NCBI GenBank assembly: GCA_947494995.1 | Contig: CANLWY010000001.1 | Coordinates: forward strand, 1-64,000 | Direction of reading: 5' to 3' | Length of the DNA: 64,000 nucleotides | Origin: an uncultured Campylobacterales bacterium | GTDB lineage: Bacteria; Campylobacterota; Campylobacteria; Campylobacterales; Arcobacteraceae | Shown here: positions 1 through 64,000 of the stretch, one piece after another | Position numbering within the stretch: position 1 is the first letter of the stretch | Layout of the letters: each line of letters opens with the position of its first letter | Translations under genes and position numbers: made by a program | Notes under the pieces: model-generated | What the model saw: only the letters and a program-made list of their open reading frames with translations | Database searches by the model: none | Told to the model about the DNA's origin: nothing

Positions 1-225
1 GAATTTGGACGGGAATTATAATAGAAAATTTTTGACTTGTCAAGGGTTTTTTCTAAAATCTACCTTAAATTTGGAAATTCTTAGGCTTTCTTATAATTAA
101 GCTATATCTTATTTTTAACATTATTATATATAGCTAAAATTATAAAGTGAATGTAGTTTCATAATTTAAAGTAAATATTAAGCCTAACATTATAAAATAT
201 CAAATAAAAATTAAAAAGGATTAAA

Positions 226-927
226 ATGTATAATAGAGATTATCTTTCTCAAGAAACCTCTCAAAACAATGTTAGCGCTGACTCTCAAAAAGCAGAGTTA
301 ATGAGTTTTTTAAAAGCAACTTACCAATTATTTGCAGGTTCACTATTAGCAGCAACTGCTGGTGCTTATATCGGTCTTGACATAGTAGAGTATCTTATGG
401 GTGGTATGCATTGGGTATTATTTGGAATCATGCTTGCTATGATTTTCTTTGTAATTCCAGCAACTAAACATATTGCAGGAGTAAACTTAGCAGTTTTATT
501 TGCGTTTGGTTTTATTTCAGGATTAATGATCGCGCCTCTTTTAGCAACAATTTTTTCAATGCCTTCAGGAGCTTCTATAGTAGGTCAAGCCTTCTTAATG
601 ACTTCAGTTGCATTTGCAGGAATTTCAATGTTTGCAATGACTACAAAAAGAGATTTTTCAAATATGGGTAAATTTTTATTTATCGCATTAATTATCGCAA
701 TTGTGGCTGCAATTTCAAATATCTTCATTGGTTCATCAATGTTGCAATTATTTATCTCTGGTGGTATTTCATTATTAATGTGTGCATTTATTTTATATGA
801 CACTCAACAAATCATTAAAGGTGCTTACGATTCTCCAGTTGAAGCTGCTCTATCTTTATATTTAGACTTCTTTAACTTATTTGTAAACCTATTACAAATT
901 CTTGGAATTATGAATAGCGATGACTAA
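226..927 (+). CDS. Bax inhibitor-1/YccA family membrane protein
   Basis: ORF with multiple TM helices and C-terminal ALSLYLDFFNLFVNLLQILG typical of BI-1/YccA; SD AAAAAGGA upstream. Confidence 0.9.
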   Translation: MYNRDYLSQETSQNNVSADSQKAELMSFLKATYQLFAGSLLAATAGAYIGLDIVEYLMGGMHWVLFGIMLAMIFFVIPATKHIAGVNLAVLFAFGFISGLMIAPLLATIFSMPSGASIVGQAFLMTSVAFAGISMFAMTTKRDFSNMGKFLFIALIIAIVAAISNIFIGSSMLQLFISGGISLLMCAFILYDTQQIIKGAYDSPVEAALSLYLDFFNLFVNLLQILGIMNSDD

Positions 928-930
928 TAT

Positions 931-960
931 TTAAATAGCTTCTTTTTAGAAGCTATTTAA
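931..960. terminator. Stem-loop after the BI-1 gene (perfect 13-bp stem, TTTT loop)
   Basis: TTAAATAGCTTCT-TTTT-AGAAGCTATTTAA read directly; no long T tract follows. Confidence 0.6.
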
Positions 961-973
961 GCTATACTCACTT

Positions 974-1381
974 ATGATAAACAAAAATACTCTCAGACTC
1001 ATTGATGCAAACTTAAATAGACTACGGGAAGGAATTCGTGTAGTAGAAGATATCTTTAGATATATATATAATGATAAAGAAACCTCAAGTAAACTTAAAT
1101 CCCTAAGACACGTATCAAGACTTGAAAACTATAATGAACTTCTTGAGACAAGAGATATAAAAAATGATGTTTTAAGAGAGTCAATTAAAAGTGAACAAAA
1201 TAGATCTGACTTATACTCTATATTAATTGCAAATTTTAAACGTGCACAAGAAAGTGCAAGAGTATTAGAAGAGTTTTGTAAACTTATTTCTGAAGAGAAA
1301 AGTGAAAACTTTAAATATATCCGCTATGAACTTTATAACTTGGAAATTGTTTTAACAAAGATTACTTCAAACTCTAAATAG
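974..1381 (+). CDS. Thiamine-phosphate pyrophosphorylase-like N-terminal-type domain protein
   Basis: LRLIDANLNRLREGIRVVEDIFRY...RAQESARVLEEFCK matches the helical domain found at the N terminus of ThiED-type proteins. Confidence 0.7.
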   Translation: MINKNTLRLIDANLNRLREGIRVVEDIFRYIYNDKETSSKLKSLRHVSRLENYNELLETRDIKNDVLRESIKSEQNRSDLYSILIANFKRAQESARVLEEFCKLISEEKSENFKYIRYELYNLEIVLTKITSNSK

Positions 1382-2028
1382 TTTAACTTATACTCTTTAT
1401 ATAGCTTCTTTGCCGTTTTGAAATCTAAAGAGGCGCTTCCTCCACTAACACCAGAATTTTTAATATAATCAAAAAGTTCTTTCTTGTTATTAAACTCTAA
1501 ATTATAATTATGTACCTCAAAATCACATTTAAAGTGATTTGAAAAAGCAGCTTTTATCTCCTCTAAAGAGAGTATTGGAGATTTTGTTTCTGTTACCTTC
1601 TGAATTGTTTTAAAAGTATTTGAAGTGAATAATACTGCATTTATTTCATTTGTTGTTTTAGATATCTTTCCAATAAGTTTATCTATATCCTTTGACCACT
1701 GCATTGCAGATGAGGAAAGAACAGTATCAAACTTTTTCCCATCTAAAAAAGAGAAAAACTCAGGTGAATCAAAATCATAACATGAAATGGTAACATTTTT
1801 AGCTCTTGGATGAAGTTCACACATTGATGCAGAAAAGTCTACTGCATGATATTTTTCAATATCCCATGTAATATATTTGAAAACTTGACCTGAACCACAA
1901 CCTATTTCTAAGATATTTTTAGGGTAGCCTTTTATATCACGAACTAATGCTTTTGCCGCAAGTTGTTGAATTATATTAAAATTGTTGTATTCATTTGCAT
2001 ATTTTGAAAATTGATTTTTTACAGACAT
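1333..2028 (-). CDS. SAM-dependent methyltransferase, BioC-like
   Basis: ILEIGCGSGQVFKYI motif I, FDTVLSSSAMQW; BioC-like layout; convergent 49-bp overlap with the upstream gene. Confidence 0.7.
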   Translation of the reverse strand: MSVKNQFSKYANEYNNFNIIQQLAAKALVRDIKGYPKNILEIGCGSGQVFKYITWDIEKYHAVDFSASMCELHPRAKNVTISCYDFDSPEFFSFLDGKKFDTVLSSSAMQWSKDIDKLIGKISKTTNEINAVLFTSNTFKTIQKVTETKSPILSLEEIKAAFSNHFKCDFEVHNYNLEFNNKKELFDYIKNSGVSGGSASLDFKTAKKLYKEYKLNYLEFEVIFVKTISKL

Positions 2029-2100
2029 AACTACTATTTTAACTTCTTTTTAATAAAAATTGGATAAAATAAATGCCATTTTTTTAAAAGGAAAATTAAT

Positions 2101-2451
2101 ATGACATCTACACTTTTAATAGTACAGTTTGTTTTAGCAGTTCTTATTACAATAACTATCTTACTTCAAAAAAGTTCAAGTATAGGACTTGGAGCTTATA
2201 GTGGTAGTAATGATTCACTTTTTGGAGCAAAAGGACCAGGAAACTTTTTAAGTAAAGCAACTATGGGACTAGGACTAATTTTTGTTATAAACACTGTAAC
2301 TTTAGGATATATCTACAATCAAGAAAAGCTTGAGAGTGCAGTTGATAGTGTTAAAACGGATACATTAATCCCTACTGTACCGACAAACACTCCAGCTCCA
2401 GCAGCACCAAATGCAGCTCCAGTTGTTCCAACAGTACCAGCAAGTAAGTAA
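2101..2451 (+). CDS. secG: Preprotein translocase subunit SecG
   Basis: Two TM helices, LLQKSSSIGLGAYSGSNDSLFGAKGPGNFLSKAT; followed by frr. Confidence 0.93.
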   Translation: MTSTLLIVQFVLAVLITITILLQKSSSIGLGAYSGSNDSLFGAKGPGNFLSKATMGLGLIFVINTVTLGYIYNQEKLESAVDSVKTDTLIPTVPTNTPAPAAPNAAPVVPTVPASK

Positions 2452-2467
2452 TTTTAAAAATTAGAAT

Positions 2468-2484
2468 GAAGTATTTATTACTTC
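2468..2484 (+). terminator. Short stem-loop after secG
   Basis: GAAGTA-TTTAT-TACTTC followed by a T-rich stretch. Confidence 0.4.
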
Positions 2485-2495
2485 TTGCTTCTTTT

Positions 2496-2532
2496 ATCTA
2501 TGAAAATGCAAAAATAATTGCATTTCATAGAT
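2496..2532. other. Long imperfect stem-loop between secG and frr
   Basis: ATCTATGAAAATGCA ... TGCATTTCATAGAT, 14 bp with one bulged A. Confidence 0.55.
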
Positions 2533-2643
2533 TATCTTATTTCAATTCAAATATAAATCAATTAATAAAAGATTATCATGGTATAATCTTTATTCAATTT
2601 TACAAAAACCTAAAACTAATATAAATAAAACAGGAGAATACAT

Positions 2644-3201
2644 ATGTTAGAAGAAATCTACGCAGAAACAAAAGATCACATGGAGAAATCTATTGAAGCT
2701 TTAAGAAGAGATTATAAAACACTAAGAACTGGAAAAGTTAGTCCAGCAGTTTTAGATGGTGTATCTATTGACTATTATGGAAACCCAACACCTCTAAACC
2801 AAGTTGGTTCAGTAACTGCTATTGATGCAACTACTATTGCTGTAAATCCATGGGAAAAAAATCTTTTAGGAGATATTGAACAGGCTATTAATGCTGCAAA
2901 TATTGGTGTAAATCCAAATAATGATGGTGATATTATCAAACTTTTCTTTCCACCTATGACTGTTGAGCAAAGACAAGAAAGCGCAAAACAAGCTAAAGGA
3001 ATGACTGATAATGCAAAAGTTGCTATTAGAAATGTAAGAAAGCATTCAAATGATAAAGTAAAAAATCTTCACAAAGATAAAGAGATTACTGATGATGAGA
3101 ACAAAAGAGCACAAGATGAAATCCAAAAGATTACTGACTCTTATGTTACAAAAGCTGATGAAACATTAAAAGCAAAAGAACAAGAAATTTTAACGGTTTA
3201 A
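2644..3201 (+). CDS. frr: Ribosome recycling factor
   Basis: [33 protein letters not shown] ... [13 protein letters not shown] signature. Confidence 0.97.
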
Positions 3202-3203
3202 TT

Positions 3204-3803
3204 ATGAACGTAGAACAAATATATAAAGATGCACAAGCCTTATTAGAAGGTCATTTTAAATTAAGTAGTGGAAATTATTCAAAGTTTTATTTACAATCTG
3301 CAAAAGTTTTAGAAGACCCTAAAACAGCAAAAGTTTTAGCTGAAGCTCTTGCTAAGCAAATTAAAGAATCTGGAATAAAAGTAGACGCTATTTGCTCTCC
3401 TGCTCTTGGTGGGCTAATTGCTGGATTTGCACTTGCAACTGCACTTGATGTAAGATTTATTTTTGCAGAAAGAGTAGATGGTGAAATGACTATTAGAAGA
3501 GGTTTTGAAGTAAAAGAAGGTGAGAACTATATTATTTGTGAAGATATTATCACAACTGGTGGTTCTGCACTTGAAGCTGCTAAACAAGTTGAAAACGGTG
3601 GAGGTAATATTGTTGCTTATGCTGCACTTGCAAATAGAGGGTTTTGTTCAAGAGTAGGAAGCAACTTAGAAGCTCAAGAGAACTGTAAGCTACCACTTGA
3701 TAAACCACTTTTTGCATTAGATGATTTCACATTTAAAATGTATACTCCTGAAGAGTGTGATTTCAAAGATATTGCATATAAACCTGGATCAAGAGGAAAC
3801 TAA
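3204..3803 (+). CDS. pyrE: Orotate phosphoribosyltransferase
   Basis: PRPP motif [19 protein letters not shown]. Confidence 0.96.
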
Positions 3804-3809
3804 TTTCAC

Positions 3810-4292
3810 ATGAGTAGATGGAGAGATATTAAACAAGGAAATACTCAAAAAAAAGAAGAGAATCCTAAAGTAGAAATTGATACTTCTCCTAGCTCTGCTC
3901 CTATTGGATCAAGAATTAAGGCATTCATTGTAGATATGTTTATGATTATGATGCCAATTATGTATATCACAACTTATCTTATCATGGAAGGGAAAGATGA
4001 TTTTCAAGGAAGTGATGAGGCTAGATGGATAACAGCTGGAGTATTTGGATTTGTTGTTATTCTTTTTTGGATAATAAAAGGTCAAACTCCAGGATACAAA
4101 GCCTATTCTATAAAGCTTATAGATAATGAAACAAAGAATAATGTTTCACTACCTAAAGCTATACTAAGATATTTTATTTTTCTAATGTCTGCAACAACTA
4201 TATTACTTTCTTTTCTTCCTTTTTTTAGAAAAGATAAAAAAACAATTCAAGATTTATTAACAAAAACGACTGTAATTCAAGAAAAAGTATAA
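3810..4292 (+). CDS. RDD family membrane protein
   Basis: SRIKAFIVDMFMIMMPIMY ... GQTPGYKAYSIKLID RDD signature. Confidence 0.88.
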   Translation: MSRWRDIKQGNTQKKEENPKVEIDTSPSSAPIGSRIKAFIVDMFMIMMPIMYITTYLIMEGKDDFQGSDEARWITAGVFGFVVILFWIIKGQTPGYKAYSIKLIDNETKNNVSLPKAILRYFIFLMSATTILLSFLPFFRKDKKTIQDLLTKTTVIQEKV

Positions 4293-5383
4293 TGCTTTTT
4301 TTTAAACTTTCTGCCTTCTATTTTTTCTATTTTGCCGCAGTTGGGGTATATATAATATTCTTACCAAAAGTACTTCACGATTTAGGATATAGTGCAGTTG
4401 ATATTGGTATTATTTTTGCTCTTGCTCCTTTAATGCGTTTCCTTACACCTTTTCTTTTTCTAAAGCATATAAAACTAGATCAAAAAGTTTTCAAAAGTGC
4501 ACTTATTTTATCTATTATTTGCTCTTCAACTTTTTATTTAACTATTGAAAATTTTTATGCTTTTATGATTAATAATGCAATTCTAGGTGCATCATTATCT
4601 TTAATTCTTCCATATCTTGAAGTAACCGCAATAAAAATCTTAGGAAAAGAAAGATATGGAAAGTCAAGACTTTATGGTTCTATTGGCTTTACTGTAATAG
4701 CCCTTTTACTAGGACAATTTTTAAGTAATCCTTTTATTGCCTTACACTATTATTTAGCAGTTAATATTTTAACTGTTATCTTTGCCTTACTTCTTCTAAA
4801 ATATGATGATGTAAGCCATGATGAGAGTGTTACAAATGAACCATTTTCATTTTTTAAATTCTGGCCATTTTGGATAAGTCTTTTCTTTATGCAACTTAGT
4901 TTTGGAGGTTTTTATAACTTTTTTACTATTTATGAAACAGACCATGGAATATCTTTGGAGATGACTTCTTACCTTTGGTCTTTTGGTGTTATTTGTGAAA
5001 TTATTCTTCTATATTTTCAAGCACCTCTTTTGAAACGTAACCTTCTTAATATTATTAGATTTTCTGTAGCTATAACTGTGATTAGATGGTTTTTACTATT
5101 TGCATATCCTGATAATTTAACTCTGACATTTATTACTCAAAGTATTCATGCCTTCTCTTTTGGTCTTTATCATAGTGCTGTAATAATCTATTTATATACT
5201 CTATATGAGAATAAGAAGCTTGCTCAACAATTTATGTATGGTGTCGCATATGGCCTTGGTGGTTTTATAGGTGCTTTAGTTGCAGGTTGGCTTTATGGAG
5301 ATAATCTATTTATCTATATGGCAGTTTTTTCTTTATGCTCTTTAATTTTTCTTTATAATAAGAGACTTCCTATTAGAACATAG
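4292..5383 (+). CDS. MFS transporter (MFS_1-like / 3-phenylpropionate-type)
   Basis: About 12 TM helices, KSRLYGSIGFTV motif; start overlaps preceding stop. Confidence 0.8.
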   Translation: MLFFKLSAFYFFYFAAVGVYIIFLPKVLHDLGYSAVDIGIIFALAPLMRFLTPFLFLKHIKLDQKVFKSALILSIICSSTFYLTIENFYAFMINNAILGASLSLILPYLEVTAIKILGKERYGKSRLYGSIGFTVIALLLGQFLSNPFIALHYYLAVNILTVIFALLLLKYDDVSHDESVTNEPFSFFKFWPFWISLFFMQLSFGGFYNFFTIYETDHGISLEMTSYLWSFGVICEIILLYFQAPLLKRNLLNIIRFSVAITVIRWFLLFAYPDNLTLTFITQSIHAFSFGLYHSAVIIYLYTLYENKKLAQQFMYGVAYGLGGFIGALVAGWLYGDNLFIYMAVFSLCSLIFLYNKRLPIRT

Positions 5384-5385
5384 TT

Positions 5386-6123
5386 TTAAGCTATGTCCAT
5401 AATAAGTAATTTAATATTTTTCTTCTCTTGCATTTCATTTAATTTTAGTCCAGGAATAGGCATATCCATAAACTCACTATGATTAGAAATTTGATTGCGT
5501 GCTATCTCTTGTAAAACTTTTCCTCTATAAAATTTTGCCCAGTGGGATACAACTTTTCCATCTTTTATAAATTTAAAAGTTAAGCATTGAGCTTTTTTTA
5601 CTTTATAAAATTTCTCATAAAATCCTGCTCTTAAATCTATAACTTCTTCTCCTACAAAATCATCAAGTGCTACAGAAAAATTATCCATATAAAATTTTTC
5701 TACATTTACATCAGGAAGTTTGGCTCCTTGTTTATATTTATAATCAGGAATTAAATCATTCGCTTTTAAAGGGCCAAAAAGATTTGAAAAAAGAAGTACA
5801 TTTTCATCAACATAGTTTTGTGATTTTTTATCTAAACTATTGTAGTCTAGTGCATCAAAGGCAACACCATTATATCTATTAATAGCCTTCATAGTTGGTT
5901 TTTCTATTAAACTCTGTTTGTATTTTTCAACTTCATCAAGTTTTTTTAAACCAAACCATTTTGATAATTCTTCTATTGAAGAAGAAGATAGCAACTCTTC
6001 ATAAATATTAAATATCTCTTCTCTTTTTTCAAAAAGCTCAGGTAGAAAAAAATTATCTTTACAAAAAGATTTCTCTTCTCCTCCTTGATTTTTTGTTTCA
6101 GCTGGTGCTAAAAGTATTTTCAT
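5386..6123 (-). CDS. yaaA: YaaA family peroxide stress/DUF328 protein
   Basis: MKILLAPAETK N terminus, AINRYNGVAFDALDY, and VIDLRAGFYEKFYK motifs. Confidence 0.85.
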   Translation of the reverse strand: MKILLAPAETKNQGGEEKSFCKDNFFLPELFEKREEIFNIYEELLSSSSIEELSKWFGLKKLDEVEKYKQSLIEKPTMKAINRYNGVAFDALDYNSLDKKSQNYVDENVLLFSNLFGPLKANDLIPDYKYKQGAKLPDVNVEKFYMDNFSVALDDFVGEEVIDLRAGFYEKFYKVKKAQCLTFKFIKDGKVVSHWAKFYRGKVLQEIARNQISNHSEFMDMPIPGLKLNEMQEKKNIKLLIMDIA

Positions 6124-6124
6124 A

Positions 6125-6811
6125 TTACTCTCTTTTTTTAAATTTTAAAAATAAAAATACAAGGATTATAATTAACATTAAAGCCCAAAGAAGTCTTACA
6201 TCAAAACCTATAACAAAGTCTATAATCTCTTGTAAAAATAAGCCCCATAATGTTATTGAAACAATAAGTGCTAAAAAGACTATAAATATAACAGTAAAAT
6301 GCTTCATTCCTATTAAAAAACCAATAATTGAACCAACAATTGGTCCTGTCATCCAAAAAGGAATAAATACAAAAATAAAAAGTCCTAGTTTGCCATACTT
6401 TTCAAACTCTTCTTTATGCTCTTCTTTTTTATTTTCAACTTTTTCAAAAAATTCATCTAAAGTTTTTATTTTCAAAATACCTTTAAAACTAAATACAAAA
6501 AGTGAATATAGTGCAGTTACTAAAATCATTTCAGCAATAATGTTTAGAGAAATTACTTCAAAATGGGACATTTTTGCAGCATAACCTAAAGATAATGCAG
6601 GAACCCTACCTACAAAAACATTTGTAAACAATACTGCTGTAGCTTTATTTGCAAAATCTGCATCAATAAAATAATATCCTACAATAAAAACTGCTACCCC
6701 CAAAATGATAGAAATTGATAAAAGAAGTATTAATCCTTCTGGGGTTATAAAAAGTTTTTTTAAAAACTCTCTATTCAATAAACTCACCGCTATGATACAG
6801 CCAGATATCAT
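6125..6811 (-). CDS. Small multi-drug export family membrane protein
   Basis: FIFVFIPFWMTGPIVGSIIGFLIGMK signature. Confidence 0.75.
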   Translation of the reverse strand: MISGCIIAVSLLNREFLKKLFITPEGLILLLSISIILGVAVFIVGYYFIDADFANKATAVLFTNVFVGRVPALSLGYAAKMSHFEVISLNIIAEMILVTALYSLFVFSFKGILKIKTLDEFFEKVENKKEEHKEEFEKYGKLGLFIFVFIPFWMTGPIVGSIIGFLIGMKHFTVIFIVFLALIVSITLWGLFLQEIIDFVIGFDVRLLWALMLIIILVFLFLKFKKRE

Positions 6812-7184
6812 TTACTTTTACAAACTTACTTTTTTCTATAAATGATGTATCTATTGCCCCTTGAAAAAGAGTAGCTTTAAAAGTTACATAAGACTCTTCA
6901 TCTCCATCAATAAAATCTATAACTTCAAGATTTCTAAAATCTGTATGACCAAAGAATTCATATATATCTTTTTCCCATTTTTGTACATCACTAGTATAGT
7001 CAGGATTATCTCTATGTGTTGTACTTATTATATATTTTGAGTCATTTGCAGCAAAAGCACTGTATCTTGACCTCATTAATTCTAAAGCGCTATTTGGTTT
7101 TTCTCCATAATGAAAGACTCTACAGCAATTTTTAAATTTTTTTTGACTTCCACATGGGCAAAATGAGTTTCCAGAAATTTTCAT
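6771..7184 (-). CDS. YchJ family SEC-C zinc-binding protein
   Basis: FCPCGSQKKFKNCCRVFHYGEKPNSALELMRSRYSAFAANDSKYI. Confidence 0.9.
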   Translation of the reverse strand: MKISGNSFCPCGSQKKFKNCCRVFHYGEKPNSALELMRSRYSAFAANDSKYIISTTHRDNPDYTSDVQKWEKDIYEFFGHTDFRNLEVIDFIDGDEESYVTFKATLFQGAIDTSFIEKSKFVKVNDIWLYHSGEFIE

Positions 7185-7238
7185 AATACTAACCTATTTT
7201 AAGATTTATTTTATTTTAGCAAAAATTTCTGATATTTG

Positions 7239-7276
7239 AAAGGTATCTAAACTATAAAAATTAGATACCTTTTTTA
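7239..7276 (-). terminator. Intrinsic terminator, bidirectional-looking
   Basis: AAAGGTATCTAA-N10-TTAGATACCTTT followed by TTTT. Confidence 0.75.
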
Positions 7277-7279
7277 AGA

Positions 7280-7804
7280 CTATTTTTTATTATTATCTTT
7301 TTTAGTTTTTTTAGAAGATGATTTTTTCTCTTTTTTTAACTTTGATTTCTCTTTCTTTTTTGCTTTTTTAGCTTTACTTTTCTCTTTTTTAGCCTTCGAT
7401 TTTTCAGCTACCTTTTGCTTTTTTGCCTTTGCTTTAGACTTAATCTCTTTTTTCTTAGCAGACTTCTCTTCTTTAGTCATGTTTTTAGACTTGTTTACTT
7501 TCTTTATCTGCTTATTTTTTTTATCATTAATCTTTGCATTTTTCTTTTTTTGCTCAACTTTTGCTTTTGAAACTGTTCTGCCTTTTTTGATATTGCTAAT
7601 TACTCCTGGTCCAAAACCTTTGATTTTTTGTAAATCATCAGCACTATTGATCCTATTTGATTTTCGATATTTGATAATTGCATCAGCTTTGACTGGCCCA
7701 ATTCCTTTTATACTCATCAACTCATCTTTTGAAGCAGTATTTAAATTAATAGCTGCAAACATTACTGAAACACTTAACATAAGTATTGCTATAATTTTTT
7801 TCAT
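7280..7804 (-). CDS. Secreted ComEA-like helix-hairpin-helix protein with lysine-rich tail
   Basis: Signal peptide; INLNTASKDELMSIKGIGPVKADAIIKYRK HhH; very K/A/S/E-rich C terminus. Confidence 0.85.
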   Translation of the reverse strand: MKKIIAILMLSVSVMFAAINLNTASKDELMSIKGIGPVKADAIIKYRKSNRINSADDLQKIKGFGPGVISNIKKGRTVSKAKVEQKKKNAKINDKKNKQIKKVNKSKNMTKEEKSAKKKEIKSKAKAKKQKVAEKSKAKKEKSKAKKAKKKEKSKLKKEKKSSSKKTKKDNNKK

Positions 7805-7960
7805 ATTCTACATCTCCCCTTTTAGTAATTTATAAAATTATATCTAAGTAAGATAAATTTTTATTTATATTAATATAAATAGTGGAATAAAAGTGTATTT
7901 TATTATATAATTCTAATGACAATTATAATAAAATCATCAATAATCTATAAAAGGTAACAA

Positions 7961-8365
7961 ATGTCAATTAATCAATTCCCAATAGAGCTTGTTTCAAACT
8001 TTATTTCAATAGCTATTTTAGCTGCACTTCTATATAAATATTTCCAATATAAAAAGAAACTAGATGTCTTAAAAGAATTACATCAAATAAAAAAAGAAAA
8101 AAAATTAACCATTGAAGATAAAGAGTTTATAAAGAAAAACTACAAAGAGTACAAGTCACAATTAGAAGATGATGAAGGAAGATTAAAATTTGTTTATCCT
8201 CTTTTTATTTTAATAGCAGGTGTTTTAGTTGCTTTTCTCTCATTTCAAGAAGCAATGATTCATCTTAATATTGTAATAGTTGCTTATATTTATTTACATG
8301 TAAGTAGAATTCACTCAAGAAACTTTGTAGGGTTTTTAAAAGAACTTAAAAAAGATATAGAATAA
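7961..8365 (+). CDS. Hypothetical protein with two or more TM segments
   Basis: ORF with good spacing, followed by 8375 ORF on same strand. Confidence 0.7.
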   Translation: MSINQFPIELVSNFISIAILAALLYKYFQYKKKLDVLKELHQIKKEKKLTIEDKEFIKKNYKEYKSQLEDDEGRLKFVYPLFILIAGVLVAFLSFQEAMIHLNIVIVAYIYLHVSRIHSRNFVGFLKELKKDIE

Positions 8366-8374
8366 GGCTAAAAA

Positions 8375-8884
8375 ATGTTTAATATTTTTGCTAAAAAAGA
8401 GAAAGAAATAGAGAAAGAAGAAATCCCTATTATTATTGAAGAAGAAATTGAGGAGTTGCCTCAAAAAGAAGAACAGATAATAGAAGAAAAACCAAAAAAA
8501 GAAGACGAGTTCACAGTGCAAAGTATTGCAATGGGAATGGATATGAAAAAAGAAGTTAAAACTTTTAGTAGAGCTTTTTTTAATAGTAAAAATAAAACTA
8601 AATTTGATGCATATGCAAAACTTCAAAACTTTTTAGACTCTTTACCTTATGAAAAGAGAAGAGAAATTGAAACAATTACTTATATGGAATTTAAAGAAAA
8701 AGAGAGTCAAATAACAACTGTCTTAAAAAATGGTTTTTCTCAATTTCTTTCAAAAGGTGCAAACTTAAATGAAGAAACAAGAACTACTGTAGAAATGATT
8801 TTTGGAGATATTAAAAAACTTCCTTCAAGAGGTCATAGATATTGGTATTTCAAAATTTATATTTGGCAAAAAGCAGAAGATTAA
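8375..8884 (+). CDS. Hypothetical protein with acidic/charged N terminus
   Basis: ORF; FNIFAKKEKEIEKEEIPIIIEEEIEELPQKEEQIIEEKPKKE low-complexity N terminus. Confidence 0.7.
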   Translation: MFNIFAKKEKEIEKEEIPIIIEEEIEELPQKEEQIIEEKPKKEDEFTVQSIAMGMDMKKEVKTFSRAFFNSKNKTKFDAYAKLQNFLDSLPYEKRREIETITYMEFKEKESQITTVLKNGFSQFLSKGANLNEETRTTVEMIFGDIKKLPSRGHRYWYFKIYIWQKAED

Positions 8885-9282
8885 AAAAACTTTTTTAATC
8901 TTTGGGCTTTATCATTATTTATAATTTCAAACTCACATTTATACAAATTATTTGATTTTAAAAAAGATATACAATCATAAACTGTCTGCTTAGGTTCTTT
9001 AGAATAAATAAAAAACTGCATAACTCCCTCAAAGATATCAACTGCTTGTAAAGATAATTTGCCTTCTTCTTCCAAAGCTTTTAAATGATTCTCTTCAAAG
9101 CTAGTAAAAAAAGCTAAACACGCAGGATCTGGAAACATAATATCATCTGCAATATGAAAATTATGTTTCAATATTACTAAATGAGGGAACTCTTCTGATA
9201 ACTTAGATAAAGAGTTATCATCTCTTAGTCTTAACATTTGATTTATATGTCCTGTATCCTTTAAATACCATTTTTCTTTCAT
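8881..9282 (-). CDS. Hypothetical protein
   Basis: ORF upstream of ung convergent with 8375 ORF. Confidence 0.65.
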   Translation of the reverse strand: MKEKWYLKDTGHINQMLRLRDDNSLSKLSEEFPHLVILKHNFHIADDIMFPDPACLAFFTSFEENHLKALEEEGKLSLQAVDIFEGVMQFFIYSKEPKQTVYDCISFLKSNNLYKCEFEIINNDKAQRLKKFF

Positions 9283-9290
9283 TATTTATC

Positions 9291-9941
9291 CTACCAATCT
9301 ATTGGCTTTTTACCAATACTATTTAAAAACTCATTTGTTTTTGAAAAGTGTTTACATCCAAAAAAACCTCTATAGGCTGATAAAGGGCTAGGATGGGGAG
9401 CTGTTAATATATGATGTCTTGATTCATCAATTAATTTTGATTTTGCAATTGCCGGACTTCCCCAAAGAAGGAAGACTACATTTTCACAATTTGAAGATAT
9501 ATATTTTATGATATTATCTGTGAAAATTTCCCAACCTAACTTATGATGAGATTTTGGTTTTGACTCTTCTACTGTTAAAATAGTGTTTAAAAGTAAAACC
9601 CCCTGCTCTGCCCAAGCAGTTAAATCTCCATCAATACAAGATGAAACTTTTTGTAAATCTTCATTTATCTCTTTTAATATATTCTGCATAGAAGGTGGAT
9701 TTTTGATATCACTAGGTGTAGAAAATGACAATCCTTGCGCTTGTCCAAGTCCATGATATGGATCTTGTCCTAAAATCACCACTTTTAGATTCTCTATTGG
9801 TGTTTTTAAAAAAGCATTAAATATCTTACTTTGAGGAGGGAAAACTGTTGTTGTTTCATATCTTCTATCTATCTCTTCTTTTAAACTTTGATAATAATCT
9901 TTTTGTTTCTCTTTCTCTATAATATTTTGCCAACTATCCAT
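9291..9941 (-). CDS. ung: Uracil-DNA glycosylase
   Basis: VVILGQDPYHGLGQAQGLSFS and HPSPLSAYRGFFGCKHFS motifs. Confidence 0.98.
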   Translation of the reverse strand: MDSWQNIIEKEKQKDYYQSLKEEIDRRYETTTVFPPQSKIFNAFLKTPIENLKVVILGQDPYHGLGQAQGLSFSTPSDIKNPPSMQNILKEINEDLQKVSSCIDGDLTAWAEQGVLLLNTILTVEESKPKSHHKLGWEIFTDNIIKYISSNCENVVFLLWGSPAIAKSKLIDESRHHILTAPHPSPLSAYRGFFGCKHFSKTNEFLNSIGKKPIDW

Positions 9942-10026
9942 CTAAATCCTTATAAAAAACTCTTCTCATTATTTATTAATCAATTTTTCAATACTATACC
10001 ATAACTTTAAAAATAAAGGTTTTAAA

Positions 10027-10617
10027 ATGAAAGCTTTTTTAGTAGTACTTGGAGTAATAACTCTTGCAATAGTAGGACTTTTTGCAACTCATATTAATAG
10101 TGTTCCTACATTAGATGAAAATGTAAAAGCTACATGGTCACAAGTTCAAAATCAATATAAAAGAAGAGCTGACCTGATACCAGATTTAATATCAACAGTA
10201 AAAGGCTATGCACAACATGAAAAAGATACATTAACAGAAGTTACAAATGCCAGAGCAAATGTAGGGAAACTATCTATGACTCCTGAAATGTTATCAAACC
10301 CTCAAATCTTTGCACAGTTTCAAAAAGCACAAAATGCTCTAAGTTCAGCTCTTTCAAAACTTATGCTTGTAGTTGAAAAATATCCAGATTTAAAAGCGAG
10401 TAAAAACTTTCTTGCACTTCAAACTCAACTTGAAGGAACAGAAAATAGAATCTCTGTTGCAAGACGTGATTATATAACTGCTGTCAAACAATATAATACA
10501 GAACTTAGAACTTATCCAGGAAAAATAGTTGCTTCTATTCTATACCCTGAAGCACAAATAAAACAGACTTTTACAGCAAGTCCAACTGAACAAGAGACAC
10601 CAAAAGTAAAATTCTAA
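10027..10617 (+). CDS. LemA family protein
   Basis: VKATWSQVQNQYKRRADLIPDLISTVKGYA. Confidence 0.95.
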   Translation: MKAFLVVLGVITLAIVGLFATHINSVPTLDENVKATWSQVQNQYKRRADLIPDLISTVKGYAQHEKDTLTEVTNARANVGKLSMTPEMLSNPQIFAQFQKAQNALSSALSKLMLVVEKYPDLKASKNFLALQTQLEGTENRISVARRDYITAVKQYNTELRTYPGKIVASILYPEAQIKQTFTASPTEQETPKVKF

Positions 10618-10618
10618 T

Positions 10619-11503
10619 ATGAAAACTTTTTTTGCAATAGTATATTTTCTTTTTATTCAAACTATACTATTTGCAGAACCAAATTTTCCAGAACTTACTG
10701 GAAGAGTTGTAGACAAAGCAAAAATTTTATCTATAAACGAAAGGCAAGAGCTCTCTTCTTTACTAGAAGAACATGAAAAGCAGACTTCAAATCAAATTGT
10801 AATAGTAACACTTAATTCTCTAAATGGCTATGATATAGCAGACTTTGGCTATCAGTTAGGTAGACACTGGGGTATTGGACAAAAAGATAAAAATAATGGT
10901 GTTTTACTTATAGTTTCAATGGTAGAAAAAAAGATTCGTATAGAGGTTGGCTACGGATTAGAAGGTGCTCTTTCTGATAAAAGAGCTCATGAAATAATTG
11001 AATATATATTAAAACCAAATTTTAGAAGAAATGAGTTTTATAATGGTATTTATGAAGCTTCTAATGCTATTATAAAATCTATAAAAGGAGAATATAAATC
11101 AAGTGATTACGGAGTACTTTCAAACTCTGCAGAAAGTTTATTTTTTATATATTTTGCTATTGTTTTCCTTTCTGCAATTATTGGTAGTATAGTAAGAAAA
11201 TCAAAAAAAGCTTCTCTTTCAAAACTATTTCATTCTACAATGTTAGGTGGTTTTGCTGGTGGTTTTGCTACAGTTTTATCTAACTCACTTTTTATCTCAG
11301 CTATTGTTTTTATTCTTATTTCTATAATTATATTTTTTACTACAAAAAAAGGTTCAGCTTTAAACTCTAAGTCTAAAGAAGCACACTCTAATAACTCAAG
11401 CTCTAATGACTTTGGTGGATTCTCTTCATCAAGTGGAAGGAGTGGTGGTTTTAGTGGAGGCGGAGGTGGCTTCGGAGGTGGAGGAGCAAGTGGAGGATGG
11501 TAA
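10619..11503 (+). CDS. TPM domain (YgcG-like) protein with Gly-rich C terminus
   Basis: LTGRVVDKAKILSINERQELSSLLEEHEKQTSNQIVIVTLNSLNG; GGFSGGGGGFGGGGASGGW tail. Confidence 0.93.
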   Translation: MKTFFAIVYFLFIQTILFAEPNFPELTGRVVDKAKILSINERQELSSLLEEHEKQTSNQIVIVTLNSLNGYDIADFGYQLGRHWGIGQKDKNNGVLLIVSMVEKKIRIEVGYGLEGALSDKRAHEIIEYILKPNFRRNEFYNGIYEASNAIIKSIKGEYKSSDYGVLSNSAESLFFIYFAIVFLSAIIGSIVRKSKKASLSKLFHSTMLGGFAGGFATVLSNSLFISAIVFILISIIIFFTTKKGSALNSKSKEAHSNNSSSNDFGGFSSSSGRSGGFSGGGGGFGGGGASGGW

Positions 11504-12114
11504 TGCACTTAAGTGAAGAAGAGAAACAACAAATTTCAAAAGAAATTGAAGCTTTAGAGTCAAAAAGTTCTGCAGAATTAGTGGCTGTTATTACTAAACA
11601 AGCTTCATCTTATAAGTTTGAACAAATTGCAATTGTAATTTTTATTACAGCTTTTATTTCTTTATTTGCCCTCTTATGGGAGGTAAGTTCAATAAAGTTA
11701 TTTCAGATTCAAACTATTATATTTTTTATTTTTTACTTTTTATTTGAAAAGTATAATAAAACTCTTTTAAGCCTACTTCCCAAATCTTATAGATATAAAA
11801 AAGCTTCAGAATATGCTAATCAACAATTTTTAAACCTTGGACTTCAAACAACTAAAACAAAACAAGCAATTATGTTTTTTGTCTCTACTGATGAAAAATA
11901 TGTAGAGATCATTACAGATAGTGCAATAAAAGAGAAAATTGAAGATAAGTACTGGCAACAAATTGTAGATGAATTTATCAATGATGTAAAGAAAAAAGAG
12001 TTAAAAAAAGGATATTTAAAAGCTATAAAATCTTGTAATAAGATTCTAATAAAGGAATTCCCTATCCAAAAAGACGATGAAAACGAACTTTCAAATGAGG
12101 TTATTGAACTTTGA
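11497..12114 (+). CDS. TPM domain-containing protein
   Basis: SEEEKQQISKEIEALESKSSAELVAVI; overlaps upstream TPM gene. Confidence 0.88.
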   Translation: MVMHLSEEEKQQISKEIEALESKSSAELVAVITKQASSYKFEQIAIVIFITAFISLFALLWEVSSIKLFQIQTIIFFIFYFLFEKYNKTLLSLLPKSYRYKKASEYANQQFLNLGLQTTKTKQAIMFFVSTDEKYVEIITDSAIKEKIEDKYWQQIVDEFINDVKKKELKKGYLKAIKSCNKILIKEFPIQKDDENELSNEVIEL

Positions 12115-13289
12115 GGGAATATACAAAAGTTATAATCTCAGCTTTTCTTGTAATTCTTAGCTGTCTAGGTTTTGGAAGATTTGCCTTTGGTATGGTTTTA
12201 CCAAATATGCAAACTACTTTAGAACTATCTACTACACAAGCTGGATTTATAGGAACTGCAAATTTTGTAGGATATATCATAGGTATAATCTTTGCAAACT
12301 TTCTTTATACAAAATATAGTACCTACAAACTAATTTTTACAACTATTTTTTTGCAAGGTCTTTCTATGTTATCAATGATATTTTTTGATAATTATCTTAC
12401 TATATCACTATTTTATAGTTTTAGTGGTTTTTTTGCTGCTGTTGTAAATATGTCAATTATGGGATATGTATCAAATGTTATTCCAAAAAATATTAGAGGA
12501 AAAGCCTTAGGTATCATCATAAGTGCCAGTGGTTTAGCAATTGTCGTTTCTGGTCAAATTGTCCCTTATATTGAGAATAGTATATCTCAAATGCCTTGGA
12601 AAACCTCTTGGACAATATTTTCAATTTGTATTATCTCAATTGCATTTCTTTGTCAACCTGGAATTAAAAAACATGCAAAACATGAAATGCCAGAGAATAA
12701 AATAAGGCCAAGTTTCTATTTTACTATTCCTTCTTTTTGGAAGATTAGTCTAATTTATATGATATTTGGAATTACGTATGTTGTATATGTAACATTTTTT
12801 GTAAGTGCTGTGATTGATAAATATAATGTAAGTACTGCTCTATCTGGAAACTTTTGGGCACTCCTTGGTTTTTGTTCAATGTTCTCTGGATTTATCTTTG
12901 GAACAGTTGCAGATAAAATTGGACCTTATAAATCATTAATTTTTGTATACTCTTTACAGACAATTTCTCACTTTATTTTAGCAATTGATGTAAACTCTAT
13001 AGCTATTTGGTTGTCTGCTGTTACTTTTGGTATTTCAGTTTGGAGTATTCCTTCAATAGTAACCCTTCTTACATCTTTACACTTTGATGTAAAAAGAACT
13101 GCTCAAGTTTTATCTTTAGTGACACTACTTTTTGCCTCATGTCAAGCAATAGCTCCTATTGCAGCTGGATATATTTACGATATTACAAACGATTTTTCAG
13201 ATGTTTTTATGGCAACTACTATTTTAACACTCATTGCTGTTATTGTCTCTTATATATTTTCAAAACAGCCAATAAAACAAATACATTAG
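12111..13289 (+). CDS. YbfB/YjiJ-type MFS transporter (TTG start)
   Basis: LSCLGFGRFAFGMVLPNMQTTLELSTTQAGFIGTANFVGYIIG. Confidence 0.85.
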   Translation: MREYTKVIISAFLVILSCLGFGRFAFGMVLPNMQTTLELSTTQAGFIGTANFVGYIIGIIFANFLYTKYSTYKLIFTTIFLQGLSMLSMIFFDNYLTISLFYSFSGFFAAVVNMSIMGYVSNVIPKNIRGKALGIIISASGLAIVVSGQIVPYIENSISQMPWKTSWTIFSICIISIAFLCQPGIKKHAKHEMPENKIRPSFYFTIPSFWKISLIYMIFGITYVVYVTFFVSAVIDKYNVSTALSGNFWALLGFCSMFSGFIFGTVADKIGPYKSLIFVYSLQTISHFILAIDVNSIAIWLSAVTFGISVWSIPSIVTLLTSLHFDVKRTAQVLSLVTLLFASCQAIAPIAAGYIYDITNDFSDVFMATTILTLIAVIVSYIFSKQPIKQIH

Positions 13290-13298
13290 GATTATTAA

Positions 13299-13949
13299 AT
13301 GAAAGAAAAAGCAATAATATTTGACCTTGATGGAACTCTTATTGACTCTTTAACTGATATTGCACTTTGTGCAAATGAAGTTTTAAAAGAGTTTGGGTTT
13401 CCAACTCACAAAGTAGAAGATTATAAAAAATTTGTAGGCGGAGGAGCTTTGTTTTTGATGAAAAACTGTTCTCCAGAAAATTGTTCAGAAAAAGAGGTTC
13501 ATAAACTTTTTGAAAGATTTAAAGAGATCTATGATACTACTATTTACTCAAATACAAAACCATATAATGGAGTTTATGAGCTTCTTGATGAATTAACAAA
13601 ACAAAACTACAAGATTGGGATTCTATCAAATAAACCCCATGAATTTACAATAAAATATGTAGAGAGATTCTTTAATAAATATCCTATAAAAGAGATTCAT
13701 GGACAAAAAGAGGATATCCCTAAAAAACCTGATCCAATAGGTGCAATAAATATTGCTAAAGCTTTTAAGCTTCCATGTGAAAAAACTCTTTTTATAGGAG
13801 ATAGTGATGTAGATATGCAAACAGCAAAAAATGCAAATATGATTGCTGTGGGAGTAGAATGGGGATTTAGAACTGTTGAAGAATTAAAAGAGCATGGGGC
13901 AGATTATATAGTCAAAACACCCATTGATATTTTGTCATTATTAAAATAA
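13299..13949 (+). CDS. gph: HAD hydrolase, phosphoglycolate phosphatase
   Basis: IIFDLDGTLIDSLTDIA; KPDPIGA; LFIGDSDVDMQTAKNA. Confidence 0.88.
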   Translation: MKEKAIIFDLDGTLIDSLTDIALCANEVLKEFGFPTHKVEDYKKFVGGGALFLMKNCSPENCSEKEVHKLFERFKEIYDTTIYSNTKPYNGVYELLDELTKQNYKIGILSNKPHEFTIKYVERFFNKYPIKEIHGQKEDIPKKPDPIGAINIAKAFKLPCEKTLFIGDSDVDMQTAKNANMIAVGVEWGFRTVEELKEHGADYIVKTPIDILSLLK

Positions 13950-13972
13950 CTAACTATATATTCTAAAACTTA

Positions 13973-14000
13973 AATAAGATAGAGGTTTCTCTATCTTATT
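13973..14000. terminator. Bidirectional terminator between gph and the 14382 ORF
   Basis: AATAAGATAGAG-GTTT-CTCTATCTTATT perfect 12-bp stem. Confidence 0.75.
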
Positions 14001-14382
14001 CTACTTCTAGTTCAAAAAAAGTTTCATCAATTTTTTGATACTCTGCAACTGAGCATGTAATTTTTAATGCATTATTATAATCTTTGAAATATTCTAAAAA
14101 AAGTTTTTTAAGTTCTGTAATATTTGCTGTTCTAAAAATAAAATATCCTAAAACATTTTTACTTCTTGAACCTGCTTTTTCAATACCAAAACTATCAAAT
14201 TTCCATTCTACCCCTTTTGAATAGAAAAATACTTCTTCTAGTCTTGATTCTAATTCTTCACGTACTGAATTATTATACTCTTTTAAATGTACATAAAAAG
14301 CCACGTTTACATTATATTTTTCTTGAACCAACTTTTTTTCAAAATCTGTTCTAGGCTCTTTTGTTAAATCTGTGTTATCCAT
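13996..14382 (-). CDS. Hypothetical protein
   Basis: Well-formed ORF with intergenic spacing. Confidence 0.65.
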   Translation of the reverse strand: MDNTDLTKEPRTDFEKKLVQEKYNVNVAFYVHLKEYNNSVREELESRLEEVFFYSKGVEWKFDSFGIEKAGSRSKNVLGYFIFRTANITELKKLFLEYFKDYNNALKITCSVAEYQKIDETFFELEVE

Positions 14383-14571
14383 AAATGTCCCTATAGTCTC
14401 AAAATAATTGTGTAATTATAATATATATCTTTAAATATGAAATAAAACAAAGGTCTCAAATCAAAAAAATATAATAATTTCTTATAATTATAATATCTAA
14501 ACTATAAGTTTTTCTTAAGTTTTTCCTTAATCACTTAATATATAATTATTCTAAATTAAGAGGAGTGAAAT

Positions 14572-15090
14572 ATGAAATTAAAAACAGTTTGTCTAGGGGT
14601 ATTATTAACTGCAAGTTCTATATTTGCAGGAGAGTTTATTAACTATAAGAGTTTGTCAACTCAATTAAAAACTGAAGCAAAAAAAGCAGGGAACTATGCT
14701 AGTACGGAAGAAGTAAAAGCTGCACTTAAATCAAAAGAGTGGATTATTGGTGATGTAAGAACAATGGATGAGTGGGCCGCAGCTCATATTAAAGGTGCAG
14801 TAAGACTTGGAAGACAATCACCAGAAAAGGCTTTAGCACTATTTGCACTTGATGATGATGACAAGTTTGTTAAACAAAACCTAATAGTTGTATGTAACTC
14901 TGCAGCAAGAGCTTCAATAGAAGCAGAGACTTTTAGAAAAATGGGATTTAAAACAGTTAAGATCTATGATTTATACTCTTGGATTGACGAATGTAATCCA
15001 GTAGTTACAAAATATACAGTTAAAAAAGATAAAGGTGGACAAAACCTTAAGTTTGGTAATTTCTACGCTGAACACTGTTATAAGAAATAG
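14572..15090 (+). CDS. Secreted single-domain rhodanese-like protein
   Basis: Signal peptide; GDVRTMDEWAAAHIKGAVRLGR; VVCNSAARASIEAETFRKMGF active-site loop. Confidence 0.87.
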   Translation: MKLKTVCLGVLLTASSIFAGEFINYKSLSTQLKTEAKKAGNYASTEEVKAALKSKEWIIGDVRTMDEWAAAHIKGAVRLGRQSPEKALALFALDDDDKFVKQNLIVVCNSAARASIEAETFRKMGFKTVKIYDLYSWIDECNPVVTKYTVKKDKGGQNLKFGNFYAEHCYKK

Positions 15091-15097
15091 TTTTTTT

Positions 15098-15128
15098 AGT
15101 ATAAAAAGGTTTTACTCCTTTTTATACT
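15098..15128. terminator. Bidirectional terminator
   Basis: AGTATAAAAAGG-N7-CCTTTTTATACT perfect 12-bp stem. Confidence 0.75.
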
Positions 15129-16171
15129 TTTAGTTTTTGACGTCTTAAAGTTTGCATCTTTTTACGTGCAACTTCTCGCATATCAATATTTGAATCAAGT
15201 TCATCAACAATTTCAATTCCAAGTAGAGTTTCAACTGCATCTTCTAAAGTAACAACACCTTCTGTCTGCCCATAGTTATCAACAACTATAAACATATGTT
15301 CTTTCTTTGCGATAAACATATCTATTAATTTTGAGATAGGTATATTTTCATTTACTTGTCCAACTGGTTTTATTATTTCACTTCTTTTTTTTAGTTTATT
15401 TTCAATATATTCGTGAAAGTACTCTTTTGATATCACAAGTCCTACTATATTATCTATATTATCTTCATATACTGGTATTCTTGAATACTCTTTGAACTTT
15501 TCAAGATCTAAATTATTCTCTTTTTTCTTAAAACTTTTTAATAATTCTTCTTTTTCTACAGCAAATAAAACACTTCTTGGAGTAAGAATATCTTTTACTT
15601 TTATATTATTAAGTTGAAGAAGATTTTCAATTACATCTGTCTCTTTTTCTCTTAATACACCTTTTTCTTCAGCTATATTTGCTGTTGCTATAATCTCTTC
15701 TTTTGTAATTGTCTCTTTTTTATTTGGTGTAATATAAGCTGTAATTTTATTCATCACAACTAAAATTGGATAAGTGATTATCACTAGAACTCTTATTACT
15801 CTTGTTGCAAAACCTGCTAGATTTTTCCAATAATAAGCCCCTAATGTTTTTGGAATAATTTCAGATAGTACTAAAATCAAAATAGTAAGTACTGCTGAGA
15901 TATAAAACATATACTCTTGCCCAAATAGCTTTGCTGCTTCTGCACCAACACCTGCTGCCCCTAAAGTATGTGCAAAAGTATTTAGTGTAAGAATAGCTGC
16001 AATTGAGAAGTCAATATTTTGCTTCTGCTTTTGCATTAATAGGCCAAGCTTTTCATTGTTTTGTTTTGTAAGCTCAATATGTGAAGCACTAATTGATAAT
16101 AAAACTGCCTCTAAAATTGAACATAAAAAAGAAACCCCTATAGCTATAGAGAAATAAACAAATAACAACAT
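15122..16171 (-). CDS. CNNM/CorC family hemolysin-like transporter (CBS domains)
   Basis: DUF21 membrane domain plus VKDILTPRSVLFAV and MFIVVDNYGQTEGVVTLEDAVETLLG. Confidence 0.92.
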   Translation of the reverse strand: MLLFVYFSIAIGVSFLCSILEAVLLSISASHIELTKQNNEKLGLLMQKQKQNIDFSIAAILTLNTFAHTLGAAGVGAEAAKLFGQEYMFYISAVLTILILVLSEIIPKTLGAYYWKNLAGFATRVIRVLVIITYPILVVMNKITAYITPNKKETITKEEIIATANIAEEKGVLREKETDVIENLLQLNNIKVKDILTPRSVLFAVEKEELLKSFKKKENNLDLEKFKEYSRIPVYEDNIDNIVGLVISKEYFHEYIENKLKKRSEIIKPVGQVNENIPISKLIDMFIAKKEHMFIVVDNYGQTEGVVTLEDAVETLLGIEIVDELDSNIDMREVARKKMQTLRRQKLKV

Positions 16172-17614
16172 CTAGTTTTCTTCTCCCATTGTAATTTTAT
16201 CTTTTCCATCTTGTTTTGATTCATACATTAAGTTATCAGCTCTTGTAATTACTGAATCTAAATTATCCTCTTCATTTACTTGAGTTAATCCAAAGCTTGC
16301 TGTAACTTCAAAATGAACTAACTCTTTTATAATATAATCTTTTTTCATTCTCTCTCTTATTCTTTGAGTTGTAGAAATAGCATCTTCTTTACTGTTGTTT
16401 ATAAAAGCACAAACAAACTCTTCGCCACCCCATCGTGCAATAATATCACTTTTTCTTGTGTTTTCTTCCAAAATTTTTGCAACTCTTATTAAAACCCTAT
16501 CTCCAACCGCATGACCAAACTCATCATTTATACTTTTGAAGTTGTCTATATCCATAAAAAATATAGTAATCTCTCTTTTATCTCTTCTAAATAGATCCAT
16601 ATGAGTACTTAATCTTTGTTCAAAAATTCTTCTATTATTTATATTTGTTAATTGATCTTTTCCTGCTAGATGCTCTAACTTTTTATTGTAATTTTTAATC
16701 AAAAATATAGTAATAAAAATTACAATCATCGAAATAAACAGTGCAACAAATAGATTCAAAAAGAAAATCTGTTTTACATCTTTTGTAAAATCTGCTAAAT
16801 TTGCCTCTACAAGTAAATATAAATTTAATTCAGGAATATATTTTGTATTTAACAAATGAAGCTGTCCATCTTTTTCAAACTCTAATGAAGCAGGTTCTTT
16901 TGAAATTACTTGATCTCTAAAAGGACGTAAATAAATCATTTCATCGATTGTCTTCTCTTTTATTATCTCTCTTTCAGATAAAACAATTTTTCCTTTTTGG
17001 TCAACAAAATATACTTTAAAATGATGCTTCTGTCTAAAAACTTTTAACATATCATCAATATATGAGATTTTAAGTCCTACTCCTGTTGCTCCAAGATAGT
17101 TGAAATTTGAATCAACTATTTTATAATTTATGAACATCACCATAGAGTTTGATAAATGTTCATTAAAATCAAGATTTATTTCATGATTTTCTTGAATATC
17201 TCTAAAATCAAAATACCATTTATTATTTGTATTATCTTCTTTAACTTTTTCTAAAAAACCATTTTGATTGTAGTAATTACCACTTTTTTCAGAAACTAAA
17301 AAAGTAGTAAACATCCCATATTTATTTTTTACAGAGCGTAAAAACTGTTTTATCTTAGTATGATCTTTTTCATCTTCTAAAATCCAGTCTTGAACAAAAG
17401 TATCATTTGCCATCATTGAAGAAACTAAATATGGTTGAATAATATGTTTCTGAATTACAGTATATATATTATCTAAAGATAAGGGTAAAGACTGATCTTT
17501 TAACTGCTTTTGTGTAGTGTTCAAAGAAACAACATAGTTTACTGTTGTAATTGATAAAGATAATATAACTAGTAAAATACTAATTACAATAACAATCTTA
17601 TATTTTGAATTCAT
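16172..17614 (-). CDS. Diguanylate cyclase with periplasmic cache-like domain
   Basis: DQLTNINNRRIFEQRL ... RWGGEEFVCAF: GGDEF-family site is GGEEF. Confidence 0.92.
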   Translation of the reverse strand: MNSKYKIVIVISILLVILSLSITTVNYVVSLNTTQKQLKDQSLPLSLDNIYTVIQKHIIQPYLVSSMMANDTFVQDWILEDEKDHTKIKQFLRSVKNKYGMFTTFLVSEKSGNYYNQNGFLEKVKEDNTNNKWYFDFRDIQENHEINLDFNEHLSNSMVMFINYKIVDSNFNYLGATGVGLKISYIDDMLKVFRQKHHFKVYFVDQKGKIVLSEREIIKEKTIDEMIYLRPFRDQVISKEPASLEFEKDGQLHLLNTKYIPELNLYLLVEANLADFTKDVKQIFFLNLFVALFISMIVIFITIFLIKNYNKKLEHLAGKDQLTNINNRRIFEQRLSTHMDLFRRDKREITIFFMDIDNFKSINDEFGHAVGDRVLIRVAKILEENTRKSDIIARWGGEEFVCAFINNSKEDAISTTQRIRERMKKDYIIKELVHFEVTASFGLTQVNEEDNLDSVITRADNLMYESKQDGKDKITMGEEN

Positions 17615-17697
17615 TTATCCAGTCTTATAGTTTTTCCCGATTATAGCATTTTAAGCTTGAAAACTATAGGGCTAAAATTATAAAATAATATTTGAAG

Positions 17698-18072
17698 CTA
17701 CTGTTTACCCTCTTTTTCTAAATAATTTCTACAGTCTATACAATACATAGCATGAGGTTTAACTCTTAATCTTTTGATAGTAATCTCAGAATCACACATC
17801 TCACAAAGACCTGTGAACTTATCATCTTCTATTTTTTGTAAAGCTCTATTTATCAATTTTAACTCTTCAAGTTGTTGTTTTTTGATATGAATATCAGTAC
17901 TATAATCTCTACTTGCAGCTGCAAAATCTGCATCATCATTTAAATCCATTTCACTTAAACTTTTATGCTCATTTGTCAAAGAGTTCAAAGTTGACTCAAT
18001 TTTAGCTTTATTTTCCAATAAAAGCTCTTTTACTTCATCTATATGTTTTTGTGTTAATGCTTTTTTTGCCAT
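17698..18072 (-). CDS. DksA/TraR family C4 zinc-finger protein
   Basis: CEMCDSEITIKRLRVKPHAMYCIDCRNYLE. Confidence 0.9.
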   Translation of the reverse strand: MAKKALTQKHIDEVKELLLENKAKIESTLNSLTNEHKSLSEMDLNDDADFAAASRDYSTDIHIKKQQLEELKLINRALQKIEDDKFTGLCEMCDSEITIKRLRVKPHAMYCIDCRNYLEKEGKQ

Positions 18073-18175
18073 AATTTTCCCTAGTAAAAAATTTTAATAA
18101 TATATACAAATGCAACTTAGTTGCATATAAAACAAGATATTATATTTTTTATTTATTAAAATCTAAAGGAAAAAA

Positions 18176-18424
18176 ATGGAAGATAAATATATTCCAATTT
18201 CATGTGCTTATTACGATGAGTTTGAAGCAGCAGCCGTAAAAAGAATAGAATGTACTATCGTTTACAAAGATAAAAATGAAGAAAAAACTATAAATGCTAA
18301 AGTGATTGATTTTAAAACTATAAATAAAGAAGAGTTTATGATTTTAGATAATGGCTTAAAAATTAGACTAGATAAAATTGTTTTATTCAATGATTTATCA
18401 CCTAGTGACAAAGACTATTGTTAG
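18176..18424 (+). CDS. Rho-binding antiterminator (Rof/YaeO-like)
   Basis: YIPISCAYYDEFEAAAVKRIECTIVYKD...EEFMILDNGLKIRLDKIVLFND resembles the YaeO/Rof layout. Confidence 0.72.
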   Translation: MEDKYIPISCAYYDEFEAAAVKRIECTIVYKDKNEEKTINAKVIDFKTINKEEFMILDNGLKIRLDKIVLFNDLSPSDKDYC

Positions 18425-18430
18425 TTTATA

Positions 18431-18455
18431 AAAGTAAGAGAAAAACTCTTACTTT
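18431..18455. terminator. Bidirectional terminator
   Basis: AAAGTAAGAG-AAAAA-CTCTTACTTT. Confidence 0.7.
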
Positions 18456-18830
18456 CTAGTGGTGTGATAAAATTTTTGATTTAATAAAGCTCATAATTCC
18501 GTAGATAAGTGCCATGACTCCTAAAAGAAACGGAACTCCTTCAAATTTAAAGATTGAGCTTTCCATTAATGGTGTGTATGTAAGTGTAATACCTAAAACA
18601 AAACCATAAATAGCAAACATTCCAACATATACCACATTTAAAAACTTTTGGGCAGAACTTTGCTCTTCTCTTTTTTTATAGTGAGTAATTAAAGCCACTA
18701 TAGTACTACTAAAGAGTAGAAACATAATTCCTGCTAACATTGAACTCTCAACCATCATTAAATGGTTTACAACAAAATATCCCATGATACCTAGGAATAG
18801 TACCACGAATAAATAGATTCCATTTTTCAT
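18456..18830 (-). CDS. Hypothetical four-TM membrane protein
   Basis: ORF, four hydrophobic helices, SD AAGGA. Confidence 0.7.
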   Translation of the reverse strand: MKNGIYLFVVLFLGIMGYFVVNHLMMVESSMLAGIMFLLFSSTIVALITHYKKREEQSSAQKFLNVVYVGMFAIYGFVLGITLTYTPLMESSIFKFEGVPFLLGVMALIYGIMSFIKSKILSHH

Positions 18831-18978
18831 GACATTTCCTTTTCACAGGTAGTCTTTTGGGCTTGCCTGTTTATTTTCTACTACTATTATACAATTTATT
18901 AAAACTCAAGATAATAAGAGAAAAAGTTTTGTATTATTTTTAAGATTAGCTTAAATGATATGATATTTTTATTATCTT

Positions 18979-19857
18979 TTATATATCAAAAAACTTCAAT
19001 TTGTCTGGATTTCTTAGGGTGAAAATATTAAGAATTTCACCATTTTTTATCTCAAAACTATATGAAGTTTGTGTTATACCTTTATATTTTAAAACTACTC
19101 CTAAAGAACCATTAAAATAAAGTGTTTTCACTTCTATATCTTTAGGATTTGCTTCAAATAAAGGTCTTGTGACTTTTATTATAAATTTAGAGATAAAGTT
19201 ATCATCTCCATATAAAACTTTTCTAGCTGCTATTGCTTTTCCTCCACCATCAGAGTATAAAGTAATATCTGCTTTAAAAATAGATTTTAAACCTTCAAAA
19301 TCCCCTTGTTTTAAAGCTTTTACAAAGGAGTTTGTTAATTCCTCATGCTCTTGTTTTGAAGGGGCAAATTTACTTTTCTTGTTTTGAAGTTTTTTATTTG
19401 CTCTTGAGTTTAACTGCCTTGAGTTTTGCTCACTTGTATCTAAAATCAAAGCTATTTCTTTGTGTTTAAAATCAAAGATATCATGTAAGATATAAGCTAT
19501 TCTCTCCCTTGAACTTAACTTTTCCATCATTATTAAAAGTGCAACAGATAAGCTCTCATCTAGTTGCATATCATTTTCAATACTTTTTTGCTCGTGAATA
19601 TAGGGTTCTGGAAGCCAAGGACCTATATATGTTTCTCTTTTTTTCTTAGCAGACCTAAAAAAGTCTAAGCATAGATTAGTAGCTACTTTATACATCCAAG
19701 CTTTTGTGTTTTTGATATTTTCTTGTTTTTGGTTTAGGTATTTTAAAAAAGTTTCTTGGGTAATATCCTCAGCTTCTTGTAAACAACCTGTTAAACGATA
19801 AACATAAGAGATAATATCTTTTCTATAAACTTGTATATCTTCTACTAATCTATCCAT
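18979..19857 (-). CDS. ECF41-type (SigJ-like) sigma factor with SnoaL-like C-terminal domain
   Basis: Sigma2 DITQETFLKYL, sigma4 HKEIALILDTSEQNSRQLNSRANKKL, then SnoaL-like extension; adjacent CMD gene. Confidence 0.87.
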   Translation of the reverse strand: MDRLVEDIQVYRKDIISYVYRLTGCLQEAEDITQETFLKYLNQKQENIKNTKAWMYKVATNLCLDFFRSAKKKRETYIGPWLPEPYIHEQKSIENDMQLDESLSVALLIMMEKLSSRERIAYILHDIFDFKHKEIALILDTSEQNSRQLNSRANKKLQNKKSKFAPSKQEHEELTNSFVKALKQGDFEGLKSIFKADITLYSDGGGKAIAARKVLYGDDNFISKFIIKVTRPLFEANPKDIEVKTLYFNGSLGVVLKYKGITQTSYSFEIKNGEILNIFTLRNPDKLKFFDI

Positions 19858-19858
19858 C

Positions 19859-20377
19859 TTATACCTTTAACTGTATTACTGAACAAGAGTGAAAGTCATT
19901 TAATACCCTTTTTATTGTAGGGAAAACCTTAGTTGAGGCAATAGCAAGGGCTATTTCTGTTAAAATATCTTTTGAATATTTTTCACTTATTTTATCATAT
20001 AAAAAGCTTGGTACTTCCTCTTTTTTTGAAACAGCAAGGGAAAAATCATATATTTCTTTTAACTGTTCTGGTAAGTTTTGCCCTTCATTAAAGACTACTT
20101 CTTTTACTATTTCTTTATCAACACCTGCTTCAAGTGCCATATCTACATTTAACTGTAAGCATTTTCCGCAATCTTCATTTTTCATTGAAGTTAGTTTTGC
20201 AATAAAAATCAACTCAACAGAAGCTTTTTCTTTATAACTTGCCATAGGTAGAAAGTTTTGAAAAGTTTCAAAAGCCTTTGGATTTGCTTTTAACATCTCT
20301 TTCATATATGTAGTGTCGTAGTTGTAGTGGTTTTGAAAGCCTTCTAGCATTTCTAGTGATTGTTTTTCATCAAACAT
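19859..20377 (-). CDS. Carboxymuconolactone decarboxylase (AhpD-like) family protein
   Basis: CGKCLQLNVDMALEAGVDKEIVKEVVF CxxC motif. Confidence 0.85.
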   Translation of the reverse strand: MFDEKQSLEMLEGFQNHYNYDTTYMKEMLKANPKAFETFQNFLPMASYKEKASVELIFIAKLTSMKNEDCGKCLQLNVDMALEAGVDKEIVKEVVFNEGQNLPEQLKEIYDFSLAVSKKEEVPSFLYDKISEKYSKDILTEIALAIASTKVFPTIKRVLNDFHSCSVIQLKV

Positions 20378-20410
20378 AATTATTCCTTTTTAAAAAATTT
20401 ATACCTATAA

Positions 20411-20437
20411 GACGAGATAGAATTAAAAAGTGTGACA
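20411..20437 (-). promoter_or_regulatory. Putative ECF41 promoter (TGTCACA-N16-CGTC)
   Basis: Minus strand reads TGTCACACTTTTTAATTCTATCTCGTC immediately upstream of the CMD-ECF operon. Confidence 0.8.
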
Positions 20438-20522
20438 GTTTTTAATTTTTTTTGAAAAAAAATCTAAAAAGCCTATCTTCAAATAAATAAAATATAATTA
20501 GAAAAAACAAAATGGTAAAACT

Positions 20523-21344
20523 ATGACTACAAATGAATTAATGAACCTAGCACTTAAAAGAGCAAAACTTGATGAAAAACCTTATGATACTGATATTATA
20601 GTTGAAGGACAAAACATACAAAAAGTTTTAATTGGTATTGATATGGAAACTCCTGAGTTACTCCTTGCTCAACAAATGGGATATGACTGTGTGGTAAGTC
20701 ATCATCCAAAAGCAGATGCCTGTGTAGTTGATTTTGCAAAAGTAATGGATGTACAAATTGATAGAATGGTAAAAGCAGGAGTTCCTATTAATAAAGCTCA
20801 AAAAGCTTTAAAAAAAAGACAAGTAAGTATTGAACTTAATCAACATGCCCTAAACTATGACAAGGTAAGTTCTGCTGCAAGACTAATGAAAATGCCCTAT
20901 TTAAATATTCATATTCCAGCAGATTTTATAACTGAAGAAATAGTACAAGCAAGACTAAATGAAGCTTTTAATGATAAGCCAAAAACAAAACTTGAAGATA
21001 TTATAAGTGAATTAAACTCTTGGGAGTATTACCAAGGAAAAATCGCAAAGCCTGTTATAAGAGTAGGAAGTCCTGGTGATTATGCTGGAAGAATTGAAGT
21101 TCTTATGGCAGGAGGTACTAGTGGTGGAGTTGATGTTTTTAAAACATATTTTGAAGCAGGTGTTGGCACAATTATTGCTATGCATGTACCCGAAGATGTG
21201 AAAAAAGCAGTTCAAGAGCAAAACATAGGAAATATTATAATTGCTCCACATATGCCAAGTGATAGTATTGGATTACTTGAAATTGTAAAAACTTGGAGAG
21301 AAGAAGGTGTGGAAGTTACTTGTATGAGTGGGATTGTAGAGTGA
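20523..21344 (+). CDS. Nif3-like dinuclear metal center protein
   Basis: VLIGIDMETPELLLAQQMGYDCVVSHHPKA ... IIAPHMPSDSIGLLEI. Confidence 0.8.
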   Translation: MTTNELMNLALKRAKLDEKPYDTDIIVEGQNIQKVLIGIDMETPELLLAQQMGYDCVVSHHPKADACVVDFAKVMDVQIDRMVKAGVPINKAQKALKKRQVSIELNQHALNYDKVSSAARLMKMPYLNIHIPADFITEEIVQARLNEAFNDKPKTKLEDIISELNSWEYYQGKIAKPVIRVGSPGDYAGRIEVLMAGGTSGGVDVFKTYFEAGVGTIIAMHVPEDVKKAVQEQNIGNIIIAPHMPSDSIGLLEIVKTWREEGVEVTCMSGIVE

Positions 21345-21529
21345 GTATAGAATTAATGTTTTTGAAAAAAGCTATCGAAGATAAAAACTTTATTAGCTTT
21401 TCTTATGAAGGGAAGGTTTATAAGAAAGTAAAACCTTTTAAAATAGAAAATGATGTTTTGAAGTGTGATGTTGGAGAGTTTGAAATTAAAGATTTGAAGA
21501 AAATTACTGTTTTAAAAGATAGGTTTTAA
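21341..21529 (+). CDS. Small protein resembling a stand-alone WYL-type fold (GTG start, GTGA overlap with Nif3-like stop)
   Basis: LKKAIEDKNFISFSYEGKVYKKVKPFKIEND...FEIKDLKKITVL. Confidence 0.5.
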   Translation: MSIELMFLKKAIEDKNFISFSYEGKVYKKVKPFKIENDVLKCDVGEFEIKDLKKITVLKDRF

Positions 21530-21534
21530 TGCTT

Positions 21535-21718
21535 TGCATTCTTTTCTTTTTAATAAAGAAAAGAAACAAAAGAAAAGCGTTCGCAGGGATTCAAAAAAAC
21601 TAAAAAATTTATAGAAATTCTAAAATTTTGAAACTCAGCTCGTCCCTTCGCCTCAAACAGACAAAATTTCTTTACGAATTTATATAGATTTTTCTTAACG
21701 CTTTTTTGAAAATGCTCA
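21535..21718. repeat. Structured non-coding intergenic element, probable interspersed repeat
   Basis: CTTTTCTTT-TTAAT-AAAGAAAAG hairpin at the left edge, AAAAGCGTT ... AACGCTTTT outer arms, locally higher GC segment GCTCGTCCCTTCGCCTC. Confidence 0.4.
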
Positions 21719-21722
21719 CACG

Positions 21723-22652
21723 CTATTCTAAAAACTCAATATAATTACCAAAAATATCAGAAGAAACAACTCTTTTATCATCTTCCAAACCTAAAATATT
21801 TAAGTAAATATCCTTTTGGTAAGAAGGCATTCTTGGGTCAAAACATATTTCTTCAATAAAATCATCTATTTCTAAATCAATATAATATACATTGTTGAAG
21901 TCATCAATTTTTGTTTCACGAAAAATAAATGTACCACTCAAGTCAGACATTGTCTCCGCGCCTTCAAATCTCTTATCAACATCTTCTTTTTTCATATCAT
22001 TCCTAAAAACAAGTCTTATCCCTGCTCTAACCTCATTTTCATGTTGATAAGCTTTATTTTTTAAAAATAAAATATCTTTATGAGAAATTAATTTCTCTGA
22101 TTCATCAAAAAGCTTTGTAACAAGTTTTGTATGATTTTCCACAGTTTTTTCTTTTAGGTTATCTAATTCAAAATCAAATTTTTCTTTCAATTTAGAAATT
22201 TTATTTCTGTAATCTTTAAAGTTAATATATTTTACATCTCCTATTTCACACTCTATATGATTACTCATTAAAGTACCCGAATTTGAATAGTAATGCTTTG
22301 CATAAAATAGGTCATCTAAAAAATGGTCAATGACTTTTTTCAATTTTTCTTTTGATGTTTTGACTCTTATTGATTTAAAATCCTTAGAATACAATAACCA
22401 CATTGCCATTGATTCTTTTTCTTTTGTCCAACATGTTATAAAATTTGATTCCCTTGCAAGATTATATGATTCTTCACATAACCTATTAGAAGATAAAAAA
22501 CCTGGATTAAAAGTATCAGGTAATAAACTTTTTAAACTATATGCAAAACCCTCATTCAAATCCTCCATTAAACTCAATTTTGTCATTTTTAAATGTTTGT
22601 TTATTAATAATTCATATAATTCAAAAAAAGACATGATTCTATATAATTCCAT
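21723..22652 (-). CDS. DUF2971-like protein
   Basis: ESNFITCWTKEKESMAMWLLYS...LFLKNKAYQHENEVRAGIRLVF typical DUF2971 motifs. Confidence 0.75.
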   Translation of the reverse strand: MELYRIMSFFELYELLINKHLKMTKLSLMEDLNEGFAYSLKSLLPDTFNPGFLSSNRLCEESYNLARESNFITCWTKEKESMAMWLLYSKDFKSIRVKTSKEKLKKVIDHFLDDLFYAKHYYSNSGTLMSNHIECEIGDVKYINFKDYRNKISKLKEKFDFELDNLKEKTVENHTKLVTKLFDESEKLISHKDILFLKNKAYQHENEVRAGIRLVFRNDMKKEDVDKRFEGAETMSDLSGTFIFRETKIDDFNNVYYIDLEIDDFIEEICFDPRMPSYQKDIYLNILGLEDDKRVVSSDIFGNYIEFLE

Positions 22653-22672
22653 TTCTACTCCTATTAAATAAA

Positions 22673-23902
22673 CTATTTTCTAGCTAATGATTGTCCAGCT
22701 AAATACCCACTAACCCAAGCAAAATGCAAATTATAACCACCTCTGTTTCCAACTATATCTAAAACCTCTCCTGCTAGGTATAAGCCTTTACATTTTTTAC
22801 TTTCATAGGTTTTATTGTCTACCTCATCAGTTCTAATACCTCCACCGCTAGCTTCTGCGTGTTTGAAGCCTTGAGTATCTGTGATTTTAAATCGCCAGTT
22901 TGTTAAAGTGTTTACTAAACCTCTTATTTGTTTAGCATTTATATCTTTGACATATGAGCTTTTATCTATTTTACATATATCTAAAAGTACTGGAGAGAGT
23001 TTATTTGATACTATTCCTATTAGAAGATTTACTGCTTTTTCGTTTGGTAGGGATTTGAAAAGTGATTCTATCATCCCTAAAACTTCATTTCGGTTCATTT
23101 TAGGAAATAAGTTTATTGCAATTTGAACATCTTGATATAAAGATAAAGGATAGACTGCATATTGAGAGATATCTAAGATTGCGAATCCTGATACTCCATA
23201 TTTAGTAAAAAGTACATCACCTTGTATTTCATTCTCTTTTTGCCCATCTATATATAGAGTTACAAGTGATTCTTTTTTAACCCCTTGTATTTTGCTAGCT
23301 GACTCAAAATCTGTTTGTAGTCCTACAAGTGATGGATATGTCATATTATATGAATGCCCAAAACTTGTAGCAATATTCATACCATCTTCTGTTGCTCTTA
23401 GCTGTGGAGCCGCTCCTAGTCCTGAACTTATTAGTACTTTATCATACTCTTTAAATTCATCTTCATCACTTTTTACTATGAATTTATTCTCTTCTTTTTT
23501 TATATCTACTATTTTTGTATTTAGGACTAGATTTATATTTAGAGATTCTATTGCACCTTCAAGTAAGTTTACAACTGATTTTGCTTCATTTGATAGAGGA
23601 TATACTTTTCCATCACCTTTTATATCTAGTAGTAAGCCTATTGATTTACAAAACTTTTCAAAGGCTTTAAAATCAAACTGCTTTAAAGCATATGATACAA
23701 AGGATGGATTTTCACCTATATAGTTCTCAACTGTACAGTTTGAGTTTGAGATATTACATCTTCCATTTCCTGAGGCTAATATCTTTTTTCCAATACCTGT
23801 ATTGTTATCAAATATATCTATTTGTAAATCTTTGTTTAATCTTTTTGCAGTAATACCTGCCATCAGTCCTGCAGCACCAGCTCCAATAATTGCTATTTTC
23901 AA
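22673..23902 (-). CDS. NAD(P)/FAD-dependent oxidoreductase, HI0933/YhiN family
   Basis: IAIIGAGAAGLMAGI, GIGKKILASGNGRCNISN, GLYLAGEVLDIVGNRGGYNLHFAWVSGYLAGQ. Confidence 0.95.
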   Translation of the reverse strand: MKIAIIGAGAAGLMAGITAKRLNKDLQIDIFDNNTGIGKKILASGNGRCNISNSNCTVENYIGENPSFVSYALKQFDFKAFEKFCKSIGLLLDIKGDGKVYPLSNEAKSVVNLLEGAIESLNINLVLNTKIVDIKKEENKFIVKSDEDEFKEYDKVLISSGLGAAPQLRATEDGMNIATSFGHSYNMTYPSLVGLQTDFESASKIQGVKKESLVTLYIDGQKENEIQGDVLFTKYGVSGFAILDISQYAVYPLSLYQDVQIAINLFPKMNRNEVLGMIESLFKSLPNEKAVNLLIGIVSNKLSPVLLDICKIDKSSYVKDINAKQIRGLVNTLTNWRFKITDTQGFKHAEASGGGIRTDEVDNKTYESKKCKGLYLAGEVLDIVGNRGGYNLHFAWVSGYLAGQSLARK

Positions 23903-23941
23903 ACTCTATCCTAAATATTAATTACGCAATTATACTTTATA

Positions 23942-24247
23942 TTAGTAAAAAACTGCCAACCAAATAGTTGGCTTTTCTAAAGAAGTATATTTAACTCTAT
24001 GTTTTATATGTGCTTTAATATCACAATAGTCTCCTTTGCTTAACTTCACTTCTTTATCTTCAAACTCTAATATTGCTTCACCTTCTAATAAAATAACAAA
24101 CTCATTTTCATCTTGGTCATACCAAAAATCCTCTTGGCTTTTTTGTCCATTTGATACAATTCTCTCTATTCTTATATTCTCATTTTTTAATATATCAATA
24201 AACTCTTCTTTATCATTTCCTACTTTTATATCATCAAATATATTCAT
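23942..24247 (-). CDS. Cupin domain protein
   Basis: EFVILLEGEAILEFEDKEVKLSKGDYCDIKAHIKHRV. Confidence 0.88.
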   Translation of the reverse strand: MNIFDDIKVGNDKEEFIDILKNENIRIERIVSNGQKSQEDFWYDQDENEFVILLEGEAILEFEDKEVKLSKGDYCDIKAHIKHRVKYTSLEKPTIWLAVFY

Positions 24248-24316
24248 ACAAATTCCTTAAAGTAATTTATAATTATATCTGCTTTATATCTTAAAATAAA
24301 ACCACCTTTTCATTAG

Positions 24317-24330
24317 TGAATATTGATTCA
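24317..24330. promoter_or_regulatory. TGAAT-N4-ATTCA palindrome upstream of the response regulator gene
   Basis: TGAATATTGATTCA, 40 nt before the probable ATG at 24371. Confidence 0.45.
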
Positions 24331-24370
24331 TATTATGGTAAAATATTATATATTAATAAAAAGAAAATAT

Positions 24371-25033
24371 ATGAAAATATTAGTATTAGAAGACGATTAT
24401 AGTTATAGAAGTAGTATTAAAGAATATTTAGAAGTTTTAGAATACCAAGTTGATGATTTTGAAAATGGTGATGATGCACTAAATGCTATTTTTGATAATA
24501 AATATGACCTTTTACTTATGGATATTATTGTTCCTAATATAACAGGATATGAAGTTTTAAAAGAAGTAAGAAAACATAATATAGAAGTACCTATCATTTT
24601 AGTAACCTCTCTAACTGATGTTGATGATCTTAGTGTTGGATATGAGCTAGGATGTAATGATTATATAAGAAAACCTTTCTCCTTAAAAGAATTAAAATAT
24701 AGAGTTACTGAAGCAATTAACAGCTTTCACTTTAAATCAAATACAAATAAGATTAAGCTTTATGCAGATTACATGTTTGATTTAGATAATGAAGAATTAA
24801 CTTTAAATGATACCTATATAAAACTAACTCAAGTAGAAACAAAAGTTATAAACTTTCTAATAAGAAGAAGAGGACAGTTTTGCACAACTCAAGATATGAT
24901 TGTATCTATTTGGGATGATGACTTTATTTCAGATGCAGACTTAAGAATGCATATAAAAAGAATAAGAGATAAAACGACAAAAGAGCTTATAATAAACTCA
25001 AGAGGATTAGGATATAAAATTGAAAAATTCTAA
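24371..25033 (+). CDS. OmpR-family response regulator (start probably MKILVLEDD, not 24323)
   Basis: MKILVLEDDYSYRSSI receiver; DLLLMDIIVPNITGYEVL; winged-helix DNA-binding C terminus. Confidence 0.9.
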   Translation: MKILVLEDDYSYRSSIKEYLEVLEYQVDDFENGDDALNAIFDNKYDLLLMDIIVPNITGYEVLKEVRKHNIEVPIILVTSLTDVDDLSVGYELGCNDYIRKPFSLKELKYRVTEAINSFHFKSNTNKIKLYADYMFDLDNEELTLNDTYIKLTQVETKVINFLIRRRGQFCTTQDMIVSIWDDDFISDADLRMHIKRIRDKTTKELIINSRGLGYKIEKF

Positions 25034-26195
25034 TTTATCTATTATCCTATTCTCTTTTTTATTCTCTTTATCAATATCAATAATATTCTCTATTCTTTCA
25101 TATTTCTATATACAAGAGACTATTGAATCCACTGAAGCAAAAGAGAAACATGAAATTGCTTGTTATGCGAACAAAATAACATATCAAACTAAATCAATAG
25201 AAGAGTTGAAAAAAAAGACTTTTGGAACAGTAGAATCTTTTTTATATAAAATGGCTATTATTGATAGAAACCTCAATGTTCTTTATTCTACTTTTGAAAA
25301 AAATCCTTATTATGACATCTCTAGAAAAACATATATTGATGATAATCATATATTCTACAATGATAATAAGTATTTTAGTGATGTAGGAGAAGTTAGAGTA
25401 GTTCTTCAAAAAAATTTAGACTATGATGTAATAAAAAATAAAATCATTATGTTAAGTATAGGTGGTTTATTCTTTTTTCTTATATGCTTTTTTATTCTAT
25501 ATTTTATTATTTCAAAACTATTTATTAATATTAGCGAAGCACTTGATAGATTCTTTAGAAATGCAATTCATGAAATTAGAACACCATTGGGAGTTTTACA
25601 AATCAATTTAGAATTTCTAGAAAATACACTAAAAGATTCTATGGCACTCAAAAGAGCACAAGGAGGTTTGAATAATCTTACAAGTGTATATGAAAGTATT
25701 GAATTTTGTATAAAACACAAAAAAGTATCATTTCCAAAAGAGAATATTGATATTTCACATTTTTTAAAAGCAAGAATTGATTTTTTCAAAGTTCTTGCAG
25801 ATATTAAAGGGATTAAATTAGATACTTCTATAAAAGAAAATATTTTTATGCATATTAGTAGAACAGAAATTCAAAGACTTATAGATAATAACCTATCAAA
25901 CGCTTTAAAATACTCAAAAGAGAATACAACGATTGAAATACAATTAATGCTTAACAAAAATGATATTATTCTAGTTTTTACAAATGAAGGGCAAAAAATT
26001 CCTAATTTTAATAAATTATTTCAACAATTTTATAGAGGGGACAATATAAATAGTGGGTTCGGTTTAGGCTTAGATATTATGATGCATATTTGTACTCAAT
26101 ATAACATAGAAATTGGTGTAAAATCTGAAAAAGGGAAAAACTCATTTTTATATAAAATACCAAATACCTTAAATAAAAGGTTAAAAGATGATTAG
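25020..26195 (+). CDS. Sensor histidine kinase
   Basis: Two TM; FRNAIHEIRTPLGVLQ H box; NNLSNALKYSKENT N box; GFGLGLDIM G box. Confidence 0.9.
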   Translation: MKNSNLSIILFSFLFSLSISIIFSILSYFYIQETIESTEAKEKHEIACYANKITYQTKSIEELKKKTFGTVESFLYKMAIIDRNLNVLYSTFEKNPYYDISRKTYIDDNHIFYNDNKYFSDVGEVRVVLQKNLDYDVIKNKIIMLSIGGLFFFLICFFILYFIISKLFINISEALDRFFRNAIHEIRTPLGVLQINLEFLENTLKDSMALKRAQGGLNNLTSVYESIEFCIKHKKVSFPKENIDISHFLKARIDFFKVLADIKGIKLDTSIKENIFMHISRTEIQRLIDNNLSNALKYSKENTTIEIQLMLNKNDIILVFTNEGQKIPNFNKLFQQFYRGDNINSGFGLGLDIMMHICTQYNIEIGVKSEKGKNSFLYKIPNTLNKRLKDD

Positions 26196-27480
26196 ACTAT
26201 TTTTCATACTTATTTTTTCTTTTTTTATTTTAAATGCTAAATCTTTTATTTTAACACCAGAAGAAAAAAACTGGATAAAAAAACAAAAAACGATTAGAAT
26301 AGGAATTGATTCAAACTTTGCACCTTTTGAATTTATTGATAAAGAAGGTAACTTCAAAGGTATTACAGCTGATTACCTAAAAGAGATGAAAAGAATTATC
26401 AACCGTAGTTTGGACAAAGATTCCAAAATAGAGTTTGATATCATAAAAAACAAACCATGGAATGAAATTATTTCTATGACTAAAGAACATAGTATTGATA
26501 TGTTATCTTGTATTGTAGAAACTCCACAAAGAAGTAATTACTTAGACTATACTTCAATTTATCTTACTTTTCCTATGGTAATAGTAACCAACAAAGAGAC
26601 AGGCTTTATAAATAATATAGAAGAACTAAAAGGTCGATCAGTAGCTGTAATAGACAACTATACTCCCCATGAAATCCTTTCAAAATATGAAGATATATTT
26701 TTAGTAAAAACTGAAAATCTAACTCAAGCTTTAGAATTAGTATCTACAGGAAAAACTTTTGCTCACGTAGGAAACTTATCAAGGGTATCTTTTCTTTTAA
26801 AAGAAAGTGGATTTCAAAATCTTACAATCTCAGGAATTACTAATTATAAATATAACTTTTCTATGGCAGTAAAAAAGGGTGATTATATTCTAAAAAATAT
26901 TATACAAAAATCCTTTGATGCAATCCCACAAGAAATAAAAACAAGTATTTATTATAAATGGTTTCCTTTAGAATTTAAAGAAAAACAAAACTACACTCTA
27001 ATATGGGAGATTCTTTTAGGAGCGTTAATTATAACTTTACTATTATCTTTCTGGGTGTTTAAATTAAATATAAACATAAAAAGAAAAACTATTGATAAAG
27101 AAGTACTTCTAGAAGATAAAAACTGGTTAAACAACTCTTTAAAAACTGCTGGTATTTGTGCATGGCAATGGGATTTAGAACAAAATAAAATCAAAATAAA
27201 TCCAAGTTTTGCAACACTACTTAATCTAGGAGATAAAGAGATTATAATTTCTGTAAAATATTTTAAAAGTCTTATTGAAGAAGAGGATTTATCAACTCTT
27301 TTAACAAATATGGAAAAACACTTTAGCAACAAAGATAAAGCATTTTCATCTATTCTTAGAATTAAAACTGAAGAAAAACATGAAAAAAAGATGGAATTTA
27401 TTGGGGGAATTGATAAAGTAAATATCTTTAATCATCCCAAAACTATTATTGGTATTGCAAAAGAGATTAAAAAAGATTAG
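26188..27480 (+). CDS. SBP_bac_3-type periplasmic domain + TM + PAS-like cytoplasmic domain, no kinase or GGDEF domain
   Basis: IRIGIDSNFAPFEFIDKEGNFKGITADYLKEM; TM at LIWEILLGALIITLLLSFWVF; PAS-like tail. Confidence 0.85.
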   Translation: MIRLFFILIFSFFILNAKSFILTPEEKNWIKKQKTIRIGIDSNFAPFEFIDKEGNFKGITADYLKEMKRIINRSLDKDSKIEFDIIKNKPWNEIISMTKEHSIDMLSCIVETPQRSNYLDYTSIYLTFPMVIVTNKETGFINNIEELKGRSVAVIDNYTPHEILSKYEDIFLVKTENLTQALELVSTGKTFAHVGNLSRVSFLLKESGFQNLTISGITNYKYNFSMAVKKGDYILKNIIQKSFDAIPQEIKTSIYYKWFPLEFKEKQNYTLIWEILLGALIITLLLSFWVFKLNINIKRKTIDKEVLLEDKNWLNNSLKTAGICAWQWDLEQNKIKINPSFATLLNLGDKEIIISVKYFKSLIEEEDLSTLLTNMEKHFSNKDKAFSSILRIKTEEKHEKKMEFIGGIDKVNIFNHPKTIIGIAKEIKKD

Positions 27481-28949
27481 AACATATTTGCTCTAATCTT
27501 TTTATACTTATCTGATTGTAATTTTTCTTTTTGTTGTGAAGTAAGAGGAGAACCTTTAATAACTGTTCCATTTAATAAATCAAGTACTGTATTTGTACTC
27601 TTTTTAGGATTTAAAATAAGTGGATTTTCATGACAAGCTTCACATGATCTTGCATTTTTACTTATTGTATGAGGAGAATAAGGAGTGAAGCCCTCTATTT
27701 TTTTATCTCCTAACTTATGAACATCATCAAAAACCATCTCCCCTTTATCATTTCTATAAGAAATCCTATACTGATAAAAAGGTCTTAAAACTCTTATTTT
27801 ACCATCCTCTGAGTTTCCTAAAAGAAGATGTTCCCATCTTCTAAATCTATAACCACTATACCAAACTCCTTTTTTCATTTTTCCATCCACCCAGTCTGGC
27901 ATATATGGTTCAGGTTCTTTTTTAGCCTTAATTGCCTTTTTTAAAAAGGCTGAAAGATAAGCATCTTCTTGATCTATTAGGTTTTTCCACTTCTTGTAAT
28001 CTTTTGTATCATCCCTAAAAATAGATAATTCATAATTGCTTATTTGCCAAGAGCTATGACAAGCTGAACAAGCTATCTTATCATGATAAGAGTCATGACC
28101 TTCATTTTGACTCAAATTTTTATGACAATTACTACAAGAGGCTCTATTTTTATCAAACATTACCTCATCTTTTTTATGACAGTCTACGCAAGAAAGTCCT
28201 GCTTTATAGTGAATATCTTCACTTAGATTATGATATGAATTCCCATAAGTTGTTTTGGGATATTTTCCTTTTTTTGTAATTGGTGCTTTATAAGCATGGT
28301 CAAAATCTTTAGGGAAAAGTCCTAAATAATCTGTACCCACATAGTTTTTATTATGACAAGAAAGACATGCACTCATAGGAGGTTTTTTTGATAATTTATG
28401 CACCTTAGCATAAGGAGATTTATCTTTAATAGTTAAATCACTTCCTTTATATTTGCCATCAAGTGAATATTCAATATGGCAAGCCATGCAACCTTTCCCT
28501 CTATTCATACCTTTTTCACCGGAACTTTGATTTCCAATATGACACTTCAAGCATTTTCGTCTTAAAAAATCATCACTTAACTCTTCTAAAGTCCTTATAT
28601 CATCTTTTGGAAGTGGTAGAGACTGAAGTGTTCCTAATACCTCTTTTCCTATCCATAAAGATTTAGTTAAACTAATCTCATCTTTTAATGTCACATGGGA
28701 AGATTTTTTAAAACTATGACTATCCTCTTTATGACAAGAAATACAAAATTTATCTACATTTTCAAGTGAGTCTGGATGTAGTACAACATCATCATGAGTA
28801 TAATTATCTCTTTTATTTGGTTCAATATGACAAGCTACACAATCAAAGTTATGATTTTCTTCATCAAAAGTCTCTATGTTATGACAAGTTTTACAATCTT
28901 CTGCAAAAAGAAAAATAGAAAAACACAAAAACAATACTATTTTAAACAT
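27477..28949 (-). CDS. Secreted decaheme c-type cytochrome
   Basis: Signal peptide and 10 CXXCH motifs counted in the translation. Confidence 0.9.
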   Translation of the reverse strand: MFKIVLFLCFSIFLFAEDCKTCHNIETFDEENHNFDCVACHIEPNKRDNYTHDDVVLHPDSLENVDKFCISCHKEDSHSFKKSSHVTLKDEISLTKSLWIGKEVLGTLQSLPLPKDDIRTLEELSDDFLRRKCLKCHIGNQSSGEKGMNRGKGCMACHIEYSLDGKYKGSDLTIKDKSPYAKVHKLSKKPPMSACLSCHNKNYVGTDYLGLFPKDFDHAYKAPITKKGKYPKTTYGNSYHNLSEDIHYKAGLSCVDCHKKDEVMFDKNRASCSNCHKNLSQNEGHDSYHDKIACSACHSSWQISNYELSIFRDDTKDYKKWKNLIDQEDAYLSAFLKKAIKAKKEPEPYMPDWVDGKMKKGVWYSGYRFRRWEHLLLGNSEDGKIRVLRPFYQYRISYRNDKGEMVFDDVHKLGDKKIEGFTPYSPHTISKNARSCEACHENPLILNPKKSTNTVLDLLNGTVIKGSPLTSQQKEKLQSDKYKKIRANMF

Positions 28950-30676
28950 GATGTTTTTCCTTCATCAAATAAAAGCTTTGACTTCTCAAAATCTTCATAT
29001 ATCTTATCATCATACTCTCTATGACAAAGAATACACTTGTAAGCTTCTATCACTCTATTTAACTCCTCTTTATTAAAACTTCTAGCTTTTTCTCTAGAAG
29101 TTGTTTGGAATTGTTTCCCTTCTAATGATACAAAAGCATCTATGGGATAATCAAAATCCATTCCACTTTTTGAGGAGTTATAAAAAGGTGAAAAACTAAC
29201 TTTATCTTTTTCTATTTTTAAATTTCCACGTCCTAATCCCAAACTTGCAGGGTCAATATGACAATCTACACAAGTTCTAGCTTTTCCTGTAGTATGAGGA
29301 TCCCATCCAGCCATCGCCATTGCATGAAACTGCTCTATTTCTTTATCTTTAAATACTGTTCCAATCACTTGACATCCTGGTGCAAATGGCATGATTTTTT
29401 CATTATAACCAATACCTAAAGAGGGAGATTCAAACCGTAAAAAACTTCTAAACTCCATCCACTTTCCATCTGTCATCTCTTTTTTAACCCAATCATACTG
29501 TTTTCCATTTTCAAAATATACTTCATGGCAACCATAACAACTAGCCATCCATTGAGTATGACAAGCTGAACAATCTAATCTTTCATGAATAGAAGAGTTA
29601 TGATATGGCTTATCACTCATTTTTGTTAAATCAAATGCTTTTCCATCTCTTTTTCTATAAAACTTTACTTCATCTTCTTCATTTTTTTGAAGATTATAAA
29701 TTGGAGCATTTTTCCTTTCACTATAGGCTATACTTTCTGGCATTGGCATTGTTCCATTCAAAGTAAGAAGTTTTTCTGCAAGAGTATCAGGAAGCATTGT
29801 TTTAAACTTGGCATCATGACAATCAGTACACTTAATATCTACTGCATCTTCCATATGTATATTTTTTCTACCATCTCCCATTACACCAATTTCTGTATGA
29901 CAATCAATACAATCAAGACCAGCTTTTTCATGGTGAACATCAGCAGGTAGTTCATAATAAAACCTTGTAGAATCTAACTTATTAGTAAACTCACCTTTTT
30001 TATATGGCGTACCATAACCTTCACTCTCAAATTTTCCAAAATATGAAGTTCCAATTCTATTAGATCTATTGTGGCACTTTAAACAGGTTTTTGAAGGTAT
30101 TCGTGTAGTAAACTTAGTATGTTTTCCTTCTTCTTTTTCCTCAACTCTATGACAATTAGCACAACCTCCCCCTTTTGCCAAAGATTTATCATGAAATATA
30201 TCTTCATCTTGATTAATATGACAAGAGGCACAAGCTTTTGCAAAATGGCTATTAGCTAACTCTTCTGCGAACTCTTTATTATCAAGTCCTGTAGATTTTT
30301 CTACCCATTGTTCTTGTAAAACATGTTTAATTCCTCTTTGATTCTCCATAGGACTCATCTTAATTCTATGTATAATATCACTATGACAACTTCCACAATA
30401 TTTATCTGCATGTTCTAGACGTGAAGGGTTTTTTACCATTGCTACATGAGCAGATTCTTTAGTCGTTGCAAGTTGATTTCCTCCATGACACGAGGCACAA
30501 CCAAAAAGTTCTACAGGATGAGAGTTATCTATACTTTGATAACTACTATGACATGACATACATTGATCAGGAGAACTTCTAACAACTCTTGGTTTTTCTA
30601 ACTGCTTAAAGACAAAAACAAAAATTAAAAAAGTTGATACTATTGCTAATAGTTTATATAAAGATGAGATACGCAT
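28937..30676 (-). CDS. Dodecaheme c-type cytochrome with N-terminal TM anchor (start probably MRISSLYK at 30676)
   Basis: 12 CXXCH motifs counted; N-terminal hydrophobic helix. Confidence 0.9.
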   Translation of the reverse strand: MRISSLYKLLAIVSTFLIFVFVFKQLEKPRVVRSSPDQCMSCHSSYQSIDNSHPVELFGCASCHGGNQLATTKESAHVAMVKNPSRLEHADKYCGSCHSDIIHRIKMSPMENQRGIKHVLQEQWVEKSTGLDNKEFAEELANSHFAKACASCHINQDEDIFHDKSLAKGGGCANCHRVEEKEEGKHTKFTTRIPSKTCLKCHNRSNRIGTSYFGKFESEGYGTPYKKGEFTNKLDSTRFYYELPADVHHEKAGLDCIDCHTEIGVMGDGRKNIHMEDAVDIKCTDCHDAKFKTMLPDTLAEKLLTLNGTMPMPESIAYSERKNAPIYNLQKNEEDEVKFYRKRDGKAFDLTKMSDKPYHNSSIHERLDCSACHTQWMASCYGCHEVYFENGKQYDWVKKEMTDGKWMEFRSFLRFESPSLGIGYNEKIMPFAPGCQVIGTVFKDKEIEQFHAMAMAGWDPHTTGKARTCVDCHIDPASLGLGRGNLKIEKDKVSFSPFYNSSKSGMDFDYPIDAFVSLEGKQFQTTSREKARSFNKEELNRVIEAYKCILCHREYDDKIYEDFEKSKLLFDEGKTSCLK

Positions 30677-31448
30677 AAAAAGCCGTCCATAAAAGTAATA
30701 AATAATTAATAGTTTTTCTATATTTTTCAAAATAAAAATATGTAACTAACAACATAAAAGGAAAAGTAATCACTAAATCCACTAGAAGAGTTGAAACTCC
30801 TTTTACAAGAAGATTTTCTGCTCCTTTGAAAAACCAAGGACCAGTAACATGAACTAAAGTTAAATTGATATCCAAGTCTTGTGGCATAGTGAAAATCATC
30901 ATAACCAGAACTGTAAGCCCAAGAGCTATAATAAAATATTTTGTTTTTAGTTTACCAATATGTTTATAGATAGCAAAAGCAAGTAAAATTGGTAGAAATA
31001 AAATATGCCAAATATAAAATTTCCAGACAAATAGACTATTATCTTCAAATAAAAATATAAACCACTCTAATACTGGCGTCTGCTTTATAAGTGAGAGGGC
31101 TACTTCACCAGCTGAGAGCCCATTTAAATCTGCTTTTAAAACATATCCTGTGAACATTAAAAAAAATAAAACTAATGTAGCTAAAACAGAATAATTCCAA
31201 GAAGTCTCTGAGATTTTAACTTTTAGTTTTAGAAGTTCTAAAATAATATGTAAGATTAAAAAAAGAACAAACAGCTCTGAGCTAAAATAGTGTATTTGTC
31301 TAAAAATATTTCCATAAGGTACTAAGTAAGTAATAGTTTGAACACTTTCATAAGCATTAAAAGGTTTATAAATAAATGCTAAAATAAGTCCACTTAACAT
31401 ACTTACATTAAAAAGTGCTAAACATATCCATGAAATAACTATTGCCAC
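30654..31448 (-). CDS. b6-type cytochrome b subunit of a Rieske/cytochrome b complex
   Basis: His pairs spaced 14 (HYFSSELFVLFLILH) and 15 (HILFLPILLAFAIYKH); multiple TM. Confidence 0.87.
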   Translation of the reverse strand: MAIVISWICLALFNVSMLSGLILAFIYKPFNAYESVQTITYLVPYGNIFRQIHYFSSELFVLFLILHIILELLKLKVKISETSWNYSVLATLVLFFLMFTGYVLKADLNGLSAGEVALSLIKQTPVLEWFIFLFEDNSLFVWKFYIWHILFLPILLAFAIYKHIGKLKTKYFIIALGLTVLVMMIFTMPQDLDINLTLVHVTGPWFFKGAENLLVKGVSTLLVDLVITFPFMLLVTYFYFEKYRKTINYLLLLWTAFYAYLIFI

Positions 31449-31452
31449 TTTA

Positions 31453-31854
31453 TCAACCTATATATAAAAGTGAGTCTTTAATTTTAAAACTTAGCATATC
31501 CAAGTCCCTTTTTGCAGGACCTTTGAGCCTTTTGCCATTAAAATCAAATTCACTGTCATGACAAGGACAAACAAATTTTTGATTCTTATCATCAATATTT
31601 AATCCACATCCTAAGTGAGTACATTTAGAATTAAAAACATAGATATTTTCATCCTCTTTTCTAATAAAAACATTTGGGTATTTACTTATGGAGCTTGTTA
31701 GTTCACTTAAAGGGATAATTAAAGAGTCTTTTGGATTCTCTTCAAAACTTGTGAACTTATATAAAGGATAAAGGAAAGCCCCTCCTCCTATAAAAGGAAG
31801 AGCTTTTACAAAATTTTTTAATATTTTTCTTCTTTTAGGATTAACATCCTTCAA
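31453..31854 (-). CDS. Rieske [2Fe-2S] protein (TTG start proposed at 31854, AGGA SD)
   Basis: CTHLGC and CPCH boxes; single N-terminal TM/TAT-like RRKILKNFVKALPFIGGGAF. Confidence 0.9.
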   Translation of the reverse strand: MKDVNPKRRKILKNFVKALPFIGGGAFLYPLYKFTSFEENPKDSLIIPLSELTSSISKYPNVFIRKEDENIYVFNSKCTHLGCGLNIDDKNQKFVCPCHDSEFDFNGKRLKGPAKRDLDMLSFKIKDSLLYIG

Positions 31855-32197
31855 GTTGCACTGGTCCTGCATCAGCACTTGGTCCATCCTCTGCTTTTGA
31901 TTGTTCAACAACTGTACCAAACTCTGGAATCTCTCCATCATCAGCTAATCTTTGGACAATATCATTATAGTTTGCCCAAGCTAACCTATCCCAACTATTT
32001 GCTTGAATAGCTTTTTTAGCATAAGCTTGTGCTAAAGGTACATTATCCTCTTCTAATGCTTCTCTTGATAAATTAATATACTTTTCACATAATGCTTTGT
32101 TCATCTTGTATTCTTGAGTACTAGAAGCACTTAGATTTTGATAACCTATAAACAATAATACTAAAAGGCTTAATATAAATAATCCACTCTTTCTCAT
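31841..32197 (-). CDS. Small secreted protein of the operon, helical repeat-like
   Basis: Signal peptide; EDNVPLAQAYAKKAIQANSWDRLAWANYNDIV TPR-like. Confidence 0.7.
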   Translation of the reverse strand: MRKSGLFILSLLVLLFIGYQNLSASSTQEYKMNKALCEKYINLSREALEEDNVPLAQAYAKKAIQANSWDRLAWANYNDIVQRLADDGEIPEFGTVVEQSKAEDGPSADAGPVQLEGC

Positions 32198-32212
32198 TTC
32201 TCTTTCTCCTTA

Positions 32213-32800
32213 CTAAAATAGTGTTATATAATAAACATTAGGTTTTGCACCTTCTGCTTCTTTTAATCTTTTAATAGAAGTTGCATCCCTTAATAGTTTT
32301 GAAACTTCACTATTCTCATCATTTAAATCTCCAAAAACTCTAGAGTTTCCAACACATGTATTAACACATGCTGGATCTAAACCTTGAAGTACTCGTGGTA
32401 AACAGAATGTACACTTATCTACAGTTTTTGCCTCTTCATCATAGTATCTTGCATTATAAGTACAAGCTACCATACATGCTTTACACCCAATACACATATC
32501 AGGTTCTACTAAAACAATACCATCTTCTTCTCTTTTAAAACTAGCTCCTGTAGGACAAACATCTACACAAGCAGCATTATCACAATGATTACATAGTACT
32601 GGTAGAAACTCTACTTTAGCTTTCCCAAATCTATTAGTACTTTCAACTTCAAATACTCTTGTTCTATATGCTTCTTTTAAAGCAGGAACATCCCACTCTG
32701 TTTTACAAGCAACATAACAAGCATCACAACCTATACATCTATCTGCAACAATTACCATTGCTAGGTTTCTATCTTTTTTTAACGTATTAATTACACCCAT
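32213..32800 (-). CDS. 4x[4Fe-4S] ferredoxin subunit (PsrB/PhsB/NrfC-like)
   Basis: CIGCDACYVACK, CNHCDNAACVDVCPTGA, CIGCKACMVAC, CTFC..CVNTC. Confidence 0.93.
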   Translation of the reverse strand: MGVINTLKKDRNLAMVIVADRCIGCDACYVACKTEWDVPALKEAYRTRVFEVESTNRFGKAKVEFLPVLCNHCDNAACVDVCPTGASFKREEDGIVLVEPDMCIGCKACMVACTYNARYYDEEAKTVDKCTFCLPRVLQGLDPACVNTCVGNSRVFGDLNDENSEVSKLLRDATSIKRLKEAEGAKPNVYYITLF

Positions 32801-32811
32801 GATAACACCTC

Positions 32812-35064
32812 TTAAACTTTTTTAATGGTTACAAAACCATTATTAAACCCACAAGCTCCACTTAATGGATCAATATCATGACTACAGAAGTTTGTATCAC
32901 TAATACCTACATTAAAACCAATAGACCATGCTTTTGTAATATGTCCAAATCCATGATGTATAAATACCGTTTGTTCTTTAATTCTATCCGTAATCTTTAT
33001 AATATGAGCCTGTGACTCAAAACCTGTTTTCACATTTTTGATTTTTACTTTATCTTCATCTTTTAATCCAAGTTTTTTTGCATCTTTAGTATTTATCCAA
33101 AGAGGATTGTTTCCATGAACCTCCATTAAAATCCAGTTGTTTTGTGATCTTGCATGAGAGTGATTCGGGGCTCTACCCATTAATAATCTAAACTCATTTC
33201 CTTTTGGCATCTTTGGATCACTATAAATTGGAAGAGGAGAATATTCATCTCCTTTTTCTTTATATAACTCTTCAAAATCAGGAACATACAATTGAATTTT
33301 TCTAGTTGTTGTACTAAATCTTAATCTCTTACCTTCTGCATGATGATATGGATTAATATCATTAAATACTAATGTTCCGTCTTTTTCAAGTTTCTCTCTT
33401 TGATTAGGTTCTAGATGTTCTAAAAACTCTTGAGTAAACTGCGTAGGAGATTTTTCAAAATACTCTTCCACTCCAAACTTCTCTGCAATTCCTTTACAAA
33501 TATCAAACACATGCTTGGTATCATATATAGGATCTATTGCCGCTTTTCTAAGTGCGACAAGAGGAATTGCATCTTTTTGTATTAATGGAATATCATCTCT
33601 TTCTAAATATGTTGATTCAGGAAGAACAATATCTGCATAAAAAGCACTATCACTTAATTGAGTATCAATAGCCATAATAAAATCTACATTTGCCATTGCT
33701 TCAAAAAGTTTTCCATTTTCAGTTGCACCATGTTGTAAAGGGTTAGTTGCATACAGTAACCAAGCTTTAATTGGATATGGATCTTGAGTTAAAGTTGCTT
33801 CATAAAGCTTATCTGCAATTCCTAAGTTTAATGGAGCAAAAGGATAAAGTGTTCCTGCTCCATCAGCTCTTTGTACTTGAGGTTCTGAAGGATGCTCTTC
33901 ATGTGGTTTTTCAACTGGAGGTTTACTTCTAATAAACTGACCACCTGGAACTCCAACATTCCCCATGAGAGCATTTAAAATAGCAATTGCTCTTACTGTT
34001 TGAACATCATTTCCATATCTTGAGATTCTTCTTGGAGGAATTGCAATAACATTTGGTGCATCTTTGGCAAACTCCCATGCTATCTCTTCAATCTCTTTTG
34101 CTTTTATTCCTGTTTTATTTTCAGCCCACTTTGGAGTATACTGTTTTACATGTTCATGTAGTTCATTATATCCATAGCAATATTTTCTAACAAAATCTAA
34201 ATCTGCAAGATTATCTCTTAGAATTACATGTATCATTGCTAATGCTAAAGCCATATCAGTTCCAGGATTAACCTGTAACCACCTATGTGCAGTTGCAGCA
34301 GTTTCAGAACATCTTGGATCAATATAAGTTAATTTTGCACCATTTGCTAAACCTTCTACAAATCTTTCAGCCTCACCTACATGTACTGCACCAGCTAAGT
34401 TTCTTCCAAATACCAACATATGTTTAGTATTTGCCATATCATAAACCTCGTGTCCACTAACTCCAAAACCAAATGTTTTAGACCAAGCAATTTCACGAGA
34501 GCCTACACATTGAGAATAAGATGGGACAACAACATTTGGTGTTCCTAATGCAAAGGCTAAGGTATGAGCATACCTTTCGCCAGTTCCGTGCATAAAAGTA
34601 GCTAGTGTCTCTTCTCCATACTCTTCAAAAAGTCCACTTAATTTTTCATGAATATGAGTAAAGGCTTCATCCCAAGTGATTTTTTTCCATTTACCCTCAC
34701 CTCTTTTACCAACTCTTAAAAGTGGATATTGAACTCTATCTGGATCATATGTTGATTGAATACCTGCATTACCTTTAGCACAAAGTTTTCCATAATTGTT
34801 TGGATTTATTTTATTACCTTCAAGTTTTTTTATTCGTCCATCTTTTGTATAAACATCTACTCCACACTTCCAAAAACACATTTCACAGTAACTTGGAGTT
34901 TTTACTCCTCTTTCATAAGAAAAGTGTCTCATTCCTTTTACTGATTCTTGTTCTTTTGAAGCTTTCATTGGAGAGGGTAATCCAAATACACCTGCACCAC
35001 CTGCAATACTTGTAACTCCTGCAAGTTTTAAAAAACCTCTTCTTGATATATGTGTATTTCTCAT
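32812..35064 (-). CDS. Molybdopterin oxidoreductase catalytic subunit (PsrA/PhsA-like), TAT substrate
   Basis: SRRGFLKLAG TAT motif; CEMCFWKCGVDV...GKLCAKG Fe-S; SQCVG Mo-ligand-region Cys. Confidence 0.93.
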   Translation of the reverse strand: MRNTHISRRGFLKLAGVTSIAGGAGVFGLPSPMKASKEQESVKGMRHFSYERGVKTPSYCEMCFWKCGVDVYTKDGRIKKLEGNKINPNNYGKLCAKGNAGIQSTYDPDRVQYPLLRVGKRGEGKWKKITWDEAFTHIHEKLSGLFEEYGEETLATFMHGTGERYAHTLAFALGTPNVVVPSYSQCVGSREIAWSKTFGFGVSGHEVYDMANTKHMLVFGRNLAGAVHVGEAERFVEGLANGAKLTYIDPRCSETAATAHRWLQVNPGTDMALALAMIHVILRDNLADLDFVRKYCYGYNELHEHVKQYTPKWAENKTGIKAKEIEEIAWEFAKDAPNVIAIPPRRISRYGNDVQTVRAIAILNALMGNVGVPGGQFIRSKPPVEKPHEEHPSEPQVQRADGAGTLYPFAPLNLGIADKLYEATLTQDPYPIKAWLLYATNPLQHGATENGKLFEAMANVDFIMAIDTQLSDSAFYADIVLPESTYLERDDIPLIQKDAIPLVALRKAAIDPIYDTKHVFDICKGIAEKFGVEEYFEKSPTQFTQEFLEHLEPNQREKLEKDGTLVFNDINPYHHAEGKRLRFSTTTRKIQLYVPDFEELYKEKGDEYSPLPIYSDPKMPKGNEFRLLMGRAPNHSHARSQNNWILMEVHGNNPLWINTKDAKKLGLKDEDKVKIKNVKTGFESQAHIIKITDRIKEQTVFIHHGFGHITKAWSIGFNVGISDTNFCSHDIDPLSGACGFNNGFVTIKKV

Positions 35065-35065
35065 C

Positions 35066-36208
35066 TTAATCCTCCTCATTCATTGGTAAGTATCTATTTC
35101 CAATCTCATAAATAAGCATAGTAAGACCAATAGCACCAATAAATATAGATATTTCTGCTAATGTTGGAAAGTAAGTACCCACTTCAATTTTCTCTAAAAA
35201 TGTTGATTCCACTTTTATTAATTGTCCACCAATAATTGAGTTATATCTTGAGAAAAATACACCTATAAGGGCACATGCCCCTGCAGCTGCTACAAAAGGA
35301 AGAGATTTAAACTTTCCTATAAATAGTAAAGCAAGTGGAACTATTACTCCTATAATTATCTCAAAAAAGATATAGTTAAACTGTAAAGGACCATGAATAA
35401 CAAGATCCATACTATCAGATAATGTACTATTTCCATAAGAAGTAATAATTGCCGTCCATATATGAATAAATGATGAAGCAATAAGTAAGAACATAATCAT
35501 TTTACTAATTGCACTAATACTCTCTATTCTATTTGGTTCTTTATCTTTTCTAAGAAATAGTAAAAGAATTGCAACAGCTCCACCACAAATTAAAGCACCT
35601 AATATAAATGAGATTGTAAACTGTGATGTATGCCATAATGGTTTTGCTGCATTTACTGCAAATACCATAGATAAGGTACTATAAGCCATAATTCCTATAA
35701 TAAAACCAACAATACCTGCATAAAAAGTTGATTTTTTATCTCTTCTTAACAGTAGATATATTTCTAATGCTAAAAGAGGTGTCTCAAAAACATAAAATGT
35801 TGACATCCACCAAATTGGTGAAGTTAACTCAAAATTTAAATAATACTTTACAAATCTAAAAATCTGTAATTCAAAAGGTCCTCCAAGTTCCCAGAAAATT
35901 AGAAAAAATGCAGCAATCAAAGAAGAAAATGATAATAATGCAATATGTCTACTTCTAATATGGAACTTTTCAAACTTAAATACATGTGATAAAGTTGCAA
36001 TAACAGAAAGACCTACACTAATTCCTACAAAAAAAGCATAACCAACCAATAATAACCCAAAAGGAACCTCCCTAGACACGCCATAACTATGTTCTTGTCC
36101 ATGAAAGAATACTTGAGCTATTCCATATATACTAATAGTGAAAATAATAAAAGCCATAATGATATATGCCCCATTATTATTACGTTGTAATATAATTTTA
36201 CCTTGCAT
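35066..36208 (-). CDS. NrfD/PsrC family membrane subunit (start probably MQGKIIL at 36208)
   Basis: Polytopic; GVSREVPFGLLLVGYAFFVGISVGLSVIATLSHVF. Confidence 0.9.
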   Translation of the reverse strand: MQGKIILQRNNNGAYIIMAFIIFTISIYGIAQVFFHGQEHSYGVSREVPFGLLLVGYAFFVGISVGLSVIATLSHVFKFEKFHIRSRHIALLSFSSLIAAFFLIFWELGGPFELQIFRFVKYYLNFELTSPIWWMSTFYVFETPLLALEIYLLLRRDKKSTFYAGIVGFIIGIMAYSTLSMVFAVNAAKPLWHTSQFTISFILGALICGGAVAILLLFLRKDKEPNRIESISAISKMIMFLLIASSFIHIWTAIITSYGNSTLSDSMDLVIHGPLQFNYIFFEIIIGVIVPLALLFIGKFKSLPFVAAAGACALIGVFFSRYNSIIGGQLIKVESTFLEKIEVGTYFPTLAEISIFIGAIGLTMLIYEIGNRYLPMNEED

Positions 36209-36212
36209 TATA

Positions 36213-36755
36213 TTATCTCCTTTTACTAAGCTCTTTAAAGAAATCAAGTTCATCTTTTAGAATTAATACTATCTTTGAGTATAAACCTAAACTTGAGGCT
36301 TCATTTAAAGAAATCTCGAATTTATCTAACCAATTTAAATATTTATTCATAAATATTAAAGCTCTTTCATACTCCTTTTGTTCCAAAAGAATTGCAACAA
36401 AAGAACACATAAGAGATATATGGTCTTGTGGTAAATTTACATTTTGTAAATCAACAATAAAACCACTCTCTTTATAAAAAACATTTATTTTAATAAAAGT
36501 TTTTCCCATCATTTTCCCATCTATCCACCATGAAGCATTGGGAACAGTTTTATTTGAAGACGAATTTATACTAAACAGCTGTATGTATTCTGACTCCAAT
36601 AACTCAAGAGACAATGAGAAGTTTTCTAACTCCTCATTACCTACAAGCTCTCCAAGATATCTCATGCTCTCAGGAATATCCTCATTAGGATAATTAAAAG
36701 CTTTTGCACATAAGTCAAGAATTGATATAGCTTTAGATATTCTTTGAGCATTCAT
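36213..36755 (-). CDS. TorD/DmsD-like molybdoenzyme chaperone
   Basis: LELLESEYIQLFSINSSSNKTVPNASWW ... DHISLMCSFVAILLEQKEY; position in operon. Confidence 0.8.
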   Translation of the reverse strand: MNAQRISKAISILDLCAKAFNYPNEDIPESMRYLGELVGNEELENFSLSLELLESEYIQLFSINSSSNKTVPNASWWIDGKMMGKTFIKINVFYKESGFIVDLQNVNLPQDHISLMCSFVAILLEQKEYERALIFMNKYLNWLDKFEISLNEASSLGLYSKIVLILKDELDFFKELSKRR

Positions 36756-36758
36756 ATA

Positions 36759-37679
36759 TTAAATATCACCTTTTACAAGTTTTCTTTTAGGCATTCTTGT
36801 ATAATCAATCATTGAACCATCATATACTTTTGCATTTTGTACGCCTGCTAAATATTTACCTGCAAACCAAGCTCCTGATGCATACCATCCTGAATTGCAA
36901 TACCAAATTATTGGATCTTTAAGATTTACCTTTGCAGCTTCAACAGTTGCTTTTGCACCTTGTGCATCTAAATATGTAACACCATCAACTACTTTTGTAT
37001 AATTCCCAACAAATAGTGCTTTAGCACCAGGTAAATGTCCTTTTTTAAGAACTTTTTTGTGTTTATCAGTTCCATTTACGTGTACAGTTGGTCTTGTATC
37101 AACTAATTGTGCTGTTTGAATTTCTACTGCAGAATCAATATCACCAATATTGGCAACATTTTCAATATTCATATTAGTAATCTTCCAATTAGTTTTTTTA
37201 GGTTTAACTTTTTTATTATCAACGGCATTACCTGCTTTTTCCCATGCTGCAAATCCACCATTTAAAATAGCTGTATTTTTAATACCATAATATTCAGAGA
37301 CAAATACACCAAGCCCAGCAATTGTATAACTATCATTTTCTTTTCCATCAGAATAGAAAACAATTGCACTATCTTTTGTTACTCCACTTTTTTTCATTAG
37401 CCTTGTAAAAGTTAATGGCGCACCAATATATCCAGGAACATCCTTATATCTTGTCTCTCTAAAATCTTTTACTGCCCACTTAATTGCACCTGGAATATGA
37501 GATTTAGAATACGCTTTCTCATCTTTTCTAATATCAACAATAACTAAATCTTTATCCGCCATATTAGTTTTAAGCCATGTTGCATCCACTAACTTATTAT
37601 TTGGTAAGTCTAATGCAAACGAAGAAATCGCACATATACTTGAGGCTACCAACACTCCTAAAATTTTACTTTTTAACAT
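36759..37679 (-). CDS. Periplasmic two-domain sulfurtransferase (rhodanese)
   Basis: Signal peptide; two rhodanese domains; WYCNSGWYASGAWFAGKYLAG active-site loop. Confidence 0.9.
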   Translation of the reverse strand: MLKSKILGVLVASSICAISSFALDLPNNKLVDATWLKTNMADKDLVIVDIRKDEKAYSKSHIPGAIKWAVKDFRETRYKDVPGYIGAPLTFTRLMKKSGVTKDSAIVFYSDGKENDSYTIAGLGVFVSEYYGIKNTAILNGGFAAWEKAGNAVDNKKVKPKKTNWKITNMNIENVANIGDIDSAVEIQTAQLVDTRPTVHVNGTDKHKKVLKKGHLPGAKALFVGNYTKVVDGVTYLDAQGAKATVEAAKVNLKDPIIWYCNSGWYASGAWFAGKYLAGVQNAKVYDGSMIDYTRMPKRKLVKGDI

Positions 37680-37695
37680 TCTCTATCCTTTTAAA

Positions 37696-37709
37696 TGAAT
37701 TTTCATTCA
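37696..37709. promoter_or_regulatory. TGAAT-N4-ATTCA palindrome upstream of the molybdoenzyme/cytochrome operon
   Basis: TGAATTTTCATTCA, same consensus as 24317-24330. Confidence 0.45.
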
Positions 37710-37720
37710 GGAAGTTTAAC

Positions 37721-37747
37721 AATGTTGCGTAAATTTAACGTAACATT
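37721..37747. promoter_or_regulatory. 27-bp inverted repeat upstream of the operon
   Basis: AATGTTGCGT-AAATTTA-ACGTAACATT, 10-bp arms with one mismatch. Confidence 0.5.
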
Positions 37748-38073
37748 AAAAATTTAAATTAGTTTTAACTAGTTCTAGAGAAAAATAAATGGCAAAATAC
37801 TTTTAATTCATACTAAATATATCAAGAAAATGAGAAAAAACAGCATTTTATATCATACTATTCTAATCAACTTTACTGTTTTTTAACTTTTTTTTAAAAA
37901 AATTTGAAAATTTTTCTATTCTACCCAATAAAAATAGTCAATTTTTTATAAAGCCTTATATAATCGAACTCATAAGCTACTTATTAAACTCTAAAAAGCA
38001 CTCTTTTTAACTACACAAACAGTAAACATAAGCAATTTTGTAAAGAATATTCAAATAAATATGATTAAAACAC

Positions 38074-38102
38074 TTGACATTAGAAAAAAAATCTATTACA
38101 AT
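38074..38102 (+). promoter_or_regulatory. Sigma70-type promoter upstream of the sulfur assimilation operon
   Basis: TTGACA-N17-TACAAT. Confidence 0.6.
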
Positions 38103-38145
38103 TTCACCATACAAAAACAAAACGAAATAAAAAAAAGGAAAAAAA

Positions 38146-39417
38146 ATGCAAAAAGAGACGATTGCAGTACACGGAGGCTATAACAACAAAGAAGGTTGGG
38201 GAACAATGGCCGTTCCTATTGCACAAACTACAGCATATGCATTTAGAGATGCTGAACATGCAGCTAACCTTTTCGCACTAAAAGAGCTAGGACCTATTTA
38301 TACAAGATTAAATAATCCTACTACTGATGTGTTAGAGCAAAGAATTGCTCAACTTGAAGGTGGAGCTGGCGCTTTATGTGTATCTTCAGGTCAATCAGCA
38401 ATCTTCTATGCAATTGCAAACGTAGCAGAAGCTGGAGATAACATCTTAATTTCTGATAAGTTATATGGTGGAGCAGTTACATTATTAACTCATACTATTA
38501 AAAGATTTGGAATTTCTGCTAAAGTATTTAAAAGTGCAGACGCTTCAGACTTAGAAGAACAAATTGATGAAAATACAAAAGCAATTTTCTTTGAATCTTT
38601 ATCAAACCCACAAATTGCTATTGCAGATGTGGAAGCAATTGTTGAGATTGCTAAGAGAAATGGTGTTTTAACTATTTGTGATAATACAGTTGCTAGTGCA
38701 GCACTATTTAATCCTATTTCATGGGGTGTAGATGTTGTAGTTCACTCAACTTCAAAATACACAAATGGTCAAGGTACAGCAATCGGTGGTGTTATTGTTG
38801 AAAGAGATGGTTTAGCAGAATTTTTTAAAGAGAACTCAAAAAGATATTATCACTTTGTTGAGCCAGATGCATCTTATCATGGATTAGTTTATGTAGATGT
38901 ACCTCTTCCAAACTTCACATTAAGAGCTAGATTAGCACTTTTAAGAGATATTGGAGCTACACAATCTCCTCATAACTCTTGGTTGCTATTACAAACAATT
39001 GAAACTTTAGGTTTAAGAGTTGATAAACACTCTGATAACGCTTTAGAAATTGCAAAATATTTAGAATCAAATCCAAAAGTTAAATCAGTTAACTATCCAG
39101 GATTAGAATCAAATGCAGATTATGATAAAGCACAAAAATATTTCAAAGATGGAAAAGCTTCAGGGCTTATCTCTTTTGAAACAGAAGATTATGAGTCAGC
39201 TAAAGCTGTAATTGATGCAGCAAAACTGTTCTCAGTTGTAGTTAATATTGGAGATTCAAAATCTCTAATTGTACACCCAGCATCAACTACTCACTCTCAA
39301 ATGAATGAGCAAGAGTTAAAAGATGCAGGAATTAATCCTACAACGGTTAGGTTATCAATTGGTTTAGAAAATCCAAAAGATTTAATTGAAGATTTAGAAC
39401 AAGCATTAGGAAAATAA
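38146..39417 (+). CDS. O-acetylhomoserine sulfhydrylase / Cys-Met PLP enzyme
   Basis: AQTTAYAFRDAEHAANLFALKELGPIYTRLNNPTTDVLEQRIAQLEGG; VVHSTSKYTNGQG. Confidence 0.93.
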   Translation: MQKETIAVHGGYNNKEGWGTMAVPIAQTTAYAFRDAEHAANLFALKELGPIYTRLNNPTTDVLEQRIAQLEGGAGALCVSSGQSAIFYAIANVAEAGDNILISDKLYGGAVTLLTHTIKRFGISAKVFKSADASDLEEQIDENTKAIFFESLSNPQIAIADVEAIVEIAKRNGVLTICDNTVASAALFNPISWGVDVVVHSTSKYTNGQGTAIGGVIVERDGLAEFFKENSKRYYHFVEPDASYHGLVYVDVPLPNFTLRARLALLRDIGATQSPHNSWLLLQTIETLGLRVDKHSDNALEIAKYLESNPKVKSVNYPGLESNADYDKAQKYFKDGKASGLISFETEDYESAKAVIDAAKLFSVVVNIGDSKSLIVHPASTTHSQMNEQELKDAGINPTTVRLSIGLENPKDLIEDLEQALGK

Positions 39418-39418
39418 G

Positions 39419-39832
39419 ATGCCACTAATATCTACAAAAGGAGTATATGGATTAACAGCCATGTACGAGTTAAGTAAACATGACAAAGAGACTCCCATGC
39501 AAATTAAGGAGATCTCTTCAAATGCAGATATTCCTCAAAACTACTTAGAACAACTTCTAAGTAAACTTAGACGAGCAGAGCTTGTAAAAAGTATCAGAGG
39601 AGCAAGAGGCGGTTATATCTTAGCAGGAGATGCAAAAGATATTTTAGTAAAAGATATTCTTATTGCTTTAGAGGGAGATTTAAAAGTTGCCGACTCAAAA
39701 ACAAAGAGTCCTGCTTTAAATATCTTTTTTGATGAAGCAAAAGAGAATACAAAAAAGATTTTTGATTTAAGTTTATCACAATTAGATGATTATGAAGACA
39801 AATACAACGAAGTATTACACTATAGTATATAA
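39419..39832 (+). CDS. Rrf2 family regulator lacking cysteines (CymR-like)
   Basis: KGVYGLTAMYELSKHDKETPMQIKEISSNADIPQNYLEQLLSKLRRAELVKSIRGARGGY; no Cys in translation. Confidence 0.88.
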   Translation: MPLISTKGVYGLTAMYELSKHDKETPMQIKEISSNADIPQNYLEQLLSKLRRAELVKSIRGARGGYILAGDAKDILVKDILIALEGDLKVADSKTKSPALNIFFDEAKENTKKIFDLSLSQLDDYEDKYNEVLHYSI

Positions 39833-39852
39833 AAAAGGAAAAGGAAAATAAA

Positions 39853-40779
39853 ATGAAATTTGCACAAAATGTTACAGAATTAATTGGAAATACACCATTA
39901 GTAAAATTACAAAAGGCTAGTAAAGAGACTGAAACAACAGTTCTTGGAAAATGTGAGTTTATGAACCCAACTCACTCAGTTAAAGACAGAATTGGTACAA
40001 ATATGATTAAAACAGCTTTAGAGCAAGGTTTAATCAATGAAAATACAACAGTAATTGAACCAACATCAGGGAATACTGGTATTGCTCTAGCTTCTGTATG
40101 TGCAGGACTTGGAATTAAACTTATCCTTACAATGCCTTCTTCAATGAGTATTGAAAGAAGAAAGCTTTTAAAAGCTTTAGGTGCAGAGCTTGTATTAACT
40201 GAGCCAGAAAAAGGAATGAAAGGTGCAATTGATAAAGCATCAGAATTAGCTGAGACTATTGAAGATTCATTTATTCCTCAACAGTTTAACAATGGAGCAA
40301 ACCCTGATATCCATAGAAAAACTACAGCAAAAGAGATTTTAGCTGATACAGATGGAAAGATTGACATCTTAGTTGCAGCTATTGGTACAGGTGGTTCTAT
40401 TACTGGTATTGGTGAAGTTTTAAAAGAGCATAACCCAAATATTGAAATCATTGCAGTTGAGCCTGAAGCATCTCCAGTTTTAAGTGGAGGTAAACCAGGA
40501 CCACATAGAATTCAAGGTATTGGTGCAGGTTTTGTTCCAAATGTATTAAATACTGATCTTTTCAAAGAAGTTGTAAAAGTTTCAAATGAAGATGCAATTG
40601 CAACTTCAAGAGAGTTAGCAAGTAACGAAGGTCTTTTAGTTGGAATTTCTGCTGGTGCAAATGTATTTGCAGCTACACAAATTGCTTCTAAAGAAGAAAA
40701 TAAAGGTAAAACGATTGTTACAATTTTATGTGACACAGGTGAGAGATATCTTAGTTCAGGACTTTATGACGATGAGTAG
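39853..40779 (+). CDS. cysK: Cysteine synthase A
   Basis: NPTHSVKDRIG; EPTSGNTGIALA; GTGGSITG. Confidence 0.96.
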   Translation: MKFAQNVTELIGNTPLVKLQKASKETETTVLGKCEFMNPTHSVKDRIGTNMIKTALEQGLINENTTVIEPTSGNTGIALASVCAGLGIKLILTMPSSMSIERRKLLKALGAELVLTEPEKGMKGAIDKASELAETIEDSFIPQQFNNGANPDIHRKTTAKEILADTDGKIDILVAAIGTGGSITGIGEVLKEHNPNIEIIAVEPEASPVLSGGKPGPHRIQGIGAGFVPNVLNTDLFKEVVKVSNEDAIATSRELASNEGLLVGISAGANVFAATQIASKEENKGKTIVTILCDTGERYLSSGLYDDE

Positions 40780-40790
40780 AAATACTCATC
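40771..40790 (+). other. Hairpin with GAAA tetraloop over the cysK stop
   Basis: GATGAGTA-GAAA-TACTCATC. Confidence 0.55.
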
Positions 40791-40818
40791 CTCTCATAAT
40801 CACCTAAAATAATGAGAG
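40791..40818 (+). promoter_or_regulatory. SD-sequestering hairpin before the DUF2061 gene
   Basis: CTCTCAT-N14-ATGAGAG; the right arm contains the GAGAGG SD of the ATG at 40826. Confidence 0.5.
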
Positions 40819-40825
40819 GTTAAAA

Positions 40826-41050
40826 ATGGCAGAAAAAGCATACAGATCTGTTGCAAAAACTGTCTCTTGGCGAACAGTTGGAACTCTTGATACTATAATT
40901 ATTTCATACTTTATTACTGGTAATTTAGCAATGGCAGCCTCAATTGGTAGTATTGAGCTTGTTACGAAAATGGTATTGTACTACTTTCATGAAAGAGCTT
41001 GGAATAAGATCTCTTTTGGAAAAGTAAAAGAACCGGATTATCAGATTTAA
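40826..41050 (+). CDS. DUF2061 membrane protein
   Basis: RSVAKTVSWRTVGTLDTIIISYFITGNLAMAASIGSIELVTKMVLYYFHERAWNKI. Confidence 0.92.
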   Translation: MAEKAYRSVAKTVSWRTVGTLDTIIISYFITGNLAMAASIGSIELVTKMVLYYFHERAWNKISFGKVKEPDYQI

Positions 41051-41083
41051 ATGATAACAATAATAATTATGGATAATAACTAG

Positions 41084-41779
41084 ATGGATATTAAGAAGTT
41101 AAACGAAGATTTTGCTAACGCAGATGCAACACAGATTTTAGAATACTTTATTAAAGAATATGGAAGAGATGCTGCTTTATCAAGTAGCTTAGGTGCAGAA
41201 GACCAAGTGCTAACTGATAAAATTTTGAAAATAGATAAAAATGCAAATATTTTTACTCTAGATACGGGAAGATTACATCCTGAGACATATGATGTAATGG
41301 ATGCAACAAACCTTAAATATGGAGTTAAATTAGAAGTATTTTTTCCTTTAAATGATGCAGTTCAAGACCTTTACCAATCACAAGGTATTAATGGTCATTA
41401 TGAAAGTATTGAAAATAGAAAAAACTGTTGTGGCGTTAGAAAGATGGAGCCACTAAAAAGAGCACTTGCTCCTCTTAAAGTTTGGATTACAGGACTTAGA
41501 GCAGCTCAAAGTGTTACAAGAACAGATATGCCAGTAGTTGAATATGATGAAAACTTTGGAGTTATCAAAGTTAATCCATTAATCAACTGGAGTGAAGAAG
41601 ATGTTTGGAACTACATCAAAGAAAACAATGTTCCATACAATAAACTTCATGACCAAGGTTATCCAAGTATTGGTTGTGCACCCTGTACTCGACCTGTTGA
41701 AAAAGGACAGGATATAAGAAGTGGAAGATGGTGGTGGGAAAACCCTGAACACAAAGAGTGTGGATTACACGCCAAATAA
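41084..41779 (+). CDS. cysH: APS/PAPS reductase with CC...CxxC [4Fe-4S] motif
   Basis: NCCGVRKMEPLKRAL, WITGLRAAQS, GCAPCTRP. Confidence 0.95.
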   Translation: MDIKKLNEDFANADATQILEYFIKEYGRDAALSSSLGAEDQVLTDKILKIDKNANIFTLDTGRLHPETYDVMDATNLKYGVKLEVFFPLNDAVQDLYQSQGINGHYESIENRKNCCGVRKMEPLKRALAPLKVWITGLRAAQSVTRTDMPVVEYDENFGVIKVNPLINWSEEDVWNYIKENNVPYNKLHDQGYPSIGCAPCTRPVEKGQDIRSGRWWWENPEHKECGLHAK

Positions 41780-41802
41780 AATTAAGACAAATGACGATGA
41801 AA

Positions 41803-41867
41803 TCAAACTTTTAATTTGAAGGATTCAATTTAAAAATAATATAGAAGAAATCAAACCTTTACTTTGA
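41803..41867. repeat. Two tandem TCAAA-N7-TTTGA inverted repeats between cysH and cysD
   Basis: AAATCAAACTTTTAATTTGA and AAATCAAACCTTTACTTTGA, 48 bp apart. Confidence 0.5.
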
Positions 41868-41899
41868 CTATTCTAAAACAATTAATGGGATGATAAATA

Positions 41900-42826
41900 A
41901 TGAGCAATGAAATAGAAATAAGTCCTGAAAGACTTACACATTTAAAACAATTAGAAGCAGAAAGTATGCATATAATGAGAGAAGTAGTAGCAGAGTTTTC
42001 AAACCCTGGTATGCTTTACTCAGTAGGGAAAGACTCTTCTGTAATGTTACACCTTTTACAAAAAGCATTTTACCCTGCACCACCACCATTACCTTTAATG
42101 CATGTTGATACAACATGGAAATTTAAAGAAATGATAGAGTTTAGAGATAGACGAGCAAAAGAAGTTGGAATGGAATTAATAGTTTACTCTAATCCAAAAG
42201 GTCTTGAAATGGATATCTCTCCTTTTGAACATGGATCTGCATTACATACAGATATCATGAAAACAGAAGGATTAAAAAACGCTTTAAATATTCAAAAGTT
42301 TGATGCTGTATTTGGAGGTGCTAGAAGAGATGAAGAAAAATCTAGAGCAAAAGAGAGAATTTACTCATTTAGAGATAAAAACCATAGATGGGATCCAAAA
42401 AACCAAAGACCAGAACTTTGGAATATCTATAATGGAAAACATACACAAGGTGAATCTATCAGAGTATTCCCACTATCAAACTGGACAGAGCTTGATATTT
42501 GGCAATATATCTATTTAGAAGCTATTCCAATTCCTGATTTATACTTCTCTAAAGAGAGAGAAGTAGTAGAATATATGGGTACAAAAATCATGGTAGATGA
42601 TGATAGAGTTCCTGAAGAATTAAGAAAAACTTCTAAAAAAGAGAAAGTAAGATTTAGAACACTTGGATGTTATCCATTAACTGGTGCTGTAGAGAGTGAA
42701 GCTAATACATTACCTGAGATTATTCAAGAGATGTTAACTTGTACAACATCTGAAAGACAAGGTAGATTAATAGATAGTGATGGTGACGCATCAATGGAAA
42801 AAAAGAAACAAGAAGGGTATTTTTAA
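41900..42826 (+). CDS. cysD: Sulfate adenylyltransferase subunit 2
   Basis: [42 protein letters not shown]. Confidence 0.97.
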
Positions 42827-42827
42827 G

Positions 42828-44291
42828 ATGGCACATCAATCAGATTTAATTTCAGAAAATATTGAAAAATATTTAAAAGAACACGAAAACAAAGAGATAT
42901 TAAGATTTATTACTTGTGGTTCAGTTGATGATGGTAAATCAACTTTAATTGGTAGACTTTTATATGATTCTAAAATGATTTTTGAAGACCAATTAGCTGC
43001 TATTGAAAAAGATAGTAAGAAAGTTGGTACTACAGGTGAAAAGATTGATTTAGCACTTTTAGTTGATGGTTTAGCAAGTGAGCGAGAACAAGGTATTACT
43101 ATTGATGTTGCCTATAGATTTTTTTCAACTGAAAAAAGAAAGTTCATCATAGCAGATACTCCAGGACATGAACAATATACAAGAAACATGGCAACAGGGG
43201 CTTCAACAGCAGATGTTGCTATTATCTTAATTGATGCAAGACAAGGGATTTTAACTCAAACTAAAAGACACTCTTATATTGCATCTCTATTAGGTATTAA
43301 AAACCTTATTGTTGCTATTAATAAAATGGATTTAGTTGATTTTTCACAAGAAGTATTTGAAAATATCAAAAAAGACTATAATGAGATTATTCCAAATCTT
43401 CCACATAATGAAGATTTAAATATTGAGTTTATTCCTATTTCTGCTTTAGATGGAGATAATATTTTAACTAACTCACAAAAGTCACCTTGGTATACTGATA
43501 AACCATTAATGGAATTACTTGATACTATTGAAATTCATAAAAAAGAGTCTAACTCGTTTAGATTACCAGTTCAGTATGTAGTAAGACCACACTTAAACTT
43601 TAGAGGTTTCTCTGGAACTATTTCAAGTGGAAGTATTTCTGTTGGTGATGAGATTACTGTATTACCATCAAGAAAGATATCTAAAGTGAAATCAATAGTA
43701 TCAAATGATGTTAAAGATTTAAGACCAATTGGAAAAGATGAAGAAGTAGAAACTATTCAAACAGCATATGCTCCAATGGCTACAACTATTACATTAGAAG
43801 ATGAAATTGATATTTCAAGAGGAGATATGATTGTAAAATCAAGTGATATTCCTAAAGTATCAGATCACTTATCAGCAATGGTTGTATGGATGGATGAAGC
43901 ACCATTAACTTTAAATCAGAATTATGTAATTAAAAGAGCAACTTCTGTGTTAAATGGAACTTTTAACTCTATTGATTTCAAAAAGAATATTAATACTTTT
44001 GAAGAAGTAAATACTTCAAGTCTAGAGTTAAATGATATTGCACAAGTTACAATTTCACTTGATAGAGAGATTGCTGTAGATCCTTATCATGAGAATAGAT
44101 ATACTGGAAGTTTTATTATTATTGATAAATATAATAACTCTACAGTTGGTGCTGGAATGATTGTATCTTCTGTTGAAGGTTCTGCACAACTTGCACAAGA
44201 TAATAGAGACTATACACAAGCAGAAATTGAGCTTAATGCGTATATTAGAAAGAACTTCCCTGAGTGGGGTTGTAAAGAGATTTTAGGATAA
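42828..44291 (+). CDS. cysN: Sulfate adenylyltransferase subunit 1 (start MAHQSDL at 42828)
   Basis: GSVDDGKSTLIGRLLYD; DTPGHEQYTRNMATGAS; NKMD. Confidence 0.96.
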   Translation: MAHQSDLISENIEKYLKEHENKEILRFITCGSVDDGKSTLIGRLLYDSKMIFEDQLAAIEKDSKKVGTTGEKIDLALLVDGLASEREQGITIDVAYRFFSTEKRKFIIADTPGHEQYTRNMATGASTADVAIILIDARQGILTQTKRHSYIASLLGIKNLIVAINKMDLVDFSQEVFENIKKDYNEIIPNLPHNEDLNIEFIPISALDGDNILTNSQKSPWYTDKPLMELLDTIEIHKKESNSFRLPVQYVVRPHLNFRGFSGTISSGSISVGDEITVLPSRKISKVKSIVSNDVKDLRPIGKDEEVETIQTAYAPMATTITLEDEIDISRGDMIVKSSDIPKVSDHLSAMVVWMDEAPLTLNQNYVIKRATSVLNGTFNSIDFKKNINTFEEVNTSSLELNDIAQVTISLDREIAVDPYHENRYTGSFIIIDKYNNSTVGAGMIVSSVEGSAQLAQDNRDYTQAEIELNAYIRKNFPEWGCKEILG

Positions 44292-44295
44292 GAGT

Positions 44296-45855
44296 ATGGC
44301 GAAAGAAACAAAAGCTCAAAGAGTTGAACGTATAAAAAAAGAGAAAGATGGACTTGATGTACTTCAAGACATCTATCTTTATGCAATAACAGGTGAAGAG
44401 GTTCACCCTGAAGATATTGATAGGTTCAAGTGGTATGGAATGTATACACAAAATAGAAACCTTCAAGATGAAGATGATCAAACTCTATACTTTATGCTTA
44501 GAGTTAAACTTGAAGGTGGAGAATTAACTCTTCCTCAATTAAAAATTGTAGCAGAAATTTCAGAAAAATATGCAAGAGGAACTGCAGACTTTACAACTAG
44601 ACAAGATATTCAATTCCACTATATTAGAGTTATAGACTTACCTGAAATCTTTAGACTTCTTGATACTGTTGGATTATGTTCTATCTTTGCTGCAGGAGAT
44701 GTTCCAAGAAATGTAGTTTCTTGTCCAGTAAATGGAATAGACCATGAAGAAATTGCCGATGTTAGAGATATTGTTGATAAATTAAATGCACTATTTAAAG
44801 GAAATAAACTATTCTCTAACCTTCCAAGAAAATATAAAGTTGGTGTAAATGGATGTTCTAAAAACTGTATGCACCATGAGATTCAAGATTTAAGTTTTAA
44901 CGCAGTTAAACAAGCAAATGGAAGAGTTCACTTTGCAGTAAGTGTTGGTGGAGGTATGGCTTCAAATAGAAGAGCCGCTGAACATATTGGATATGTTACT
45001 CCTTCACAAGTTATTCCATTAGCAAAAGCAGTTACTAAAATCTATAGAGACCATGGATTAAGAGAAAAAAGAACTAAAGCTAGATTAGGTCACCTAATAG
45101 AGCATTGGGGATTAGCAAAATTTAGAGAAGAGTTACAAAATTCTGTAACTTTTAGAATAAAAGATGCAAATGAAATTGAATATGTAAACTCTAGATATAG
45201 AGAGCATTTTGGTATTCATGAAAGTAAAGAAAAAGGCAAGTCTTTTATTGGATGTTCTTTAAATTCTGGACATATTGGTGCTAAGGGATTAAACAATTTA
45301 ATAGAACTGTTTGAAAAACATGGTGCAAGTAAATTAAAAGCAACTGTTACTCAAAATATTGTAATAACTGATGCACCAACAAAAAGTGCCCAAGCTCTTG
45401 CAAAAGATTTAGCAGAAGTTAATATTAAAGCTTTCCCTTCAAACTTTAGAGCGAAAACTCAAGCATGTACAGGATTGAACTTCTGTAAATTTGCAATCTC
45501 TGAAACAAAAGGTGCTTCAAAAGAGCTTGTAGAACACTTAGAAGCTAAATTTCCTGAGTTTGGAGAAAGAGTATCTATTTCAGTAAATGGTTGTCCTAAC
45601 TCTTGTGCCCATCCTCATATTGTCGATTTAGGACTAATAGGGACTAAGGTTAAAAATGAAGAAGGTCAATCTGTAGTTGGGTATGAACTTCTTGTAGGTG
45701 GTTTTTTAGAAGGTGTTAAAACACAATTTAACCAAAAAACAGGTATCAAATTTGAAGCCTCAAAATTAAATGAAAATGTAGAAAGCCTAGTTCAAGACTA
45801 TTTAGATTCTGACTTTGCTACTTTAAGAGATTTTCTACTTACAAAAGTAAAATAA
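44296..45855 (+). CDS. Assimilatory nitrite/sulfite reductase hemoprotein
   Basis: DFTTRQDIQFHYIRV; CTGLNFCKFAISETKG; VSINGCPNSC-like VSVNGCPNSCAHPH. Confidence 0.93.
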   Translation: MAKETKAQRVERIKKEKDGLDVLQDIYLYAITGEEVHPEDIDRFKWYGMYTQNRNLQDEDDQTLYFMLRVKLEGGELTLPQLKIVAEISEKYARGTADFTTRQDIQFHYIRVIDLPEIFRLLDTVGLCSIFAAGDVPRNVVSCPVNGIDHEEIADVRDIVDKLNALFKGNKLFSNLPRKYKVGVNGCSKNCMHHEIQDLSFNAVKQANGRVHFAVSVGGGMASNRRAAEHIGYVTPSQVIPLAKAVTKIYRDHGLREKRTKARLGHLIEHWGLAKFREELQNSVTFRIKDANEIEYVNSRYREHFGIHESKEKGKSFIGCSLNSGHIGAKGLNNLIELFEKHGASKLKATVTQNIVITDAPTKSAQALAKDLAEVNIKAFPSNFRAKTQACTGLNFCKFAISETKGASKELVEHLEAKFPEFGERVSISVNGCPNSCAHPHIVDLGLIGTKVKNEEGQSVVGYELLVGGFLEGVKTQFNQKTGIKFEASKLNENVESLVQDYLDSDFATLRDFLLTKVK

Positions 45856-45880
45856 AAGAAGAGTTTTTCTCTTCTTTTAT
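45852..45880 (+). terminator. Intrinsic terminator of the cys operon
   Basis: ATAAAAGAAGAG-TTTTT-CTCTTCTTTTAT. Confidence 0.8.
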
Positions 45881-45918
45881 CATATTAATTAAACATATAA
45901 TAAAAATAAGTTATTATT

Positions 45919-47226
45919 ATGACTATGAAAAAAAATATATTTAGACCATTTTTTGATAAAAATACAGATACATTAGATTTTATAAGATATAACACTATTG
46001 GAAAAAGTAAAAAAGAGTATTTTGATTATACTGCCTCAGGATTAGCCTTTAGGCAAATAGAGAACCGTGTAAGAGATGTTCTTGAAACTTATGCAAATAC
46101 ACACTCAGAAGTCTCTTCAAATGCAAATATTACAAACCAGTATTATAATGAAGCTATAGAATCATTAAAAAACTCTCTAGAGTTAAATGATGAATTTTCA
46201 ATTATTCCTAGTGGTTGTGGAGCAACTGCCGCTATTAAGAGATTTCAAGAGATATTAGGAATTTATATTCCTCCTGCAACAATTAAAAGATTTAATATTA
46301 CTGTTGCTAAAAAGAAACTCCCTTTAATCATTGTTGGTCCTTATGAACACCATTCAAATGAAGTAAGCTATAGAGAAGCTTTATGCGAAGTTCAAAGAAT
46401 AAGATTAACAGATGACGGGCTAATAGATTTACGACAATTAAAAGAGGTTTTACAAGAGAATCATCATAGAGAAATTATTGGATGTTTTTGTATTGCCTCT
46501 AATGTAACTGGAATTATAACCCCTTATGAAGAGATTTCAAGACTACTAAGACTTTATAAAGCAACTGTTCTTTTTGATGCAGCGGCAAGTAGTCCATATA
46601 TGAATATTCCATGTGAATTATATGATGCTTTAGTTATCTCTCCTCATAAACTTCTTGGAGGTCCAGGTTCTTGTGGATTACTTGCTATAAGAAACACTTT
46701 AGTTGATGATGAGATAGCTCCTACTTTTGCAGGAGGAGGAACAGTACAATATGTTAATTCTCAAGTTCAAGAGTATGAAAAAGAGATAAGTGTTAGAGAA
46801 ACAGCTGGGACTCCGGGGATATTACAACTTATAAGAGCAAGTTTAGCTTACCAACTTAGAAATGAAATAGGTTTTGAATTTATTCTAAACCAAAAAGAGA
46901 TGCTTTTAAACCATTTTCTAAAAGAGATTGAAACCATTCCAAATATTTTTATTTATGGAAATAGAGATTCAAAAAATATAGGTATCATATCTTTTAATAT
47001 TGAAGATATAAACCCTTATGATATTTGTGAAAGATTATCTCAAAATGCTGGGATACAAACAAGAGCAGGATGTTCCTGTGCAGGACCTTATGGTCATGAT
47101 TTATTAGGATTCAATACTAAAGAAGAAGTACAGGAAAAACCAGGTTGGCTTAGAATATCAATCCACTATTCACAAACCCTTGAAGATATAAATAATTTAT
47201 TAAAAGCTTTAAAAGAATCTATTTAA
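45919..47226 (+). CDS. Class V aminotransferase-fold PLP enzyme, cysteine desulfurase-like
   Basis: ATVLFDAAASSPYMNI; LVISPHKLLGGPGSCGLL; IQTRAGCSCAGPYGH. Confidence 0.88.
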   Translation: MTMKKNIFRPFFDKNTDTLDFIRYNTIGKSKKEYFDYTASGLAFRQIENRVRDVLETYANTHSEVSSNANITNQYYNEAIESLKNSLELNDEFSIIPSGCGATAAIKRFQEILGIYIPPATIKRFNITVAKKKLPLIIVGPYEHHSNEVSYREALCEVQRIRLTDDGLIDLRQLKEVLQENHHREIIGCFCIASNVTGIITPYEEISRLLRLYKATVLFDAAASSPYMNIPCELYDALVISPHKLLGGPGSCGLLAIRNTLVDDEIAPTFAGGGTVQYVNSQVQEYEKEISVRETAGTPGILQLIRASLAYQLRNEIGFEFILNQKEMLLNHFLKEIETIPNIFIYGNRDSKNIGIISFNIEDINPYDICERLSQNAGIQTRAGCSCAGPYGHDLLGFNTKEEVQEKPGWLRISIHYSQTLEDINNLLKALKESI

Positions 47227-47230
47227 AGCT

Positions 47231-48343
47231 ATGAAGATTTCATTATTTGCCACTATTTTTTTGTCAATTATGACACTCTTCACTCTTCTTATTGCAAGAA
47301 GATTTGTTAGAAAGTTACACTTTAAACAAAAAACAAAAAATATAATCTATATCTTTTTAGCACTAAATTTATTTGGTGTACTAGGATATATGCTTGCAAG
47401 ACACAACCCCTCTTTACCTAATTGGGCTTACTTCTTATTATCAGTTCCAATTGGTTTAATTTTCTTATTGTTTGTTGCAACAGTTTTTTATGAACTGTTT
47501 TCAAGAATATTAAATGCAACTACAATAAGTGAAAAAAGAAGAAACTTTTTTAAAAAATCACTTGATATAGGAGCTGTTAGTATTGCAGGTGGAATAAATG
47601 CAAAAGCTATGTATAATGCCAAAACAGTAGAGATAGAAAAAGTAAAAATAAAAATAAAAAATCTAGAACAAGTATACTCAATAGTTCAACTAAGTGATAT
47701 TCACATTGGTGGACTTATAGACAAGGAGTTTATTGCAAATTTAGTTAAAAGAGTAAATGCACTTAATCCAGATGTGGTAGTTATTACAGGGGATTTAGTT
47801 GATGTAAAACTTGATTATGCAAAACCAGCATTAGATGAATTAAAAAATATAAAATCAAACTACGGAAACTACTTTTGTGTTGGAAACCATGAGTACTTTC
47901 ATGGGCTAGTACCCATTATTAATTATATAAATACCCTAAATTTCAAAACATTAGAAAATGAAAATGTCTATATTGGACAAGAGGATAAAGGTTTTAATCT
48001 AGCTGGAGTGTATGATGTTTTTGGGTACAACATTGATGCTTATAAACCTGATTTAAAAAAAGCCTTAGATGGAAGACTTATAAATAATCCAACCGTATTA
48101 CTTGCTCATCAACCAAAATATGTTGAAGAAGTAAAAAATGTCGATTTAGTACTTTCAGGACATACACATGGAGGACAAATTTTTCCATTTAATTATCTTG
48201 TAAAACTTCAACAACCCTATGTAAAAGGTTTACATCAGCATAATGAAGAAACACAAATATATATAAATAAAGGTACAGGATTCTGGGGACCACCTATGAG
48301 ACTAGGAGCTAGTTCAGAAATTACTCATATTACTTTGGTTTAA
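47231..48343 (+). CDS. Membrane-anchored metallophosphoesterase
   Basis: LSDIHIG, VVITGDLVD, VGNHEYF, LAHQP, LSGHTHGGQIFP. Confidence 0.95.
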   Translation: MKISLFATIFLSIMTLFTLLIARRFVRKLHFKQKTKNIIYIFLALNLFGVLGYMLARHNPSLPNWAYFLLSVPIGLIFLLFVATVFYELFSRILNATTISEKRRNFFKKSLDIGAVSIAGGINAKAMYNAKTVEIEKVKIKIKNLEQVYSIVQLSDIHIGGLIDKEFIANLVKRVNALNPDVVVITGDLVDVKLDYAKPALDELKNIKSNYGNYFCVGNHEYFHGLVPIINYINTLNFKTLENENVYIGQEDKGFNLAGVYDVFGYNIDAYKPDLKKALDGRLINNPTVLLAHQPKYVEEVKNVDLVLSGHTHGGQIFPFNYLVKLQQPYVKGLHQHNEETQIYINKGTGFWGPPMRLGASSEITHITLV

Positions 48344-48975
48344 ATAAATTCAGATAAGAGTTTCTGATGATCTATTATTCTAATGTTTCTTTTCTCTTTT
48401 CTAATTATTCCACTTTTTATAAGTTTCGCAATTTTTCTTGATAAGGTCTCTTCTCTTATATTTAAAATCTCTGCCATTTTTACTTGCTTTATAGAGTCAA
48501 GTACTTTTTCATTGTCATAAATAAACTTTGCTACTTTTGCATTAATATCTATAGTTACATTTGTATGAATAAAGTTTTCAAGGTATTTAATTTTTTTACT
48601 AAGTGATTTTATAAAAAGCATAGAAATATCTTTTTTATGTAAAAAGTCATTTTTAAATTTTTCATAATCTATCAATACAACTTCTGACTCAACTTCAAAA
48701 GAACAGTTGGCAGGAAAAGGTTGGTCTTCATAGTTTGCAATCTCTGCAATAAAAGCAGGAGCACTTATTGTATGGATAACTACTTCATTATCTTTAAAAT
48801 CATGCTTATAAAGCTTTACAACACCCTTTACAAGTAGATGTAAATATTTTGATTCATCACCTGTATAAAAAAGAATTTCATCTTTTGAAAATTTTTTTAC
48901 TGTTGATATATTTTCTAATTTTTCAAGTTCCCTATCGTCTAAAGAGCTAAAAAAATAATACTCTCTTAAATCCAT
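48340..48975 (-). CDS. Crp/Fnr family regulator (start probably MDLREYY at 48975)
   Basis: cNMP-binding fold N terminus; HTH VKMAEILNIREETLSRKIAKLIKSGII. Confidence 0.9.
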   Translation of the reverse strand: MDLREYYFFSSLDDRELEKLENISTVKKFSKDEILFYTGDESKYLHLLVKGVVKLYKHDFKDNEVVIHTISAPAFIAEIANYEDQPFPANCSFEVESEVVLIDYEKFKNDFLHKKDISMLFIKSLSKKIKYLENFIHTNVTIDINAKVAKFIYDNEKVLDSIKQVKMAEILNIREETLSRKIAKLIKSGIIRKEKRNIRIIDHQKLLSEFI

Positions 48976-48988
48976 AATAAACTCTTTC

Positions 48989-49002
48989 TTGATACTTATC
49001 AA
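48989..49002. promoter_or_regulatory. FNR-type box TTGAT-N4-ATCAA in the divergent regulator/ygbA-like intergenic
   Basis: TTGATACTTATCAA read directly. Confidence 0.75.
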
Positions 49003-49070
49003 TGTATTTTTAAAAATTTTATATAAAAATTGTAAAAGAGAATTTAAATAAAAAGAGTAATATTTTAATC

Positions 49071-49424
49071 ATGGAAATAGTAAAGTTTAAAAGTGAAGTT
49101 CAAACACTAAAAAAATTCTTTGAACTATATTGTAAGAATAAACATACAAATCAAGAAAATGTAACTCATATATTAAGATACATAAATGAGGATATTAAAG
49201 TTGAGCTTTATCTTTGTAAAGAGTGTTTTGAAAATATAAACTACTCTTTTAATAGACTTCTTGAATGTCCCCATGAAGAAAAACCTAGATGTAGGACTTG
49301 TCCAAATCCTTGTTATGAAAAAAAACAATGGAAAGAGGTAGCTAAAATAATGCGTTATAGTGGTGTGTCGTTAGGCTTAACTCGCATAAATAAAAAATTC
49401 AAATCTATATTTAAAAAACAATAA
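49071..49424 (+). CDS. Nitrous oxide-stimulated promoter family protein (YgbA-like)
   Basis: LKKFFELYCKNKH...CKECFENINYSFNRLLECPHEEKPRCRTCPNPCYEKKQWKEVAKIMRYSG. Confidence 0.85.
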   Translation: MEIVKFKSEVQTLKKFFELYCKNKHTNQENVTHILRYINEDIKVELYLCKECFENINYSFNRLLECPHEEKPRCRTCPNPCYEKKQWKEVAKIMRYSGVSLGLTRINKKFKSIFKKQ

Positions 49425-49429
49425 TACTT

Positions 49430-49537
49430 TTAAAAAATTCTATCATATAAGTAGGAGAAATGCTACCTCTTTTCAATTTCTTGATACGGCTCTTATCAAT
49501 TAGTAGAATTATAGCACTATTTTTTAGCACTTGTCAA
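49430..49537 (-). ncRNA. Candidate small RNA with upstream sigma70-type promoter
   Basis: Minus strand TTGACA (49537-49532)-N18-TATAAT (49513-49508), then two stem-loops (49499-49481, 49468-49449) and a U6 run at 49437-49432. Confidence 0.4.
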
Positions 49538-49677
49538 GTAGTACTGCCATATAATTTAGCAATTAATTGATTTAAGTGCTATAAAATATCCATAAAATGG
49601 GACTTTTAGAAATTTGTAATTTTAGCATATTCTAATTTTAAGTGCTAGTTTTAAGATTGAATATCTCTTTAAAAACT

Positions 49678-51315
49678 TTATAATGGTGTTTTAATTATAA
49701 AAGTTGTTCCTTTTCCTATTTCACTTTTACAATCAATTGAACCTTTTAGATTTGTAGTTATCAAATTATAGACTATATTTAAACCTAGACCCGAACCACC
49801 AGCATCTCTATTTGTAGTAAAAAATGGTTCAAATATTTTTGTTAAGTTTTTTTCGTTAATGCCTTTTCCATCATCACTATACTCTAAATAAAGGTAGTTA
49901 TCATCACTTTTTACTATTAATTTTATTACTCCTTTATCATTTTTTTCATAGGCATGAGTAATGGAGTTTGCAAGTAAATTTGTAATTATCTGTGCATAAA
50001 AACCAGGATAAGACGTAATTTCTAGATCATCAGGACATTCTAATTTAATTTCAACATTTTTTTTCTTTATAATACTATCAATACTAATTAAAACGCCTCT
50101 TATATACTCTTTAATACTAAATACTCTTTTTTGTTCACTTGTTTGATCTACTGCAACTTGTTTAAAGTTTCTTATTATTTCTGCTGTTCTTCCTAAGTTT
50201 GCATTTATTACTTTTATTAAATCTGTAGAACTTTTTAAATACTCTTCAAACTCTTCTTTAGACATATCATCATCACTATATTTTTCATTAATCTCTTCAT
50301 TTAAATACTCTAAATGAGAAGATCCTGCTAATCCAACTCCTACAGGAGTATTTATTTCATGAGCAACTGATGCAACTAAAGAACCTAAACCTGCAAGCTT
50401 TTCAGACTCAACTAATTTATTCTGAGTTTTTCTAAGATTTTCAATCATTGTTTCTAATTCGTCATTTGATTCTTGTAGATCTTGAGTTCTCTCTTGAACT
50501 TCTTTTTTAAGCTCCTCATTAAAGCCTTGAATTCTTTCATCATGCTCTTTTAATTTTTTAATATCCTCAAGAATTTTATTTCTCATAATGTCAAAATTTT
50601 CTGATAAATCATTTAATTCTCTTGCTCCATCAACTGATATTTTTGCATCAAGTTTTCCAGAGCTAATCTCTTTTGATACTTTTGTAAGATTTGATATAGG
50701 CATTAATACTCTTTTAACAATATATATAATAATTAAAGATATAGCAATTAATACTAATATTGAACTAGATATAAAGTCATTTTTAAATTTATTTAACTTT
50801 TGATATTTTGTATCCTTGTGAACTGCATATCCAATTATCCAACCCCATGGCTCATAATATTTAAATATAGTCCACTTATTAGTTTTATTATAACTATAAT
50901 CAAAACTACCACTTTTCATTTTAATTAATTTTTCATAAGCCTTATCATTTCTATATAAATTATTATTTTTTTTATTTAATTCTGGATGAAGAATAAAAAG
51001 ACTGTCTTTATCAATTATAAAAGGGTAAATATCTTCTTTATGCTTACTGAAAACATCATTTATAATTTTGACTGTACCATCTTGAAATGATTCTTTATAA
51101 GCTTCTGGCATACCAGTTTTTTGTAATTTTTGCTCTTTTTGATTAATTAAATAAATTATATTATCTATTTTGTGACTATAAAGAGAATCTTGAAAATTAT
51201 CAATACTTATTTTTAAACTATTATATGAAGTATAAAATAGTATTCCCATTCCAAGTATTATAAAACTTAAAATAGCAATTAAAAGTTGTTGCTTTAAAGA
51301 AAGATTCTTTTTCAT
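49678..51315 (-). CDS. Orphan sensor histidine kinase (periplasmic sensor, HAMP, HisKA/HATPase)
   Basis: SVAHEINTPVGVGLAGSSHLE; NLLANSITHAYEKND; GGSGLGLNIVYNLI. Confidence 0.92.
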   Translation of the reverse strand: MKKNLSLKQQLLIAILSFIILGMGILFYTSYNSLKISIDNFQDSLYSHKIDNIIYLINQKEQKLQKTGMPEAYKESFQDGTVKIINDVFSKHKEDIYPFIIDKDSLFILHPELNKKNNNLYRNDKAYEKLIKMKSGSFDYSYNKTNKWTIFKYYEPWGWIIGYAVHKDTKYQKLNKFKNDFISSSILVLIAISLIIIYIVKRVLMPISNLTKVSKEISSGKLDAKISVDGARELNDLSENFDIMRNKILEDIKKLKEHDERIQGFNEELKKEVQERTQDLQESNDELETMIENLRKTQNKLVESEKLAGLGSLVASVAHEINTPVGVGLAGSSHLEYLNEEINEKYSDDDMSKEEFEEYLKSSTDLIKVINANLGRTAEIIRNFKQVAVDQTSEQKRVFSIKEYIRGVLISIDSIIKKKNVEIKLECPDDLEITSYPGFYAQIITNLLANSITHAYEKNDKGVIKLIVKSDDNYLYLEYSDDGKGINEKNLTKIFEPFFTTNRDAGGSGLGLNIVYNLITTNLKGSIDCKSEIGKGTTFIIKTPL

Positions 51316-51343
51316 TTTAGAAATTCCAATTAATCTATTTTAT

Positions 51344-52309
51344 TTAATCAGCAATTATTGCATTATCAATTATATCAAAGGGAAATACAATATTCAACTT
51401 TTTTCCTAGTTTTGTATTTATGTGGATTGTTGCTTTTTCATTTGTAACTATTGGAATAGTCGATATATCCTTACCATTTAAAATATCTATTGCTGTATTT
51501 GCAGCCCAAGTACCTTGTTCTTCAGGTCTATTTGCATATGATAATAGTACTAAATCATCAACAATAGCACTCCAAGTACCTGATGGTATTTTTGTATTTT
51601 TTAATACAAAATCTTTAATACTATCTCTATTTTCATTCCAATCTTTTACCCCTGCCCCATTGCCTGTCAACAAAATATCAGCATTCTCTTGTGCGTGAAG
51701 ATACTCTTTTTTCCATTCCTCAGTAGTTGTTACAAATCTTTTTTCTATCTTTTGATTTAATTGTTTTTCAAAGAAGCCTGCTTCAATTCTTGATGTTAAA
51801 GTTTCACCTTTTAAATAAATTATTCTATTGCCTTTTGTATATTTTTTTAGAGTTTGTACTATTTGAGGAATTAACTGTATTTCTACCATTCCTGTAACAT
51901 TTTTAAAGGGAAATCCATACTTTTTTGCATCTGCATTTACTCCACAAAAAACAAAGGGTATGGAAGAGTCTTTAAAGTAAGGAACTATTACATATTTTGC
52001 TGCATTATCATCAGATGTTATCACAACATCAGGCTTAAACTCATCTATTATATCTTTAACTTTTTGAGCAGTTTTTAATTTATAAGATTCACTACTATTT
52101 CTTTTAGTATCCATCTCAATTCTTTTATAAAAAATTGATATATTTGAATTACTAATAGTATTCTCTATTGCCTTTTGAATACCATCACTCCAGTATAAAC
52201 CTTTATGATAAGAATTAATATATAATACTTTTTTTTCAAAAGAAGTTTGAGAAAGTAAAGAACTTGAAAATAGAATAAATAAAAATAAAAGATATAATAA
52301 TTTTTTCAT
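51344..52309 (-). CDS. ABC-type substrate-binding protein, ABC_sub_bind-like (start MKKLLYLL at 52309)
   Basis: Signal peptide; VLYINSYHKGLYWSDGIQKAIENTI; PDVVITSDDNAAKYVIVPYFKDSSIPFVFCGVN. Confidence 0.85.
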   Translation of the reverse strand: MKKLLYLLFLFILFSSSLLSQTSFEKKVLYINSYHKGLYWSDGIQKAIENTISNSNISIFYKRIEMDTKRNSSESYKLKTAQKVKDIIDEFKPDVVITSDDNAAKYVIVPYFKDSSIPFVFCGVNADAKKYGFPFKNVTGMVEIQLIPQIVQTLKKYTKGNRIIYLKGETLTSRIEAGFFEKQLNQKIEKRFVTTTEEWKKEYLHAQENADILLTGNGAGVKDWNENRDSIKDFVLKNTKIPSGTWSAIVDDLVLLSYANRPEEQGTWAANTAIDILNGKDISTIPIVTNEKATIHINTKLGKKLNIVFPFDIIDNAIIAD

Positions 52310-52421
52310 ATAAGCTCCTTGGCTTTTTATTATATCATAGGAAATGAAAATAACAAAACCATATGTTTCTAAATATAAATTTAAAAATCTTAATCTAATC
52401 TCTTTTTTATATAATACGCCC

Positions 52422-53057
52422 ATGAAAATTTTTTACAGACTACTACTTATTTTAGGATTATTTACTTTTTCAAATCTTTATGCCCAAGAACATGACTATA
52501 AAAAGTTCATTTATGAAGATATTAATAAAATACCTAAAAAAAAGGCTGCTTTACTTTTAGGAACTGCAAAATATGTAAAAAAAGGTAAAAAAAATTACTT
52601 TTATGTATATAGAATTGAAGCTGCCATAAAACTTTGGAAAGCAAAAAAAATTGATGCTATTGTAGTCTCAGGAGATAATGGAACAAAATATTATAATGAA
52701 ACAGAAAGAATGTTCAAAGACTTAGTAAAAGCTGGTGTTCCAGCAAAATATATAGCAAAGGATTACGCAGGATTTAGAACTTTTGATTCAATTATTAGAG
52801 CAAAAGCTATTTTTGATTTAGAGGATTATATTATAATCTCTCAAGAGTTCCACCTAAAACGTGCTTTATATATAGCTCATGAAAAAGGACACAAAGCAAT
52901 AGGTTTTTCTGCTAAAGATATAAAGGGAACAGAAGCTGCAAAAAAAATGGAAGCAAGAGAGTTTCTAGCTGGGATAAAAGCATTTTTGGACATCAATGTT
53001 TTAAATACCCAGCCAAAATTTTATGGTGATAAAGTAAAAGTTACTTATAGAGAATAG
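52422..53057 (+). CDS. SanA/YdcF-type (DUF218) periplasmic protein (start MKIFYRLL at 52422)
   Basis: AALLLGTAKYVKKGKKNYFYVYRIEAAIKLWKAKKIDAIVVSGDNG. Confidence 0.85.
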   Translation: MKIFYRLLLILGLFTFSNLYAQEHDYKKFIYEDINKIPKKKAALLLGTAKYVKKGKKNYFYVYRIEAAIKLWKAKKIDAIVVSGDNGTKYYNETERMFKDLVKAGVPAKYIAKDYAGFRTFDSIIRAKAIFDLEDYIIISQEFHLKRALYIAHEKGHKAIGFSAKDIKGTEAAKKMEAREFLAGIKAFLDINVLNTQPKFYGDKVKVTYRE

Positions 53058-53064
53058 ATTTTAA

Positions 53065-53163
53065 TTATGCAATAGCTATAAATGTAGTAGCAATAGTTAA
53101 AAAGTATATTCCTATTACTACTAAATAATCTTTTTTGTTTGTATTTATATTTTTATTATTCAT
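53065..53163 (-). CDS. Small single-TM protein, 32 aa (not in the ORF track)
   Basis: MNNKNINTNKKDYLVVIGIYFLTIATTFIAIA; SD AGGAGAAAAA. Confidence 0.55.
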   Translation of the reverse strand: MNNKNINTNKKDYLVVIGIYFLTIATTFIAIA

Positions 53164-53268
53164 TTTTTCTCCTAAAATTCCTATCTTGTTTTAATAGGAG
53201 AAAATTAAATCTATCTCCTATTAAGCTATTAATAAACTGTAATTCACATGACTTAACATCTATAATCC

Positions 53269-53376
53269 TTAGACTTCTGTACTATGTAAATTAAACTCCT
53301 TTCCCTCTTGAAATATTTCATGAAAAGTTTTTCTCCACATCATCTTGGACATCCTTTTTTGTGTAAGTTTTTTCAT
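53269..53376 (-). CDS. Small basic protein, 35 aa (not in the ORF track)
   Basis: MKKLTQKRMSKMMWRKTFHEIFQEGKEFNLHSTEV; SD AAAGGAAAG 3-4 nt before ATG. Confidence 0.5.
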   Translation of the reverse strand: MKKLTQKRMSKMMWRKTFHEIFQEGKEFNLHSTEV

Positions 53377-53457
53377 AATCTTTCCTTTTAATAATTTTTA
53401 ATTTGTTTTTTATTGTATAACCCATTCTTGGGAATCTAATCTTGTTTATAGGCAAAA

Positions 53458-53493
53458 AAAAAGGGGAAGAGCCAAAAAGCTCTTCCCCTTTGA
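53458..53493. terminator. Strong bidirectional terminator between typA and the small ORFs
   Basis: AAAGGGGAAGAGC-CAAAAA-GCTCTTCCCCTTT flanked by an A tract. Confidence 0.9.
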
Positions 53494-53510
53494 AATAGAT
53501 TTAATAAATT

Positions 53511-55331
53511 CTATTCGTCTGCGTACTTAGCCTTTTTAGCTGCTCTTTTTCTTACTGTTGGATCAAGTTCTCTTTTTCTTACTCTAATAGTAAGAGGAGT
53601 TACCTCTACAAGCTCATCTTCTTCAATCCACTCTAAAGCATTCTCTAGGGACATCTCTCTTGGAGGAATAAGTTTGATTGCATCATCTGATCCCGAAGCT
53701 CTAACGTTTGTAAGAGCTTTACCCTTAATAGGGTTAACATCAAGATCATTAGATTTTGCATGTTCACCAATTACCATTCCACCATACACTTTATCTTGAG
53801 GTTTAATAAACATAACACCTCTATCTTGTAAGTTGAAAATAGAGTATCCAAGAGCTTCACCATTTTCCATAGAAACTAGTGCTCCATATTTTCTAGACTC
53901 AACTGTTCCAGAATATGGTCTAAATTCTAAGAATGAGTGGTTCATAACACCCTCACCTTTAGTCTCAGTTAAGAACTCAGTTCTAATACCAATTAATCCA
54001 CGTGCTGGAATTTCAAACTCTAATCTTGTAAATCCAGCACCCATTGGTACCATATTTGTCATATTTGCTTTTCTTTTTCCAAGTTTTTCAATAATAGCTC
54101 CAGAGAACTCATCAGGAGTATCAATTACAAGATGTTCAAATGGCTCCATAGTTACACCATTTTCTTCTTTTGTAATTACTTCTGGTCTACCAATAGAGAA
54201 CTCAAAACCTTCTCTTCTCATATTCTCTGCTAAAATAGTAATTTGAAGCTCACCTCTTCCGTTTACTTTAAATTTACCTTCACCAATTTGCTCATAATTC
54301 ATAGCAATATTAGTGTTCATTTCAGAAGCTAATCTTTCATCAATTTTATTTGAAGTTACAAATTTACCTTCAGTACCCGCAAGTGGAGAATCATTTACTG
54401 CAAAAGTAACAGAAAGTGTTGGCTCTTCAATATGCATTGGGTCTAATGGCATTGGGTTTGCTGGATCACAAAGTGAATCACCCACATCAATAGTTTCAAA
54501 ACCAGCAACAGCACAGATATCTCCAGCTCCTGCTTTATCTATTTCGATTCTTTCTAAACCTTTAAATCCAATAAGTTTAGTCACTCTACCTTTTACTTTT
54601 TCACCATCAGCTTTAACTAATACAACAGTCTCACCCATAGAGATTGTTCCATTAAAGATTCTTGCAATACCAATCTTTCCAATAAAGTTATCATAATCAA
54701 GAGTAAATACTTGAAGTTGAAGACCATTATCTTCACTTCCTTGAGGTTTTGGAACTTCATTTAAAATTACTTCAAACAGAGGTTGTAAATCTTTCTTTTC
54801 ATCTTCTAAAGCATGCATTGCATAACCATCTCTAGCAGCTGCATAGATTACTGGAAATTCTAATTGCTCTTCATCTGCACCCATTTGATCAAATAGGTCA
54901 AATACCTCATCAACAACTCTATCAGGCTCACCAGCAGGTTTATCAATTTTGTTTACAACAACGATTGGTCTGTGACCTAACTGAAGTGCTTTTTTAACAA
55001 CGAATTTAGTTTGAGGCATAACACCTTCTTGAGCGTCAACTAGTAATAATACTGAGTCAACCATCTTTAAAACCCTCTCAACTTCTCCACCAAAATCGGC
55101 GTGTCCTGGAGTATCAATGATGTTAATTCTTACACCTTCATAATCAATAGCAGTGTTTTTAGAAAGAATCGTAATACCTCTCTCTTTTTCAATATCATTG
55201 CTATCCATTACTCTTTCATCAACTTCTTGGTGAGCTGCAAAAGTACCTGATTGCTTTAATAATTCATCAACAAGTGTTGTTTTACCGTGGTCAACGTGTG
55301 CGATTACGGCAATATTTCTAATGTCTCTCAT
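53511..55331 (-). CDS. typA: Translational GTPase TypA/BipA
   Basis: [48 protein letters not shown]. Confidence 0.98.
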
Positions 55332-55440
55332 GTATTCTCTTTATTATGATTTCTTTAATATACTTCTAATTTTGGCGGATTATATCTAAGTTATGCTTAA
55401 GTTATGTATAAGGAAAAGATTTAATTGTTTATATTTTATA

Positions 55441-55468
55441 AATAAAAGAGAGAAAACTCTCTTTTATT
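55441..55468. terminator. Terminator of the malic enzyme gene
   Basis: AATAAAAGAGAG-AAAA-CTCTCTTTTATT. Confidence 0.75.
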
Positions 55469-56744
55469 TAAAGTCATCATTGTTTCTATCAATATAAACA
55501 GCGTTACTTAATTCTCTTTTATACTCTTTTATATCAAAATCTTTCATATCAGTTACTCCATCTTCTACTGCTGCTTGTGCAACTGCTGAAGATACCCAGA
55601 TTAAAACTTCTCTACAAAATGGAGTTGGAATAATATGCTCTTTTCCATATTCTAAATCATCATTGTTATAAGCTGCTTTTACACTATATGAAATTGGTTG
55701 TTTTGCTAATTCTGCCAAAGCCTTTGCAGCAGCCATTTTCATATTTTCTGTAATTTTTTTAGCTTGAACATCAATTGCCCCTCTAAAAATAAATGGAAAA
55801 CCTAAAACATTATTAACCTGATTTGGATAATCAGATCTTCCTGTTCCAATAATTGCATCATCTCTAACTTCTTTTACCTCTTCTGGTAAAATCTCAGGTA
55901 CAGGATTTGCAAGAGTAAAAATAATAGGATTAGGTGCCATTGAAGCAACCATATCTTTTGATACAGCTTTTGCAACACTAAGTCCTAAGAAAAGATCAGC
56001 ATCTTTTATAGCTTCTGCTAAAGTACTTGCTTCAGTTTCATATATGAAATCTTTTTTAAACTCATTTAAATCATCTCTTTTATGATTAATTACACCTTTA
56101 GAATCACACATAATAATATGTTGTGCCCCTAAATCTCTATACATTTTTGCACAAGTAACTGCTGCTGCTCCAGCTCCATTAATTACAATTTTCATTTCAG
56201 GAATATTTTTCCCAACTAAATCACTTGCATTTATAAGTGCCGCAGTTGTAATAATAGCTGTACCATGTTGGTCATCATGCATTACAGGAATATTTACTCT
56301 TTCTTGAAGTTTCTTTTCAATTTCAAAACACTGAGGTGCTCCAATATCTTCTAAGTTTATACCTCCAAAAGTTGGTGCAATAGCAGCACAAACATCTACT
56401 ATTTCATCAACTGTATGAACATCAAGCTCAATATCAGTTCCATCAATATTTGCAAATTTTTTGAAAAGTACCATTTTACCTTCCATAACTGGTTTTGAAG
56501 CAAGTGGACCAATATTTCCTAATCCTAAAACAGAACTTCCATCACTAATAACTGCAACAGAGTTACACTTTGCAGTATATTTATATGCTAATGAAGGATC
56601 TTTATAAATCTCTTCACAAGGAACAGCAACACCTGGAGAATAAGCAATAGATAAGTCCCTTTGAGTCTCACAAGACTTTCTTATATGAAGACTTACTTTT
56701 CCTTTATCATGATAATCTAAAATTTCAGTATTTGTCAGTTTCAT
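55464..56744 (-). CDS. Malic enzyme (NAD(P)-dependent)
   Basis: [66 protein letters not shown]. Confidence 0.96.
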
Positions 56745-56966
56745 TCTTTTCCCTTTTTTTTGATTTAATCATTATAGACAGTCAAAAATAAATTATAAGT
56801 TAAATTAATAGTAAAATACAACAAATGCCCTTTCTTAGGAGCATATGCTCATAATATAGACTAAAGATGGATTATTTTTACTTATAATAAAAAGTTTGAG
56901 TATAAAAAATATTAAGTGTATTTTTCAAACTATTTAAGTATAATCATCAAAAATCTAAGGGATAAA

Positions 56967-57575
56967 ATGACTGCTTTAGAAATCGCTGATATTATAGGTA
57001 TTGTCTCATTTGCTTTAAGTGGATTTTTAATTGCTGTTCACTATAAACTCGATATTTTAGGTATTTTTATCTCATCTTTTTTAACAGCCCTTGGTGGAGG
57101 AATTATTAGAGATGTTATTGCAAATAAAACCCCTTATGTTTTAAATAATGATTTGCCTATCTTTCTTGTAGGTCTAACACTTTTAATTTCATTGATTTTA
57201 AAACTTCATAAAAAAACTGATCTTGAAGGCAAAACCACTTTTATAGTATCAGATGCAATTGGTCTTGTCTCTTTTGCGATAACTGGAGCTCTTATAGGAA
57301 TTGAAGCAAATTTTAACTTTCTTGGAATTTTAATGTTAGCCTTTTTAACTGCAGTAGGAGGAGGAACTATTAGAGATATACTTATAAATAAAGTACCTTC
57401 TATTTTAGTATCAGAATTCTATGGAACAGTAGCAATTATTGTAGGGACAATAACATATTTTCTAAATCTTTTTGAACAAACTACTATTTTAAATCTAACG
57501 ATTCTATTTATATTTGGAGTAACATTAAGACTTCTTGCTTATTATAAGCATTGGAATTTACCTAAACTATCATAA
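56967..57575 (+). CDS. TRIC/YicG family (UPF0126) membrane protein (start MTALEIADIIG)
   Basis: Two repeats: ALGGGIIRDVIANKTPYVL and AVGGGTIRDILINKVPSIL. Confidence 0.9.
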   Translation: MTALEIADIIGIVSFALSGFLIAVHYKLDILGIFISSFLTALGGGIIRDVIANKTPYVLNNDLPIFLVGLTLLISLILKLHKKTDLEGKTTFIVSDAIGLVSFAITGALIGIEANFNFLGILMLAFLTAVGGGTIRDILINKVPSILVSEFYGTVAIIVGTITYFLNLFEQTTILNLTILFIFGVTLRLLAYYKHWNLPKLS

Positions 57576-58052
57576 GTCCCATAAGGAAGTTTTATCTATA
57601 CTTCCTCCATTTATCACAATAATCTTATTTGAAAGTTCACCTATTACATTTTTATAAAAAAGAGTTTTACCTGTATCATCACTATCTTTTATAGTAAAAG
57701 CCAATAATACTGTACTATTTTGAGTTGAAATAATTGTTGCACTTCTTGCATAATTTGTTAAAGCACTTATTTCACCAAATACTCCTTGATTATTTACTTC
57801 TGCAAGAACTCTATCTTCACTTGTCGAATGAACTTTTTTAACTTCCACTCGTCCTTTTAATAGAATATATATGTATTTATCATTTTTAGAACCCTCTTGG
57901 ATTATGATATCATCTTTATTATATTGAAAAATTTTAACCTCATCAACTATTGAGATTATATCATCTTCACTTAATCCATTTAAAAGAGTGATTTTATCTT
58001 TTAACATCAATAATTGCTTCATTTCAGGGTTAATATTTTCTACTCTTGACAT
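57570..58052 (-). CDS. Cyclic nucleotide-binding domain protein, no HTH
   Basis: LLKGRVEVKKV...NNQGVFGEISALTNYARSATIIS. Confidence 0.82.
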   Translation of the reverse strand: MSRVENINPEMKQLLMLKDKITLLNGLSEDDIISIVDEVKIFQYNKDDIIIQEGSKNDKYIYILLKGRVEVKKVHSTSEDRVLAEVNNQGVFGEISALTNYARSATIISTQNSTVLLAFTIKDSDDTGKTLFYKNVIGELSNKIIVINGGSIDKTSLWDL

Positions 58053-58228
58053 TTTTTTCCTTCTTGTGCCTATAATTATATCAAATTGAGTTAAAATTCT
58101 AGATAATAAAAAAATTTATTAAGAATTTTTATGAGAATTTAATTAACTTTTTTATTTTTAAAAAATAATTAAAACATTATTTAACAATCTTTCTATATAA
58201 TATCTCAAATTATGAAGAAGGATTAAAG

Positions 58229-59278
58229 ATGTCTGAAAACTTATCACAAGAAGAGAAGCAATTAGTTGAGCAATCATTTGAAGAGGTAAAAGATTTTAGA
58301 ACTTTAGGTGAAAAGATTACAGAGCCTATTGATTCTATTATTGATGAGACTACAGTTATTATTGAAAATGACCCTATAATGGATGTTTCAAATGAATTGA
58401 CACAAATGAATACAAAAATGCAAGCTATTTATGCTGATATAATTGATAATGATGGAACAATGATGAAATTCTTCAAATCATTACCTTTAGTTGGAACAAT
58501 AGCAGAAAAACTTGATGAAAAATGGGATGAACAAAATTTTAATATGAAAACAATCAATGAACAAATCACTGGTGTTTTCTCTGGTTTTGACCAATCATAT
58601 AAATCACTTAATACTTCAATTGATATGCAATATAACTTTCTTGATGGCATTGAAAAAAATCTTGGAAAAGTTATTAACTACAAAGAATACTTAGAAGAAA
58701 AAATTGCTGAATTTAAAGCAGAAATTGAAAACAAAAATGAAGATAAAGAAAAACTTGAACTATTTATCAGAAGTGTAGAATTCTTCCAAACAAATTTAGT
58801 AGTTCTTATTGGTAATCTTGAAATGGCTAAAAAAAGACTTCTTATAAGACTTGATTCAGCTAGAAAACTATCTTTATCAATGAACGCTTCAAAACCAATT
58901 TTTAAAACACTACTTTCAACTGCTGTTATTGAAATCTCTGGTCAAAAAGCAATTGATGCTTCGATGACTGCAATTAACTCTATGAGTGAAACTATTGATA
59001 AAATGTCTACAACTTTAACAGATGAAGCTATAGAAAGTAATAAAAAAGCAGAAGAGTTATCTTCAAAACCAGTTTTATCTTTGAGTGTATTTGTTGACAA
59101 TGTTACAAAACTAAAAAATCACTTTGATGAGATTGAAGATTATAGAGAAGCAGTAGCTTTAGAAGCTAAAAAAGAGAGAGAAGATTTTGAAAATGCTAGA
59201 AAAAATCTTGCAAATATCAAAGTTTTAACAAAAACTCAAAGTGATGAATTAGAAGATATTTTAAATAAAAATGTATAA
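58229..59278 (+). CDS. TelA-like (toxic anion resistance family) protein
   Basis: Long coiled helices; DGTMMKFFKSLPLVG; QTNLVVLIGNLEMAKKRL; overall TelA/YaaN-like. Confidence 0.6.
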   Translation: MSENLSQEEKQLVEQSFEEVKDFRTLGEKITEPIDSIIDETTVIIENDPIMDVSNELTQMNTKMQAIYADIIDNDGTMMKFFKSLPLVGTIAEKLDEKWDEQNFNMKTINEQITGVFSGFDQSYKSLNTSIDMQYNFLDGIEKNLGKVINYKEYLEEKIAEFKAEIENKNEDKEKLELFIRSVEFFQTNLVVLIGNLEMAKKRLLIRLDSARKLSLSMNASKPIFKTLLSTAVIEISGQKAIDASMTAINSMSETIDKMSTTLTDEAIESNKKAEELSSKPVLSLSVFVDNVTKLKNHFDEIEDYREAVALEAKKEREDFENARKNLANIKVLTKTQSDELEDILNKNV

Positions 59279-60452
59279 AGAAAAAAACTATATAAATGAA
59301 AAAACTATAGAAGAAGTAGAAGAAAAGGGATTTAGTGTATATAACTATATCTCTTTTTCTGAACTTATTTCAACTGTAAATAAAGATTATCTACAAACTT
59401 TAAATACTATAAATATTCCTTTTGCAATACTTACTGCAATTGCACTATTTATTTCATATGAAAGCCATTCATATATATATCTTATTTTACTTTTTTTAGG
59501 AGTTTATAGTTTAGTTTTTATATATTTAATTGGGAAACTAATTTATAGAACATATAAATTTTCACTAGTTACAAACGTAATTTATACTAAAAAAGGTTTA
59601 GTAATAAATGATGAAGTACATCATTATAAAAATGATTTAAAACTTAAAACTCTTTTAGAAAAATTAGAAAAGCTATTTAATGAATATCTATCAAAACCCT
59701 CAAACTTGAAAGAAGTTATCAAATATGAAAAAGAAAAGCTTTTTAAAAAGTTATCAAGAAATTTTGAAACAGTAAATAAAGGTTTAGAGAGCAAAAGTAG
59801 TTTTAGAGTATCAAACAATAATGACAGTGGGAAACTTATACTTTTAATCTATGCAGCTTTAATTGCCTACTCTATTTCAGTTATTGTTTTCTATTTTATA
59901 GGTTTAGCTTTAGGCTTTATACTATTTTTTATCATTATCTCTTTTATCTCTTTATATTTTTCTATCAATAAATCTATTGAATTAAGAATAAAACAAGAGG
60001 TTACAAAAATAGATAAAGAAATCAAAAGCCTTGATGATATATATGAAAGCCTAAATAAAAAAGTATCAACTTTTTCAAGTGGAGAAATCTTTGATTTATC
60101 AAAACATATAGAAGATGAATACGATAGTTTCTACTCAAAAATCAATAAAGCAATTGATTTAAAAGATGGTCTAAAAGAGACAATAGAAACTTCTAAATAC
60201 AAAGATTTTATTGATTTTACACTATTTGCGATATATTTAAAAAATCAATTTAATAAGCCATTAAATAAAATGATAGAGCTTTTAGAAGAGTATAAAGCAA
60301 AGGTACAAAAAGAACTAAATGAAGCAATTAATACCTTTGAAAATATTGATTCAAAGGAAAAGTATAAAATAGAGCCAAGAATTGCAAATTTGCAAACTAT
60401 AAATAAAAATATCACTTTGCATTTAGAACAGCTTAAAATAAGTATTTTATAA
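59271..60452 (+). CDS. Membrane protein with coiled-coil regions, coupled to TelA-like gene
   Basis: Two TM pairs; start overlaps preceding stop by 8 bp. Confidence 0.75.
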   Translation: MYKEKNYINEKTIEEVEEKGFSVYNYISFSELISTVNKDYLQTLNTINIPFAILTAIALFISYESHSYIYLILLFLGVYSLVFIYLIGKLIYRTYKFSLVTNVIYTKKGLVINDEVHHYKNDLKLKTLLEKLEKLFNEYLSKPSNLKEVIKYEKEKLFKKLSRNFETVNKGLESKSSFRVSNNNDSGKLILLIYAALIAYSISVIVFYFIGLALGFILFFIIISFISLYFSINKSIELRIKQEVTKIDKEIKSLDDIYESLNKKVSTFSSGEIFDLSKHIEDEYDSFYSKINKAIDLKDGLKETIETSKYKDFIDFTLFAIYLKNQFNKPLNKMIELLEEYKAKVQKELNEAINTFENIDSKEKYKIEPRIANLQTINKNITLHLEQLKISIL

Positions 60453-60536
60453 AAAAGAAAAAAAAGAATTTTTATTAATCTATCATTTATTTTTTATGGA
60501 TACAATTTCAAAATTTTTTAAAATCTAGGAGTCAAA

Positions 60537-60989
60537 ATGAAAAAAATTTTATTTTCAGTTTTATTACTTGTTGCAACTTTTGCTAACGCTTTAAACATTG
60601 GAGATGCTACACCAACATTCGATATCAAAGACCAATTTGAAAAAACTCATAAAATTGCTGCTGATGCAAAAACTATTTTAGTTGCTGCTGATAAAGGTAC
60701 AAGTGAAATTTTAAGAGACTACTTATTAGCTAAAGACAAAAACTTTTTAACTGCTAATAAAGCTTATTATGTTGCAGATATTTCTGGTATGCCTTCATTA
60801 ATTGCAAAGTTTTTTGCTTTACCAAAAATGAAAAAATATCCATTTTCTATTTTACTAGTTGATGAAAACCAAACTAAATCATTTACTAAAAAAGAAGGAA
60901 ATATTACTATTTATTCTGTTGAGAATGGAAAAGTAAAAGATATTAAATATGTAAAAGATGCTGCAGGATTAAACTCAGTATTTAAATAA
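60537..60989 (+). CDS. Secreted thioredoxin-like/YtfJ-like protein
   Basis: Signal peptide; IGDATPTFDIKDQFEKTHKI. Confidence 0.65.
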   Translation: MKKILFSVLLLVATFANALNIGDATPTFDIKDQFEKTHKIAADAKTILVAADKGTSEILRDYLLAKDKNFLTANKAYYVADISGMPSLIAKFFALPKMKKYPFSILLVDENQTKSFTKKEGNITIYSVENGKVKDIKYVKDAAGLNSVFK

Positions 60990-60995
60990 TAATAG

Positions 60996-61025
60996 AAAAA
61001 TTACTAGCTTAGGCTAGTAATTTTT
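60996..61025. terminator. Bidirectional terminator overlapping the purN stop
   Basis: AAAAATTACTAGC-TTAG-GCTAGTAATTTTT. Confidence 0.85.
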
Positions 61026-61587
61026 TAAATGTATCTACAATAGCAATATTTTCTAATTCTTTAATTCTATTCTCTAAAGAATCAACAGTTTCATTCTCTT
61101 TTAATTCAAGTTCTTTAATTAAAATAATTTCACCCTTGTCATACTCTTCATTTACATAATGAATAGTAACACCTGATTTTTTTTCACCATTTTTAATAAT
61201 AGCTTCATGTACAAATTTTCCATACATTCCTTTTCCACCGTATTTAGAAGGTAAAATTGCTGGATGTGTATTTATAATTTTGTTTTCAAAAGAAGACAAA
61301 AGTTTTGGTCCAATCATTTTCATATAACCTGATAAGAAAATATAATCACATCTAAATTCAAAAAATAATTTTGCAATCTTTTCATCTATATTTTCATCTG
61401 GATATCTTTTATCATTTATTACAAAATTTGGAATATCAAGATTTGATGCTGTTTTTAAAACATTTGCATTTGAATTATTTGTAACAATTGCAACAACTTG
61501 TGCATCAATAATTTTATCTTCAATTGCTTTTTGAATGGTTTGAAATCCACTTCCATTGTAAGAGGCTAAAATACCTATTTTTTTCAT
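61009..61587 (-). CDS. purN: Phosphoribosylglycinamide formyltransferase
   Basis: IGILASYNGSGFQTI; INTHPAILPSKYGGKGMYG; SGVTIHYVNEEYDKG. Confidence 0.95.
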   Translation of the reverse strand: MKKIGILASYNGSGFQTIQKAIEDKIIDAQVVAIVTNNSNANVLKTASNLDIPNFVINDKRYPDENIDEKIAKLFFEFRCDYIFLSGYMKMIGPKLLSSFENKIINTHPAILPSKYGGKGMYGKFVHEAIIKNGEKKSGVTIHYVNEEYDKGEIILIKELELKENETVDSLENRIKELENIAIVDTFKKLLA

Positions 61588-61669
61588 ATTTTTATATTCC
61601 TAAGTTTACTTAAAACGTGATTATATCAAATTATAAATATTTATAATATAAGTTAAAAAAACTTTACTT

Positions 61670-62146
61670 CTATTTTAATCTTTGAGAGTGAGTTAAAGCA
61701 ATTGCTATAGCATCTGTAATGTCCAATGGCTTTATCTCTTTTTTTATTCCTAGTAGTCTTTTTACCATAAATGCAACTTGTTCTTTTTGTGCTTTTCCAT
61801 TACCTGTAACAGCTTGTTTTACTTGAAGAGGAGTATACTCTGCAAAGTTTCCAAACTCTTGAAGTACTTTAAGTGAAATAGCACCTCTAAATTGAGCTAA
61901 TTTAATCACTGTTTTTGGATTGAAAGCATAAAACATATCTTCTATTGCAACTTCATCTAAGTCATACTTTTTGAAAATCATATCTAAGCCCTCTGTCATC
62001 TCAACAATTTGTTCTTGAAGTATTTTTGTCTTTATTTTCACAAGTCCTGCTTCAAGTAGTTTTATATCTCTTCCATTTTTTTCAATAACTGCATATCCAC
62101 AGTTTCTTGTTCCCGGGTCTATTCCTAATATTTTCAATTTTTTCAC
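61670..62146 (-). CDS. ruvC: Holliday junction endonuclease RuvC (GTG start)
   Basis: [53 protein letters not shown]. Confidence 0.97.
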
Positions 62147-62166
62147 ATTTCCTTTAGTCCACAGTT

Positions 62167-62278
62167 TTCACATGGTAAATTGCCTATATAATGGACTATT
62201 TTAAATAAATATTCACTTAAAAAATTTATTTTTTCACAACTTTAGCACATTTTATTCACTTCTTTATTCACAGGTGAA
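62167..62278. promoter_or_regulatory. oriC module upstream of dnaA: cluster of TTCAC-core DnaA boxes
   Basis: TTCAC at 62167, 62212, 62233, 62255, 62267 (+) and 62274-62278 (-), within AT-rich DNA. Confidence 0.8.
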
Positions 62279-62339
62279 AAACTTTTAATTTAATTTTAGA
62301 TATAATCTTTAGAATTTATATATAAAGAGTGCGTATTTA

Positions 62340-63647
62340 ATGACAAGTAAAGATTTTTTACACATTATCAAAAAAGAGGCTAATCCAGCCGATTATAAAA
62401 AATATTTAAAACAGCTAACTTATAAGAAAATCTCGTCTGATGATAAACTTGCAGTATTTGAAGTTTCAAACAAATATGTTGCTGCATGGATTAAAAGTAA
62501 ATATACACCTATAATTCAACACTGTTTTGAAATTTATGATGGAACAAAACCTGATATTGAAATAAAAATTACAGGTGAAAAGAAATCAAAAAAAGAGATT
62601 AAAGAAGAAAAAGCTAAAAACGAAGCAACTGAGAGTACTATTTTAAACCCTTCATATACTTTTGACTCTTTTGTTGTTGGATCTTCTAACCAAATGGCAT
62701 ATAATGCTTCACTTGCGGTTGCGGAAAAACCAGGTATTCAATACAACCCACTATTTTTATATGGTGGAACAGGTCTTGGAAAAACTCACCTTTTACAAGC
62801 AGTTGGTAATAATGCAATTGAGCATGGAAAAACTGTAATTTACGTAACAATTGAACAGTTTATGAATGATTTTACTTTTTCAATTAAAAATAAAAATATG
62901 GAACATTTTAGATCTAAATATAGAAAATGCGATGTTCTATTAATTGATGATATTCAATTTTTATCTGGAAAAGAACAAACTCAAGAAGAGTTTTTTCATA
63001 CATTTAATGAACTTCATAATGCAAAAAAACAGATTGTAATGACTTCTGATAGATTACCATCTCAAATTGCAGGGTTAGTTGATAGATTGAAATCTAGGTT
63101 TGAGTGGGGCTTAACAGCAGATATTCAAATTCCTGGACTTGAAACAAAAGTTGCGATTATTGAAAAAAAATCAGAACTAAATGGTATTAATCTTACAAAA
63201 GAGATTGTAAACTATATTGCAGCAAATCTTGATAACTCTATTAGAGAAATAGAAGGTGTTTTAATTAGAATTAATGCTTCTGCATCTTTATTAAATCAAG
63301 AGATTAACCTTGAACTTGCTCAAAGTCTATTAAAAGAGCAAGTAAAAGAAAAAAAAGAGAATATTAAATTACCTGATATTATTTCACTTGTAGCAACAGA
63401 ACTTAATATTAAGCCAAGTGATATAAAATCAAAAAAACGTACAGCAACAGTTGCAAATGCTAGACGGGTAGTAATTTATTTAGCAAGGGAGTTAACACAT
63501 AACTCTATGCCAGATATTGCAAAATTTTTAGGTATGAAAGATCATAGTTCTATTTCAAAAAATATTCAAAAAACAAATGAGTTAATTGAAACAGATGAAA
63601 ACTTTAAATTGATCATTCAAAACTTGAAAAATAAGATAATTCATTAA
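62340..63647 (+). CDS. dnaA: Chromosomal replication initiator DnaA
   Basis: NPLFLYGGTGLGKTHLLQAVGN; DVLLIDDIQFLSGKEQTQEEFFHTFN; ARRVVIYLARELTHNSMPDIAKFLGMKDHSSI. Confidence 0.99.
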   Translation: MTSKDFLHIIKKEANPADYKKYLKQLTYKKISSDDKLAVFEVSNKYVAAWIKSKYTPIIQHCFEIYDGTKPDIEIKITGEKKSKKEIKEEKAKNEATESTILNPSYTFDSFVVGSSNQMAYNASLAVAEKPGIQYNPLFLYGGTGLGKTHLLQAVGNNAIEHGKTVIYVTIEQFMNDFTFSIKNKNMEHFRSKYRKCDVLLIDDIQFLSGKEQTQEEFFHTFNELHNAKKQIVMTSDRLPSQIAGLVDRLKSRFEWGLTADIQIPGLETKVAIIEKKSELNGINLTKEIVNYIAANLDNSIREIEGVLIRINASASLLNQEINLELAQSLLKEQVKEKKENIKLPDIISLVATELNIKPSDIKSKKRTATVANARRVVIYLARELTHNSMPDIAKFLGMKDHSSISKNIQKTNELIETDENFKLIIQNLKNKIIH

Positions 63648-63675
63648 GGAGTGGAAATAAGTTTAAGATAGAAGT

Positions 63676-63763
63676 GTGAAAAGGTGTGAACTATTAATGA
63701 TGTTTATTCACATACACAAAGTGTGTCTGTATAAGCCTTAGAGTAATATTTTCATCTTTTCAC
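63676..63763. promoter_or_regulatory. oriC module downstream of dnaA: four TTCAC-core DnaA boxes
   Basis: GTGAA at 63676-63680 and 63686-63690 (-), TTCAC at 63707-63711 and 63759-63763 (+). Confidence 0.8.
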
Positions 63764-63812
63764 ATGGTCTACTACTTCCACTAATTAAATATAATAAATA
63801 GGAGCTAATAAA

Positions 63813-64000
63813 ATGAAGTTCATAATTACAAAAAGCATATTTGAGAATATCATCTCATCAATGCAACCATTCTTAGAAAAAAAAGATGCAAGTTCAATTA
63901 CTTCACATATCTATTTAGAAGTAAATGATTCAAAACTTACATTAAAAGCTACAGATTATGAAATAGGATTAGAATGTCAAATTGAATCTATATCTGATGC
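63813..64000 (+). CDS. dnaN: DNA polymerase III beta sliding clamp, N-terminal fragment truncated by window end
   Basis: MKFIITKSIFENIISSMQPFLEKKDASSITSHIYLEVNDSKLTLKATDYEIGLECQIESISD; absent from ORF track because no stop in window. Confidence 0.95.
   Translation, partial: MKFIITKSIFENIISSMQPFLEKKDASSITSHIYLEVNDSKLTLKATDYEIGLECQIESISD

Follow-up and report, generated by a model that had tools for sequence, protein, structure and literature searches.

Why would a single operon encode a molybdoenzyme of the Psr/Phs lineage together with a Rieske protein, a small cytochrome b and two large multiheme cytochromes? The question is raised by the minus strand at positions 27477-37679 of the window (the whole stretch of 64,000 nucleotides analyzed), where the list of open reading frames (ORFs) gives ten co-oriented frames that touch or overlap, just as a sequence-only reading of this DNA had described them; the gene families that it proposed agree with the Pfam and NCBIfam domain calls. 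Here we ask of which known parts this locus is made, whether its two halves belong together, and which compounds its products might act upon.

The ten-gene operon

Intergenic distances across the operon range from -101 to +15 nt, with non-overlapping neighbors lying 3-15 nt apart, and the biggest overlaps are artefacts of start-codon choice. All genes are read from the minus strand. The first encodes a periplasmic two-domain rhodanese (36759..37679; Pfam/NCBIfam), whose active-site Cys261 (YCNSG), located in the second domain, is invariant across all operon copies in the alignment. It is followed by a TorD/NarJ-type chaperone (36213..36755; PF02613), a quinone-reactive membrane subunit of the NrfD/PsrC type with about eight transmembrane segments by hydropathy (35066..36253; PF03916), a Tat signal-bearing Mo-bisPGD catalytic subunit assigned to the Psr/Phs lineage from NCBIfam PhsA, PDB entry 2vpw and a tree (32812..35079), and a 4x[4Fe-4S] electron-transfer subunit of the PsrB type (32213..32800; Pfam/NCBIfam). 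Next come a small secreted TPR-like protein with a C-terminal Gly-Cys, described from its alignment, its AlphaFold model and the neighbors of its relatives (31841..32197), and a Rieske [2Fe-2S] protein, counterpart of ExtO (31453..31941; PF00355), the true start of which probably lies downstream of the annotated one. The last three genes encode a small diheme cytochrome b homologous to ExtP (30654..31448; NCBIfam ExtP, 78 bits), a membrane-anchored 12-heme cytochrome homologous to ExtM (28937..30676; NCBIfam ExtM, 268 bits) and a secreted, ExtN/ExtM-like 10-heme cytochrome (27477..28949; NCBIfam), eight core hemes of which are conserved in the alignment. The 12-heme protein more likely starts at the ATG at 30676, followed by the membrane anchor, than with the longer ORF 28937-30730. 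The 22 heme motifs reported earlier were recovered by our count (12 + 10 CxxCH); nevertheless, 22 is not a conserved number, since the last cytochrome has eight hemes in 7 of the 12 aligned sequences.

A terminator-like hairpin, identified by pattern match only, marks the end of the operon (27470..27503, minus strand). The scanned region contains no more promoter-like sites than expected by chance (49 observed vs 54.9 in shuffles), and internal promoters dividing the two halves were ruled out on this ground. A terminator-like stem at 31806-31775 was also rejected as a break, as it falls inside the Rieske coding sequence.

Two known modules in one operon

The first half has the composition of PsrABC/PhsABC, i.e., a Mo-bisPGD subunit of the PsrA/PhsA lineage, a four-cluster FeS subunit and NrfD, and shares with the systems of Wolinella, Salmonella and Thermus (2vpw) the Tat signal and a periplasmic sulfurtransferase. 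A psr operon with a periplasmic rhodanese is also known from Desulfurivibrio dismutans (PMC12142623). Against the NCBIfam PhsA model, the Mo subunit scores 503 bits, under the equivalog cut-off of 694; by sequence it belongs to the Psr/Phs lineage, yet is not PhsA as this model defines it. Its nearest PDB entry is the Thermus Psr (2vpw, 499 bits). In a tree that flags long branches, and in which SrrA and Wolinella PsrA are absent, the clade of the operon (100/100) groups with Thermus and Chondrinema at 97/97, apart from Salmonella PhsA and from the canonical PsrA clade of the host itself. Unlike known PsrABC/PhsABC systems, the operon carries a Mo subunit closer to Thermus/Chondrinema than to the canonical PsrA of its host, and adds the Gly-Cys protein, the Rieske protein, cytochrome b and two multiheme cytochromes. 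Chondrinema, the nearest named relative of the Mo subunit outside the phylum, has the gene context MoA-FeS-NrfD-YeeE-YeeE-rhodanese-rhodanese.

The counterpart of the second half is found in Geobacter, where extHIJKLMNOPQS encodes a rhodanese, a porin, a 104-aa protein, a 5-heme selenoprotein, ExtM (12-heme), ExtN (10-heme), the Rieske protein ExtO and the cytochrome b ExtP (PMC5877670). The same cluster, earlier called the bc-complex cluster, is conserved in six Geobacter genomes, and its cytochromes are among the few conserved across all six genomes compared (PMC2825233). NCBIfam names both cytochromes of the operon ExtM/ExtN and its cytochrome b ExtP, with bit scores all below the equivalog cut-offs (ExtM 268/800, ExtN 97/200, ExtP 78/290, ExtH 65/200). 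Because these scores lie well under the cut-offs, the Ext-type proteins are, as judged by sequence, homologues outside the Ext families as NCBIfam defines them. Both loci unite a rhodanese, a 12-heme and a 10-heme cytochrome, a Rieske protein and a small cytochrome b, with equal heme counts. In contrast to the Geobacter cluster, the operon adds PsrABC and TorD and lacks the porin ExtI and the selenoprotein ExtKL, neither of which is found among the ten ORFs (the flanking ORFs are unrelated), and no ExtQ/S was seen. Since the downstream half matches the Geobacter set in parts and heme counts, the "hybrid" operon is, from its gene content, the union of two known modules, PsrABC and an ExtMNOP-type module.

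The literature searched, from which most subscription journals were outside scope, yielded no description of the ten-gene combination, nor of a stable PsrABC-Ext union, the Gly-Cys family or the Psr-free cytochrome cassettes considered below. Both modules were already known separately.

Conservation and natural variants in Campylobacterota

Among 398 genomes of this one phylum, which are phylogenetically non-independent, the Mo-subunit clade occurs in seven (threshold E <= 1e-150; all seven carriers also have a strong 12-heme match). The 12-heme gene lies at the same locus in 7/7, the cytochrome pair accompanies the Mo clade in 7/7 genomes, and the full gene order is kept in most of the seven loci. 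The small cytochrome b (E < 1e-60) was found in 5/398 genomes, every time within this operon; weaker matches are conventional 400-aa cytochromes b, and a separate conventional bc1-type cytochrome b is present in all 12 genomes checked. Over the 398 genomes, Fisher tests that ignore phylogeny gave p = 2.6e-10 for the small cytochrome b with the Mo subunit and p = 1.2e-13 for the 12-heme protein with the Mo subunit. At least four families share the gene order, at ~40-80% identity. Operon loci include that of Sulfurospirillum sp. UBA6810 (L034), in which the TorD match is absent, those of Campylobacteraceae MAGs, some of which end at contig edges (L035-L039), and additional full or partial copies (L145-L148). 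The operon is thus rare but conserved, and no local accident.

Synteny and co-occurrence in Campylobacterota support the earlier claim that both halves form one unit, a claim that habitual separation of the halves in other genomes would have contradicted. Within this phylum the halves are not separate as a rule (small cytochrome b with the Mo half, 5/5); outside it they do occur apart, the Geobacter ext cluster being described without PsrABC (PMC5877670; PMC2825233).

Natural variants dissect the operon further. Two loci (L030, L031) keep eight genes, including those of the cytochromes, and miss the Rieske protein and cytochrome b. The Mo tree places them as the sister group of L025 (100/100), in which both genes are present, and so the absence probably results from loss. 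Since these two genomes lack the pair yet keep the cytochromes, Rieske/cytochrome b is dispensable. In L147, TorD-NrfD-MoA-FeS-GC diverges from Rieske-cytb-12-heme-8-heme, the two parts being split and still at one locus. Moreover, a Psr-free cassette, YeeE-YeeE-GC-rhodanese-12-heme-8-heme, also devoid of Rieske/cytochrome b, occurs in L029, L143 and L144; L143 has just a 5-heme open frame in place of the final cytochrome. Together with that of L028, the 12-heme proteins of the cassettes form one group (99/100). The cytochromes, previously described as a heme reservoir, hence keep company with sulfur-trafficking genes even in loci devoid of Psr and Rieske/cytochrome b, which speaks against a passive role. 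A role of the cytochrome pair as a substitute for SoxCD in the Psr-free genomes was discarded, as G096, G308, G409 and G442 all carry SoxC.

Such variants bear on whether two independent systems merely share a locus, with PsrABC acting on a sulfur compound and ExtMNOP serving as a quinol:cytochrome reductase for general periplasmic transfer. This would agree with the ext half standing alone in Geobacter (PMC2825233), with the cytochrome pair lacking Psr in L028, L029, L143 and L144, and with the divergent transcription in L147. However, the small cytochrome b is never apart from the Mo half in Campylobacterota, rhodanese and the Gly-Cys protein accompany the cytochrome pair in both contexts, and L147 retains both halves at one locus despite its rearrangement. 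We consider two independent systems unlikely, and regard the ten genes as a single unit in what follows.

The small Gly-Cys protein and the choice between sulfur and selenium

Gly-Cys forms the final two residues of the small protein in 13/13 homologues, preceded by a tail variable in length and sequence. Its AlphaFold model has TPR-like hairpins and a low-confidence tail, and Foldseek returned mostly TPR-like matches, none of them significant. NCBIfam and Pfam scans gave no consistent family for this protein, and the Pfam scan no match to the SoxY domain (PF13501). By analogy with SoxY, which is likewise periplasmic and whose flexible tail carries a Cys at its end, the Gly-Cys protein is a putative sulfur carrier. 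It differs from SoxY in its TPR-like helical fold and in ending with EGC or MGC(I) in place of GGCGG, and may represent a sulfur carrier of the periplasm whose fold has no relation to that of SoxY.

Relatives ending in MGC or MGCI are encoded next to Sox genes and YeeE/YedE pairs at two loci (L081, L082), and next to YeeE and rhodanese at a third (L085). These Sox-linked sets share the Gly-Cys family and rhodanese with the operon, whereas they carry YeeE/YedE where the operon carries the Mo enzyme and Rieske/cytochrome b. The rhodanese of the G061 operon is itself of the YeeE-linked type (61%). With Sox, YeeE and rhodanese in it, the genomic context points to sulfane sulfur over selenium; against this reading, the NCBI names of the Ext homologues refer to selenite/tellurite.

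Respiration of selenite or tellurite would imply a Mo enzyme that reduces selenite as SrrA does and an ExtMNOP half devoted to selenium oxyanion reduction. The ExtM/N/P/H names are in line with it, as are the lowered selenite and tellurite reduction upon extI deletion in Geobacter (PMC5877670) and the position of SrrA within the same PsrA/PhsA lineage (PMC7331816). Yet the scores are far under the Ext cut-offs, the only mutant phenotype in PMC5877670 is that of ExtI, a porin that the operon lacks, the relatives of the Gly-Cys protein, rhodanese and YeeE are located with Sox thiosulfate genes, and the Mo subunit is devoid of selenocysteine (a TGA in the Mo subunit genes of G026 and G063 is a normal terminal stop codon). 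Altogether, a selenium or tellurium substrate appears improbable, and a sulfur substrate is retained below.

Cytochromes and quinone sites

The 12-heme protein has two invariant non-heme cysteines, Cys453 (APGCQV) and Cys595 (numbering of ORF 28937-30730), the former of which is also present in two of three distant paralogues. Within the limits of the alignment, invariant candidate distal histidines number eight for the 12 hemes of this protein and four for the eight core hemes of the last cytochrome. As these are too few for the number of hemes, some hemes may have other or open ligation, which agrees with ExtN of cable bacteria being listed as potentially catalytic (PMC11976967). Neither cytochrome has significant sequence relatives in the PDB, no plasmid relatives of the 12-heme protein were found, and its AlphaFold model (pLDDT 48) is unusable.

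The Rieske cluster ligands C107, H109, C125 and H128 are invariant in the alignment, as are the heme histidines 53, 67, 148 and 163 of cytochrome b. The Qo loop of this small cytochrome b reads (G/S)PWF in place of the usual PEWY; this motif is known to vary systematically, and its second residue is reported to correlate with redox potential and quinone type (PMC9162462). On the strength of these residues and domains, both quinone-reactive modules, NrfD and the diheme cytochrome b with its Rieske partner, are predicted to be intact, so that the operon would represent a respiratory unit combining two different kinds of quinone site. The two-quinone coupling suggested by the sequence-only reading fits these intact modules, but is not obligatory, given L030 and L031.

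Proposed function and direction of electron flow

From gene content and synteny, we consider it moderately probable that the ten genes form one periplasmic respiratory unit for sulfane-sulfur compounds, namely thiosulfate, polysulfide or a close relative. Genes for a chaperone, the Gly-Cys protein and a periplasmic rhodanese accompany those of the Mo enzyme, FeS subunit and NrfD. Sulfane sulfur would be relayed as a persulfide by rhodanese and the Gly-Cys tail, in the manner of the SoxY arm, with the Mo site, the cytochromes or both as recipients. Menaquinol would supply electrons via NrfD and the FeS subunit for reductive cleavage of the S-S bond at the Mo site. The Rieske protein, diheme cytochrome b, anchored 12-heme and 10-heme cytochromes constitute an Ext-type "bc" module, which could provide a second menaquinol outlet via Rieske into the cytochrome pair. 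The latter may finish the sulfur redox work (e.g., on a sulfite product) or connect to other periplasmic carriers.

Reduction seems slightly the likelier direction, because the operon is also found in genomes without Sox (G026, G063, G302, G105). An oxidative role has to be weighed since Sox is complete in the source genome and in several hosts: PsrABC working in reverse would oxidize sulfide/polysulfide into menaquinone, and Rieske/cytochrome b would hand electrons to the cytochrome pair and on to nitrate or oxygen respiration. SoxB, SoxC and SoxY are present in the source genome and many other hosts, an SQR-like gene adjoins the Psr-free cassette in L144, and it has been suggested that Psr could run in reverse, as a sulfide dehydrogenase, in Epsilonproteobacteria (PMC6896113). 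Nevertheless, besides the Sox-free hosts, the two genomes without Rieske/cytochrome b retain all else, which makes the onward path non-essential; we regard oxidation as rather unlikely.

More tentatively, the 12-heme/8-10-heme pair could itself be a sulfane-sulfur oxidoreductase, served by the Gly-Cys carrier and rhodanese, with the YeeE importer as its partner in one lineage and PsrABC with Rieske/cytochrome b in another. If this holds, the ext cluster of Geobacter would basically be a sulfur system whose selenite phenotype is secondary. The variants found in Campylobacterota, with or without Psr, Rieske/cytochrome b and YeeE, make the role of the ext cytochromes testable, and their shared partners point to sulfur.

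Neighboring genes and a probable regulator

The sulfate-assimilation operon next to the ten genes had been taken as a clue to the substrate. At the other loci examined, the operon has no homologue of these genes as a neighbor, and they carry no weight in this respect. A response regulator, a histidine kinase and an SBP_bac_3 sensor (24323..27480, plus strand; Pfam) are transcribed convergently to the operon. All three have homologues adjoining the operon in L034, and the first two also have homologues upstream of it in L035; this set is the probable regulator of the operon.

Candidate regulator and variation of the operon

A response regulator, a histidine kinase and an SBP_bac_3 sensor, encoded on the forward strand at 24323-27480 of the window and convergent to the operon, probably constitute its dedicated regulator. 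All three genes are kept next to the operon in locus L034, and homologues of the first two, the response regulator and the histidine kinase, adjoin the operon in L035. The latter is one of two differing operon copies (L035 and L037) located on two contigs of a single MAG, JALSKH01, reflecting either a duplication or a binning mixture. At L147, a common intergenic region of approximately 200 bp separates the Psr half, in which no rhodanese match was found, from the Rieske/cytochrome b/cytochrome half, and transcription of the two halves diverges from it.

The operon rhodanese of genome G061 (L026, 15316-16215) shares 61% identity with the rhodanese linked to YeeE in the same genome (L085, 5935-6831), but only 32-34% with other Psr-operon rhodaneses, which makes a gene replacement probable. 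Adjoining the host's canonical psrABC (L087, C1:300000-312000 of the source genome) are a flavocytochrome-like pair, an ORF for a b/c-type cytochrome and another ORF, of 395 aa, which may encode a rhodanese.

Multiheme cytochromes and the ExtO model

The 416-position NCBIfam model NF040968, named for the Rieske-type subunit ExtO, matches the multiheme cytochromes over the regions matched by the ExtN model; an NCBIfam search returned no match between it and the window's Rieske protein. NF040968 may be mislabelled.

At L028 (1379-11216), 12-heme and 8-heme cytochrome genes occur without Psr or Rieske/cytochrome b genes, directly downstream of a run of genes that, judged by eye, resemble those for a complex-I-like enzyme's membrane and hydrogenase-type subunits. 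The source genome encodes a second 12-heme cytochrome, an 800-aa distant relative of ExtM, followed by lipoprotein-like, thioredoxin-like and Tat-signal flavoprotein-like ORFs (the whole set at L149, 7209-12280; G000:C2:277208-282279). Long 12-heme proteins resembling it are common across the phylum.
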